Assembly: GCA_019044685.2 (NCBI GenBank)
Contig: JAGTXX020000012.1
Span: 124,001 to 188,000, forward strand
Direction of reading: 5' to 3'
Origin: Nannochloris sp. 'desiccata'
Taxonomy: Eukaryota; Chlorophyta; Trebouxiophyceae; Chlorellales; Chlorellaceae
Length of the DNA: 64,000 bases
Shown here: positions 1 to 64,000 of the stretch, piece by piece
Position numbering within the stretch: position 1 is the first letter of the stretch
How the letters are laid out: each line of letters starts with the position of its first letter
Translations under genes and position numbers: made by a program
The notes under the pieces: model-generated
The model's database searches: none
What the model saw: the letters and a program-made list of their open reading frames with translations, nothing else
What the model was told of the DNA's origin: nothing

Positions 1-1
1 T

Positions 2-3000
2 GATCCATCACGTAAATTAGCTTCTAAAGTGGGATATTTATTAACCACTTTGCTGGCGGCTCATCCGGGAATGAAAGCGGTGGTCGTCAGAGAAGTTGAA
101 AGATTTGCCTTCCGCCCTGGATTAGCTGATCGAGCACGGTATTACGCAGTTGTGTTTTTGAATCAGATGGTACTGACGCATAAAGATGCACCGGTCGCGG
201 GTGTGTCTCTTGCTCGGCGCCTTGTCGACGTCTACTTCACTTTATTCAAACTCGTAATGGAAGGGAAAGTAGGGACAGCAGCTACATTGGCAGCAGCAAA
301 ACGTGAAAAGGCAAAGAAAGAAGCAGATGCACGTGCTGCGAGACGAGGTAAGAAGAAAGCAGCGGCACAAAAGAAGAAAGATATTAATATTAATGAGGAT
401 AATGACCACCAAGGCGATGCTGAAGACGACGACGGTGATGAAAAGGGGCAAGCGTCAGGGGGACAACACAGTGGAGAAATGGATGCTCGAATGCTATCTG
501 CGTTAATTACTGGTGTACGTCGTGCATTTCCCTTTGTTGCTGCTGAAGAAGTTGAGCCCTTGATCGAAGCCCATGCAGGTTAGTTTACAGTTTCCTTTTT
601 TTTTTTTAACATTTTCCCGGACGCTTCTCCGAGGTGAAAAGTGGCCTTTCTTTGCGTCCGTCAGCTCTTTAATGCGTACCGCATAGTAATTTAGAGGGAG
701 TTATAACAGCACCGACTAGTGTTATACAGTGCTGTCAGTGCTGTGCCCTCCCCCAACAGATCTTTAAAAATTAACAAACTTCAATCCTTGATTTTTCTAT
801 TTAATCCTCCCTTGGCTAACTAGATTATTTACTCCTCCTTCTTTCTTTTTATTTCTATTTCTCGTTCTTATAGATGCACTTTTTCGTCTTACGCATAATG
901 TTGGATCTCTCGGTGTCGCCACCCAAGCTCTCCTTTTACTCCATCAGCTCATGTCTTCTAGGAACTCCATTTCGGATAGATTTTATCGTGCTTTGTATGC
1001 TGTGCTTGCCTCGCCAGAACTAACCAGATCTACAAAAGCACCCATGTTTTTAGCGTTACTATTCAAAGCGTTAAAGCAAGATGTGAGTCCACGCAGAGTG
1101 GCTGCATTTGCAAAAAGATTGTTGCAGGTAGCGTCAGAAGCCCCGGCAAATTTTGCTTGTGGCTGCTTGATGTTGACTTCTGAATTGTTAAAGACGAGAG
1201 CTGGGTTGTGGAATGCGGTATTACAGGGGGAGGAGAAGGAAAGTGACGCTGTTGAGAAGTTTAAAGACGCTGAGGAAGAGGAAGATGGTGATGTTGGTAA
1301 AAATAAAAACAAGGGGAAGGGAAAACCAAAGAGCCAAGAAGAAGATTTCGAGGTTGTCCCGCTTATTGCAGCACCTGCTTCCCCTGCATCCCCTGCTTCT
1401 AAAGCTGGTGCTTCCAACCAAGCTGCGTGGCCAATTCCTGGAAGCTACGATATGCGTAAACGTGAACCTCAATACGCCAACGCAGAACGATCGTGCTTCT
1501 GGGAGTTGTTGCCCCTTGCTTCTCACGCTCACCCGTCTGTTGCAGCCATGGCCAGAACCTTATTGGCTGGTGCGAATGTGTCGTACGATGGTGATCCGTT
1601 ACAAGATTTGACATTGCATGCCTTTTTGGATAAATTTATACAAAAGAAGGCTAAAGTGGCTTCTCGGGGTGACTCGCTCATGCAGCCGATCCGTGCCGGT
1701 AGCACAATCGGCGGGGGAGGCATCGACAATGTTGGAGGTATCGTTCCCCTGGGAGGTGCAGCTGGCGCTGCTGCTGTCGGTGCTGCTTTTTCTGCACTGG
1801 ATACACGTGATGTCGCACCAGACGATGCGTTTTTCTACAAATTCTACTCCTTACAAGCTGCAAACGGCGGTAAACACGCGAAGAAAAAGAAGAAAACAAA
1901 AGGCGGTGACGATGAGGAAGAGCTTGTTTCCGACGAAGATGGCGATGGTGGTAGTGAGGATGATGATGCTATGGATGATTTCTTAGCTGGGGAAGAAGAT
2001 GGAGGTGATGAGGGGATTGGTGCTGATCCAGATGGTACTTTTAAAAGCGATTTTGATTATTCAGAGTTAGAGGCAGCGATGAAGGAAGAAAGCGATGTTA
2101 GCGGGGAAGAAAGTGAGAGCGAAGATGATAGCGAGGGAGATAGTGATTTCAGTGAAGAGGAAGAAGGAGAAGGAATAGAAAAACTTGGTAGAGCTCTTCG
2201 AGGTAAAAAAGACGTTGGGGGTAGTGAGAGTCTTGATGAGAGTGGTGATGAGAGTCTTGATGGTGCCGAGTTTTCTGATTTATCCGAAGGTTCTTCTTCT
2301 GACATGGACGCAGACTCTGAAGAGGACTCTGAAATTAGTGGTGATGAAGCAAGTGATGCTGCTGCCGATGCTGAAATAGCTGCTCTAATGGAAAAATTGA
2401 ATAAAAATAAAAGTGCTAAAATAAATAAAAAAAGGAAGAAGAAAGAATCTGCTACTACTGACCAAGAAGAAGAAGAAGAAGAAGAACAGACTGAGGAGGA
2501 TTCTGAAGATGATGGGATTCCTGAGGATATCAATCCATTTGATTTGGCTGAAGCTACGGATAGCGAAGCTGAAGAAGAAGAAGTAGTTGAAGAAGTCGAT
2601 GGCAGCGATGGTGTTGATGTTGATAGCAGTGAAGATGAGGAAAGCGAAGATGATGATCTTATGCTTGATGATGATTTTGGTTCAGAGAGCGATGTCAGTG
2701 AAATCGATAGTGAGGAAGAAACTCTGCCGAGCAGTGGTCGTGGTGGTGGTGGTCGTAAAGGTAAAAGTAAAGATAAGCCTGTGTTTGCTTCTGCTGATGA
2801 GTTTGATGATTTGATTGTGCGGGATCTTGATGGGAGAGTAGAAGAAGAAGAAGCTGAAAAGGTAAAGGCAGATGCTGGGTATAGAAATAAATCGAGCAGA
2901 GGGAGAGGTGGCTTTGGCGGTGGTGGTGGCGCTCGGGGTCGTGGTAGAGGTGGCAGTGGTAGAGGGAGAGGGAGAGGCTCTGCAGGCCCAGGTACTGCTG

Positions 3001-3020
3001 CTAAACGTCAGAGAAAGTAG
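2..3020 (+). CDS. CEBPZ: Noc1/CEBPZ-type ribosome biogenesis factor, 5'-truncated by window edge
   Basis: C-terminal part of a CCAAT-binding-factor/Noc1 (yeast Mak21) protein, a nucleolar factor for 60S subunit assembly and export. Exon 1 is open from base 2 and ends at 578; a 295-bp GT-AG intron (579-873) follows, and exon 2 runs 874-3020 (phase kept: GAT codon across the junction). The CBF domain is recognised from HPGMKAVVVREVERFAFRP, the RARYYAVVFLNQM stretch, LVDVYFTLFK, and after the intron RFYRALYAVLASPEL and KAPMFLALLFKAL. These match the family consensus as I know it. A Lys-rich insertion interrupts the domain before the intron. The last ~350 residues are Asp/Glu/Ser-rich with CK2-like sites and end in an RGG tail (GRGRGRGGSGRGRGRG), more RGG-rich than animal CEBPZ. 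A TGTAA motif lies at 3102-3106, 82 nt past the stop. Confidence 0.9.
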
Positions 3021-3254
3021 AAACGTTTCAACATTGTCAGCGCTATTTTCATTCACTCCATTTTGTACTGGTTGAATTAAATACAAACAACCACCGTTTG
3101 GTGTAAAACAGGGAAGTTGCTTCTCTTATTAAAGTTATAAAATTATTTCGGATCGAGGGTATATTTATATACAACTAGTTTACCATCTGTACACACAAGT
3201 AATTAAAGAAATCAATAAAGAACTCAGTCACATTTCTATAATATTCCCAATACT

Positions 3255-4535
3255 TTACTTCCCATAACCATATGTTGAATTATATCGACGCCCACCACCA
3301 TGAGGGTCAGCGCCTCGTGTTGCAGATCGTACAGCTTCATTTTGTCGTTTTCGTTCTTCTTGTTCTCTACGGAGTCGTTCTTCACGTAGTTTACTCCATG
3401 TAGTATCTACTTTCCTTTTACGGTCGTTACGAGAACTTTCTTTTTCTTCTTTTTTCTTTCTACTCTTCTCCTTTGATTTTTCTTTTTTACCTTTTTTATG
3501 TTCATTTTCAGCAGCTTTTGGAATTACTTTAACTCCTTTAAGAAGCGATATTCCCTCCCCTTTTTTACTGTCACGTTCAGCAGCAATGAGAGCAGCCCTT
3601 CCTTCTTCCTTCCATTTCTCCATTACAGGTACTGACACCAGGGCTGCTCCTTGTTGGTGTCCATTGGGTACGCTGGAGTTGCCATCAGCACCAGCTACAA
3701 CTGCAGTAAGGCTTGAAGGATGTCGTGCATACCATGGAGATTTTGAATGTGACCCCTCCCTTGCACTTACACCACCTCCACCACCTCCTCCTCCTCCACC
3801 CAATCCATATCCAAATTGGAAACTTTCATCAAAAAGAGGATTTGAGGTATGAGTCTTCATATCGCCTCTTTTTGATAGTAATAGCCGTTGTTCAGCAGCT
3901 TTATCGGGATTTTTAGCTCGAGATTCTTCTTCTGCAAATAAATTAAAGTGCTCTAGTTTAGGAGCCGCTGCTTTGGCGGTGTTGCTAGTTTCAGTGATGT
4001 TGGCTTTTTCAATTTGAGAAACGCCTGCTGCTTTGAGTTGTGGCGCAGAGTCAAGCTGACGAGCTATTTCTGCAAGGGAAGGCGCATGCTTCTGTTTCTT
4101 CGACACTCTCTTCTCTTTTACCTCTTCCCTCTTCTGGCGTTTTAAAGGGGGAGGAAGACTACTTGCTCCTGCTGCTGTGGTTCCCAATGACAGCATGGGG
4201 TCGCCGCCGACAGCACCATCATCGGGCGGTGGTGCTCCTTCTTCACATTGATATCTAGTAGTCAATGCTGTCACCTCTATTTCTAAGGATCTAGATCCCT
4301 CTCCTGCTTCTAATGCATCTAAATTAATGGAAGCAGCGCCTCCATGGCGTTGTCTCGCTCGTTCTTTAAGGGCGAGGCGGCGGTGTTCCCTCTCTGCAGC
4401 ATTATGTTTTTCAGCGATTACTTGTTGACGTTGGTCGTATTTAGCTTCGTCACGAGCAACTTTAAGACGGTTGTCACGGTTGTAGACATTCCATTTTTTC
4501 TGTGGAAGAATGTTCAGGCCTCCATGACCTCCCAT
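3255..4535 (-). CDS. LENG1: LENG1-like protein with CIR N-terminal domain
   Basis: Intronless 426-residue protein. The N-terminus (MGGHGGLNILPQKKWNVYN, then NRLKVARDEAKYDQR) is the CIR N-terminal domain seen in leukocyte receptor cluster member 1 and CBF1-interacting corepressor proteins: NILP..W.V.N.DN...V..DE. Family members are nuclear and associated with spliceosomal material; the precise role here is unknown. The middle carries a poly-Gly run (about residues 236-246) and Ser/Pro-rich linkers. A LLSKRGDMKTHTSNPLFDE segment resembles the conserved internal motif of LENG1. The C-terminus is Lys/Arg/Glu coiled-coil sequence ending HGGGRRYNSTYGYGK. It is divergent from the CAP gene with about 250 bp between the two start codons. 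Confidence 0.75.
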   Translation of the reverse strand: MGGHGGLNILPQKKWNVYNRDNRLKVARDEAKYDQRQQVIAEKHNAAEREHRRLALKERARQRHGGAASINLDALEAGEGSRSLEIEVTALTTRYQCEEGAPPPDDGAVGGDPMLSLGTTAAGASSLPPPLKRQKREEVKEKRVSKKQKHAPSLAEIARQLDSAPQLKAAGVSQIEKANITETSNTAKAAAPKLEHFNLFAEEESRAKNPDKAAEQRLLLSKRGDMKTHTSNPLFDESFQFGYGLGGGGGGGGGGVSAREGSHSKSPWYARHPSSLTAVVAGADGNSSVPNGHQQGAALVSVPVMEKWKEEGRAALIAAERDSKKGEGISLLKGVKVIPKAAENEHKKGKKEKSKEKSRKKKEEKESSRNDRKRKVDTTWSKLREERLRREQEERKRQNEAVRSATRGADPHGGGRRYNSTYGYGK

Positions 4536-4667
4536 GATTTAAAAATCAATAGTCAGTTTATTTGTGGGATTACTCTCTGATGCTCTTAGCAGCCTGAGAA
4601 AACATGTTTAAAATTATTTAGAATTCAATAACATGTATATTCATAAGGGAAGACGCTCTTGGAGCTT

Positions 4668-4699
4668 CTCAACTCAACTCAACTCAACTCAACTCAACT
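4668..4699. repeat. CTCAA pentanucleotide microsatellite in divergent promoter
   Basis: About six tandem copies of CTCAA between the LENG1-like start (4535, minus) and the CAP start (4786, plus). It is the only simple repeat in this shared upstream region. No regulatory role is shown by the sequence. Confidence 0.85.
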
Positions 4700-4785
4700 G
4701 ACTGCTCTGGTTGCTTTGCAAAAATTCCAAGCCTCAACTACCGACGGTCGGCCTTGCATCACTTTATTTATTTCACAAATAAGGC

Positions 4786-6578
4786 ATGGAAGACGTCGTG
4801 TCACGCCTAGAGCGCGTGGCTGCGCAGCTTGAGGCAGTCAAGGTATGAAATTAATTTATTTCTGATCAGTGCCAGATCAGTTACTTTTCTTCAGCACGTC
4901 CACTTTCAACCCCTTTGTTTGCCGGTATGTCGAACAATCTAGTTACAAAAGCTCCGTAATATACTTCGCACAGGTTCATTTTGCTTCTGGGTCTGGCACA
5001 GCCTCAACCGCTCCAGCAGCTCACCCTGCTGCTGCTGCCACCTCTCCTCCTCAGGAGGCTCCTGCTGTCCAAAGTGGTCAACCAACCTCTTCCTCTTCTT
5101 CGTCTGTAACTGCCTATCAAGCTCTCCTTGGCACTCAAGTCTCCGATCTCATCACCGCAGCAGAAACCATTGGCGGTGAAGTTCTTCGCGCCACTCGCAT
5201 TGTTGCAGATGCTTTCCACTCCGAATTAGAAATCATCGCAGCCTTCGCTTCATGCCCTAAACCCACCGACCCCTCTGCATTACAACCTCTGCTTCAACCC
5301 ACAGCAGAGAAGATTATGGAAGCTGGTACTCTAACCTCAGGCCCTCGTTCTCAATATGCCGACCATTTTAGAACGTTGTCGGAAGCAGCTCAGGCACTTA
5401 CGTGGGTAGCATATCAACCTGGCTGTGGGCTTGCCTTACCACCCCAGCATGTGGAAGATGCGTGGAGTGCTGCTGAGTTTTATGCGAATAAAGTTTTAAT
5501 GGGATGGAAGGGAAGAGGACCAGAACATGGTGTGTGGGTAGCGGCATTGAAAGCCTCATTACTGACGTTGAAAGGATACTGTGCTCAATATCATTCTACT
5601 GGGCCAGCATGGAATCCCAATGGAACTTCAGATGTATCAACATTCAAATATGATCAGAAAAATGTTAGTGGTGGTACTGCAGCACCGAAACAGGCAGCAC
5701 CTGCTGCTGCAATAAAAAAAGCCGGGCCGCCCCCACCTCCTCCTCCACCCCCTCCCGGTTCGTTAATTCAACCCAAACAGCAACCAGCTGCAGCTACTAC
5801 TACTCCTGCTGCCCCATCTAGTAGTGGTACTATGGCTGCGTTATTTGCCGATATCAATAAAGGCACAGCAGTCACAGCAGGATTAAAGAAAGTAACTGAT
5901 GATATGAAAACTAAAAATAGATCTGATCGTACTGGTACGGTACCTAGTAGTACGAGTACTGGTAGTGGTGGTGGTAGTGGCAGTAGTGATACTACTATTG
6001 GGGGTAATATCAAGAAAAAAGGTTCTATTACTACCCTTCCACCTCGTTTTGAATGCGAACAAGGGCGGAAATGGGTCATCGAAAACCAAAAGGGCAACAA
6101 GCCAGACAGTGGTGGTGGTGGTGGAATAGTCGTTGAAAACACAGAACCGAAGCAAACAGTCTACATCTACAATTGCCATGATAGTACAATCCAAGTACGG
6201 GGTAAAGTCAATGCTATTACGTTGGATAATTGTACCAAATGTGGTTTAGTTTTTGATACTGTCGTGGCATCGTGTGAGGTCGTTAATTGCATTAGTGTGC
6301 AGATACAGTGTACTGGTGATGCACAGACCGTCGCTGTAGAGAAGACTGATGGGTGCCAGTTGTTTATGTATGCTGAAGCGTTGGAAAAGACAGGTATAAC
6401 TTCAGCAAAAATTAGTGAGTTCAATGTCGTCGCCTTGAAGAATACTACGAAGGGCGGTGGTGGCGGTGAAAAAGAAGAAGAAGAAGAGCCTCAAGAGTTT
6501 GCTATCCCTGAGCAGTATCTGAGCAGATATATAAATGGAAAGATGGTGACTGAAACCGTCACTCACAGCGGTGGTTGA
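4786..6578 (+). CDS. CAP1: Adenylyl cyclase-associated protein (actin-monomer regulator)
   Basis: Two exons, 4786-4842 and 4974-6578, joined in phase 0 across a 131-bp GT-AG intron; 553 residues. Exon 1 encodes MEDVVSRLERVAAQLEAVK, the classic CAP N-terminal oligomerisation motif (RLE...LE), so this short exon fixes the start. Next comes the helical-folded domain: GGEVLRATRIVADAFHSELE, QALTWVAYQPG and KASLLTLKGYCAQYHSTGPAW. A proline-rich linker (PPPPPPPPPPG, about residues 290-300, profilin/SH3 type) and a WH2-like stretch follow. The C-terminal CARP beta-helix has KWVIENQKGN, VYIYNCHDSTIQVRGKVNA and IQCTGDAQTVAVEKTDGCQ. CAP recycles cofilin-bound ADP-actin in the cytosol. TGTAA occurs at 6666-6670. 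Confidence 0.95.
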
Positions 6579-6883
6579 AGACACAAGACATGGGGGAAAT
6601 TTGAACCTTGGTTATAAGGCAGACTCCGACTCGAGCCTCTGTTGCCACGATGTCGGAGGAGACACTGTAATTGAGTGATTAATAATATGATTTTTCCCGG
6701 ACCCTTTTTTTTTAAACAAGATATCATGGTGTTCTTACTTTTACTCAAAAATTATATCAGAAATTAGAGAGTATTACAGTCAGAGATTAAAAACGGCTCT
6801 TAGAAAAATCGGACTATAACGGACAAACACATGGTACGATACGCCTTCCTGCAACCAAAGTATTCTTATATTTTTCCATGTAT
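6579..6883. other. Convergent intergenic region (CAP / PSMA1 3' ends)
   Basis: Both flanking genes end here. It holds a plus-strand TGTAA (6666-6670) for CAP and a minus-strand TGTAA (TTACA at 6774-6778) for the proteasome gene. No open frame or RNA gene is apparent. Confidence 0.6.
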
Positions 6884-7918
6884 TTAATCTTCCATTGGTG
6901 CCGCAGCGTCACCACCCTCACCACCAGCACCACCATCTGTCCCACCGACAATCTCTTCATCTCTTACAGCAGCAACAAACGGTGCCAATGCTTCATCTTC
7001 CAGAATAGTAAACGCCTGATCAGAACCCACAATGGAAACTGAACAGTTCTTTTCAGTCAAGTCGCCATCTTGTAATGAAGAGTGCAATGCCTGGAGAGCG
7101 TGTCTCACCAACTCATCGACAGAAGCATCACCAAAAGTCTCAAAATTGCGTTCCAAATAAGTTTTTGCAGCTTGAGAACGGGCTCCCATGGCAAACGCTT
7201 TATAATCATAGAAATTACCCGATGGGCAGTTGTAAAAAATATGTGCCCCTGCTTCATCTACTCCTGCGACAATAAGACCTACGCCATAAGGTCTTTTCCA
7301 AGAGCGTTGGGTACCTACTTGAGCTCTATCTGCGACTTGACGGACAAGACGTCCTAAAGGCATGGGAGATTCGTAAACGTAGCGGTGATTGAGGCACTCG
7401 TTACGCATGTAGCGGCAGAGAATGCGACCATCTGCAGTGAGGCCAGAGATTGCAATACCCATGTGATCATCGATTTTGAAGATCTTGCGTTGGTAAGAAG
7501 AAAGTTCAGATGGAGCACGCTTTAAAGTGGCGAGAACTGCATGGGTCTTGCTCTGCAAAGGGTACAATCCAAGGCGGCGGTGAGAGGCAAAAATCAGTTT
7601 GAAGAGCACGAGGTGTGAAAGAACAAGATCAAAGATATGCAAACTCAAACCCTCATCATGTCTTCCTACTGCAATATCAAGTGAAATATCTGCTTACTTT
7701 GAGACCAACAGCAGCGCTACCTTGCTTGACTGCTTCCATTGCATATTCTATTTGAAAGATGCGGCCCTGTGGACTCCAGGTGACCACATCCGTATCATAC
7801 TGCACCGCGAAAAATTAGATGTCAATATGTAAAGCTTATTTGTCTCCAGATGACGACATGATTTCAGCCGAATATAAAAATAAGATGAAGTTGAAGATCA
7901 TACCTGATTCCTAAACAT
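6884..7918 (-). CDS. PSMA1: 20S proteasome subunit alpha-6 (PSMA1)
   Basis: Three exons on the minus strand: 7904-7918 (MFRNQ only), 7698-7799 and 6884-7552, all junctions phase 0; introns 104 and 145 bp. The joined protein has 261 residues, close to human PSMA1 (263). The proteasome alpha signature is split by the introns: [20 protein letters not shown], then [14 protein letters not shown] and [17 protein letters not shown]. Strong family matches are [33 protein letters not shown] and [14 protein letters not shown]. The subunit sits in the outer alpha ring of the 20S core and does not carry the catalytic Thr. The Gly-rich acidic tail ([20 protein letters not shown]) is longer in glycine than usual. 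The 15-nt first exon is supported by family homology and clean GT/AG ends. Confidence 0.96.
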
Positions 7919-8434
7919 TTTGCTGAGCTATGTCCTATTAATGTGCTATGCGCGTATTATCTACTTATTGGGCTCGCTGCGCTGCTCTAGGAGGAGAAAG
8001 AAATCTTCCACGAGAAGTGATCAGAAAATTCTTAATTCAATTTGTGATCAGCAAAGCAATAATAGGTGCTTCAGTGCAGGATTGAGTAACAATTTTATAG
8101 CTTTTATTTAGAAAATGTGTACTGAGCAAGGGGAGTGGTATTCAGGGATAAAAGCCCTCGAAATAAAAGTGGAGCCTGCAGTTGCAGCAGCGCTGTGCTC
8201 TGAGAGCAGCTCTTGGCGCTTCTAGTCCCGGACCGAACTGAACGATAAAGGCGACAGTTCAGCGGACGTGACATTTATGCTAATCAAGCTAGAAGCAATG
8301 TATTCCTGCTTGCGAATCGTTTAACGAACGCAGTGAGGAGGCAATGACAGCGGAGGTCGTTGGGCGGGGCCTTTCTTTTTAAATCATTCTCAACATGTAC
8401 TAAAATTATAATAAACAGAATACCAATTAAATTT
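7919..8434. other. Intergenic region, PSMA1 promoter and GWD 3' end
   Basis: 516 bp between the PSMA1 start and the GWD stop codon, both on the minus strand. No coding frame with family similarity, tRNA or repeat could be supported. The GC-richer part 8170-8370 has several short palindromic stretches but no clear element ends. Confidence 0.5.
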
Positions 8435-11400
8435 CTATTCTCTAATAACTTGGGGCCTTGCTTGTACTACAGCTACGTTTCCTTCGCTATCTACCACTCC
8501 TTCTATGTCTTGAGGGCTGCCACACGCTGCCTCTACCTCAGCGCCCACAGCAGCCAACTTTCGTAAAACAGCAGTTCTCGTCTCGCCATCCCAAATCAAC
8601 GAATCTTCAGCGTATTTCACAGCATCTACTTTGAATGGAGTCAACGGAACTGAGCTGTACAAACCAGCTCCAGCAAATTCTTCAAGATCTTCGCCATTAG
8701 AATCAGATCTGGCTATCAACAATTTTCCATTACTAGGCATCTCTGCTCTTAAAGCTTGACGTTTTGATGGGAAAGTAGAAACCTCGACATTTTTACCGTT
8801 GTTTGTAGCAGTGAAACTTAATGCCCGGCCTGGGTAGTTGCCGACGAGAGCTTCACCCATGCCGATGACGAGCTCTCCATGTAACTTGCCAGCTTCTCCT
8901 GTAAGGGGATCTGCTGTATGGAGGACAAACGCATACGAAGCAGGAATCACTTCTTGGACTAGGACAGACATGTAGAGATCAGATTCTTTAACGCCTTGAG
9001 ATTGTCTGCTCAACCAGGCACGGTCGTTCCATTTTGACGCCCAGACTCTACACACAGCAGCCCACGTTTCCGCCCAAGAAGTAGATTTGGGGGAAGTCCA
9101 TTCAATGGCAGAGGCGATCAGGCCAGTAGATTCTGCAGCAGTGGCTGCAGTGGAGATGAGATCAGCAGGGGCAGTGAGCTCAGTTCGGATGGTTTGACGC
9201 AGCACACGAAGCGCAGCGGGGATACCTGTGCCAGCAGCAGTGCCAGCCAATTCTTTTTCTGCTGCCGCAATAGCTTTCGCGATGGTAGAATTAGAAGAAT
9301 CGGATAATACACGTTCAAATGTACCGAATGGGAATGCAATTGAGGATGGCATGTTTACGTTGCTTGGTAATTTGCCACGTAAACCTGCAAGATTTAATCC
9401 TTTCCCACCCACAGCACCTGACGCAAACTCGGATTCAGTTAAAACCCAGGGCGTGGTCTTCTTACCCACAGCACTCGGCTTGTCTAATTTTAATTTAGCA
9501 CTAGATTTAGAGGAAGTGGAAGAAGAAGAAGAAGTTTTTGCACCCCCCTTGCCGCTTGTGGTACTCTCTACCATAGCGACATCACCAGTGGGGGTCACAC
9601 CCACCTCCACAGCCTTGCCTTCCAATTCAGACCGCAATTCCTCTAAAACACTCGGATCAAAACAGGAGGCTAACAATACATTCTGTGCTCGTGCTCTGAT
9701 AGCCACATGAGACAGCACATCAGTCGCCGACCCAGTGATCACAGCAACTACATTTTCAGGGATATCTTCATTTCCAGTTAATTTCTCAACTACGATAGCT
9801 ACAGGTTCAGCAGGTGGTTTGCCTTGGATACTGGATAAATCAGGCATACTGATAAGCTTTCCAACAGCAACGCCAGGACCCTGACTGACTACTTGCCAGG
9901 CACCGACATCGGCAGCAGCACGAAGAGAAGGGCCTAAACGCTGCAATAACGGACTGAGGATGAATAAAGGTTGAGAACGAACGACTTCTTCGCCAAAATT
10001 CATGATATATGCTTGATCAATATCACAGGCGGTACCAAAACGCTCCGCCAGCGGCTGTACTAATCGCACAATATCATCCGCAAAGCCCTCAAGACACAAC
10101 GCAGTAAAATCAGCAGCAGCCAACGCCATTTTACCCCACTCTTTATTCTGCCAGCGATCTTCACGAGATGCCACACGATGCCATTGGGCTGTTGCTGCCA
10201 TCAATTCTTCATTATCACCAGCGACAGTAGCATTATCCAAAACTAATCCGATTAAAGCAACAACATCATCATCCGATAATGCACTCTTATCCGTACGTTC
10301 TACACATAATCTGAAGTACGAATCCAATGCAATATCTAAAAGCAATACATCTCGAGATGCCCCGGGCGACATCCATACCGCAACAAGCCTACGTCTGGCC
10401 TCGACAATCTTGCCAGGAACCCACCATTCGTTTCTATTAGCTAAGATATCACTAATGGTCCAAGAAAGATCGCCATCCATATGGCCTTTGGCCATATTAT
10501 AGGCAACATCCAAATCCGCACCGGAATGAGTAGTTTTTAAAGTCCATAAATAGCCTTCAAAGGGCCCAATTAAATGAGGTAAATGGCATGGGCAGGGGTT
10601 GACAGGATGATCCATATTTGCCAAAGTTTCAGGAGTGATATTACCCCGTTCCCACGCTACACGCCAAAACTCTCCCATGTCATTCGATCTTAAAAACGCT
10701 AAATACGCTTCACAGATGGTGACATCTTCCGGAGTAGTATTGGTATGTAATTTCTGATGCCAGGATTCAAGGAAATGGTCTTCAATACCAGGTCTGTGAC
10801 CTTCGCGAATACCATTCGATCGCATAATATCTAAAATTCCGTGACGGATGTCATCTCCATTCCCACCACCACGAGGTAATCCCGCCATTGCAGCACGTGC
10901 CAAGGTACGGGACAACGGGTCTTCAACTGTACGAACAGTATCCGCCATACGTTGTGCAAGCGTTTTCTGTGCGTGAGCTGCATCTTTACTTTGATAATTG
11001 GTTCCCTTGTACCAAGGCAATTGACGTTGAGTAGAGAGACGGAGCCAAGTGAGGATTAAAGCCATTCCTGGGGGTCCAGCAGCAGAAGCAGCAGTTAATA
11101 ATTGAGATGCCATGCAAAAACGACTAAAAAGAGACCAGCGTTCGTATTCAGATTCTGCCTCGATTACTTTGTCAACGAGTTCAGTTGAACTGGGAGGTTT
11201 TAAGTGGGCAACAAAATCACCACCACCACTATTCATCCACTTTTCACCATCTTTGAGAACGAATACAACACGAGAAGGGCATTTAGTGCCCGAAAATGTG
11301 ATGGAAACTTCATTTGAGGGGGCAAAAGAAGTCTGTACTGCCTTATCGCCGGCTTGATTGGTACCTTGAGGCCAATTTTCAGCTGCAGGTAAAACCCAAT

Positions 11401-11909
11401 CGTTTATTGCCCAATGGAGAGTCAAATTAGGACGCGATCCACCGTCCATGGTGGATATTCTGGCGGTGAAAGTGTCTGTGGCAGCATCTTCAGTTACAGT
11501 GATCATGATATTGACGTCGTCAAAGCGTTGCTCGGATAATACTTTGGGAGGGGCTACTTGGGCAGTAGCGGCAGCTGCTGATGGGACAATAGAGCCTGTA
11601 GAGATCGGGGAAGATACAAATTAAATTGAATTGTCAGCTAGGGAGAAGCAGAAATTAAAGCAAAAAACAAAGCTGGGTTGAAAATTAGGTTGGATGTCGA
11701 TGAAATGTTTCCTTTAAAAACGTACCAGACCGCAGAGGCTTTTGTTGACGTGTGATCGCACTGTAAACACGTCTCAAGACAGTAGATCTGGGATGCACTG
11801 ATAAGTTTGACAGTTTCAGTCTAGGTTGGATAGAGCTGGTCGTGGCATGTGGGCAACGCAGAGCGCTACCCTGGCCGAGACCATAGGATGCAGAGCTTGC
11901 TGGCAACAT
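8435..11909 (-). CDS. GWD1: Alpha-glucan water dikinase, plastid-targeted
   Basis: Two exons, 11726-11909 and 8435-11595 (130-bp intron, phase 1), giving 1,114 residues. Exon 1 encodes a Ser/Arg-rich start (MLPASSASYGLGQGSALR) that looks like a plastid transit peptide; it is assigned from matching phase and splice sites. A CBM45-like starch-binding region follows (LTLHWAINDWVLPAAENWPQ; VVFVLKDGEKWMNSGGGDF). The family core has GIEDHFLESWHQKLHTNTTP, NPCPCHLPHLIGPFEGYLW and the phosphohistidine loop GSATDVLSHVAIRARAQN with the catalytic His near residue 691. The C-terminal PEP-synthase-like nucleotide domain contains GGKGLNLAGLRG, IARSDSNGEDLEEFAG and DIEGVVDSEGNVAVVQARPQ. GWD transfers the beta-phosphate of ATP to glucosyl C6 of starch. 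Plant enzymes have about 1,400 residues with two CBM45; only one is seen here. Confidence 0.93.
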
Positions 11910-12254
11910 AGCAATGATTAACAAAAGATTGCTGATGAATAATGCTGGATCGGCCCAATTTTGTGCTGCTGCAGGATGAAAAGATGAACAGAAGAATTGA
12001 AGCGCCAGCGCCACGCTTCAACAGAAATTTCAACTTCCGAAGATTTTTTCGACTGCTGGCCTTGATATTTGTTTTTATATGTTCAGCATTTTTCATTAAC
12101 AGGATTTTGACAATGCACTTGGGTCACAACAAGTAAATGTAAGTTGGATATAAGGTGGCGCAGCAAAACCAACGCTGAAATAACAAAGTGCAAAAGTTAA
12201 TGGCAGACTTTTACTTTCCTATTATTATTATTATTATTCAACCATGTGAATCAG
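11910..12254. other. Intergenic region upstream of GWD
   Basis: 345 bp between two minus-strand genes. It should hold the GWD promoter and the 3' UTR of the GYF gene. A (TTA/ATT)n tract lies near 12220-12238. No further feature is seen. Confidence 0.5.
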
Positions 12255-14145
12255 TTAATTTTCTCCTACAGATGATTCTTGTGTAGCAACAGAAACATCA
12301 CCTTCATCTTTATCTTCTTCTTCTTCAGCATCATCGTAAGTTTCTTCCTCGTTCGCTTCAACGATCTTTTCATCCTCTTCACGGGATTGTTTACTTTCAT
12401 CTCCTTCTACAACTCCAATGTCTTTTTCTGCAGTCTGTTCTCCATTCGCAACAAGGACATTGGTCACAGCCAGTTTCGCCATCGTTGCAGCAATATTTGA
12501 AGTATCTTCTTCACCATCCTCACCCTTGTCACCTTCTTCATCTTTTTTCTCCGTAGGCGTTGTTGCCACTTTTTCAGCGCCATGCTTTAATTTTTGCAAC
12601 TCTTCCGGCAATTTCTTCGCCACAACATCCGCCACTGTAATTGGAGTGAATTTATGCCCTCTTCGGACCCAATAAATCAACGCACCAAGAGGAATAAAGA
12701 ACTCCGGAGGGGGTAAATTAGGGGGTGCAACTTTTCTTTCAGTTCCACACACTCTCAATGCTGGATTGGCGAGATATCCTTCAGAGTACCAAGATTCCAT
12801 ATCTTGCGCCGGGAAGGGGCCTTGCATATTTCCTTGTGGGTCAATATACCGCCACATTGGTTGTTCGGTACCCAGAGTGACTTCTCCAGTGAATAATTTC
12901 GATACTGCCGCAGCAGCAGCGATGTCTTCATTGTTTGGGCCGCCTCCACGGCCACCACGGCCACCTCGACCACGGCCGCCACGATCTCCGCGCCCACCAC
13001 CACGGTCAGGGAAACGACCTCCTCTACCACGCTCTCCACGACCGCCACGGTATCCACGGCCACCGCCACGATCAAAACGGCCTCCTCTTCCTCCTTCTCC
13101 TCTACCACCACCAAGGTCGTCACCGCCTCGTCCTCTACCACCCCCTCTGCTGCCTTCATAATGATCGTTGTATTCAAAATCAAAGTCTTCTCCCCTCCCA
13201 CGACCGCCTCCACGTCCACCTCGGAATCCTCTCCCTCCTCGTCCATATCTCACTTCCTCAAACACAGGAGAATGAGGAGGTGGCGGCGGTGGCGGAGCAC
13301 CAGGACCTTCACCAGCAGCACCACCACCTCTCTCCCCCCCACCGACACCGACGTTCACACCCAGTCCAGGTGAGGTTGCCGCAGGAATAATTGTCAACGC
13401 AGCTTCACGTTTAATATCTGCCAACACATATTTCAATTCAGTCCAAGCACCAGCACCTCGTCTGGTAACTTTTCTCACTTCGAGACCCAATGAGAAGTAT
13501 TTTTGATCTATCCACTTGACCATCTTTGCTGCCATAAAGGGTCCATGCTCAGCGCCTTCTGGGTCACGATATTGCCAGCCTTCTTCTACGATTTGGACTT
13601 TAGGTCTGCGAGATTGGCTGATTGCAACAGGGGGTGGGGGAGGGGGCACCATTCCTCCGGGGGAAGAGATGTGGCGAGTGCCACGGGCATCCACTTGAAC
13701 GTTGTAGTTTGCATAGTCACCAACAGCTTCATCGTGGTATGCATCACCCTGTAGAAATGCATGTTAATGTGTTTAACAGGGTGAAAAATAACAGAGAGAG
13801 AATAAATATAGCGTAATCGAAGAAATAAGCTTAGTAGCCATCTTACCGCCTCGCCACGATCGTCATGACCATACCAGTCAGAGCTCGATCTTCCTCTGCC
13901 TCCACGGCCTCTGTAACCGCTACCTCGTCCTCTACTACGTCCACGGTATCTGCAGGAGATAGTTTGCAAGAGAGAGGTTTAAACCCAGGCTGAATAATTT
14001 ATGATTGTGTTGTGATGCACCGAAAATCTTTTCGTGAGGCATGGAATTCATTCAAACCGATGTCTTAGATTATTAGAAATATATGAACCATACAAAATGC
14101 TTACCCGCGTCCTCGATACCCGTCCTCAGCGCCGTAAGAAGTCAT
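12255..14145 (-). CDS. RGG-repeat protein with two GYF domains
   Basis: Three exons: 14105-14145, 13847-13949 and 12255-13748; introns 155 and 98 bp; 545 residues. The short first exons encode an RG-rich start (MTSYGAEDGYRGRG, then YRGRSRGRGSGYRGRGGRGR). A first GYF domain (about residues 105-145) has GWQYRDPEGAEHGPFMAAKM with VKWIDQKYFSLGLEVRK. A long RGG/GGRG region follows. A second GYF domain (about 344-390) has WRYIDPQGNMQGPFPAQDME and SWYSEGYLANPALRVCG. The C-terminus is acidic. GYF domains bind proline-rich peptides and RGG regions bind RNA, so a role in mRNA metabolism is inferred; no orthologue is assigned. The conserved W..(Y).DP.G...GPF...M..W is intact in both copies. Confidence 0.82.
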
Positions 14146-14442
14146 TAAAGGATTTTTGAAATTATGTAATTAAAAATTGATCACCCTAGGACACTAGGAA
14201 TTAGATGTTAGTTTATTAATTAGCTATGCAAGGAGAACAGTAATTGATGAATATGTCCCAATTGTGGGTAGGTGCGGTGTTTTGAATTCTTGGGCAAGAA
14301 TTGGGGCTTAACCCAAAAATAGAAGAACTCAGCCAAAGATGCTGCCTCGTTCATTAAAATTTTAAACTGTTTAATTTTATCACTGTAGTTCGACATTATC
14401 TACAATGCAAAATCGACCTTAATTGAACTACCTTCTCCTAAA

Positions 14443-16086
14443 ATGCAAGGTGCCATCATCTTGAGATCAGACAATTCAAACCTGGCACGTTTTAAACTGC
14501 AGCCATCCTCTCAACTTCCTAATTACCATTTTTTTGGCAACAGTGCGTCTCCAAGAAGACCTCTGCACGTGCGACCAAATCCACATCGACCGTTTACTGC
14601 ATTTTTTACTTTCTCCAAAATCAATGCTTCTGCCAACGACGGCAGCTGTGCTGCTGCAGAGAGCACCCCTAAAAAGGGAGGCAACGAGCTATCTACTATC
14701 TTACGTCTAGCTATTCCAGCCTTAGGAATTGTTCTCAGCGACCCATTACAAACTCTCGTTGACTCTGCCTGCGTTGGACGTCAATCAACAATTCAATTGG
14801 CAGCCCTTGGTCCCAACACCGCTTTGTTCAATGCAGTCTTTCAAATTTTTTCCTTTTTAGGCATAGCTACCGCCAATTTCATCGCGACAAACTCCCTCAC
14901 GACAGAAAATCTTTCTTCAAGTACTATCCAGCAACGCAGAATTGCAGCGTCGACTGCACTTTCCAATTCTCTCGTTCTGGCAGTCATCCTCGGCATTCTC
15001 GCCACTACAGTACTTCAATTGTTTGGTCGTACCTGGCTGGCAGCAATGGGGACAGATCCAGTTGTACTACCACTTGCCGTACAATATTTGATTGTCAGAG
15101 CGTGGGCTACCCCTGCTGTACTTGTCATGAATGCTGCCCAGGGAGCTTGTTTAGGCCAACAAGACACGTTAACGCCGATGAAAATTTGCATCATAGCCAC
15201 TCTAATCAACATACTAGGTGACATTTACCTCGTTTTCGGGCTAGGAAAGGGTGTTCAAGGTGCAGCATTTGCTACTGCAGGTGCACAAGTCTGTGCTGCG
15301 GGGTTACTTTTGTATAGAGTATACAGCGAAGGAAAGAAGAATCCAAACACTAGAGTTCCGCTTCAGTGGGCAGGATTTCCCACTCTCGCTTCAATGCGTC
15401 CATTTTTAGAGGTAGCTACCACCCTCATAGCCCGTACCGCGGTAGGTATGGTCGCATACTTCTCCATGGCTGTCGCTGCAACACGACTAGGTACTATACA
15501 CGCAGCCTCTCATCAAGTAGCTATGCAAATATTCTGGTTTATTTCATTTTTTGCCGATCCATTATCTATGGCAGCGCAATCGTTGATTGCAAAGGAAAGG
15601 GCCTCTCCGGAGAGTGCAAAACGATGGGCATGGATGTTGATTACAAATGGGTTGACTTTATCACTCATTTTAGCTGCAATTGTAGCGGGGTTATTACAAT
15701 TTGGCTCTGGGTTGTTTACAACGGACCCCTTGGTGCAGGCAGGAGTAAGGGCATTAGCACCCCATAGCGCTGCTGCAATGGCAATTTGTGGAGTCATGAT
15801 GATACTTGATGGTATCAGTCTTGGTGCTGGCACGTTTAGGCATTTGCCTGCTGCGGTGGCAGTAGGAATGGGGACTGTGTTGAGTGTCTTGTGGGCTGGC
15901 GGGAAGAGTGGTGGACAACTAAGTGCTGTGTGGTGGGCTCTAATTGCGTTTTACGCTACTAGATTAGGATCGCATCTTGTCTATTATGCAGCGACATGGA
16001 AAACAAGCGTGTTTTGTGCGTTTGGAAATATGGATATAACTAATAGTTCTGATACTTCTCAGGCGACTGCTGCAAAAGCGGCGTAA
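14443..16086 (+). CDS. Plastid MATE-family efflux transporter (plant DTX44-46/EDS5 type)
   Basis: Intronless, 547 residues. Residues 1-75 are Ser/Arg/Pro-rich without acidic residues at first, consistent with a chloroplast transit peptide. The MATE fold begins at LRLAIPALGIVLSDPLQTLV, followed by DSACVGRQSTIQLAALGPN and FQIFSFLGIATANFIATNSL. About twelve hydrophobic segments are visible, including ARTAVGMVAYFSMAVAATRL and HQVAMQIFWFISFFADPLSM, the latter pair strongly typical of the organellar plant MATE subgroup. MATE proteins export organic compounds using H+ or Na+ gradients; in this subgroup the substrate is generally unknown (EDS5 exports isochorismate). It is divergent from the GYF gene with 297 bp between starts. 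TGTAA lies at 16180-16184. Confidence 0.88.
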   Translation: MQGAIILRSDNSNLARFKLQPSSQLPNYHFFGNSASPRRPLHVRPNPHRPFTAFFTFSKINASANDGSCAAAESTPKKGGNELSTILRLAIPALGIVLSDPLQTLVDSACVGRQSTIQLAALGPNTALFNAVFQIFSFLGIATANFIATNSLTTENLSSSTIQQRRIAASTALSNSLVLAVILGILATTVLQLFGRTWLAAMGTDPVVLPLAVQYLIVRAWATPAVLVMNAAQGACLGQQDTLTPMKICIIATLINILGDIYLVFGLGKGVQGAAFATAGAQVCAAGLLLYRVYSEGKKNPNTRVPLQWAGFPTLASMRPFLEVATTLIARTAVGMVAYFSMAVAATRLGTIHAASHQVAMQIFWFISFFADPLSMAAQSLIAKERASPESAKRWAWMLITNGLTLSLILAAIVAGLLQFGSGLFTTDPLVQAGVRALAPHSAAAMAICGVMMILDGISLGAGTFRHLPAAVAVGMGTVLSVLWAGGKSGGQLSAVWWALIAFYATRLGSHLVYYAATWKTSVFCAFGNMDITNSSDTSQATAAKAA

Positions 16087-16753
16087 TTTCGGGTTTTTAT
16101 TGTTTTCTTCTTTTTGTGCTCAGGTACTGTATGTGTATTTTTCTTTTATTTGGCCGTTTTACAGCGAAGGCAGTATCATTGTAATTCATTTTTTGAACAG
16201 TTGAGGAAGGAAGGAACACGACTGAGGCAGAGGCGGCAAAAGTAAAAGTTGAAAATTTCAAACCTGTAAAAGCAAGATGGGAGAAGAAGGTCAATTTCGA
16301 AAAGGCTTAAAGCATTGGAATAGTATTGATAAAAAAGAAGGAGAATGTTGGGAGGCAATGTAGACAATGAAGCTCATGGTAAAAGAGGACGACATCGTGC
16401 TGAAGGCCCATTTCATGTGGCCGACAAGCGAAACTGGAAGAGATAGGGGTTCTCATCCAGCTTTATAAGCCGGCAATGCATATGGAATTGTGCAATTCAG
16501 CGTGCTTACCTTTAGACTAAGTGAAAACTATATGCATGCAGAAATTCAATATTCAAGTATACTCTGATGATGTCAAGCCGCTTTCAACACGCATCAATAA
16601 GTTTAAAAATGATCATTATAATACCGATCGTGAGGTTTGTCTCGATATAAGCCCAAAATTGCAATTTTGATGTGATAGAAATTTCTACCTTTAATCTTTC
16701 AAAGTTGATTTAATTAAAGGATTTAATTAATGGACTCCACGATCACAGCATGG
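16087..16753. other. Convergent intergenic region, 667 bp
   Basis: Lies between the 3' ends of the MATE gene (plus) and the P-loop ATPase gene (minus). It contains TGTAA at 16180-16184 and AT-rich sequence. No RNA gene, repeat or convincing coding exon was found. Confidence 0.5.
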
Positions 16754-18835
16754 CTATTTGGAACCATGATTACGTTGCGCCTCATCTTGTTTCTGGAACT
16801 TCGTCTCTAGCATGAGAACGGCAGCAAGGTGTGCTGGCGAGGGCATGGTCACCACATTGTCCTGCTCCTCTATACCCCACGCATCCTTAAAGAACGCCTC
16901 TCTGGGTATATCTTTGGCCATCTTGGAGTAGAGGCGTAGAGATAAAACATTGAATTCCACCATGGACAGCAGCACTTGAGCAGCTGTGACGTTTTCAGGA
17001 ACACCCACATTCTCCAGAGCAGCATGTACCTCCTTTCTACGAACAGCGTGGTATGGGTTGGCAGCAATGAGACGCAGCACTGCTTTGTACTGTTTTGCTT
17101 CCCAGATACGAGGGCCAGCGCTTCCAACTGGAGGATCAATTAATTCTGGAAATTCCAAAGCTTTCGTGACAGCCAAGCTAGGCCTTGACATTATTGCTCT
17201 CACACCTGCACGCAATCAATAGCAAGATTAATGCTGAGATTATTTAATTAAAAACAAACAAGAAGAGCTAAAAAAAACCAGAAGCAGTTTCTTACCTTCG
17301 TCCCAGCTCTTGTACTGCGTGGCATAGGCAACACAATTTCTAAGAAGATGCATGTTGCCACCACACACTGACCACACTTTCTTCCAGTCTTCCGGTGTCA
17401 TGCCCAGATCTCTAGTCTCTTGAGATTGAACAATCAAGCCTGACCAATCTTCCACAGCTCCTTTCCTGCTGCTCACTTTCCCGCTACAAATATATACAAA
17501 AGGCCTCAGCGCTCGTCAAATCACCCAAGACTTCATCTCTACGCACATTCTCATCAAAGCCCTCTGCAACCATCAGCAAACAAACATTAATTAGTAATAC
17601 GATAAAAACAGTCTTCATTGGTATTCAATGATAAAGAAATGGAAAACACCTACGCGATTCCAGCCACGAGACCAAAAAAAACTCCGAGGTGGCAAGAACT
17701 ATATGTGCCGTGTGGATTTCCTTGCAACTCCTCTTGAAAAACTCCAGCAACTGTTTCAATGCCACCGCATCTTTACGTTTCCACAGTGTCAAGGCATTGG
17801 CCTCATCTGCAGAGCAAAATGGAAGAAAGGAGGGATTTTATTTAAAACAGAAGAGGGGCAGTGAAATTGACGACGGCAATAATGTCACAATTGAAGCAGC
17901 GCACCGATAACAATGATAGGCTTCTTTTGCCCAGGTGGTATGTTCTCCAAAAGAAAATTATATGTATCAATGACAGCCATCAAGTCGGTTGCCTTATCCT
18001 CTGGGAAAAAATCTACAAAAAATGCATTCAAGATGTCCTCCGTTGGGGCAGCAGCGTCGAGGGGAGCGGTATTGTCGAGGGGAGGGAATAATACTTTATA
18101 AAGGTTGGAAAGCGGGCCCAATCTGGAAGCAGCAGTCCTGATAAACTGCATGCCCAACTGCGAAGGAAGCTTGCGTGCCAGGTTGCGTAGTTGCCTCGCC
18201 ATTAGCTCTGGGCTGGAGACATCTTTCACACCACAGTTTAAGTACAACACACGTGGCTTTTCTTGCTTTATGATCGAGCTTAATAATGCCTGCATGGTTC
18301 AGGTTTGAAAATAACAGGTTGCAACGGATGAGAGAGTTGTACAATGTAATTTTGCCAAAAACAATGAACGTGATGATGCTCAACTGACGTGGGCATGACT
18401 TACTGACTTTCCACTATTCTTGGGCCCCAGAAGCAGAAGAGGTACGGTGGGTTTGCGATTCAAGTGATCCATGATCATGTCATACTCTTCCTTGCGGTTA
18501 AAGAACGTGTCCTCAATATCTGGATCTACTTTCGTCTTCGAAAAATCGGGCCACACTTCAGGCATGTACGCTTCAGCCGCTGATGCAGGTTGAGCAATAG
18601 CATTATCGTCTTTTACGGCGCGTGGAATGTATGCTATTGTACGTAGAATACTCCGCTGAAGGTCCCTTGAAAAGATGGAGGGCAGTTTGGGATAAAAAGA
18701 CTGAGGGAGCCAGCCATAAAATTCTGTTGAACAAGGGCGTTGCAGATGACGACATCCAAAGAGCGGCGTCGCCACCACCGGCGTTGCCGCTCGAGGAGCA
18801 GTTGCCTTGAAGGAGAGAGGCTTTCCGCAATGCAT
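16754..18835 (-). CDS. Archaeal-type P-loop ATPase, probably organellar
   Basis: Deduced exons: 18404-18835, 17905-18289, 17654-17806, 17498-17563, 17296-17475, 16754-17205; 555 residues if all are right. The Walker A motif GPKNSGKS ends exon 1 and continues as ALLSSIIKQEKPRVLYLNC. The Walker B motif PIIVIDEANAL is restored exactly at the exon 2/3 junction, then SCKEIHTAHIVLATSEFFLVSWLESR (sensor-like). A winged-helix-like tail has NPYHAVRRKEVHAALENVGV and LLSMVEFNVLSLRL. The N-terminus (MHCGKPLSFKATAPRAATPV, and on through HLQRP) has the composition of an organellar presequence. The family is related to archaeal ATPases of unknown role. Exons 4 and 5 are in different frames separated by only 22 nt (GT...AG, 17476-17497), either a tiny intron or a frameshift. 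Confidence 0.7.
17476..17497 (-). other. Candidate 22-nt intron (or frameshift) in the ATPase gene
   Basis: On the minus strand, reading LGDLTSAEAF continues to a stop within 15 nt, while the next coding stretch (SSRKGAVEDWSG) is in another frame. Removing the 22 nt from GT at 17497 to AG at 17476 restores one frame (…AEAF-L-SSRKG…). Other introns in the window are at least 70 bp, so a sequencing or genuine 1-nt shift is an equal alternative. Confidence 0.4.
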
Positions 18836-19477
18836 GATACTAAGAAAACTGAATCAAGGTGAGGAAGCAAGATAAACGTTAATCAAAAAATTAAAATTGA
18901 AAATGTAGATTTTATTTCTCAGCAATAGGGGCAGTGCAGCAATCACCCTACTGGCCGCAAAAAAGCTTCACATATAAAGTTCACACCTACATAGTGGCGA
19001 AGTTATTGCCGGCTGCTAGAGGTGCAGCGCAGAATTCTTTTTGATCGCAAAATCTTGTGGATTCTCATGAATTCACGTGCACTTTAAAACCGCGTGATGC
19101 TATTCTGTAGCCGAATGGAAATTTTCCATAAAAATGCTGTGCAGCACAGCTTGTGGCAGTTCAAGAATTGCTTGGCGACATGAAAAAATCCTTCAATCGC
19201 CGCCGAGCACAGCATGGCTGTTTGAAACACTGGTTGGCACAGCGGGCTTCTCCGCCCCGCAGAGGACCTTGAGAAACGTCCGCTGAATGATATTCTGCTA
19301 TTCATTGGTGGGTTTGGAACAGGCGGAAGCAGCAACCGTCGGTTCCAGTTGCCGGGGCAGGTTCAGGTTGGAGTGTTAAGGCATATAAAGAGATGACGAG
19401 TCTATAGGGGTAAGACGCAATGTCGTCTCAGTTTATCCGAAGAGAGCGGCCTCAGCGTCAGGGGTTGGGTCAGGACC

Positions 19478-19560
19478 GCGGACAGGAGGAGCTGGCAGGA
19501 GAAGACGCGGACAGGAGGAGGAGCTGGCAGGAGAAGCCGCGGACAGGAGGAGGAGCGGCG
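19478..19560. repeat. Three ~29-32 bp direct repeats
   Basis: Units beginning GCGGACAGGAGGA at 19478, 19507 and 19539, with the second half GCTGGCAGGAGAAG present in the first two. GC-rich island in otherwise AT-rich intergenic DNA, located inside a larger inverted-repeat pair. Confidence 0.8.
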
Positions 19561-19793
19561 GGCTGGCTGCAGCATACTTTTTCCAACCTGCCCCGATACC
19601 CGATAGTAGGGGTGTCAAGGTGAAATAGTAAATGTATTTGGTGCGGAGAGCGGGTGGAGAGGTTGTAGAGGTGCCAATTGCTGCCGGAGCAAAGCTGGCC
19701 CGCGATCGATCTGTGGATTGTGAATCCCGCGCATGCCTCTCCTGTCTCTACCTCTTAGGAAAGAAAAGTTTGAATTATTTTAGCAACTTTGCC

Positions 19794-19839
19794 GAGGTTC
19801 AGGCGAGACAAGGTTTCCCTGCCGTTTCTCGCCAACCTC
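19794..19839. repeat. Inverted repeat / hairpin, 13-bp arms
   Basis: GAGGTTCAGGCGAGA (19794-19808) faces TCTCGCCAACCTC (19827-19839). The arms pair over 13 bp with one 2-nt (CA) bulge and an 18-nt loop. It lies about 140 bp upstream of the codanin start. Function unknown. Confidence 0.75.
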
Positions 19840-19981
19840 TTTTGTTTCCCCAGAGGTTTTTCCACTATATAGAAAGGCTCATAAAATACAAACTCTTACA
19901 ACCGATCTGGGGCATTTTGGGCGTTACTTTTCAAATTTCAAAGGATCTACACTGATCTCAATGACGTGAATATGATATAAA

Positions 19982-22900
19982 ATGATGGACAAGCTGCTGC
20001 AAGGAGTCTTGCAGGGAGAATTCCCAGTTGGATCAGCTGTTCAGTGGATGAATGGAGACGACTCCGTGTCTGCTCCTGCAAATCTTCTCCCTCGGAAACC
20101 TCAAACTGCTTGGCAGACCGAGGGTCCTACTCCAGAAGACTTCAAAGCGTTTATTTTAAATTATGTCCGTGATCAAGCTGAATTTATCCTCAGTGCAGCC
20201 GAGAAAAAAGGCCCCACCAGTCGAGGGGGTATTCCTCAACCCGGTTTATCCAATAAACTCGGAAGCGGTGCCCCTGTATCTCGATCGAAACGTACAGAAG
20301 CTAAACATTTACGGCAATTGGAGAGCGTCGCCCGCCGACTGGATCCAGGCGCAGTGGACGAAACTAATTTTCCTTCTTTAGGAGCAGGCTCTTCTTCTAT
20401 CACAAATTCTACTATAGCCAGTGCTAATAATGGAACTCAGAAGCCCTCTTCCGCCTGTGCGGTGGGTATAGCACCTAAACAAATGAAAAGAATTATCGCA
20501 ACGCCAGTTGCAGTCGGTAAGGATGGAGCTGGTGGCAAAATTAATAGTAGTTCAGGCAATACCCCAACAAAGAGACGTATTCAGCCAACACAAGTAGCGG
20601 AAGTAGAAGTCTCTAAGCAGTTTGTGACAGCTCATGTATCAGAACCAGGACCATCAGGTAGGTTAAGAAATCGTAGAAGAAGAAAACAAGACCTTTGAAA
20701 TTTCGAGTTTGTGGATTCCTAGAGAAAATGTATTCTTATTTTTATTCTTCCTCTTGCAGGCGGTGCTCTTACAAGCAAGATGACACCTTCATTGACATCT
20801 GATACTACTGCTGTAGCAACTTCCAAGCTGGCTAGCAGGCTTGGTGCTATGGGTTCACATAGTGATGATAATGAATACCCCTTTCTTACCACAAACTTCA
20901 GCGTCGCTTCGGCCATCACACGTGGACTAGCAAGAGAGGTCACTCCTCAGAAGGAAGCATTGACTCTAGGGAGTGACTCTATTGGAATTAAAGAATTCTC
21001 TACTCCTCTATCGAATAAACTCAATTTTGGAGAGATCCCGATACCTCGTTGTGTTTCCTCGACTATTGCAGCACGTGCACCTCCACCTGCACAGGCGTCT
21101 ACCTCTTCCCCTACACTCATAACAGCAGCTGGTGTTGTTGCTTCTTCCCAAACTCGTTCCGCTCCTACATTGCTGCCTTTAAGTGCACCCGGACATACGC
21201 TTGCTGCTCTCCATGCTGGCATTCTGAGCACTGCTGCGGATATCTCTTTAACAACAGAAGTGAATTTGCTTTTGAATCTCCTGGCCGTCCCGCTCACAGC
21301 AGAGGTTGACTCTTCTCTCGTTGCTTGCCCTGAGCTGGGTGTCCTACTCACATGCGGTGTGCAATCACAACAATACGCTGCATTGGTACTACAACACGCA
21401 GGAGGGCTATTGAAAGGTCTAGGGATGCAACTACTGGAAGAATTAGTAAACGCTACAGCAACGACAGTCACCACCCTCGATGAGTCTACCACCAATTCTC
21501 TTCAAATATCAGAAAATAAAAGTGATACTTTGTTACCGTCACCCATACGAGTGATGGAAATGTTTAAAGAGACTGCATCTGCAGCTGAAAGTGCCCTTCG
21601 TTCCAGGCAATTGCGAACAGAAAAGGCTTTTAATAGAGTTACCAGCGCTGCATCACGAAATAGCATCGCTGGTGGCGTTGGTCTCCACGCGTTCACCGCT
21701 GACGGAGTACGATCACGTTCGATTGAAGAACAAAGACGAGTGAGTAATAGAGAGGCATGCAGAGATGCATTTTTTGCGTTAATGAGAGATGCATCATCCA
21801 GAGCTGCATATTTTGGTAGAAACATACAGAGACGTGGTGGTGTATCTGTATCATTAAGTCTAGTATCCGGTGCGGACGGCCTTTCTCACAGTGGTGAACC
21901 TGACGGTGTTGTTTTTGGTAGAATACAGGTCTCCTCTTCGAATCTGCTGAGGACACTTCGACCGGACAATTTTCTCGCTTTTGCCGAGCTGCTGACCGCT
22001 GCAATTTTACAAGCTGCTGCAACTGGTGATGCGTTACTGGATGAGGAATTAGCGAAATTAGCCAAACGAGATGGTATTTCGAGGTTTCATTCTTTAAATA
22101 GACGTATGCAAGGAGGTGAAGCCAGTGGTTCTGGTGGGGGCAGGGGTGGGAGCGGCGGTGGGGGCGGCCCAGGTAGTGGAGCTGTCGGCCCTCGTCGAGG
22201 TAATCCAACGGCGTTAAACCGGTTAAATAGTAGTGGTAGTACATCTATTGGATTTGGTAGTACGTACAATAGTACAACTATTCCTTCTACTACAGGAGCG
22301 GCAACAACTACAACAACTTTAGGAAGCAAAAAGCAGCCACCAAACTCTCCCTTCAAGCAAAACAACTCCAATGCCAGTAATAGTAATAAAATGCAGCGAG
22401 GAGGAGTCAGTTGTGGTGGTAGTGGTAGTGCTTCTACTAGTACTACTCGTTATAACAATGGTCATAGCAATTATATTAGCCAGCTTCCAGCCGGAGCTCA
22501 AGCTGCGATGGATGAGGCGGCAGCATGCGCAGCATGCATCATGTCTGAATTTCCACATGCCCTTAGTTTGTACATCCTCTTTCTAGAAGCTGCAGATAGC
22601 CATAGACTTAACACTGCGTTAACGCGGGTCATGACTGAAAAGTTGAAGTCGCTGGCAAAACCGCAGGGGACAATGGCGGCAGCGGCTGGGCAAAGCTTAG
22701 GTGAAAAGGTAGTTGCAGCGAGTGCTTTAGCTGGTATTTTAGGATATTTAGCTTTTGCCAAGAATAATGCAAATGCGAAACCTGTCCCTTGGGAGGAGGA
22801 GGAAGAAGAAGAAGAAAATAGAAAGAAGAACATCATAGGAAGAAAGTACGATGGCAGTCACCCAGTAGATGTTGCCGGTGCGGTGCATGCTTCGATCGGT

Positions 22901-24223
22901 ACCAGTCACGTACTCCGTACGATACCTTGGGTTACGAGATACCTCCATTTTCTTAAATGGGATTCAGAAGCATCTGAAGCACCATATTTCAGATCGCTGC
23001 TGAGCACCCTGGGAGATTTGAAATGTGCTGCTGAGCTGTCACCAGGTGGGCATGGATTTGGGCCTGCTGCGCTGTGTTTGCGATCGCTATTAGACGATTT
23101 TTCAGCTACAGTATTGCCTTTAAACCCTACTCGTTTAGAGAAATGTACCGGTAAAACTGCGGGTGGCAATGCCGCCGCCCCTGCTGTCAAAACAGATTTC
23201 GGTACTGCCTTGGCGAGCTCTGATCAATTGATAGATCTCCGATATGTAGAACTCTGTTGCCCTGCTCTTGCTCACGCTCGCAGATTATTTGCATCTGAAT
23301 CGGGGGTGGTCTTACGAAGTGAACCGAGAAGAATTTTACCAACAGCGCCATTGGCAACAACCTCAGCGGGAGCTCCACCATTGCTTCTATCAAAAGCATC
23401 GGCGGCAACAGGGAAAGCCTCGCTGTTGATGTCTCCATCTTCATCTCCAGATACCCTTGGAGGTACAACTGGGGATGCACGAAAACAAGAGCAGCAACAA
23501 AAGCTCACGGCGGCAGCTGGTGATGCTGCCTCATCAGATCTGCTGGCCACAAAGATGTCAACAGCCGTTTCTTCCTCTACTACTGGAAATAGTACCACGA
23601 CAGCTTCTCGTACTATTCTTGACCCGGTGAAATTGCGTCTCCAACAAACGTTCCTCCGGCAATACAGTCAAGAAGATAAACTGGTGAAATTAAAAGATGT
23701 AGTAGACTATTGTTCAGATGTGATTGGTTGTAATGCCGCAACTGCCACTGTGGCAAAGCTCGCGCCGGATGCTATCAAAACAGCATCTGATGATCTAGTT
23801 GCTTTAATCACTGAATATGCAGAAGCAGCTACTTCACGTACGGGTGCTCCTAGTATTGAACAGCAGCAAATACAGTTGGAGCGGTTTTCTAATGCCGCTG
23901 CAGAAAAAGCCACAGCAGCAACTATAAAGCGAGTTCTTAATGATGCATATGAAGCAGCACAAGAGCCTATTAAACTAGCATCCATCCGTGCTATATTGGG
24001 GTTGGTATCTTCAGAACTGGGTGACGCTGTGATTGCCACTGCAGCGGCAATGGTGGCGGAAACTGCAGAGGAAGCGTGTTGTGGTAGATTGCCTTCGTTG
24101 GTGCAGAAGGCTATACGTCAAGATGATTTAGCTGGGTATGCTAAGAGTGCTGTAAAAGCGATTATCAAAGAACGAAGAAATTTGCAGCAAAGCAGTGGTG
24201 AACCTGCGTGTATCAAACCGTAA
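19982..24223 (+). CDS. CDAN1: Codanin-1 homologue (ASF1-binding regulator)
   Basis: Two exons, 19982-20657 and 20760-24223, 102-bp intron in phase 1; 1,379 residues. Similarity to animal codanin-1 is spread along the protein: LLQGVLQGEFPVGSAVQWMN (N-terminal), PEDFKAFILNYVRDQAEFIL, ETNFPSLG, the basic motif TPTKRRIQPTQV (residues 194-205), SHVLRTIPWVTRYLHFLKWD, DLRYVELCCPALAHARRLF (compare QQLLYTCCPYIGELRKLL) and the conserved C-terminal segment starting LRLQQTFLRQYSQEDKLVKL. In animals codanin-1 binds the histone chaperone ASF1 through a B-domain with RRI.PT and holds it in the cytoplasm; that motif is present here. Ser/Gly/Asn-rich insertions (about residues 670-790) are lineage-specific. 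The role in an alga is inferred from the motif only. Confidence 0.8.
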
Positions 24224-24646
24224 AATTGTTCTTTTATTTTATTTTAAAAAAGTAGATACTGGTTTTCGTTAATCGTTTAGCTGTATAAGAATGTATACTA
24301 TCTTCTATTGATTAAATTAGCAGAGTTTACAACCCCTGTGAGTCCATCAATGTACTGTACTATTCAAAACAAAATTCACTTCCACTAAGTTATACTAGTA
24401 CTCACGTCAGTTGGTATTTCTCTGCAAAGCAAATGCCGAGTTGCTCCATATTCTCTTCTCCTCTTTATTTTTTACTCGATTTGTATTTAATACAGTGAAA
24501 CTATAAGAAATTGTAAGTGGGAAGTCATCATTCTTTACAAGCGAAGTCGAAACAGTCAGTATCAGGGTCTTAATTGATTAAGGGTAGAGTGGTCTAGGTC
24601 ATGTTCTTTCCTTTTTTTTTTTTTTTTTTGCAGTTTAGACGGGTAT
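24224..24646. other. Convergent intergenic region (codanin / SET gene)
   Basis: 423 bp between two gene 3' ends. Contains a T tract (about 24611-24628), and TTACA at 24535-24539, which is TGTAA for the minus-strand SET gene 108 nt past its stop. No other feature. Confidence 0.5.
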
Positions 24647-26159
24647 TTAAGAAGCTTCAGACTTCAATGCGAGTTCTTTCTCAACCGCTTCAATAGCCGA
24701 AATCAACGCTTTCTTCCTCTCAACCCTAAACTCAACAATAACCCTAGATCTGTAATTATTTAAATCAATCGTTTCATCATTTTTTCCATCGCTCAACAGT
24801 GCCGCCTCGTCTTCAGCCAAGGTGGTCGGACAGTCAGCCAACAACTTTTTCAACCGTTCCAGCTCTTCTTCAGTATTATAAGACCCCTCAGGTCCATAAA
24901 ATACATCATCAGTTGATGGAGTCTCTCCGTAGGGGTGTTCAGTGTCAAAGGTGGGGAGATCTGAAGCAGGCAATAAAGGACGCTCTAAAGAACGAATGAA
25001 GCCGTAGCCAGTGAGCGAGACATCATTGCGGTGATCGAGGCCCGGGAGGTAGGCTAAGAAGAGTTCTTCACCTTTTTTGATAGGATTACGAGCTCTGATA
25101 ACCAAGGAAGATCCATCATCTGCAAAATAAGAAAGTAATTAAGAAAGGTAAAAACTCTAAAACAAAATTGACAGGCAAAACAAAATTGTATTTCCGTTCG
25201 ATATGCATAGATTAGTAAATTAAAACTATAATTATCAGACCAAATTTCTCACTATATTGCTGGGCATTTAATTTATCCGCATCAGTGTTTATCATATCCA
25301 CCACAGGTACCATTCTGTCAGCTGCACGACTTCCATCTTCGTTATAAAAAGTAAACTCTCTTGTAGAAATTATCGACGTCAAATGGGCAAATAAGACAAC
25401 AGGGAACGCGTCTTTGCCTCCAAGCGCCTTTGGAATGGGTTCATAGGTTTTATTTGTTTCTCTATTGGTATATTTACCATAGTAGACTCCTGCCATGATG
25501 GTTCTTTCACGTTCTACTAAGTCTTTTAATTTTGCGGATTGTAACTCGCCCATCATTTTATCCGTAAAAACTTCAGAAGTAACGGTTTCATTTGGCATAG
25601 GCAATGTAGAAAAATATGGAGAAAATTGTGCCATAAAGGTAGGGTTTGTTGACATTTTAATAGCGAGAGCGTGGGCGTGTTCAGCAGGAAAGCCGCCGTT
25701 GTTCTCAAGTGGGATGGTAAGCTCAGATGGGATGACAGCGATCTGCTGACCCACATTGTAGTCTTTGGTGGCGTACGCTCCACGATATCCTTCAGGAGAC
25801 TTGCGAAGTTCAAATCCAATCTGATAAATAAGAGAATTAATGAGAATGAAGTGAGTGAAAGTTATGGTATTTGTTGCGACGCTGAGGGAGGCGGTTGAGG
25901 TCCTAGGCAAAGTTTTGCCTCGAAGTGTAAATGTTTTGAAGCTTACCTGGGCTCCACGGTCTGTTGCCCAGTTAATTAGCCCCTCTTCTGCAGTGCGCGG
26001 GGGCTCGCGCTGCAGAACACTTGGCGCTGGGGCTGCATTAGGAGCGCTGACATTAGCGTTCCGATTGGAAGTCCGAGGCACAAAAAATGCAAGTGCCACC
26101 ACAGCTGCCACCACTGGCAGTGCATGCACAGCGTTTGAATAGTTTTTGCCTGTAGCCAT
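24647..26159 (-). CDS. SET-domain protein A, N-terminal membrane anchor, altered NH motif
   Basis: Exons 25947-26159, 25241-25820 and 24647-25119; 421 residues from the Met at 26159 (an in-frame Met nine codons upstream is also possible). A hydrophobic segment (ALPVVAAVVALAFF) near residues 15-30 suggests a signal anchor. The SET fold is recognised by ELRKSPEGYRGAYATKDYNV, YYGKYTNRETNKTYEP, RMVPVVDMINTDADKLN and KKGEELFLAYLPGLDHRNDV followed by SLTGYGFIRSLE. In most family members the SAM-binding motif is NH; here it reads NT. The C-terminus is the helical region typical of SETD3/Rubisco-methyltransferase-like proteins. Intron 1 (126 bp) is 3n long and stop-free, so intron retention would keep the frame. 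Divergent from SET gene B, 164 bp between starts. Confidence 0.75.
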
Positions 26160-26323
26160 TTTATTCTGTATTGGAAAATTCAACACAGAGAGCCTTTTAG
26201 TTTGTAATTTTTGGCATGGTCAACGCAGTACATTTTCGTTTTGACCGAACTATTTTGTTAGATTTTGATTAATATCACACTTGAGAATATCAAGATCAAC
26301 ATTAAGGGAAAACATCAGACAGT

Positions 26324-27646
26324 ATGGGTAAAAAAGCCAAGACCTTAGCGTGGCTTAGCAGCGATGTTGTAAGATCCCTCGTTGCATTAGTGGTGGTGTT
26401 TTTGACATTAAAATTTTGGGAGAAGCTAAATAATAAGCCCGCAGCAAATGTTCTAGAACAAGCTCACTTTGATTGGCTTCTATCACATGGCGGCGTAGCT
26501 AATGTAGAAATTGGGAAGGCCTGCGCTTCATGTCCTCGCGGCTTGATTGCTAAACGTGACCTGCAGCCAGCAAGTCTGATCTTGAGAATTCCTGAACCGG
26601 CATTAATTAAGTTTCCATATATTGAAGACGCTGTATGCGCCGCCGTGAGTTACACCTATATATAAATATCAAAACAATTATAATTTCCGTTGCCGACACT
26701 TTACCTCCTTGTTCCTCATCTGCTTCTTGTGCAGGAGTATGCTCGAGACCTTGTACACCGTATGTATACCGATCCATCATTTAATGCGACATATGCTCCA
26801 TATCTAGCTGTTTTGCCTACTGCATCTGAACTTTTCACACCAGAAATGTGGCAGCAGGACCATAGCACCATGCTTCAAACCCCCGCTTTAGAAGCCCTCG
26901 CAGAGTACACTCGACGTTCTACAGAAGAAATCTACTATGGAAATTTCTCAGAAAATCATTATAAATCTGTATCTGAACTCTTAGGTGGAGGGAATGACGT
27001 AGATTTGAATACTTTCAAATGGGCGTCAGCTGTCATTGCATCAAGATACGTTGCAGCTTCTTTAGAGGAAGACAGCGAGATACAAACCCGCATGTTAGCA
27101 CCATTAAATGATTTTGCAAACCATGCAGATGAAGGGCACAATAGTGATGACGAAAACGCGTATCAAACAGTGTTCAATGGCGCTGTTCAGTTGAGAGCAA
27201 AGCGTCCAATTGTAAAGGGAGAGGAAATCAAATTTAATTATCATCCTGGCGTTGTACATCGACCTGATATGAGTCTCCTGGCCTTTGGATTCTTCCAGAA
27301 AACCAAGAAAGTTCCTGCTGCTCCGTTGTTATGTTCAGTGGACTTGCCGACGTTCTCTTTAGAGAGGCCTTACGAACCAACTCCAGACACCGACGATACC
27401 TTTTATGGACCAAATGGAAGCTATAATACGCTAGAAGAGTATCAGAGATTGAAGAAGTTATTGGAAGAAGCTCCCACAACTTTAAAAGAAGATGAGTTGG
27501 CGAGACAAGTTAGTAGAAAGGCGTTGAGCCAACTTGAGATGCTGTTAATTGAGTTTAGAATTGAAAGGAAGCGAGGGTTAATCGCAGCAATGGACAAAAT
27601 TAGGAAGGAATTGAAAGGAGATGGAATCGAGCATCTAGAACTGTAG
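26324..27646 (+). CDS. SET-domain protein B, membrane-anchored
   Basis: Exons 26324-26644 and 26735-27646 (90-bp intron, phase 0); 410 residues. N-terminal hydrophobic stretch (SLVALVVVFLTLKFW, residues 18-32). SET-family landmarks: GGVANVEIGKACASCPRGLI, EYARDLVHRMYTDPSFNATY, STEEIYYGNFSENHY, MLAPLNDFANHADEGHN (intact NH), KGEEIKFNYHPGVVHRPDMS and LLAFGFFQ. Downstream are the shared helical motif YGPNGSYNTLEEYQRLKKLL and a basic C-terminus. It shares with genes A and C the sequence (H/Y)GP.G.YNT..E..RLK.LL, marking all three as recent paralogues. Substrate unknown; the anchor suggests an endomembrane location rather than chromatin. Confidence 0.8.
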
Positions 27647-27778
27647 ATAGAAAAGTAGACCTGATGAGGGAACCGGCACTACAATATTTGGTGACAAAGA
27701 CTTTGTCACAAAGTTGAGACAGTATTTTTTTTTTCATATTATCGATTGATTTAGGAGCTTTAACAATGCAAATAAACT

Positions 27779-29404
27779 ATGACCAAATATAAATGCGCAA
27801 TCCTGGCGTTAATTGCCATCACACTCTTAGGTTTTCACATTAATGCGATCGCAGCCACACTAGAAGCTACACCAGAAGAATTAAAGCTGATTCAATACGT
27901 TAAGGAGAAAGGAGGCGTGGTGGGTAAAACTTGAGATTGAGTGGCATCCATCATAGGCCCTTATTCTGCAGAAAAATAAAAAGTTGATCCGAACCTTGAT
28001 CGCCACAGAATTCCTTTGACCCTAACCATTAGAAACAACAATTCTCCCTCCTCTACCTTGCAGGTCAAGTATGAGGTTGGTCGTGAATGCCCCACGTGTC
28101 TTCGAGGCGCCATCGCTGTTGAAGACATCTCTAAAGAGCAACTCATCATTTCCGTCCCGCTCTCACTTGGCATCCTTCTCCCGCGCATCCAACGCAGAGC
28201 CTTTGCCTCAGAATACGCTCATGGTCTCATCCTTAAATTTAAAACTGACCCTGCTTTTAACAAAACCCACAGTCTATTTTGGTCCACGCAACCAAAACCT
28301 GAGGAAATCCTCAGCGCCGATGTATTTCCTGACCACCTCATTGAAAAACTTCAAACACCTGAACTTGAACGATTAATTACATCTCAACGGCAAGTTGCCA
28401 TAAATGTATACTACGGCAAAACCCGTTGGGCGGAATATACCCCCATTCCTGAACTTTTAACAGACGAAAATGCCATTTCATTACCAGAATTTCTGTATCT
28501 GTCTAGCATTGTCGGTACCAGAGATTTTGCATTGACCGATGAAAGTGTCGATGATGACGTGGATAGTACCCCGTTTTGGCTATTACCTGTAGCAGATATG
28601 GTAAATCATGCAGATACAGCAAATGCCAGGAGAAGCGATAATGGTACTCATGTGTTGATGCATGCTAGTAGAAATATTAGAAAGGGTGAAGCAGTGACAA
28701 ATGATTACCAAACGAATGTATTGGACAGAAATGATATGTCGTTGCATATATATGGTAAGTTTCCAAGGTAGATTCTCTACTTAAATCTTCTTTATATAAT
28801 AGGGTAGATTACTTTGTTGAAGTGGCTAAAAATCTGAACAAAACAACCCCAACAGGGGTGATTTTAAGGGATCGAGAGAAAGCTACCAGCGCTAGCGAGA
28901 AACTTCACACCACCCCTATGTTCATCCCGATCTCTAAATCCCCAGCCTGATAGTGTCACCAGCGGTAGACAACAAGTTGAAAAAAAAATCTCAAATCTTT
29001 TCTTCTTCGTTGTGCGTTGTTCAGGTTTCATTCAAGAGGTGAATTCTGAGAGATTATTGGCTGTAGATCTCCCAAACTACGATCCAGATAGTCCCTTTAA
29101 CGAAACAAAGGACGATAAATGGTTTCATGGGCCTCGTGGCAAGTACAACACCAGAGCTGAGGTTGCGCGGCTAAAGGCATTATTAGAAGAAGCCGAGGAA
29201 CATACGACATTAGAAGAAGATGAGAAATTAGTACGAGTTGGGGCTGCTGAAAGGGTGTTTGAAGATTGGAAGGAAGAAATGGTGGTGAAGTTTAGATTAG
29301 GTAGAAAGAGGGCTTTGAAGAAAGCGATCGCCACGGTGGAGGTGGAGCTGAAACGGCAGAAGGAGAAGAGGGCGAAACAGTCAGCAGCGAGAGATGAATT
29401 GTAG
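27779..29404 (+). CDS. SET-domain protein C, signal peptide/anchor
   Basis: Exons 27779-27919, 28064-28754 and 29025-29404; 403 residues; introns 144 and 270 bp. Start ATG at 27779 gives a clear hydrophobic leader (CAILALIAITLLGF). The first intron interrupts GGV|VKYEVGRECPTCLRG, essentially the same place as intron 1 of gene A (GAQ|IGFELRK). SET landmarks: SEYAHGLILKFKTDPAFNKT, INVYYGKTRWAEYTPIPELL, LLPVADMVNHADTANARR (intact NH), KGEAVTNDYQTNVLDRNDMS, and LHIYG|GFIQEVNSERL across intron 2. The C-terminus has FHGPRGKYNTRAEVARLKAL and a Lys-rich tail. It is head-to-tail with gene B, 132 bp apart. Confidence 0.8.
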
Positions 29405-29739
29405 TGCAAATTCTACGTTTTATTCATTCAATTTTGTGATTTATTTGTGAAGGATAATGTTCGCAAAAAAATTCAACAAAGGCAGCTTCCTGTCAGAGGA
29501 AGAAAGAGACCCTTGGATTGTCTCGGACACGTACCGCAACGATTGTGAGCATCAGCCTCTTTATGCATGCAAATTTTTATTCCGGACTGTGACATCAACG
29601 CTCCTTTTTTATTAGTCTAGGTATTAGTTTAGACTTTGGATTACTATGCAGCAATCTAGGCGTTAAGATTGTCCTCTTTTTGGGTTTTTGCGAAAAGCTT
29701 TTGATATTATTATAACAATTTCGCCAACCTCACCCAACG
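29405..29739. other. Intergenic region with small possible exon
   Basis: 335 bp. A frame from ATG 29457 reads MFAKKFNKGSFLSEEERDPW, then IVSDTYRND before a GT-like site, and could be a short exon or uORF, but no in-frame acceptor joins it to the next gene. Otherwise AT-rich and featureless. Confidence 0.3.
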
Positions 29740-30321
29740 ATGCCCCCTCCAATCCACTTTGGAGCCTATCTCTCCCCTATTCATGAGCTCCCTTTCCAAG
29801 AAGAACAAGAGAGTTTTCATACCTTCAATCAAGGAGCTATGGAGCCTCTTACTTTTCTCCCAGAAGTAGATGCACTGGCCTTGATAACGCCTGCCTCCCT
29901 AGAAGAGACTCTGGAACACCCTGCAACCCCATTTCATCCTACCCTCAGCGCAGAAGACCTTTCTATTCTATCCGGAATCCCATATTCGGAGGACGAACTC
30001 ACTAGTAGAAGACGAGGCTCGAGAAGCTGGGGTGGAAAATTAAAAGGTTTACTGTGGTCTTTCGGGGCGAGCGCTTTGGCAACTGTTTCGGGGGCAACCA
30101 CTGATGATCACAGCAGTAGCAGTCATAGCACTGCTGCTTTGGAACAATGGCCCTCTTCTGATCATCTCAGCGCTCAAAATAGTGGTGATGATAACGATGA
30201 TGATTGTTGGGAGGATGTAGAGGAGACTGACGACAGTTTGGCTGTTGGTTTCCCGTTCAGCTCTTCTAATAATTTTACATTTGGCAGTGCTGAACCCCCT
30301 GAGCCCCTTCTTTGGGGATAG
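29740..30321 (+). CDS. Hypothetical acidic protein, no family recognised
   Basis: 193 residues, single exon. The N-terminus is Pro/Glu-rich (MPPPIHFGAYLSPIHELPFQ). A short basic/hydrophobic patch in the middle (SRRRGSRSWGGKLKGLLW, then FGASALATVSGA) could be an amphipathic or membrane-associated helix. The C-terminal half is Ser/Asp-rich (NSGDDNDDDCWEDVEETDD) and ends PPEPLLWG. Codon use looks like the neighbours and an ATG follows a clean upstream stop, so a real gene is plausible, but nothing indicates function. Confidence 0.5.
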   Translation: MPPPIHFGAYLSPIHELPFQEEQESFHTFNQGAMEPLTFLPEVDALALITPASLEETLEHPATPFHPTLSAEDLSILSGIPYSEDELTSRRRGSRSWGGKLKGLLWSFGASALATVSGATTDDHSSSSHSTAALEQWPSSDHLSAQNSGDDNDDDCWEDVEETDDSLAVGFPFSSSNNFTFGSAEPPEPLLWG

Positions 30322-30526
30322 CAAGAAATTACAATGCGACATACTGTAGATTACTAGAGAGCAGATATTTACAAAATTCATTTGTTTTCCTTGGTTGATT
30401 TGATACGATTTGATTTATAACCAACTGCCTCTGTACTTCCCTTTAAAATAATTGCAACGGGCCCTGGCGTATTGGGTTTCTTTTATAAAATTAATGAAGC
30501 AATTTTAATTCATTCCTTTTTGTAAC

Positions 30527-33250
30527 TCATTCTGCTTTGCAAATACCTAGATGACGTAATAAACTATCAAATGCAGGGTACCACCCGACAGTACTACTAC
30601 CCCTGCCACCAGTTGTAGTGGTAGTCGTACTGCCTTTGGGACTTTCCACAGCAACCAACATACCGCGCTTGATGTTATGTATTTCTACATTTGTACTAGA
30701 TGAGCTATCATCATTTGTAGCCGTAGAAGTGAATAGATCGTTGACATATTGATAGGCTGGCTTGGCGCCACCAGGTTCAAGCAATTGGCGTCTTAGCACC
30801 GAGCCATCTGGCCAGTGTGAAAAATCTTCCGCCGCTGTTTTCTCCCCTTCCCAGAGAGAAGATGAAATGCATTGGGCGAACAAATAACAGTAATAGTTGG
30901 ACCCATAGCCAACTAAATGGTTAAACCGAATGTGAGGGTGCAGCCGGTGGTGATGAAAGTGGCCACCACCACCGCCATCGTGATGGCCAAGATGCTCATA
31001 GATACTATTGTATTTACGCATTATAGCTGCAACTTCTTTTTCAGCATCACTCCCCACAGGTGGATTTTCCCCATGCAATAATTGGTCGATTGCACATAAA
31101 GAAAGCGTTGACTGTAAAGTCAAAGCAGCAAATGCTTGTTTTGATCCAACTGCAGCTGATGCCAACATCTCAGCTGTCTTTTCTACCTCTTTAATTTTAG
31201 ATAAATCACCTGTCGTACTACTAAAACTGCCATTTTGGGATAGTTGTACGAGCATTTTGATAGTTTCGTAATCTAAAGAAAATCTTTCAAACACGTGGGA
31301 CGGTATTTCAATCACGTCTTGAGGGCCACGTGTACCAGACAAGTGTTGATACTCTGTTTTAGATAAAAGAGAATTAAGAGCATGGCCAAATTCGTGGAAG
31401 AATGTTTCTACCTCGTGATGAGTGAGATTGAGGTTGGAAGAAACACGCTCAGCGCCGCTGCCGCTGCTGCCGCTGCCTCTGAAATTGGCCACTAGGGCAA
31501 CCACAGGAGTCTGATAATCATCAGCAGCATCTATTACGTGTTCATTTCGAGAACTACTAGTAAAGTAACTGCTACTACCAGCACCTTCACCTGCAAATCT
31601 TCGAGCTTTATTTTTTCTTTTCCCGCAGCGGAGCGTGAAATGCGCAGCTCCTGGAAATTTATTTGATCTGGTGTATAAATCTAAATAGACTACACCTAAA
31701 AACGCACCACTACTACAGTCTACTACACGTAGTTTCCTTACTCCTGGAGCCCAAATTTCTCCTCCTCGTCCCCCTGCACCAGAAGGTACCAAAGACGAGA
31801 CGTTTTCTTCTATAACTTTAATATTTAAAGTTTTTTCTAAAAGGAGACTTAAACCCGCAAGGCAGCCATCCAGTGTTATGTGTTGTCCAAAATGATGAGC
31901 TAATTGCTCGCCAGGACCGCCACGGGTGGCTTTAATTATAGCCCAGTCTTTATCCCAAGGCTCCAGTAATAAAGAAGAAGACCTGCTATTACCGCTGTTC
32001 CTGTTGTACTTTCTTTTAATTTCTGCCAACTTCAAGGCTTCTCTATCAGCAGCAGGTTTCACAGCACTTGCTAATTCCTCTAAGAATGTTTTCACCGCAT
32101 GCGGCGTTGCAGCTAAACTGAAATTATCCAATTGATACGCGGCATACGATTCAAATCCCATCAAAGCGGCCATTTCGTGACGAGCGCTGACTAACTGATC
32201 CAAAATTCTCAAATTTTCTTTAGGAGAGGTGCAATACACACTATACGCTTCTTTCCGTAGCACTTCATCATCAGAAAGACCAATTACTGGCGATAAAGAA
32301 GACGATGTGCCACTCATTACGAGCCCATGTATAGATCCACTCAAATTTTGATCGCCTCTGCTTTCTTCATGTTTGTGGTGTTGTTGCCATGGTCTGAACA
32401 ACCTTCTCATTTCATAGGGTAACCTTTCTACCGCTTCCCTCAGCTCTTCACTATTTCCTGTTGCTGGTATTTTCAAATGTCCACATCTCCCTGGGTCAAT
32501 TATATTCTGAGTGAATGCAAAACCGAGTGCTTGGGTTGTACTAACAAGATGAGTCATTTGATCCTGGGCTGTACCAGATAGATGGACACCGTACCGTTCA
32601 AAATCACGGAGAAACATATGGCCTACTAGCAGTGTCTCTTCGTTGAAGTTATTGTAATTCATGGTGTTTATTCTTCCATTTTGGTGTGACGAAGAAGAAG
32701 AAGCGGTGGTGGAGTCGGGCTGTGATGATGATAATGATGAAGCTCCAGGTATAGCAGATTTGAGGGCTGTATATAATGAATAATGTGTATTCAATTCATG
32801 TACATACGATCCTAGATCTATACACACTCGTTCTGCAGCTGCTCTCCATTGTGGGTCTGCGTGAACATTGCGACAAAATTCTGCCGCATCTAAAACTTTG
32901 CATAGTGTATCTGAAACGTCATCCAGAAGACGGATCGTCTCTGCTGACGGCGGGGAGGTAATGACTTGATTGACAAGAGCTTGGCACCTGCAGAGAAGGC
33001 ACTTGAAAATGAGAAACTAAGATTCGAGTGCCAGGGGGCGGTCGGCAATGGCGGGGTTTATTTATACTTACTAATATACTTACTTTGACGTTGCTTCTTG
33101 GGCTAGATCGTTCCAGTTGTCTGGTTGGTGTAGACCTGGGATACCAGCAAAACATCCGCTAAAACTAGCAGAAGAATTAAAACTTCTAAGCAAGTTGAGT
33201 GAAATTCGAGGATCACTTGACGATCTCCATCGCCGTGCTATCCACGCCAT
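30527..33250 (-). CDS. MIPEP: Mitochondrial intermediate peptidase, M3 metallopeptidase
   Basis: Exons 33084-33250 and 30527-32987 (96-bp intron, phase 2); 875 residues. Exon 1 begins MAWIARRWRSSSDPRISLNL, an Arg-rich amphipathic presequence, and continues into the family start SGCFAGIPGLHQPDNWNDLA. The zinc-binding motif is HEFGH at about residues 587-591 within HHEVETFFHEFGHALNSLLS, followed by the MIP-specific YQHLSGTRGPQDVIEIPSHV. RFNHLVGYGSNYYCYLFAQC is the conserved C-terminal helix with substrate-binding Tyr residues. The enzyme removes an octapeptide (or shorter piece) from imported precursors after MPP cleavage, in the mitochondrial matrix. Human MIPEP has about 713 residues; the excess is Ser/Gly/His-rich loops. 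TTACA (TGTAA on this strand) at 30369-30373. Confidence 0.92.
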
Positions 33251-33597
33251 CTGGGCTGCTCCCCTTCCCTTCCTTTGGCGTAACAGATTCGCCAGAATTA
33301 AATCAGCAGAGGACGATAAAGCTCAGGTTCAAACAAATTCAAGGGAGCTTTCGAAGTACATCTTCTTAGGCTGTACACTCTTGTCGATAAAGTTGGGAGG
33401 TAAAAAGTGCTGATTACCGGCAATTGGCGAATTGAAAAGCTAAATCGTATAATCTTGCAATTATTTAGGTGCGAGAGAAACGCACATTGTTTAAATTTTG
33501 GCTGACACATCGAGCATCTCATTCTTAGCCACGAGACATTGGCTTAAATTTTAAGAATTAGCCCGCAACCGCCAATTAAATAGCCTATATAACAACA
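33251..33597. other. Divergent promoter region MIPEP / ZDS
   Basis: 347 bp between the start codons of a mitochondrial peptidase (minus) and a plastid carotenoid enzyme (plus). AT-rich; no repeat or clear TATA position could be fixed. Confidence 0.5.
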
Positions 33598-35520
33598 ATG
33601 CGTGGCATGGAAATGCGCACTGGAGCTTCTATTAGCTCTCGTTCTGTCCATTGTCAGGGACTGGCTTTGCCTTTGCGCAGACCCACCGGTGCACAGACTA
33701 CTCGCTTTAGCCAAAATTCCCGTCAAAGTGAGTATTATGGCTAATACGGAACAATGTATTGGCAGAATGCCTCCAAAAATCCATAACTGGCAAGCTCAAT
33801 TAAGCGCTGCCACAGATGCCGCTTGACATGTCTCTCAACTCAGACCCAATTCTATTTTTTCTCTCACTTTACAGACCTTACTATCCGCTCTCAAGCTGTT
33901 CAAGCACCTACCACCTCTGATGTCGGTAACGTTGTCGACGTAGGACTCAAAGATGTCCCTCTTCGCTCTCTTTTCCCAGATGCACCAGTCCAGAAACCTG
34001 GCGACCCAAAACTCAAAGTTGCTATCGTCGGTTCTGGTCTTGCCGGCCTCTCCACCGCTGTAGAACTTTTGGATCAAGGTTATGAAGTCGAAATTTACGA
34101 GTCTCGTCCTTGGATTGGCGGTAAAGTCGCTTCTTTTCAAGATAAAGATGGCAATCACATTGAAATGGGTCTTCATGTATTTTTCGGATGCTACTTTAAT
34201 TTATTCCGATTAATGGCCAAATGCGGTGTTTTGGAGAATTTATTACTCAAAGACCATACTCATACTTTTTGCAATACTGGAGGGGATGTTCGTGAGCTCG
34301 ATTTCAGGTTCTTTATTGGGGACACTAAAATAGGTGCCCCCTTCCATGGTCTTCGTGCTTTCTTTACCACTCCTCAGCTTTCTACCGCCGATAAGATTGC
34401 CAATTCTCTGGCATTAGGTACCTCTCCTATTGTCAGGTCATTAATTGACCCTGAAGGTGGTATGCAAGATGTCCGCGCGCTCGACAATATCTCCTTCCAA
34501 GACTGGTTCAAATCACACGGCGGCTCTCAACAATCAATTGATCGCATGTGGGACCCTATTGCTTACGCTTTGGGTTTCTTAGACTGTAAAGACATATCAG
34601 CACGCTGTATGTTATCTATCTTCCAGTTTTTCGCTACAAAAACTGATGCTTCTGCGCTCAGAATGTTAAATGGGTCTCCTGCAGACCGCTTGTTGGCACC
34701 CATTGCCGACTACATTAAGGCTCGTGGAGGAAAGATCCACACCCGTTGGGGGTGCAGAGAGGTTATGTATGAAACTGGAGCTGATGGTAAACCCAGTGCT
34801 GTCACGGGGTTGCGTTTGACAAAGGCAGGGGAGGAACAAATTGTTAAAGCCGATGCCTATGTTGCGGCCCTCGATGTACCTGGAGCCAAAAGACTAATCC
34901 CAGAAGCGTGGAGATCTCAACCCTTCTTTGATAATGTATTCAAGCTTGTAGGTGTCCCTGTCATTACCGTACAATTACGGTATGACGGCTGGGTCACCGA
35001 GATGCAAGACCCTAAAGTAGCCAAGCAGCTTAATACAGGCAGAGCATATGGTATTAACAACCTACTTTACTCTGCTGACGCAGATTTCTCTTGTTTTGCT
35101 GATTTGGCGCTCACATCGCCTGTTGATTACTATAAAGAAGGCGAAGGGTCACTTATGCAGTGTGTATTAACCCCTGCAGACCCTTATTTACCCAAGGACA
35201 ACGAGTCAATCGCTGCGGAAGTTGACCGCCAAGTTAAGAAACTATTCCCTTCAGCGAAGAATTTGAATGCTACGTGGCATTCTATTGTGAAAATTGGACA
35301 GAGTTTATACAGAGAAGCACCTGGTATGGATCCATTCCGTCCTGATCAAAGGACACCTATTCCTAATTTCTTTTTAGCAGGTAGTTATACAAAACAAGAT
35401 TATATTGATTCGATGGAGGGAGCTACGTTATCTGGAAGACAGTGTGCGTATAAGTTGTTGGAAGATGGACCGAAAATTGCTGCTACAATCGCTGCTGCCA
35501 AGCAAACTGTGGCGGCGTAG
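33598..35520 (+). CDS. ZDS: Zeta-carotene desaturase, plastid
   Basis: Exons 33598-33727 and 33875-35520 (147-bp intron, phase 1); 591 residues. Exon 1 is a transit peptide ([20 protein letters not shown], Ser/Arg-rich, no acidic patch). The FAD dinucleotide motif is [20 protein letters not shown] near residues 90-110 with the [18 protein letters not shown] ribose-binding end. ZDS-specific segments: [20 protein letters not shown], SRDxx-type domain [11 protein letters not shown] equivalent [36 protein letters not shown] and the C-terminal carotenoid-desaturase signature [20 protein letters not shown]. The enzyme converts zeta-carotene via neurosporene to (pro)lycopene, passing electrons to plastoquinone. 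Length is normal for plant/algal ZDS. TGTAA at 35674-35678. Confidence 0.96.
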
Positions 35521-35816
35521 ACAAATTTCAGGGGGACTGGCGTCGTCTCCTTTCTTAATTTTAAATTTCACAATCTTATAGTGGCCATGTGCGTGCGCAG
35601 GTCTGATTTTATAAATGATGCTTTGTATAAGATGCCTCCAAGGTACCCAATGATACGATAATATATGATTAAATGTAATTTCGATAATAGAAAACTTGAG
35701 CCAAGAGAGAGCGCCCTAAATTAAATCGATTGATGCGGCCAGTTGCCTCTCGGTGGCGAAGTTGAAGGGCTAGGCTCTGGGCCTCCTCCTTATTGTTTGG
35801 AAAAAATATTTTTAGT

Positions 35817-37888
35817 ATGTCTCATGCTCTTGGACGTAAAGGGATGGCATATATGGCCATTGGGGCCTCACAATATGCAGCCCGGAAGTTGTTAATCTCC
35901 ACGGGAGGATCAACAGAGCCATTGTCATCGGGGACAGAGACAGCGTATATCATTACGGCTGTACTTTTGATTCTCGTTGCTGGTTTAGCTGCTGGTCTCA
36001 CTTTGGGCCTGCTGTCTTTGGATAGGTTAGCTTGAGGAACAATTATTGTTGATGACCTTGGGATCGTGGAGCTCTGTTCTGAATCAGAACTTCTGATCTG
36101 CCTTTTTCTGTGCTTTGCAGAGTCGATTTGGAACTCATAAAACGAACTGGAAGTGACCATCAGAAATGGATGGCCTCCAAAGTAGAACCAGTAAGTCAAC
36201 GAACTACCATTGTCGCTTTATTTTTAAATACTCATCTTGATCAGTCCCACCGCCATTTGCAGCTCCTTGTAAATCCACATTGGCTTCTATGTGCTTTACT
36301 CGTATGCAATGCCGGCGCATATGAATCACTTCCCATCTTTCTAGACCGTTTGCTTAATCCTGTAGCTGCCATTCTCATTTCCGTCTCGGCCATTTTAATT
36401 TTCGGTGAGATCTTACCTCAAGCAGTGTGCCGTAAATTTAGCATGCAAATTGGCGCGTATTCTAGCTGGTTGGTCCGAATCATCATGATTATTACTTCCC
36501 CTGTCTCGTGGCCTCTAGGAAAGTGTCTGGATTGGCTATTGGGCTATGAATCTGCCCTATTCCGCCGTGCTGGTAAGTTTATATATAGAGAGAAATTTAT
36601 CCGATCAATATCAAATATTAGATTTTAATAGACAACCTACCAGCTGCGTCTTGTAACTTTCCATAATTATAACCTCCTTTCCCCCCTGTACTGCTCTTTT
36701 ACAGAACTCCGTGAGCTTGTTACTCTCCATGCTGAGCCAGATCATGATGGTGGAGAATCTATGCTCACCGCTGAAGAAGTACAAGTCATCCACGGCGCCC
36801 TCGATATGGCCCATAAAACAGCTGAAACAGCCATGACACCTATGGCAAATGTATATGCACTCGATGCAGATGCAATCTTAGATAGAAAGTTACTGGAAAG
36901 TATTATATCTGCAGGACATAGTCGTATTCCCGTATATGAAGGTGCCGATAAGAGAAATATAATTGGATTAATTTTAGTCAAGCTATTAATTTTACGGGAT
37001 ACGACGAAATCTATACGAATAAGAGATTGCCTATTACGAGAAGTTGATTTCATAGTGGCAGATACACCATTGTATTCTGTTATGGAGCTGTTCAGGCTTA
37101 AAAGAAGGCATATGGCAGTGTTGACACGAAGCGCCGGTGAACTGGACGGGGGTCAAGGCCCTGGTTCTATTACGAGTTATACGAATACCGGTAGATCACT
37201 GTCGCCATTGGAAGCAAGCACTATTACTTCTATGATCGGTATTGGTAGAAAGAAATTAGCGGATCAAGATGATGAACGAGAAAGCAGTGAAGGATTATTA
37301 AACTTACCAACCTATCCACCCCGCCCCCCTTCCTCTGCTCCAACTGGATCAGTTGGAGACGTGATTGGTATTCTCACTTTGGAGGATATCTTTGAAGAGT
37401 TATTAGCTATTGAAATAGCTGATGAGACTGATCAATATATGGACAATGAGAAAACGATCAAAGTACCCCCAATGAAGCCGGACTTGCCTCCAAAACTGAG
37501 TAAATATCTATCCTGGGGTAGAAAGCAAGGTCATGCACACGGCAGTAATATTCAATTGGCTTCTCTTCATGGACAAGGACCGTCGACAAGGACGTCACCT
37601 ACAAAGCAATTGGCTTCAGCAGGAAGCGCTGTAGGTAATAACGATCATAATGCTGCAGTAATTGCCGCTGCCGCAGGTGCTGCGTTTGCTGCGGTAAATC
37701 AGAATAATGCGCATCAAAGAAGAGTTCAGAGTGAGACGAAGTTGGCAAAGGCAGCTTCCGGAGCTGTTCCCGATGCTGATGCTACGAATGTAATGGCACA
37801 CCCTCTGTCACCGTTATTGCCATTGTCGCCTGGTCTTGGTGCCGCCACAACTTTTGATGGGCTTGAGGAGAGAAAAGCGAAGAAATAA
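35817..37888 (+). CDS. CNNM/CorC-type DUF21-CBS membrane protein, copy 1
   Basis: Exons 35817-36025, 36121-36190, 36263-36572 and 36705-37888; 590 residues; introns 95, 72 and 132 bp. The DUF21 membrane domain (about residues 45-205) has ITAVLLILVAGLAAGLTLGL, VDLELIKRTGS, LLVNPHWLLCALLVCNA, FLDRLLNPVAAILISVSAIL and IFGEILPQAVCRKFSMQIGA. Two CBS modules follow (EEVQVIHGALDMAHKTAETA; AGHSRIPVYEGADKRNIIGL; then DTPLYSVMELFRLKRRHMAV and VIGILTLEDIFEELL). The tail is low complexity. Related eukaryotic proteins (CNNM, yeast Mam3) act in Mg2+/metal homeostasis at the plasma or vacuolar membrane. It is a tandem paralogue of the next gene, but all three introns are absent from that copy. Confidence 0.88.
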
Positions 37889-38374
37889 CAAGCCAGTTTA
37901 GTACAGATCGTGCTGTACTTGAAAATGTAGTTTGATTTCATGAGATGCTTCATGTGATATAAATATGCATGTTTGTACGAATATAATAAATAAGAAAGTA
38001 CTTGCCCTCTAATAAAAAGTAAAGCAACAAAGACGTTGATTGGCATTTGCTCAGTTCAAGAGATCTCTTCTAGAAAATTTACTCTTTTATTAGTTCCCAT
38101 ATCATAGTTCACTTTTTTACATTATTTTTCATATTGCTTCCTTATATGTGATAATAGCAACCAACATTTTGGGAATACTGATTGAAGGAATTCCAAAATT
38201 GATGGTGAAGAGTAGAGAGTCAACAAAGGGTGTGAGCAGCTCAAGGCGCCGGCAGCTGACAGTGGGAGGATGACAAGTTCAAGGCAGTGAACAAAACTAA
38301 GATTCAGACCTTGTAACAGCTCAAATTAATATATATATTATATCCAAGATATATACTACACCAATATTAACACC
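37889..38374. other. Intergenic region between CNNM-type paralogues
   Basis: 486 bp between head-to-tail copies. AT-rich with a TATATATTATATCCAAGATA stretch at 38330-38349 just upstream of the second gene, which may serve as its core promoter. No other feature. Confidence 0.4.
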
Positions 38375-40099
38375 ATGTTTGGATTAGGCTATGGGGATCG
38401 GGTGATATGCGGCTCTAATGATGCCCTATTAACTCTAGCCCTCGAACGATATGACGCTGAACAAGCCCTAGACCCACAAGGGCGCATTATATACATTACA
38501 TCGTCTATCCTTCTCGTCCTGATCGGGGGTATCAGCGCAGGATTAACCCTTGGCTTACTCTCATTAAGCCCAATTGATCTTGAATTGATAAAACGAACTG
38601 CTGTTTCTAATAAAGACAGGCGTATGGCTCTTAAAGTAGAGCGCGTAACACGCAACCCACACCAGCTATTAGTGTGCTTACTCGTCGTTAATGCAGCCTG
38701 CATGGAATGTTTGCCATTACTCTTAGATAGACTCCTCAACCCAATAGGGGCCATTATTATCTCGGTGTCAGCAATCTTGATTTTTTCAGAAGTCGTCCCA
38801 CAAGCAATATGCAAGAAGTATGGTCTCCAAATAGGTGCATCTCTTGCATGGTTGGTACATATCATGATGTTCATTACTTGGCCAGTGTCCTATCCTATCG
38901 GGAAATTACTTGATTGGTCTCTAGGCAGCCATGGCAAAGCTTTCTTCCGTCGAGCTGAGCTTAAAGAATTTGTTACCTTGCATGGGGAAGCTCCTGTTGA
39001 AGAAGGAGCTGCTGAGAGTGTATTAACCACTGAAGAGTGTCAAATAATCCACGGTGCGCTTGATATGGCGAATAAAACAGCCGAAACGGCGATGACTCCA
39101 TTAGACAAGGTGTTTTCAATTCCTGCCGATGCTGCCTATGATAGAATTTTACTTCAACAAATCATCGAAGCAGGGCATAGTAGAGTCCCTGTGTACGAAT
39201 CTACTACAGATAATGGTCCTAAAAACATTATAGGATTGATATTAGTTAAAGAATTGCTCATGCATGAGCCGAATGGCTCGTTGAAAATTAAAGAATGCAC
39301 TATTAGACAAGCAGATTTCTTGATGGCCGATACCCCCCTGTATTCTGTGATGCAGTTGTTCCAAATGAAAAGAAGACACATGGCGGTTGTTACTCGAGGA
39401 TGGAATGGAAATACTATTGGTGAGCCTCAAGAGGGGCCTGGGAGGGTAGGAGAGGAGCAGGAAGAAATAGAAGAAGAAGAAGAAAAGTTTGAAAACTTTG
39501 TGGGCAGCAATGAGATGCTTCCAGTAGAATGGAGTAATACCCGAGGAGAAGTGATTGGGATCATCACCTTAGAGGATGTATTAGAGGTAAGAACTCTTCC
39601 TAAGGATGAGAGAGACGTATTAATGACTGTGCCTCTTTATATAAATTATTTTACAATTATATCTCACAATTGCAATTGCCTCTCTCTCGTTTTGGCTACT
39701 TGTGTACAGGAGTTGCTGCAAACTGAATGGCAAGACGAAACCGATCGATTTTTAGATAATAGATATGAAGAACGAGTTGCACCAACACCGAAAAATAGTG
39801 AGTTGCCACCTGGATTGCTTCGGTATGTAGTTGCGGAATGGCATCAGCAGATCCAGCGACGGGAGACGAGCTCGAGGCAAGGGCTGCCTCTTTTGAGTAC
39901 TGTTGCCAGTGCTCCTGCTCTCGTTAGTAGCAGGATTAGTGACAGCGGTGCCGGTAAATCTTTTCGTCGGCAAACACGAGTGCAGCAGCGGCAGCAGCAG
40001 CAGCACCGCCACTTGGCAGGAGCTCCTCCGAATATTTCAAATGAAAGCGGTGAAGGTGGTGGTGTTGATGATGAAAATGTACCTTTATTAGATGTTTAG
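38375..40099 (+). CDS. CNNM/CorC-type DUF21-CBS membrane protein, copy 2
   Basis: Exons 38375-39586 and 39710-40099; 533 residues. The 123-bp intron is inside ITLEDVLE|ELLQTEWQDETD; copy 1 reads ILTLEDIFEELLAIEIADET uninterrupted, confirming the splice. DUF21: SSILLVLIGGISAGLTLGLL, SPIDLELIKRTAVSNKDRRM, NPHQLLVCLLVVNAACMECL, SVSAILIFSEVVPQAICKKY and WPVSYPIGKLLDWSLG. CBS pair: EECQIIHGALDMANKTAETA, AGHSRVPVYES, NIIGLILVKELL and DTPLYSVMQLFQMKRRHMAV. A Glu-rich loop (EEQEEIEEEEEKFENF) interrupts CBS2. The intron is 3n and has no stop, so an unspliced mRNA would be translated with a hydrophobic 41-residue insertion. TGTAA at 40150-40154. Confidence 0.88.
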   Translation: MFGLGYGDRVICGSNDALLTLALERYDAEQALDPQGRIIYITSSILLVLIGGISAGLTLGLLSLSPIDLELIKRTAVSNKDRRMALKVERVTRNPHQLLVCLLVVNAACMECLPLLLDRLLNPIGAIIISVSAILIFSEVVPQAICKKYGLQIGASLAWLVHIMMFITWPVSYPIGKLLDWSLGSHGKAFFRRAELKEFVTLHGEAPVEEGAAESVLTTEECQIIHGALDMANKTAETAMTPLDKVFSIPADAAYDRILLQQIIEAGHSRVPVYESTTDNGPKNIIGLILVKELLMHEPNGSLKIKECTIRQADFLMADTPLYSVMQLFQMKRRHMAVVTRGWNGNTIGEPQEGPGRVGEEQEEIEEEEEKFENFVGSNEMLPVEWSNTRGEVIGIITLEDVLEVRTLPKDERDVLMTVPLYINYFTIISHNCNCLSLVLATCVQELLQTEWQDETDRFLDNRYEERVAPTPKNSELPPGLLRYVVAEWHQQIQRRETSSRQGLPLLSTVASAPALVSSRISDSGAGKSFRRQTRVQQRQQQQHRHLAGAPPNISNESGEGGGVDDENVPLLDV

Positions 40100-40788
40100 A
40101 TTGCGCCGATTTTTCAAACTCTGAGACACCGCTTGTTAGCTGTTTATGATGTAAAGTAGTATTTCTTTTTTCATATATTAGGTGTGTAAACAAGCATTGT
40201 AGCTTTGCTTTTTACGGTGGCATGGCCGAGTCCATTCTATTGTCTAATATTTCCACGTAAAACTGGTATGCTAACTGCTGGTCAGTATGTTGGTACCGCA
40301 TAAAATCGCGGTGCATAGCTATGTGCTCAATGTAAAAGCTGCGCGGCGCATATCCAGATGTGGATTCTAGAAAACGCTTTTGAATTCCTATATGAAGTCC
40401 GAGGCCTGTATTATGAAGCCCTCGACCCTCTTGCCCGCTGCGTCTGACAGGGGATTGGTCTGGGAACGTTCCTACAGTTCAGAAAGTGGAAGGCAGGACA
40501 AATGATACCATATTTCGATGAAGATAAAAGAAAAGAGTATGCTTAATTTAACTTTATAAGCTTCCCGTAAGCTAAACTATTACTGAACGTCTCAGAAACC
40601 TCTGAGTAATCCTGCCACAATTAATTCGGCGGCGGTGCACGTGACACTTTTTACAACTTTCATGTGTTTTATATCATTCATTCAAAAATTTGGCCATTCA
40701 GTATAGTGATAAATTTAACTCGTTGCATTCAACAAAACCAGAGACAAAAGTCATCTTCTTAAGTTTTAAAATTTAAGAATTCTTGTTT
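40100..40788. other. Convergent intergenic region, 689 bp
   Basis: Between 3' ends of CNNM copy 2 and the DUF3181 gene. TGTAA at 40150-40154 (plus) and TTACA at 40651-40655 (minus-strand signal, 134 nt past the stop at 40789). A TGGCCGAGT string near 40223 recalls a tRNA A box but no B box or cloverleaf follows. Confidence 0.5.
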
Positions 40789-41328
40789 CTACATATCTCG
40801 AGCATACTTTTCACAAATCTCCGCTAAATCTTGTACACCGCTTGAAGGCATCACATCTGCCAATGGCAACGTAGATTTCCCTTGTCCTAACTTCACAGGC
40901 ACTTGAGACATCAAACTATCAAGCATAGATTGACTAAAACCTTGGCCTTGAATAGTAGACCCCAATTTTTCTGCCAAGGCATCGGCCACTGTCGCTGCAG
41001 CTCCTGGTGCGATTTTCACATCTTTAAGGTACAAATGCCATCCCTGAACATCAATATAGCATTGATCGCCAATTTTGGATGATAATTCTTCATATGGGCT
41101 GCGCGAGCCTTTGGTTTTAGCGACAAATCCGGCCAGATCGAGCCATGAAGAGACAGCGTCATCACCCACGCCAGCTGGAACGATGATGCTTTTGTTGCTA
41201 CTGCGTTTTTGTTGTTTATAACTAAGTTGATGGACACATGGTGTGATTTGAGAGCGAGATGATGATGTTCTGGTGTATGTAAGGTGTATGCGAGAGCACA
41301 GCACTGGTGCAGAGCAGAAGCAAGCCAT
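40789..41328 (-). CDS. DUF3181-family plastid protein
   Basis: 179 residues, no intron. Residues 1-55 are Ser/Thr/Arg-rich and lack acidic residues, like a transit peptide. The remaining part contains LSSKIGDQCYIDVQGWHLYL followed by KDVKIAPGA, LAEKLGS and the conserved SQVPVKLGQGKSTLPLADVM. From memory this fits cyanobacterial DUF3181 (IY.D...WHLYL.DA ... VPV.LGGG...IPL.DL.P). Function is unknown; the family is conserved in cyanobacteria and plastid-bearing eukaryotes. It is divergent from the SelU-like gene (228 bp between starts). Confidence 0.65.
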   Translation of the reverse strand: MACFCSAPVLCSRIHLTYTRTSSSRSQITPCVHQLSYKQQKRSSNKSIIVPAGVGDDAVSSWLDLAGFVAKTKGSRSPYEELSSKIGDQCYIDVQGWHLYLKDVKIAPGAAATVADALAEKLGSTIQGQGFSQSMLDSLMSQVPVKLGQGKSTLPLADVMPSSGVQDLAEICEKYARDM

Positions 41329-41556
41329 GTTGTAGATGTGATCTTTGATCAGATGATAAAAGAAGCGACTAGGAGCTAGTTGATCCAGGAAAGTATTAAA
41401 ATGGAATTATTCACTAATGTTAGTGAACCGACGAAATCAAAAGGTTTTGAACACTTTGTAAACTTGAAGCTCCCATGCATGGCCAACTCTTTAGACGGCA
41501 TTTTCCGACTACAAGCTGGTTATTAATAAATAATTCATTTCCAGCGCATTGCTCCA

Positions 41557-42333
41557 ATGTTCTGCAAGGCATTGCCTGGCACCGTGGTCGCGAAGACCCT
41601 GGTCAGCAGGTCCCACTCTGCAATTGTAAATACCACCAGACAATCGAGAATTTCTAAACTTAGTGTCCGTGCATTTACCTTTGACAGCAGCAACCCATCT
41701 ACTTCTCCTGCCGATATTGAAGACTCTGCATACCCAGCATTACAAGCAGTCTCTGGCGTCTCTCTGGTTTCTTCTCAACAAAATGTCACGATCACCGACT
41801 TGTGGCAACCCAACCAACCGTGTGTCCTTGCTTTAGGTAGATCAATGGGATGACCTTTCTGCTGGGCGCTGGCACAGCAACTCCAATCGGAGGTCCGCCC
41901 AGCGCTCGATGCAGCAGGTGTGCAGATGTTATTGCTGTCCATCGGCACAAAAGAAAGAGGTCTTGAGTTTTGTGAAAGAACGGGTTTTGATTCTTCTCGA
42001 TTATTGGCAGACCCCGAGAGCAACAGCTACGCTCCTTTAGGTATGAAGAAGGGCGTGAAAGAAACATTTTTCAGTAAAGAAACACCCAATGCTATTTGGG
42101 AGGATATGAAGACTGGGAGGATTGAAACTCTGAAAGGTGTCATGAAGGTCTGGATCAAACAAAAATTATGGATCCCGCCTCAGCAAGATCAAGCTTTCCA
42201 GCAAGGTGGCGTTGTAATATTTGATGGAGAGAAGGTAGTGTGGGTCTGGAGAGATCCTGCTACTGGAGCACATGCGGATTTAAAGGAAGTTGTGAGAGTA
42301 GCAACGGCCTTGGCATCAGTAAAGAGCTCTTAA
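41557..42333 (+). CDS. SELENOU: SelU/PRXL2-type peroxiredoxin-like selenoprotein (UGA = Sec)
   Basis: A single open frame of 259 codons interrupted only by TGA at 41851-41853 (codon 99). Both sides are in the same frame and belong to one AhpC/TSA_2 (PF13911-type) domain: TITDLWQPNQPCVLALGRSM, then G-U-P-F-C, WALAQQLQSEVRPALDAAGV, QMLLLSIGTKERGLEFCERT, FDSSRLLADPESNSYAPLG and QGGVVIFDGEKVVWVWRDPA. In Cys homologues this position is the catalytic Cys of GCP.C, so the UGA falls exactly where SelU proteins use selenocysteine (UxxC, U99/C102). The only way to splice out the TGA (GT 41836 to AG 41876, 41 nt) breaks the frame and deletes the motif. N-terminal ~45 residues look like a transit peptide. 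A SECIS-like hairpin lies in the 3' UTR at 42404-42476. Confidence 0.85.
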
Positions 42334-42692
42334 AAGAGAGAGAATCGACCGCTGTGGTTGTTTTCTTTGTTTCTTACCTTTTCTTCGTCCTGTTAAAAAT
42401 TAAGGATTTTCATTATGACGCCTGAATTGCCGACACTGCGTATTAAGCAGAGGGTTTAGGCCGACGCCTGAAAGCCAAAATTTTGATGAGAAGAAGAAGA
42501 AGAAGAGAGGCAGAGGAAGAAGATTAACAGCGGTTGCAGCTGCCTCAGACAGGCTGTGGCGCCTAAGAGAACCTTTATGGAAAAGACACCTCAAACCTAC
42601 AATGTTGTTTGAATTTGAATTTGAAACATAAACAAAACTTAATCCTTAGTAGTAAAACCCTTTGTTTCGTTTAATTGTAAAGTTGTCTTACG
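42334..42692. other. 3' UTR of SelU-like gene and upstream region of HAD gene
   Basis: 359 bp. Contains the SECIS candidate (42404-42476), a GAGGCAG/CTGCCTC inverted repeat (about 42507-42552), and TGTAA at 42676-42680, so a transcript using that poly(A) site would include the SECIS candidate. Confidence 0.5.
42404..42476 (+). promoter_or_regulatory. Candidate eukaryotic SECIS element
   Basis: Paired by hand. Helix I: 42404-42412 with 42469-42476 (8 bp, one bulged A). Internal loop, then the quartet strands ATGAC (42415-42419) and CGAC (42462-42465), giving tandem G.A/A.G pairs. Helix II: GCCTGAATT (42420-42428) with GGTTTAGGC (42453-42461), 9 bp including three G-U. An apical bulge GCCGACA contains CC about 11-12 nt after ATGA, then a mini-helix CTGC (42436-42439)/GCAG (42447-42450), as in form-2 SECIS. 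The usual apical AA would be CC, a variant known from some animal SECIS elements. It lies 70 nt past the stop codon. Confidence 0.5.
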
Positions 42693-43552
42693 ATGAACTC
42701 GATTAAAGCTTTAGTAATTGATGTCAACGGTACGCTCTTCAACCCGATTTCTGCTACTTCCGACGTATTTAAAGACCTTGGAATAGATCCAAATTCAGTA
42801 CAGGTGCGGCATTTACTAAAAAAGTTCTCTTCTCAGTCTGAGTAAAATTTTCATCTGCATCGTGAGATCCCGTCGATGACTGATTTTTGGTAATCTTTTT
42901 TTGTTTCCTGAAGCTCTGGTTTGCCGAGTTGATGCGTGATGCATTCGCAGCACAGCTTGCAGGAGTCTTTGCACCTTTTAAAGACTATGCCGGACATCAC
43001 CTAGCTCGCAGAATACCAGAGAGTGATCATGGTGCAACCACCACTTCAGAAGAGGCCGCAGCAAAATTAGTCCAAGCTTGGACTTGCTTTGCTGAACCTT
43101 ATCCCGATATTTCCAGCGGAATTACACAACTCCAAATGGCCGGAATGAAAATTGCTGTGCTTACCAATGGATCTGTCAAAATTGCAACGGCTGTACTAAA
43201 AAAAGCAGGCCTTCTCTCAGAAGAAGAACACAACAAATCCACAGCCGTTGGCGAAATTGCTACGACAAACCCGAACAACAATATTGCTATATTTGATATA
43301 AATGAAACGTTAGCCTGGAAACCCGCGAAAGAATCATACCATTTTGTATGCAATGCCCTAGCTCTTCCTCCGAGCAACGTACTAATGGTCGCAAGTCACC
43401 CTTGGGACTGTCACGGCGCCTTGCAAGCGGGCATGAAGGCAGCATATGTTCAACGAGATCCTCGTGACCCGTATCCTGAGTTCTTGGATCAACCGCAGAT
43501 ACGAGTTACCGATTTTAAAGAGCTTGCAGAGACCTTGCTTCAGCTTGGATAA
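42693..43552 (+). CDS. HAD-superfamily hydrolase, 2-haloacid dehalogenase-like
   Basis: Exons 42693-42803 and 42914-43552 (110-bp intron, phase 0); 249 residues. Motif I near the start is IDVNGTLFNP instead of the usual D.DGTL or D.YGTL; the nucleophile Asp10 is present and the second acidic position of motif I is Asn. The cap begins LWFAELMRDAFAAQLAGVFA, typical of type II haloacid dehalogenases. Motif II is VLTNGS, and the C-terminal part has DINETLAWKPAKESYHFVCN (Lys of motif III) and MVASHPWDCHGALQAGMKAA, matching the VAAH.WD..GA...G dehalogenase consensus. No clear targeting peptide. Substrate unknown; the family name does not prove dehalogenation. Confidence 0.8.
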
Positions 43553-43884
43553 TTAATAAGAGATGGACACAGAAAATTGAAAATCAAACAGAAGGAATGC
43601 TTTCAGAAGAAATTTGCACGATACAAACAAACAATAATTAGAATTAAAAGCAGCTTCGCAATAATTTCAACAAGTTATATATACATAGGGCAACAAGCTG
43701 GAGTATTGAGAATATCGTTCACATATTTTATGTTATCTAGGCGCAAGCTAACCAGCATTAGCCCTTTGGTCGCCTCTCTCCCGGGTCGATTGTTTTTGTT
43801 ATTATTTCTCTAGATCTAGATATATATGAGTGGCAATACCAAATTCACGCGAATTGGATCATAAATATAAATTTCTACCTACCA
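43553..43884. other. Convergent intergenic region, 332 bp
   Basis: Between the 3' ends of the HAD and Cys-rich genes. AT-rich, with an AGATCTAGATATATATGAG stretch near 43811. No coding or RNA feature recognised. Confidence 0.45.
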
Positions 43885-44659
43885 CTATGATTTGCAAAGT
43901 TCATATACATTGCCAACCTTACACCCCTTTACGCATTTGTACGTGGCATCGGTCACAAAGGGGTCGACACATTTGAAACATTTATCGACATCCCGATTGC
44001 AATACACACAATTCTTGTCAGTGCAAGGCTTGCAAGAGGTTGTTCCATACCCAAATTTGCATGCACTGCATTTTGTGTAGTCTGATCCACAATCAACGCA
44101 GTTTTTAGAGCTACATGGAACGCAGGAGTTTTTTGAATTGGTACCAAAGCCAGGTTTGCAGTACCGACACGCAGCATTGTTTTGCTCGCAGGCTTTGCAA
44201 TGGACATCTTTACAGGCTCCACAGGTTCCTGAGCTGGTAATTCCAAAAGGAGGTTTGCAAACTTCACACTTCTTGTAATTTGGTGAGCAATCATTGCATT
44301 TTGCGTCGACACACTTGGCACACTTTCCAGTTTCAGTCACGCCAAGGCCGTTGTAGCATGCTGTGCATGAATTCCTATTGTCACAGTAGTAGCATTTCTT
44401 ATCAGCGCATTTTTTGCATTTCCCGGCGTTTGTCTTACCCCATCCTACGTTGCACTGCAGCGAGATCTCAAAATTAATGGCTTATGATTTCTTTATGGGT
44501 CACAGGTGCCGCCGACAATTTTGAAATATTACTTACATAGACGCATTTACCATTCTCGCAGAAACTACAGCCAATTCCACAATCGTCTTGTCCATAAACA
44601 GATAATGTTGACGTGGAATAGAGCAATATTGCAAATGTGCAGTAAATAAATTGTCCCAT
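43885..44659 (-). CDS. Secreted cysteine-rich repeat protein
   Basis: Exons 44537-44659 and 43885-44454 (82-bp intron, phase 0); 230 residues. Exon 1 encodes a signal peptide (MGQFIYCTFAILLYSTSTLS) followed by DDCGIGCSFCENGKCVY. The rest is a series of about five imperfect units of the form C..C....C..C......C..C..G.G, e.g. CKACEQNNAACRYCKPGFGT and CVDCGSDYTKCSACKFGYGT, furin-like/EGF-like in spacing. There is no C-terminal hydrophobic segment, so the product is probably secreted or wall-associated. Such Cys knots recall growth-factor-receptor-like Cys-rich regions, but no orthologue is recognised. A Met 47 codons upstream (44800) in the same frame would add another hydrophobic stretch; the 44659 start is preferred for its clean signal peptide. 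Confidence 0.7.
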
Positions 44660-45095
44660 GGTTTTCCGATTCAAAGTCAACAGATGTTGAGGTGCAAAAG
44701 TGCAGTCTCTCCAAAAGGCTCTGAGCTCTGCACAATTAAAAATCAAATAAAGGAGTACAAATGAAGAGATAACACGGAAGTAGTCCAAGAGCGATAGCAA
44801 GGGTTACGCGATCGTCGCTTCTCAGCTTCAAGCAGGATTCCAAGTGAACTGGATTGAAGTCAAAAGAAGAAAGCTGACTTTCTCTGTCCACGCATGCAGG
44901 CTATTTGAGAATTACAGCATGTCTTGACTCTTTGCATCACTTCAGTGCAAATTAAATTCCACATTGCCTAGACAGAAACCCATTTCCTAGGTTTTGTGCA
45001 CCCCGTTTTAGCAATAATTCCAATCCCTCTAACGTGCCCAAACCTTGCCACAGACTACATTTCCCTAGATACACTCGCGAATAGCAAATATACCA
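44660..45095. other. Divergent promoter region (Cys-rich protein / CCD)
   Basis: 436 bp between the starts of a secreted Cys-rich protein gene (minus) and the carotenoid dioxygenase gene (plus). No repeat or RNA gene; no evidence for an upstream CCD exon was found. Confidence 0.45.
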
Positions 45096-47012
45096 ATGAT
45101 AGACATTGCATCCAAGGCCGCAGCTGCATTGTTGGCAGAAGACGCCCGCCAAGTCGAGCAACAAGATTCCCCGTCGTCATCCCTCGCCACGGTCAGCTCT
45201 GCTTCGAAACAAGCCTCGTGGTCATACTGGGCTGCAAACAATGTCACGTGGGCATTATCACAGATCCTCTACCTCATAGACGGCTCTAAATTCTCAAATC
45301 AATCCCCCTATCTCTCTGACAACTACGCCCCTGTCGAAGCCGAAATTTATGAAGCTGCCCTGACGTTGCTGGACGGCACCGCTCTCCCTGAAGACTTGAA
45401 TGGTGCTTTCATACGTACAGGCCCTAATCCGTATTTAAATCCTGCTGGGAGGTATCACTGGTTTGATGGTGACGGTATGTCCCATGTAGTACGGTTTAAA
45501 AACGGTACCGCCTCCTATTGTAATAAATGGGTCGATACGGCCAGAATTCGTGAAGAGAAGAAAGCAGGGTATGCTGCTGCTGGTAAAATTGGCGATTCGA
45601 AAGGTATTTTCGGTGTTGGACACATTTTATTAGACCTGTTAAAGAAGAAATTTGTTGTTTCCACTGCTAATGGCCTAGGCCAGGGGAACACCGCCCTTGC
45701 TTTTCACGCTCGTCGTTTGTTGACCCTGCACGAAGGAGATTTGCCTTATCATTTGAAGATTGCATGCAATGGATTGGTAGAGACCATCGATAGAATCACA
45801 TTTGATGGCAAACTTCTTAGCAATAGTGCTCACAACAACAACAACAAAAACGGTACGAGCCCAGCTACCCCTACCGCAACCCCTCTTTCTTCCACTGCTG
45901 GCAACAGACCTGCGTGCTTTACAGCCCATCCTAAAATCGACTCTGAAACCGGTGAAATGTTTGCCTTTGCCTATTCTGTCGAACAAGCACCTTTTCTCTG
46001 GTTCACTCGTATCGATGCTTCAGGAGCCGTTGTTGCTGATTTTCCAGTACCAGGCTTACGTGGTCCTGTAATGATGCACGATTTCGCTTTAACCCAAAAC
46101 CACGTTATTTTTATCGATGCACCGTTATTTTTCAAACCGGAAGTTATGATTAAAAAAGGGTCTTTGCCTTTTGATTTTGATAAAAGCGCTCCGTTGAGGT
46201 TGGGTGTGATGAGAAGGGATTTGGATGCTGCTGCTGAAAATAGTGTTATGTGGTTTACTTTAGAGCCTCTGATGTGTTTCCACGTAGCAAACGCTTGGGA
46301 AACGGGTCATACGAGCGATATTTCTACTACCAAAGATGGTTTTGAAAATATAAAGGAGAAGAAAGAAAAAGAAAATCGTACTGCTACTAAGATAGAGGTG
46401 TATTTGTGCACGTTTAAAGATTTCAGTTTGGATTCATTTACCGCTGTCAGCGCTGATGCTGAGCCTCATTTGACCCGGGTAACTTTAGATTTAGAAACTG
46501 GAGAAGCTATTTCTCAGCAATTGCTGGATTTATGTGGCGATTTTCCCACCATACCTGCTTCCTTGGTGGCTCGACCTACTCGCTACGCTTACGTGGCGAC
46601 GTTTAATACAAGTTCTTTCGGTTCTCCAATCTTTTATGGGGTGGCTAAAGTGGATTTAACCGCTTCTGGAGCTGCAAATGCGACCTTGGGGTTAATTGAG
46701 CATGGCCAAGGGCGTGTTGGTGGTGAATGTTACTTTGTTCCTAAGCAACAACGTTCCTCTTCAGGAGGTGCCATGGCAAAGGCCGGAGAGGACAAAAAAG
46801 AAGAAGCAACTAATGAAAAATTAGAGGAAGATGACGGATATTTAATGACGTACGTGTATGATGAAGATAAAAAAGAATCTGAATGTGTTGTGTATGATGC
46901 AAAGACAATGAGCAGTAAGCCTGTAGCGAGGGTGAGCTTGGCTGGACATCGCGTACCGTATGGTTTTCATTGTACTTGGGTGACTGAAGAACAATTAAAA
47001 AGTCAAATTTAA
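45096..47012 (+). CDS. Carotenoid cleavage dioxygenase (RPE65/CCD family)
   Basis: Intronless, 638 residues. The seven-bladed propeller family is recognised from DNYAPVEAEIYEAALTLLDG, LPEDLNGAFIRTGPNPYLNP, YHWFDGDGMSHVVRFKNGTA and VARPTRYAYVATFNTSSFGS. The four iron-binding histidines are all present: TAHPKID (His278), MHDFALT (His328), CFHVANAWE (His396) and YGFHCTWV (His625). A Lys/Glu-rich loop near residues 415-430 and another near 555-580 are insertions. CCDs split carotenoid double bonds to apocarotenals such as ionones, ABA or strigolactone precursors; which bond cannot be told here. The N-terminus (MIDIASKAAAALLAEDARQV) is not a typical transit peptide, so localisation is open. TGTAA at 47090-47094. 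Confidence 0.92.
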   Translation: MIDIASKAAAALLAEDARQVEQQDSPSSSLATVSSASKQASWSYWAANNVTWALSQILYLIDGSKFSNQSPYLSDNYAPVEAEIYEAALTLLDGTALPEDLNGAFIRTGPNPYLNPAGRYHWFDGDGMSHVVRFKNGTASYCNKWVDTARIREEKKAGYAAAGKIGDSKGIFGVGHILLDLLKKKFVVSTANGLGQGNTALAFHARRLLTLHEGDLPYHLKIACNGLVETIDRITFDGKLLSNSAHNNNNKNGTSPATPTATPLSSTAGNRPACFTAHPKIDSETGEMFAFAYSVEQAPFLWFTRIDASGAVVADFPVPGLRGPVMMHDFALTQNHVIFIDAPLFFKPEVMIKKGSLPFDFDKSAPLRLGVMRRDLDAAAENSVMWFTLEPLMCFHVANAWETGHTSDISTTKDGFENIKEKKEKENRTATKIEVYLCTFKDFSLDSFTAVSADAEPHLTRVTLDLETGEAISQQLLDLCGDFPTIPASLVARPTRYAYVATFNTSSFGSPIFYGVAKVDLTASGAANATLGLIEHGQGRVGGECYFVPKQQRSSSGGAMAKAGEDKKEEATNEKLEEDDGYLMTYVYDEDKKESECVVYDAKTMSSKPVARVSLAGHRVPYGFHCTWVTEEQLKSQI

Positions 47013-47330
47013 TTCGTGCTTTTGTATACATTTGATGCGATTTTGATAAAGTTGATACTATGAATACTATTGCAGTGTTGATTCTGATTGTAACAACAGG
47101 TAATACTTCTCATAGTAGTGGAGGTGGTGGTGGTGGTGGAGGTGGCACCGGCAACTAGGCAGCCAAATCAGCAAGCTTTACAGTAACTAGTCCAAAGGGA
47201 GCCCAAAAATGCTGCCTTGTTCCATTTTTTTGTGACTAAAAATAACCTTCGGAAAGCTTGGATCTAGAAACTCAAGCTTTAGAGCTTAGGAATCGTTTAT
47301 GATCGCATCTGAATTCGAATATGAATTGAA
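47013..47330. other. Intergenic region with GGT microsatellite
   Basis: 318 bp between CCD and HCAR, both on the plus strand. Holds TGTAA at 47090-47094 and a (GGT/GGA)n tract at about 47118-47146. No open frame of note. Confidence 0.55.
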
Positions 47331-48827
47331 ATGAACCACTCGTTGCAAACCCAACTGGGGACATCCCTCCAAGCATCTAGCAGTGTTCCACTCCCGCATA
47401 TTATTCCTAGAAGACACGGTGCATTCCAACTACGTTGCCTAGCAATTAATCAAAACACCGCCGCAACTTCATCGTCATCTCCGTCTCCTGCTGGTGTTGT
47501 CCCTGCTCGCTTCCCTAAAGATGATTGGCGCCACAAAGCTAAACCCATCTCCCAAAATAGAAATTCCACTTACCCAGCTAAAGAAAACTGCAGCCATTGC
47601 GGTCTCTGTGATACCTACTACATTGCCCACGTCAAAGACGCTTGTGCCTTTCTGGGAGACGGCATGTCCAAAATAACAACAATGGAAAAACAAGTGCACG
47701 GCCGTTCTCGTGACCTTAGCAATCAAGATGAACTCGACTTCGGCGTATATGAAGAGATCGTCTACGCGCGAGCTCAACCTGCTGTCCCCGGTGCCCAGTG
47801 GACCGGGATAGTAACTCAAATCGCATGCGAAATGTTGGAAAGTGGCGCTGTCGATGCTGTCGTGTGTGTGCAGAGTGACCCTGAGGATCGATTTTCTCCC
47901 AAGCCTGTGGTAGCACGTACTGTAGAAGACATCATCAAAGCCAAAGGAGTGAAACCGACGTTGTCTCCTAATTTGAATGTCTTGGCTACAATAGAAGCAC
48001 TGGACGTGAAGAAACTTCTATTTATTGGGGTCGGATGCCAAGTTCAAGCCTTGAGAGCGATTGAACCGTACTTAGATTTGGATAAATTGTACGTTTTAGG
48101 CACCAATTGCGTTGATAATGGACCCCGAGAAGGACTTGAGAAGTTCCTCGATGCAGCCAGTACTAGAAACCCAAAGACGGTGCTCCATTATGAATTCATG
48201 CAAGATTACCGAGTTCATTTAAAACATCTCGACGGTACTTTTGAGAAAGTACCTTATTTTTGTCTCCCAGCAAACGACCTAAACGACGTCATTGCTCCAT
48301 CGTGTTATTCCTGTTTTGACTACCCAAATGCCGGTGCTGATTTAGTTGTAGGATACATGGGCGTGCCTTACAATAGTACAACGCCGATGAATCAGCATAG
48401 GCAATACATTACAGTACGGAATTCTCGAGGCAAAGAAATGTTGGAAAAAGTACGAAAGAATCGTGGTGCAGAAATCGTACCTAGCATGAGAAGTAGATTC
48501 CAAGAAAGTTTAGTCATGCAAACTGTACTCGCAGACGACGAGGCAAAGATGGGGAATGGGCCAAAAACTGGGGCACCTCGGTGGCTGGGTGAAATATTAG
48601 CTACAATTTTAACATGGGTTGGACCCCAAGGCCTCGATTTTGCTCGATACTCAATTCATTATCACTATACTAGAAATTTCATCCACGTGAACAGGCATTG
48701 GGGTGAGAAACGAGCGGAACAGCATGTTCCTGAGTTTGCTAAGATGATTGTGGACAAGTATAATAAGGACGGGGCGGTGATGAAGAGAGCAAAGATGCCC
48801 GCACCGTTTCCTGGGAAGAAGAAATAA
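47331..48827 (+). CDS. HCAR: 7-hydroxymethyl chlorophyll a reductase (F420-DH FrhB/Slr1923 family), plastid
   Basis: Intronless, 498 residues, the first ~55 forming a transit peptide (MNHSLQTQLGTSLQASSSVP). The mature start DWRHKAKPISQNRNSTYPAK leads to the [4Fe-4S] cluster motif CSHCGLC (Cys87, 90, 93) in CGLCDTYYIAHVKDACAFLG. Other strongly conserved parts are AQWTGIVTQIACEMLESGAV, DAVVCVQSDPEDRFSPKPVV, GVGCQVQALRAIEPYLDLDK, YVLGTNCVDNGPREGLEKFL, HYEFMQDYRVHLKHLDGTFE and APSCYSCFDYPNAGADLVVG. The extended similarity to Arabidopsis HCAR favours the chlorophyll-cycle enzyme that reduces 7-hydroxymethyl-chlorophyll a with ferredoxin; a ferredoxin-dependent divinyl reductase (Slr1923/BciB) is the alternative in the same family. 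TGTAA at 48927-48931. Confidence 0.9.
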   Translation: MNHSLQTQLGTSLQASSSVPLPHIIPRRHGAFQLRCLAINQNTAATSSSSPSPAGVVPARFPKDDWRHKAKPISQNRNSTYPAKENCSHCGLCDTYYIAHVKDACAFLGDGMSKITTMEKQVHGRSRDLSNQDELDFGVYEEIVYARAQPAVPGAQWTGIVTQIACEMLESGAVDAVVCVQSDPEDRFSPKPVVARTVEDIIKAKGVKPTLSPNLNVLATIEALDVKKLLFIGVGCQVQALRAIEPYLDLDKLYVLGTNCVDNGPREGLEKFLDAASTRNPKTVLHYEFMQDYRVHLKHLDGTFEKVPYFCLPANDLNDVIAPSCYSCFDYPNAGADLVVGYMGVPYNSTTPMNQHRQYITVRNSRGKEMLEKVRKNRGAEIVPSMRSRFQESLVMQTVLADDEAKMGNGPKTGAPRWLGEILATILTWVGPQGLDFARYSIHYHYTRNFIHVNRHWGEKRAEQHVPEFAKMIVDKYNKDGAVMKRAKMPAPFPGKKK

Positions 48828-49183
48828 AAAAGTTAAATTTGTTCTTTTGCTGTGCTATCTTTTGTGTTGGTTCTGTTGAGAAAGGTAAACTTTTAATATG
48901 CTGGATTAGTGATGAACTAACGATGATGTAAGTTTAGTTGTCGAGAATTGAAGGAAGGGAGAAGGGAGACTCCGTCGGACGGTGCGGCGGAAAAAAAAAG
49001 AAGTTTTGAGAAGATATTTCGAATATTTTGTGAAGAGAGGCATTGTTGCAAAAGAAATTTAATTTTTGACTTTGTGAAAGCGAACGTAAAAACATTAAGC
49101 TTGCTATCAAAGTGTCTAATAGCACGACTTGTGTTTAGAAAATCGAAATTATTCGAAGACTTGTCATTCTCCTTTGAACAGTG
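48828..49183. other. Intergenic region between HCAR and DUF1350 gene
   Basis: 356 bp. Contains TGTAA at 48927-48931 for HCAR, then the promoter of the next plus-strand gene. Nothing else recognised. Confidence 0.5.
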
Positions 49184-50748
49184 ATGTCTCCAGCTACTTT
49201 ACCCCGCATGTTGCAAGGCACAAGGTGTCTTGGGATTAATTTAATGGCGAATTTACGTGCGAACAGGCCATGCACTGGTAGGTTCTTTGAATTTTCTGAC
49301 CTCAAAATGCTTCCATGCGATCTCCATGGCCTGCTACTCTGATCTTTAACTGGTCTATGTTTCTAACCACTCGTTTCTGCTTTGTCTCTTTTTCAGGCTT
49401 CGCCTGCCTTACACATCATCATCAATCCCCAGCTTTCAAAACTCCCGTCCGCCACACGTCAGCCTTCACCGCTGCTGCTGCTGCCTCTTCTGCTGCTGAA
49501 GACCCTTCCTCCTCTTCAGGAGCTTCCACAAGCGGCTCCGCTGCAGAATCGCCTCAAGGATTCACAAATTTAGAACGCTTAATTTCGGACCAGCTTGGCG
49601 GTGGTCCTGGAGGTGATTGGAGAGAAGTCGAAGGATGCTGGGTGCTTGATCCTCCAAATGGACTCACTCCTCGTTGCGTTATCCACTTCACAGGTGGTGC
49701 ATTTGTAGGTGCAGCTCCTCAACTGGCATACCGCCCCCTTTTGGAAGCGCTCGCTGCCCGTGGAGCTTTAATCATCACTACCCCTTTTGCTACCAGTTTT
49801 GATCATCTCCGCACTGCTGATGAGATCTATTTCAAATTAAGTCGGTGTTTAAAAGCTCTTGGTCCATCTACGTTGATGTTACCTGCCTATGGGCTTGGCC
49901 ATTCTTTGGGATCACTGATGCAAGTGCTTATTTGCTCTAGATACATCGTTCCCAGAGCTGGAAACGTGTTGATGAGTTTTAATAATAAGCCCGCTACCGA
50001 CTCAATCCCGTTCTTGTCGCCCTTCATTGCGCCGTCTGCACGCGCTCTAGGCCCAATTTTATCCCAATTAGCGACCTCTCCATTGCGATCAAACGTAGAG
50101 CAATGGATTGATATATTAAAGGGCATTAGTCCTGGGGTAGTGAAGCAAATTATCCCTTTATTGGAGCAGCTCACCCCAATTTATCTTGATGTTGCTCAGG
50201 GGGCTCAAGAGTTCACCCCGCCCCCGGAAGAGGTCAGAAATTTAGTTAAATCAGGGTATGCTGTCGGACGGAATCTACTGCTCAAGTTTGTAGATGATAC
50301 AATTGACGAGACACCTGCATTAGCTTCAGTATTACAATCTTCTGCTGCGGGTGCGTCTTTGGAATTGACGTTGAAATCGCTTCCTGGAGACCATGTGCGT
50401 CCTTTGCAGCAAGATTTGAATAAAATCTCCCCAGATTTTGCGAAATTTACGTCTCAGCAGATTAAAAATAGCGAAAGCTTTTGGAATTCGCTTGGTTCTT
50501 TAGCGGAACAGGCAGGTCTTCCGGCTCCAGCAAAAGAACAATTAGCGGGATTAACAAAAGCGGCCAGCGGTGTAGCTTCGATGTTGGGTGAGTCTGTTGG
50601 CAGTGAAGAGGCGGAGAAGAATATTGAAGCGTTGGCTGATGATATTGGTGGGTTTATGGGGTTGCCTGCTGGAGGAACGAGTGGTGGAAGTGGGTTTGTG
50701 CAAGCACTGCCACCGCCATCAACTCCGCCAGCATCAGAAACATCTTGA
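49184..50748 (+). CDS. DUF1350 family plastid protein (alpha/beta-hydrolase-like)
   Basis: Exons 49184-49277 and 49397-50748 (119-bp intron, phase 1); 481 residues. Exon 1 and the Ala/Ser-rich start of exon 2 form a long presequence (MSPATLPRMLQGTRCLGINL; SAFTAAAAASSAAEDPSSSS). The conserved domain has CWVLDPPNGLTPRCVIHFTG, GGAFVGAAPQLAYRPLLEAL, RGALIITTPFATSFDHLRTA, LPAYGLGHSLGSLMQVLIC and NVLMSFNNKPATDSIPFLSP. This matches DUF1350, found in cyanobacteria and chloroplasts. The G.GHSLGS element resembles a lipase nucleophile elbow, so hydrolase activity is possible but unproven. The C-terminal ~120 residues are a helical, Ala/Ser-rich extension. TGTAA at 50813-50817. Confidence 0.85.
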
Positions 50749-51229
50749 AAAGTTTGAAAAGTAAAGATTAATTCTATTAAACTAAATGATGATATGATAT
50801 ATATTATGAGTGTGTAAGACCTTATTTGGTACGAAACAAATTATACTGCTTCGTTTTAAAGGAAATAGTAACGCAAAGCTGGAGGAGGTCCCCATGGTCG
50901 CCATGTGAAATTTGAAGTGAGATCTGGCCAGGATGAAAATGTTCCATTCGAGGTTACATCTGCTCCGGCATTGGAATTTAAACAACCAATGTATCTGTAT
51001 AATGAAGATAATGTGTAAATTACAGTGCCATATTTCGAATTAACTACAGCAGCTGCTTTTGTGGTCGTTTGAAAATAACCGGAACAAGTATTTAGTCGTT
51101 GATTTTCCGTCCAGGACTCTTAATTATTATATACTTTCACAAAGCTTGAAAGTATCCAAGCAAACTTAAGCAAGTCGTCTAACATAGCTCGCCTAGTGCA
51201 AAACGTGCCCAACAATTTAAACTTCCTAA
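50749..51229. other. Intergenic region, 481 bp
   Basis: Between two plus-strand plastid-protein genes. TGTAA at 50813-50817 marks the probable DUF1350 3' end; the remainder is presumably the DUF179 gene promoter. No repeats or RNA genes seen. Confidence 0.45.
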
Positions 51230-52603
51230 ATGCTGACAACAACCAATGTGTCAGGAAGAGGGCTAGGTCTTAGTTTCCTGCCCTCTCTACCATGCATTGC
51301 GCCGAGTAAAACCAAGGTAATTAAAGTGCAACTTTGGACTTTGCTTCCAGATCACATATTGTTTTCTTACAACATTTCTGTTTGCACACAAAGCGCTTAC
51401 AATGCACACCAATTCCACACTTGTATATTATAAAATACACTCTGTTCAATACGCATAAATTCTGACCGATCCCTTTTCCTCTAATTTTTCCCATAGGTTT
51501 TCTGCCCTCGTCGCCTTGCACCGAGAGCAGGCAGCAGTGGTGACTACCCTAGCGACGAAAACAGCAGCAACCTGCCTTCGTCCTCCTCCTCCCCAGTCCC
51601 TGATACGTTACCTGTAGCAGGTGTGGATACAGATTGGCGTGCATTCCGTGCTCGCCTTGTAGCGTCTTCCTCGGGCCTAGCAACTGAAACAACTTCTTCG
51701 TCAGCAGCCGGCAGAGAAACAACCTCCTCCTCATCCTCCTCTACCTCTGCTTCAATGCTTGTAGAAGACGACGTCTGGGCCCACGAAATCACCACTCTCG
51801 AACCAGGCTGTCTTCTCCTCGCTTCCCCCGCGTATTTCACCCACACGCAGACATACTTCAGCCAAGCAGTCATCTTGTTGGCAGACCACAGCCCTGGTCA
51901 CGGCTCCTACGGTTTTATTTTAAACAAGCCCACCGAACACAAAATTGCTGAAGTCAATGCCAACGGCGTCCTACCTGAACAGCTGAATCCGTGTACTTTA
52001 TACCTCGGTGGGGATGTTAGTAAAGATCATGTCAGTGTAGTACACAATGTGTCTGGTTTAGAAGATACCAGAGAAATAGTACCAGGCGTCTTTCTGGGAG
52101 GGATCAATGGTTTAGGTAGAAAGATGGAAAATGGAGAAACTACAGCTTCCGAAGTGAAAATTATGGTAGGAATGGCTGGATGGGGTCCAGGACAGTTGCA
52201 AGAAGAGGTTGCACGTGGGGTGTGGGTCGTAGCCAGTGCATCGAAGCATTTAGTTTTATCGGCCTCGGCGGCGGGAGCAGGGCAAGAACTTTGGCATGCG
52301 ACATTGCAATTGATGGGAGGAGATTATGCTGGATTGAGTCAAGCTGTTAAAGAGACCTATAGAGCAGATATCATGGAGTTTAAAGAAGAAGAAAATACAA
52401 CAACAACAACTTCATCTTCTCCTAACGGTGGTGCTAATAGCACATCATCAGCATGGATATCGCCGCCCCCTTCTAGCAACGATAATGAAGATGGCGAAGA
52501 GCCTAGAGGTGGGGGTGGAGAACCGTCTTCTCCGTCGTCTTCTAAAGGGCCATGGAAACCTCCTCGTAGAGATCCTGGACATAATTATGGAAGTGGAATC
52601 TAA
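51230..52603 (+). CDS. DUF179 (YqgE/AlgH-like) plastid protein
   Basis: Exons 51230-51316 and 51497-52603 (180-bp intron, phase 0); 397 residues. Exon 1 (MLTTTNVSGRGLGLSFLPSL) plus VFCPRRLAPRAG looks like a transit peptide. A Ser-rich linker and ARLVASSSGLATETTSSSAA precede the DUF179 core: LEPGCLLLASPAYFTHTQTY, FSQAVILLADHSPGHGSYGF, ILNKPTEHKIAEV, LYLGGDVSKDHVSVVHNV, VFLGGINGL and MVGMAGWGPGQLQEEVARGV. The bacterial YqgE/AlgH family has no firm biochemical function; plant members are chloroplast proteins. The C-terminal ~80 residues are Ser/Pro/Gly-rich and probably disordered, ending PPRRDPGHNYGSGI. Confidence 0.88.
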
Positions 52604-53072
52604 AAGAATTTAGAAGAAGACGTTTCCGTTGTTTTGTTGCTGTCAAAGATTAAGTAAACGCTCGTAAATAGAAGGGAAAAAATGCAAAGAATAGCGCTCT
52701 GAAATTAACATGGTTACATGATGCAAAAACGAATACTAAATGGTACTACATAAATAAAACCTCGCAAGTAATCGACCTCTCTTTCTACGTGTTTGCCTGT
52801 CCCGTAAGCCCCCTTATGCCTTTTTCTGGTCTTGGGAAAGGAGTTTTTGTAAAAGCAAAACTTTATTTCTCTTTATCTCTTTTCCTAATATCAGTCAAGT
52901 CTCTTTACACACAAGACAGCCCTCCGTAATGTGCGCAAAGGGTTAAAATATGAAATAAAATACCAGTGCCAACAGCAAAAAGTGCTTAAAGAGTAAAAGT
53001 AATCAAGTACGTTATAATGTACGTGTTATGAGGTTAATACAAAGACGCAGCAGGTAAGCCAAAGGTACGCTA
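52604..53072. other. Convergent intergenic region, 469 bp
   Basis: Between DUF179 (plus) and the EF-hand/TPR gene (minus). TTACA at 52905-52909 is a TGTAA signal for the minus gene, 164 nt past its stop. No coding or RNA features. Confidence 0.5.
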
Positions 53073-56000
53073 CTAATCAAGCGCGTACAGCATCAAAGGA
53101 ATCACTCCATAAGGCCAAAACATACGCTGCACCTCTGATGCAAATTTCTCAAAGAGCACAAACGAAGAATTTGCTGCTCTTTGAGCAGCTCCCATTCTAT
53201 TAGTATCTGCCAGATACGACCTATGCCCTTGTTCATACACCGTTTTCAGTGTAGATAATAACTCAATCAAATCTTTTCTGGTAACAGGATCTTCTTGACT
53301 CGTTCTTTCTTCCCGAGATCGCCACATGAGTAATCTATATGACAGATTCAATCTTTCTTGTGCTGGGGCGTCTACTAGAGTGCATAGCACGCACAACATG
53401 AGACCTAGATCAATAGATCCCATTTGATTGGAATCCATAAGGGCAAATATCCAGGAACACATAGTTTCGTGCGTAGCCTTTGCAAGGTGTGGTTGAGTGT
53501 TGACTCGCACAATGCGCCACATGACTGTTTCTGCAGTAGCAACAGAAACTTGCTTTTTATTTGCCCCTGATAAACTACCTTGCTTTTCAGGAGAGCCACG
53601 GACGTTGCTATTGCGTGATCTAGCACCGCCATTACCATAAGGAGATTTATTAGGAGAGCTATTAGCGCGACGGGTAGTCCTCGCAATTGCTGCTGTAATT
53701 TCTTCTTCAATACGCAACGCTTCATTCCAAATCGTCTCTAAAGTTAAATTGCACATAGATTTCATTTGTTGAAGCATAGAAATATCTAGAGTAGCAGCAG
53801 CTTGAGCGGGCTCTACGCCAAGTGCTTGAATTCTCGCCTTTATTTCCGCACCAATAGAGGCCTCGGTGATAATCTCGGGTGGGGGGGGAGCTACCCATGG
53901 CCCTTCATGCTGTGCAGGGTAGGGCATGCGAGCTGATTTTGTAGGACTAAGAGAATGAATACTTGTTTGACGAGACATTGTACCGATACTGGCACTCCGG
54001 GCTCCTCCACCATTATTACGGATGCTTTGCTGAGATATGCTTTGCATGCTGTGGGTTCTACTCAAGGAGTTGGTGACACTGCTAGCTCGACTGCTACTCG
54101 CTCGACTCCCTAGTTTGTATGGAGATCTCTGGGTTTGCTGCTGTGGACTAGCGCCAGGCACAAAGCTACTTGATTTGAGCGCGCTGTTGGTATAGCTACT
54201 CTGAGTTGGGGTACCAGCACCAGCACCATAGCGAGCAGCGTGTACAGTAGCCATCTTTGCTCTTTCTTCAATGATGTTCACTTGTTGAGAAATGGTATCC
54301 ATATTAGCACCGTGTACGAGCATTTCATGCAAAGCATTCACTTCATCTTCAAGCATACCACCATGGCCGCTGAGCTCCAAAGCGCGTTGCAAGCACGCTG
54401 CTGCCTCACGGTCACGGCCACGACCTAATCGAGCGACAACCACAGCTTTATTCAACCACGATCTCCAATGCTCAGGGTCTAAAGAAAGCACAAAATCGTA
54501 GCATTGTAAAGCAGCCTTCAAGTTTCCAGTTTGTCGTTCTAAATTTCCAGCATTGAAATGCGCTTCAATGTGCTCTGGATCCAGCTCAATAGCTTTTTTA
54601 AAGGATTTTCTCGCTTCAGAATGGGCACCTAGAGCGACATGTGCACATCCTAGGTCGGCCCAGGCATCAGCAAACTCAGGATTTATTTCTAAGGCGCGTT
54701 TTAAAGCAGCCCTCGCTCCATCAGCATCACCCAACGCGAGTCTTGCAGAGCCAAAAAGTTTAAACACACGAGGGTGATTCGGTGCCATAGTAGCAGCTTT
54801 GGAGTATTCCCGTTCAGCTGTTTCCATACGACCTTCACTTTCTAAAGAAATTCCCATATTAATATGAATTTTCACGAGAAGAGGGTCGTCTTCAGCGCAT
54901 CGTTGCAAGGCATCGAAGTAAGAGCGGGAGGCATCCATGTACTCGTGTTGTGCGAAATGGATGTTGCCAAGACGGAAACGAGCGAGGGGATCATCTGGAG
55001 CTGCGGCAGCGGCTTCACGGAATGACCGAGCAGCAGCGCCGTACCTGTAGGGCAAAGGAAGGACAAGAAAGAAAATTTTGTAAGTTGACTTGACCGACAT
55101 CAAACAGGTGTCTGTATTTGTTAGAAAGCAGAGGGACTTTATTTATTCTAAATCTATTCAAACTCGCATTTGCTTTTGAGCCAGCTTCTCTCCAATCTCC
55201 ATATGAGCAGCATGCCGCGCCCATGGCGGCAACAACGACGCAGAATCCTGAATTCGTGCAATTTCATTTTCAGGCTCACTCGATTGATCCAAGTAATATT
55301 GTAATTTTGCGGTTATTTGACCGACATGTGCATCCATCACAGCCCATTCTTTCGCATTAATCATCTGTTGAAGTTCCCAAGGAGTCATAGCGCGAGGAGC
55401 ACCTTCCATATCAGCTGGAAGAGCTTGGTAAGAATACCCAGCTGGCACTGAAAGTGCCACCGCTGTGTCGGTATTTGCATCGACAGCGCCAACTGCAGCA
55501 GCAGCAGAGGAAGCAGCGGCAGAAGAACCAGGTCTATCGTTTGCAGTACCCGTAGTAGGATCATCATTTGCACGGCGTTTTTGTGGTGACAAAGAGGTAG
55601 TCAAACGTGTCAGCCAGCCCTTCTTCTTTGGTGAAGAAGTACCATCTCCAGTAACATTAGGCAGTACATCAACCGCATCATTTGTATCTCCTGCTGCTAC
55701 CCCATCATATTCAGAGTGTGGAACATTAGTAAACGCTGTGACGCTAATTACAGGTGGACCATTGATATCACTGGTAACCAACTTTCCAGTAGCAGCAGCA
55801 GCAGCTTTGGAGGGGGTGACTTCTTCTTCAGCTGCCAATGCTGCGTTGGCAGCAGCAGTACTTTCTGCTTCACCACCAAGACCGAGATTCATCTCTGCTA
55901 CAGCATCAGCAAGGCCAGAAGAGCCTCCTGAAGAAGCAGGGCGGCGTTGATATCCAGCCAAGATAGCATCAACAGGTGAGGCTTCAGGTTCTGCTTCAAT

Positions 56001-57911
56001 AGCAGCAGCGCCGGTGGTAACCAAAGGAGAGGTGTCGTGGTGTCCTTGAGCATCACCACGCCCTCCAAATAACCGAGACATCAAGGTTGCTCTCGTGGGA
56101 GATACATCAGGTCTATTAGAACGCGGGTTTTCTTCCTTGTTAATTCCAAACTGCAAGGTACCAATGTCACCATTTCCGGCTACCCCAGCTTCTAACGCAG
56201 ATCCAACCAAAATACATTGTGTAGGCCCATCTGAATTGGAATTCACGGCATCAGGGACCCAGTTCTCTGTATCACGTGCGATTTCATACACAGTAGCTAC
56301 TCCAGCGGTATCAGTTCCTTCAGGGAGGGCGGCTGTGAGGGTGACAATGGTGGAAGTACCACGAGGGGAGCCTTCTACACATCGTACAGCTACGTTGGTT
56401 CCTTCAGGAAGGATATTTTCAAGAGCAGACGCCATCGGGTCATTTTGGTGGTGATTACCAGCAGCTGCGCTAGCGGTGGTGACTTCGGAGGAGCTTTGGC
56501 CGGGTAGACGCAGCTTTATGCCAACGCCTGGTCGGACAGCTGTATTACTCTGATGAGCAGCTACCAAGGCCACAGTGTAGCCTAATGAACTGCTTTCTAG
56601 TACAGAACAAGGTTCATGGCGTAATTTACGGATGAAATGCTGTGCCTGCTTTGCATGTTGTGCGGGTACAGCTGCTGCGATGGTGATCACACTGCCACCA
56701 GCAGCTGGCATGACAGAAACTACACGCGCAGCAGTTTCTGAGGGTAATTTAGTTCTTAATTGAGCCATAAATTGGCCACCTTTACTGCGTTTAAAGTCCG
56801 CAGGCTCGACATCTGCTAAACGCAATGTAAATGCCAAGGGCGTCTTTTGCGGTGCCCCAGCTAAAGAGGCAGCTGCGAGAGTCTCAGCAGCTGCATTTGC
56901 GGCGATGGACCCACCAAATGCAGCACTCGCGTCTGCGGATAAGACTTCTATAGAGCCAAAGGCAGCGTGAGGGAAAACTTGCTCTGGCTCTGCGCCAAGG
57001 ACGGCCCTGAAGTAGGCTTCTTCTTCGCCACCCATGGCCCCCTGTGGAAGGCAGCACATGATTCCTACAGCAACACCTTGTGAGGTAGGATTTACTGCAA
57101 CGATACGCGCAGCTGTGCCTTCTGGAAGGGAGTCTTTTAAAGAAGCCAACAACTGGCGTCGGACTAGGCCATTTTCGAAAGCTGCTTTAGTTGGGACACC
57201 TGGGAGACGAACTGCAAATGCAAGAGCGTTTTTAGCATCTTCAGCAGCTGCTATTGCTGGTGCAGGGGTCTGCACTGCGTCAAAGATGTCCTTTTCTCCC
57301 TCGACGTCTGGTCGAGCAGCTGGGGCTGGTGTGGCCAAGCCACAAAAGATGTCTGGAGTGGTTGCTGCTACTGCTGCTGCTACTAAGGGGCTAGCATCTG
57401 CTAACGCAGGCTGCCTTTCACGTGCAGCCATACCCACGCGGCCTCCTGATACGTGCTCAACGGCTACAGCAGAAGGTTCGTTTGCCTTGTGAGCCTCGAT
57501 CAAGGCATTGTAGTCTCGATCAAGGTCAGCAAAACCTTCTACATAAATCTGCTTCAACCCTTCTAGAGTCAAACCGTTGCCATCAGCTACATATCTAGGG
57601 AACGAAGCCCATACTTCCTCCTGAATGAGCTCCAACTGAGCCTCATTAAGTGCAACTTCCGGGTTGACAACCCGCACGAGATTCACAAATTCAACCTGTC
57701 ACAGCAAAGATGATGTAAGTAAGTCAGACCAAAATTTATGAGGCATTAAAAGCACACACTTAATCAACAAAGACGGAGAAAATATGGCATTAATTATTGA
57801 GAAAATTGTTGAACAAGACAGTTGAAGCTCGTTTTCCAGCATTCGCACCTTATCCAAGCATCCATCGCGATTTTTATCTGAGAGCTGGAATATACTATCT
57901 ACTCGTTCCAT
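53073..57911 (-). CDS. Giant EF-hand / TPR protein (plant calcium-binding TPR family) with repeated insert
   Basis: Three exons: 57849-57911, about 55174-57695 and 53073-55044; about 1,518 residues. Exon 1 encodes one complete EF-hand loop, D12-K-N14-R-D16-G-C-L-D-K-V-E23, completed by exon 2 after a phase-0 153-bp intron. Then VNPEVALNEAQLELIQEEVW and GNGLTLEGLKQIYVEGFADL with DRDYNAL, as in Arabidopsis At1g05150-type proteins (about 800 residues). An Ala/Val-rich insert follows with three ~95-residue repeats (about 177-273, 307-397, 412-522). TPR units come from about residue 860: EYMDASRSYFDALQRCAEDD, HPRVFKLFGSARLALGDADG, EFADAWADLGCAHVALGAHS, HIEAHFNAGNLERQTGNLKA. A further ~350-residue tail has no known domain. 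The exon 2 donor is uncertain; a GC donor at 55172-55173 keeps the frame. Confidence 0.8.
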
Positions 57912-58695
57912 ATCCTTTACTGTTTCGATGGAATAATTACTTCAACAACTCTGACAATTTTTGTCATTGCCCAACCCGCTGGACATTATAAGGGCCGTGG
58001 TCTATTTTACTAGCTTATTCGCGATTAATAATCAGAATACAAATGTCTTCAGTGTTTTTATTAAGGATTTTGGGGTGACGAAAAATTTCGGCGAATTTTC
58101 CTCCTGTCGCAAATTTTCGGCGAATTTCTGCCCGGCGATTTTCTGCTCAAAGCTGGCCTTGCCGGCGGCTCAAAATTTTCAAAGTCTGGAGGGGCGCCTG
58201 TGTAACTAGTAATTATACAGAAAAGAAGAAGCAATTTGAATCAGAAGCTCATAAACTGGCACCTCGACGCTCTTTTGCTTTCCACGCAACAAATGCCAGC
58301 CAAAAGTTGAAATTTTGAAAATTTTACCTGCAGTTGATCCGGCGAAATTTGTCGCCGTCGCTGCGCGACGGCGAAATTTTGCCGGCGAATTCTAGGCTTC
58401 AAAAAATTTCCGGCGAACGAATTCGGCGAATCCCGGCGAATCGCCGACTAATAAAAACACTGAATGTCTTACGAAGCGAAAATGTTGAACAGAACAGATA
58501 ATTTTTAAAGCAAATCATGCTGTTCCATCGTGCTGCGCTTCTGTTTGTTCGAGAAAACTGGCGGGTTTGGGCACTTTTGTGCATTCTAAAATGTTATAAT
58601 TCATGTGACAAAGCTGAAATAAGCACAGATGGCGGCATTTCTCTCTAAAACCCCAAAACGAGATCACCTTGAAATTTACTAGAATACAAAAAGCC
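57912..58695. other. Divergent promoter region (EF-TPR / ERCC1) carrying a MITE
   Basis: 784 bp between divergent genes. More than half (58050-58462) is a hAT-type MITE with its target duplication at 58042-58049 and 58463-58470; the rest (about 138 bp and 225 bp) would be the original promoter DNA. Confidence 0.7.
58050..58462. mobile_element. hAT-type MITE (413 bp)
   Basis: Perfect 14-bp terminal inverted repeats: CAGTGTTTTTATTA at 58050-58063 and TAATAAAAACACTG at 58449-58462. A perfect 8-bp target-site duplication AATGTCTT flanks the element (58042-58049 and 58463-58470). Terminal CAGTG and 8-bp duplications are hallmarks of the hAT superfamily. The interior has no transposase frame but many copies of CGGCGAA/TTCGCCG in both orientations near both ends (e.g. 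58092, 58127, 58410, 58426), like the subterminal repeats bound by hAT transposases. It is non-autonomous. The intact duplication suggests a fairly recent insertion. Confidence 0.9.
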
Positions 58696-59978
58696 ATGCA
58701 GCCTGAACAGCGCCATCCCACGCAAGGTGTTGGCCCCGCACAGCCTTCTGGAGGTCAGGACGCGCCTACTGCAGCTCCACAGCAACGCCATGCCATCTCA
58801 ATCCCCTCCTACCGGGAAGTCCAAGCAGCACAACGAGCACCGTCGGCCATCCCTAACCTATTTATACCTAGTAGCAGCAATGTAGGCGCTAAAGGGGCAG
58901 GTGGAGAGACACCACGGCATATGCAACAACAACAACATCTACAGCAGCAGCAGCAGCAGATGACACCCCCACCTCTACCGCCTAAACAACAACAACAACA
59001 ACAACACTATCCACCTTCTGGCTCGCCCATAACAACCAATCACCCTACGTCCCAGCCACTACCAGCCTCCAGGACTGTCAATAATAACAATTTACCGCCC
59101 ATCAACCTCAACGTTATCACCGTCAGCCGTCGTCAACAAGGCAACCCCGTCTTGAAATACATCCGTAACATACGATGGCAGTATGGAGACATCATACCAG
59201 ATTATCTATTAGGCCAATCCACTGCTGCGTTGTTTCTATCCCTACGGTATCATTTATTAAACCCTAATTACGTGCACACAAGGATCAAAGAAATAGGCCG
59301 GGCATATCGATTACGAGTGCTTTTAGTACATGTAGACACAGAGGATGCGGTGGAACCATTGGCGCAGGTAACGAGGGCTGCTATAGGGAATGAATTTACC
59401 CTTTTATGTGGTTTTAACAACGCAGAGTGTGGGAGATATTTAGAAACTTTGAAAAGTTATGAAAAAAAACCGGCCGAAATAATTCAGAAAGAACTGGGGA
59501 CTGATTACGTAAGCAGAGCTACAGCCGCCCTGACGACGATTCGTGGTGTGAATCGCACAGATGTGAAGACGTTAGGAGATACGTTTGGATCTGTGGCAGC
59601 TGTGCTACAAGCCAATGAAGCTGAATTAAAAGCCTGTCCTGGAGTTGGACCTGTCAAGGCCAGGCGATTATTCGAGACGTAAGAGAAAATCTTTTTAAAG
59701 TTGAGATTCCGTTGGATGTAGAGAAGATTTGTCTATAAGATGAACATTACTTTTTGATATTATTTCCTTTGTTAGTTACTTTTATATTCTTTTCCTTCTC
59801 CAACACATGCAGGTTTCATGAGCCATTTAGAAGAAATTTGAATGCCCCAGCAACTTTGGAGGCACAACACCACCGCCACCAGCAGCAACAAGAGCAGATA
59901 CCTGTCTTAGAGCAAGTGTTGGCTGGAGAAGGTGATGAAAATGAAGATGAAGAGGCAGTACTTGATGAAGTTTTCTAG
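58696..59978 (+). CDS. ERCC1: DNA excision repair protein ERCC1 / Rad10
   Basis: Exons 58696-59678 and 59813-59978 (134-bp intron, phase 2); 382 residues. The N-terminal ~130 residues are Gln/Pro-rich with CAA/CAG repeat runs and look disordered. The central domain has RRQQGNPVLKYIRNIRWQYG, DIIPDYLLGQSTAALFLSLR, YHLLNPNYVHTRIKEIGRAY and TLLCGFNNAECGRYLETLKS, the ERCC1 nuclease-like (catalytically dead) domain that binds XPA. The tandem helix-hairpin-helix region is ALTTIRGVNRTDVKTLGDTF and ELKACPGVGPVKARRLFET, and continues FHEPFRRNL after the intron, as in human KARRLFDVLHEPF. ERCC1 pairs with XPF to cut 5' of lesions in nucleotide excision repair. The acidic C-terminal tail (EGDENEDEEAVLDEVF) is extra. 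Confidence 0.95.
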
Positions 59979-60256
59979 TTTGAACTCATAAATCTGAAAA
60001 CAAGATAGAAAATATTAGTTTAAATACTTTTAAACTAAAAGACGGGGGCCTTGCCTTCGGGACAAAAAACACTCTATTAATATTTTTGTTAATAACATGT
60101 TTTTATTCATTTAATTTAAGTAAGAGTCAAATTCTCTCACGCAAGTTCACATATACGTCAGTCAAGCTCATAGTATCTCCATATTAATAATATATACCTT
60201 AATTAAACAGTATCCCTCCTTTCATGAAACTTTTCAAACTTATTCTTATGATAAAT

Positions 60257-61102
60257 CTACTTCCCGCCTGAGATCATTTTCGCCATTTGATTTACTGACC
60301 TCACAACCTTCTTAAATCCATCTACAATTGTTCTTTCAATACTATCTGGTACTAATTTCGAGATCAACTCCCCTTCAGAGAACGTCACTGCCAATTTTTG
60401 CGCCTCCCCAGTGCACCCGTGGAAGCACACCATCCTCTGCTCTGCTTCCGTCATTGCAATGCAACTCCGAGCTTGCATCCTCAAACCTTGGTCTTGAATA
60501 ATTTCTAAATTTGTAGGGTTTTCGTACAGCTGTGACAATGTTTCAAATGAAATGTCTGCTCCACTTGCAGCGCAATGTGCTTCAAATTTGCTTACTCCCA
60601 TTTGAAGAGCTATAGGCCGGAGACCTATTTCCCATTCAGTAGATAAAAGAGCATCTCTTAGTTGTTCTACCGTTTGAAGATAGCCTTTAGACATGAGTAA
60701 GGTAAATGAGTTCCTATACTGGTCCCATTGCTTGTCAGCTTCGCTGGAGGCATCGTGAGCTGCCTCTACTTGAGCCACGACGTTGTCAATGTCGGCGGTG
60801 GTGGTGGCAACACCTGCTCTGGCCATGCTTTCTTTGATAATGCCACGTAGGGCAACCATGCGGTCTCTATCACGACGTTCACCTTGAGCGAGGTCGCCTT
60901 CGAGCTTCTCTACTTTGTCTTGAAGCTCTTGCACCATATTGATCAGACGAGAAATATCAATTTGTTGCTTTTGATCCACTAAATCCATATTGGCTTCTGG
61001 AGCAGCACGGGGGGTTATCTGACGATACTGGATATTTTGACGTCTTAAGAGGCCGGTTTTGGAGCCGAATGAAGCTCGGGTGGGTAAAACACGGCACTGC
61101 AT
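60257..61102 (-). CDS. Plastid-targeted coiled-coil protein, unknown family
   Basis: 281 residues from the Met at 61102 (a Met seven codons upstream at 61123 is possible). The start MQCRVLPTRASFGSKTGLLR, continuing through RRQNIQYRQITPRAAP, resembles a chloroplast transit peptide. A coiled coil follows (ISRLINMVQELQDKVEKLEG). The second half is helical: YRNSFTLLMSKGYLQTVEQL, WEIGLRPIALQMGVSKFEAH, NPTNLEIIQDQGLRMQARSC and ending VNQMAKMISGGK. I do not recognise the family. It is divergent from the bestrophin gene with 436 bp between starts. Confidence 0.6.
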   Translation of the reverse strand: MQCRVLPTRASFGSKTGLLRRQNIQYRQITPRAAPEANMDLVDQKQQIDISRLINMVQELQDKVEKLEGDLAQGERRDRDRMVALRGIIKESMARAGVATTTADIDNVVAQVEAAHDASSEADKQWDQYRNSFTLLMSKGYLQTVEQLRDALLSTEWEIGLRPIALQMGVSKFEAHCAASGADISFETLSQLYENPTNLEIIQDQGLRMQARSCIAMTEAEQRMVCFHGCTGEAQKLAVTFSEGELISKLVPDSIERTIVDGFKKVVRSVNQMAKMISGGK

Positions 61103-61538
61103 TGTAAATTCTAGATCGCTCAAGTCCGAACTAATTGCGATATCCAGGCACCTTCTGGCGCATCGACAGCGTTTGATGGTAGTTTTCTGAATCTACGGAC
61201 AGGATATCTGATATTATTATAAAGGCCAGTCTGTATAGGAGCTTCTTTAGAATGGATTATTTGGAAGAAACTCTGAAGAAACTATGAAATGACAGCACAA
61301 CCTCAACCTTCAGATAAAAACCCAACAAGTATGAGCAACTGCAGCACAACAGCGGTTCTCTAAAGCAATGGTTGTTTAAAATGGAAAACGCCATTGAAAG
61401 TTTCGTTCCTTGATCTATTAAAAAACGTATCGAGATCACATCTTTAACTTCAAACAAAAAGTCGATCAATTTTATTAATAAAGCCCTTCACAGTCCTGAT
61501 CGAGTACCGGTTTTTGTGAGCAAGATAAAAACTACATC
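61103..61538. other. Divergent promoter region (coiled-coil protein / bestrophin)
   Basis: 436 bp, AT-rich, separating two start codons. No repeat, RNA gene or extra exon could be supported. Confidence 0.45.
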
Positions 61539-63153
61539 ATGATTCCCTATCGCAAAATGGGCTGGGGCCTGTACCTCTTGTTGTAAGGCATTTTTTTTTC
61601 TATTTCTCATATTCTGCACAACCGCCTTCACGTCTGACGCCTCACTTCTGTCATTCCTTGTTTTTATTCGATTAAAAAACAGGAGACTCTATGGATCTGC
61701 TGTGTTGAAAACAACAATTTTCGGCTTGTTAGCAGCATTGCAGTGCATTCTCCTCTACCATTTCATATCTTCTGAAGAACTTAAGAGCTCGTATACCGCA
61801 GGAGCGCCTTCTCTAACCTTCCCTGCCTTTGCTGCGACTGTCGCCTTCCTCGTCACGTTTCGACAAACGTTTTCATATAATAGGTTCCATGAGGGCAGAA
61901 TGGCCGTGCAAACTATGTCTGCAAGCATGTATACGATAGTTGCCTATGCAATATCGTTTGATAAGCACCCTAATAAAGTAGATGAAGAAGAGAAGAACGA
62001 ACGAGAAGAAGAAGTAGAAGAAGAACAAGAAGAAGAAGAAAATTCTAGAAAGGAAAATGTTGTCAACGACACCACCACAGCCAGGGGCAATGCTAGTACT
62101 GCAAGCAACAACACTGGTACTAAGAGTGCTACAAAGAGCAAATCTCATCTCGATCGTGAGCAGTTTCGTTATAATATGGTCCATGCAATGAGTCTACTAC
62201 ACGGAGTGTGTCTCCAACATCTTCGATGTGACTGGGACCTACATAATTTAAGCAAACATAATGAAGATCTCTTACCCGCCTGGGATTCTGCAAGCACCCC
62301 TGGTTTTAAAATCCACTTTTGGAATTATTTTTTACCCAGGAATAGAGTAAATTCTCGTGAACTGTTCCATAAAGTGTCCAAAATTCAAGTCATAGGTGGA
62401 GTATCACGTCACGAACGACGAGTATTAGGTGAAATCAACCCTAGAAGCATTAAAACTAGTATTCATGGAGATAAAAATCGCTCCAACAGCCGTGTACGTA
62501 TGGCAATATCGTCGTCTTTGTCTTCACTATGGAATTCAGATAACACATGCTCCTTGCGCGGCGCAACAGAACGTCCTTATAGACTTTTCTTCTCGACGAT
62601 AGAGCTTATCCGTCGCCGATGTGAAGCAGGGGGGATCACAATGCCGCCACCGGTGATCGCACAACTCTGGGCAACATTAGAAAAATCTATTGAATCATTT
62701 GAGCGATGTAGAGCTATCTCAGAGACCCCATTCCCGTTTCCATGGGCTCAGTTGATCATTGTTGTCTTGGTCGTGTGGCAAGCGGTCATTCCTTTCACCG
62801 TGCTAGTCAGTTTCAATGATCAACCATTTGGTGTAGTGATGGGAATGGCTGTGACGTGGACTTTATGGGCATTAAATGAAGTGGCCAGGGACATAGAAGA
62901 CCCATTTACCCACGAACCGAACGATATCCCACTAGCGAGGTTGCAATATCAATTTAACGAACGCTTGTTGGCGGTGGCTGCATGTCATCAAGAAGATTAT
63001 GACGACTTTGGGTGGGACTCAAACGATACGAGGAGGGGAGGCGGTATTCCTAATGGAGAAGATGAAGGAGAAGAAGATGAAGAAGGACTTGCGAGGAAAT
63101 TGCCTGAATATAAAGGGGGGCTGAAGACATCAGCAAGCGACGGGCTAGTTTAA
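61539..63153 (+). CDS. Bestrophin-family anion channel (UPF0187)
   Basis: Exons 61539-61582 and 61683-63153 (100-bp intron, phase 2); 504 residues. Exon 1 supplies the family start MIPYRKMGWGLYLLL, which joins to RLYGSAVLKTTIFGLLAALQ (compare bestrophin-like MIPYR..GW...LFR..GS). Next FPAFAATVAFLVTFRQTFSY with NRFHEGRMAV, the conserved F.R....Y.R..EGR motif. An acidic, low-complexity insertion (residues ~115-150, EEEVEEEQEEEE) is unusual. The C-terminal core has FPFPWAQLIIVVLVVWQAVI, VTWTLWALNEVARDIEDPFT and HEPNDIPLARLQYQFNERLL; the E.A..IEDPF...NDIPL motif is diagnostic. Plant and algal members (VCCN1, LCI11/BST) are thylakoid Cl-/HCO3- channels; no clear transit peptide precedes MIPYR, so location is uncertain. 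TGTAA at 63205-63209. Confidence 0.88.
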
Positions 63154-63337
63154 AAATTTCATTTCCAATTTCATTTATATTCTAGCATTTCGTAGTATAA
63201 CTTGTGTAATGTTTTTTTAATTTTTTCAAACTAGGAGATGATTCCAGTCTGATTAGGACAGCATATTTCTCTAAAGTTAGTGACTTTACTAGTCTTGAGA
63301 TTACTTTAATCAGTCTTTCTTGAAGAGCGGAACGTCA

Positions 63338-64000
63338 TGCAACCAGACCGCACAATCCCTCATCAAAGTACAATCGATGTCACATCAGATATAGAAGCGC
63401 CCCTGCAGAGACAAACTCCGGTTCAGCCAAATAGGGACCCACCTCAACTGATTTCTTCGGAGCCTCAGCATATCCCTTGGGTTGGTGCTCATCTGAAACC
63501 TCGTCGCCAAGTCTTCTTTGATGAAGCAAGCCATGGGCATATCATCAAACACTCCAGACCACATAGAAAGAATAGATTCGCAGAATACTTACCAGATGAG
63601 AAACATTGGGATTGTCTTATCGTCGTTCCGAAATGGCCTCAGGTCTTAAAATTGGATTTTGGCAACATCAGTTGGCATGTTGCTGTATTTTTCACTCTAG
63701 GATCTATCGCATGGGTTATTAATGGACAGTACGCTATGTGGCCTGTAGACGATGATGCTAATCTTCAAGTTAATATTAATTTAATGGGGTACTCGGCCCT
63801 TGTCGGTGGATTACTATTTTGGGTTGGCGCCTATCTAAGTATCGTAGAAGCTTTAAATGAGAAGAAACATCTGTATTTTGGCATAGAACTGCGTCATGTC
63901 CTGGATACATTAGAAGAAGAATCTCGAGATATCCAAAAATTCGTTAAAAATAAAATAAGTGACGAGGTCACAAAGGGAGGAGGAGGAGGAGGTGGTGGTG
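63338..64000 (+). CDS. Hypothetical membrane protein, 3'-truncated by window edge
   Basis: Open from ATG 63338 to the end of the window (221 codons seen). The N-terminal ~90 residues are polar (HIPWVGAHLKPRRQVFFDEA). Two hydrophobic segments follow: about 112-130 (ISWHVAVFFTLGSIAWVING) and about 148-170 (LMGYSALVGGLLFWVGAYLS, then IVEALNEKK), with an acidic loop between. A Gly run (GGGGGGG) begins at the edge. The VFFTLGSI.WVING pattern occurs in uncharacterised multi-pass proteins of fungi and protists, but I cannot name a family. It follows the bestrophin gene head-to-tail, 184 bp apart. Confidence 0.6.

Follow-up and report, generated by a model that had tools for sequence, protein, structure and literature searches.

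A nuclear gene of the trebouxiophyte alga Nannochloris sp. 'desiccata' very probably encodes a selenoprotein of the SelU type, in which UGA at codon 99 would be translated as selenocysteine (Sec) by means of eEFSec, tRNA-Sec(UCA) and a SECIS element in the 3' untranslated region (3' UTR). Nannochloris belongs to the Chlorellaceae, Trebouxiophyceae, and the gene lies on the forward strand of a 64,000-nucleotide stretch of contig JAGTXX020000012.1, hereafter the window, to which unprefixed coordinates refer. The open frame, the alignment of its UGA with Cys of homologous proteins, a suitably placed SECIS-like fold and the genes of the Sec machinery were computed directly. Together with further TGA-containing selenoprotein genes in the same genome, they support the Sec reading of UGA 99 put forward in the original prediction.

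The interrupted frame and its relatives

The SelU-type gene extends from ATG to TAA at positions 41557..42333 (+), requires no intron and yields 258 residues when the UGA is read through. As had been predicted, a single in-frame TGA (41851..41853, codon 99 of 258 codons plus TAA) interrupts an otherwise continuous frame, which is open on both sides and carries no other lesion between 41557 and 42333; the base following the TGA is C. The read-through product around U99 reads LGRSMG-U-PFCWAL, and the putative redox motif U-P-F-C, comprising the proposed Sec99 and Cys102, occupies 41851..41862.

The expectation that both flanks of the TGA belong to one AhpC/TSA_2 protein was confirmed. With C placed at residue 99, the full-length translation scored 71.3 bits against the Pfam profile PF13911 (AhpC-TSA_2, cut-off 27; match at 41881..42258), and the codons 3' of the TGA alone reached 73 bits against the same cut-off. 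The upstream half (41557-41850) taken alone matched no Pfam family. In single comparisons with four Cys homologues, it was significantly similar to P0018 (23/50 identical residues, E 3e-7), P0019 (18/45, E 2e-7) and P0009 (21/40, E 2e-7), each alignment reaching the last codon before the TGA, and gave no significant match with P0022. Since both halves match one protein family, the frame is a single coding unit and not a pair of ORFs adjoining by chance; third-position GC content is also similar on the two sides of the TGA (0.47 and 0.45). The part conserved with the Cys homologues is preceded by an N-terminal extension (41557..41700), as conservation with P0018 starts at residue 49; from its look, this extension is a possible candidate for an organelle transit peptide. 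On the opposite strand, a 179-residue ORF (40789-41328) is oriented divergently from the SelU-type gene, the two starts being about 230 bases apart, and the pair may have a common promoter region.

A protein search with the read-through product, confined to targets of 0.55 to 1.75 times the query length that share exact words with it, so that the counts are biased and shorter truncations are invisible, returned 16 matches. In 14 of them the first aligned block begins between residues 101 and 124, hence 2-25 residues past the UGA, as would be expected if gene callers cut the genes at a common Sec codon. P0009 possesses Cys at residue 99 (GCPFCW), and P0012, from Parachlorella kessleri, has residues on both sides and a gap over U99. 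In the public gene model of the latter protein this gap coincides exactly with the U99 motif, which would fit an intron placed by the annotation to dodge the UGA. Five Cys relatives of qualifying length surfaced only with P0009 as a second query, which gave 12 matches including P0009 itself. In alignment A2, built from the query and ten proteins of the second search (P0009 and P0018-P0026), Cys within GCPFC was found in P0009, P0018-P0022 and P0025, i.e., in seven of the eight proteins with a residue in the U99 column; the eighth, P0026, displays an unrelated, poorly aligned stretch there, and P0023 and P0024 are gapped. The proposed correspondence of G-TGA-P-F-C to the Cys redox motif of homologues thus holds. 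Neither the protein nor alignment A1, used as queries against IMG/VR, detected a related locus.

On the simplest reading of these alignments, the near relatives would carry a common UGA that gene callers have misread as a stop, while the other relatives have Cys; judging by the 14 matches starting past the UGA, many relatives in the databases seem to lack the active site in their annotation. More tentatively, the green-algal GUPFCW proteins might form a SelU/PRXL2 branch of their own, possibly organelle-targeted, with Sec kept in trebouxiophyte-like picoalgae and replaced by Cys in others, and widely mis-annotated in public databases as truncations of about 143-155 residues devoid of the active site.

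Selenocysteine machinery and UGA usage in the genome

The presence of the Sec machinery, proposed initially as a check of the prediction, was verified in the same assembly (21.55 Mb in 18 contigs), where tRNA-Sec, SepSecS, eEFSec, a PSTK-like gene and SelD were all found. The tRNA-Sec with anticodon TCA, i.e., tRNA-Sec(UCA), scored 75 bits, and SepSecS, the eukaryotic counterpart of the bacterial enzyme SelA named in the original prediction, 589 bits (cut-off 225). The best of the 120 listed matches to this SepSecS is a protein of Nannochloris sp. 'desiccata', with 98% identity. eEFSec was recovered in two pieces (L007 and L011; PF21208 and PF21131), with eEFSec as the best match among solved structures (E 3e-77); L005, the top match to SelB, was recognized as EF-Tu and discarded as an eEFSec candidate. 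The best NCBIfam match of the PSTK-like gene is eukaryotic PSTK at 73 bits, far under the cut-off of 382, and its comparison with solved PSTK gave an E value of 9e-9. SelD scored 291 bits (cut-off 125) and has Cys in the motif RCGGCGSK. Its locus (L013, G000:C9:736134-740087) contains this Cys-type SelD downstream of an oxidoreductase-like stretch, resembling known oxidoreductase-SelD fusions. Full Sec machinery has been reported for sequenced core chlorophytes, with one exception (PMC6627142).

Internal TGA codons at the Sec positions were also revealed in other genes of selenoprotein families. Four of the eight GPx matches in the genome contain one: three near-identical copies read NIASQUPLQN, and the fourth reads NVASKUGLTS. 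The Sec-type copies L016 (G000:C9:1364062-1364379), L017 (C17:280481-280798) and L018 (C17:379640-379957) were compared along the whole fetched stretch of 3318 nt, and L016 turned out to be 99.7% identical to either of the other two, flanks included; the three copies stem either from recent duplication of a segment or from the assembly itself. Both Rdx matches carry an internal TGA as well, one being SelT-like (FCTSUSYRG) and the other SelW-like (YCGQUHS), so that the Nannochloris genome alone offers selenoprotein candidates in the GPx, SelT, SelW and SelU families. By comparison, none of the 33 matches obtained in a set of searches that included SepSecS, eEFSec and SelD holds an internal TGA, and one has TAG; UGA is therefore not a general sense codon in this genome. 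Among three matches to KTI12 (G000:C12:311990-313224), one contains TGA and another two TAA, and these in-frame stops are perhaps introns. Apart from the SelU-type gene, PF13911 matched one locus only in this genome, L002 (G000:C6:1058804-1062145), which has Cys at the matching place after in-script splicing (RRPGCLLC); its CxxC motif is split by a 166-nt intron that begins one base past the first Cys codon.

A SECIS-like element downstream of the frame

Eukaryotic SECIS elements consist of a quartet, a helix, unpaired bases, a mini-stem and the closing strand of the quartet, and the hairpin behind the SelU-type frame was judged against this layout. A stem-loop at 42396..42484 (+), in the putative 3' UTR, has a minimum free energy (MFE) of -23.0 kcal/mol, compared with -16.2 +/- 3.0 kcal/mol for shuffled sequences, 3 of 200 of which were at least as good. 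It encloses a SECIS-like core at 42415..42465 (+), delineated by fold and descriptors and composed of ATGAC, a helix, CC, a mini-stem of 4 bp, and CGAC immediately after the helix. In the MFE fold of the core the helix is split into 6 + 3 bp and the CC, which should be free, is paired; an alternative fold, in which the 9 bp of the helix are continuous and the CC is free, has -21.3 kcal/mol and is thus less stable than the MFE fold by 1.7 kcal/mol.

A plain SECIS descriptor matched only this site in 42334-42720 (+, 387 nt), where about 0.09 matches are expected for such a length, as estimated from 30 distinct descriptor starts on both strands of the window, the candidate counted. A tighter descriptor, modelled on the elements that follow the control genes of this genome and partly post hoc, having been fixed after the candidate was known, had 3 starts in 128 kb, including the candidate; the other two correspond to about 0.006 expected in 387 nt. 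It recovered three of the four control elements, namely those of two GPx genes and SelW, and missed that of SelT, which had been chosen by eye. All four control elements and the SelU candidate start with ATGAC, partly by selection. The SelW element is weak (-5.8 kcal/mol, fourth in the energy-ranked scan), the alignment of the four control elements (A4) is poor, and for the 5' core of the SelU candidate the energy-ranked scan favored a different 3' partner (42415-42521). The Rfam SECIS models gave no match in the window and none at the four control loci, and SECIS_1 produced a single match genome-wide, below threshold and located elsewhere; being blind to the control genes too, SECIS_1 cannot decide on the SelU candidate. 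In most eukaryotes an A stands ahead of the SECIS quartet, whereas the elements of Ostreococcus tauri are described as having mostly G at this place and a long mini-stem (PMC2375036); the candidate at 42415-42465 differs from the latter in possessing A ahead of the quartet and a short mini-stem. All in all, it is a candidate SECIS with the right layout and the right place, and its strength is modest.

Alternative readings and comparison with known systems

Three other explanations of the TGA were considered. According to one of them, the TGA lies inside an overlooked intron and the mature protein is devoid of it. The original prediction dismissed splicing on the ground that the only GT-AG pair able to remove the TGA is 41 nt long, and this particular statement was wrong: among in-frame introns of at least 25 nt with donors at 41640-41851 and acceptors at 41854-42060, 80 GT-AG pairs leave an open frame, and 148 candidates do so when GC donors are added. 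The gap over the same place in the Parachlorella kessleri model P0012 also speaks for an intron. Codon 102, however, which encodes the second Cys of the motif, is retained by none of the 148 GT/GC-AG candidates, and splicing would therefore destroy the motif that is conserved in the Cys relatives; moreover, the coding sequence is conserved on both sides of the TGA. The argument against splicing thus survives on the loss of the second Cys rather than on the scarcity of intron candidates, and we consider an intron extremely improbable.

A sequencing error, or a pseudogene in which the Cys codon has been lost, would require one base change only (TGC or TGT to TGA), and the codon was assessed from the assembly. 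Against this stand the frame free of any further lesion, the SECIS-like element and the Sec machinery genes, as well as the apparent truncation of most near relatives (14/16) at this very position, a pattern not expected from an error private to one sequence; this explanation is regarded as very unlikely. Hardly credible, finally, is the idea that the stop codon is read through in the ordinary way or that UGA has been reassigned, with another amino acid inserted at codon 99. UGA followed by C is a leaky stop context, and one KTI12 fragment with TGA is not explained, but the position is that of a catalytic-type Cys in the relatives, the genome contains the genes of the Sec machinery, and an internal TGA occurs in the GPx (4/8) and Rdx (2/2) matches but in none of the 33 matches mentioned above.

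With Sec at codon 99 as the preferred reading, the gene product would be a thioredoxin-fold protein of the SelU type (PRXL2/FAM213-like). UGA 99 would be decoded by eEFSec and tRNA-Sec(UCA) recruited via the SECIS hairpin of the 3' UTR, both the insertion of Sec and the end of the transcript being predicted from the sequence. If it works like other PRXL2/SelU proteins, the protein may use the selenolate of Sec99 to attack a peroxide or a disulphide, with Cys102 of the U-P-F-C motif resolving the resulting intermediate; the substrate and a location in an organelle are likewise presumed.

Sec-containing SelU is already known from algae. In a study of 36 algal genomes, Sec-SELENOU was present in more than half and was one of the four selenoproteins most widely distributed in algae (PMC7539508), it was described in Ostreococcus tauri (PMC2375036), and SelU was mentioned as a possible member of the selenoprotein set of Picochlorum SENEW3, an alga of the same class as Nannochloris (PMC11092101). 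For Trebouxiophyceae, 0-5 selenoproteins were reported (PMC7539508). Literature searches on Nannochloris selenoproteins and on the 'desiccata' genome assembly turned up no prior report for Nannochloris. The Nannochloris gene is, consequently, a further example of a known algal selenoprotein, which would hardly surprise a specialist in the field and which provides the Trebouxiophyceae with a well-supported Sec gene.

The closest known system is SelU of algae, fish and birds, which resembles the Nannochloris gene in the AhpC/TSA_2 thioredoxin-type protein and in the (here proposed) Sec as the first residue of UxxC, and which has a 3' SECIS, matched in Nannochloris by the candidate hairpin; the species differs, and the link to SelU is based on PF13911, the motif and the name of P0022, a Cys relative from Monoraphidium called 'seleno protein U'. 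Among solved structures, the best sequence relative is PRXL2B (prostamide/prostaglandin F synthase, PDB 9us9), to which residues 75-165 align, U99 being matched with the first Cys of GCVVC; that chain has Cys, the match is weak (E 7e-4 in single comparison and 2e-5 with a profile), and the substrate may differ. The sole NCBIfam match, the SelL-related redox protein NF040769, covers residues 73-247 at 61.3 bits, which falls short of the cut-off (120). The motif of SelL is UxxU, unlike the UxxC of the Nannochloris protein. Within the same genome, the PF13911 gene L002 belongs to the same fold family and has Cys at the matching place; it is 23% identical to the SelU-type protein over 171 positions (E 0.04) and differs from it in having Cys instead of Sec and an intron within the motif.
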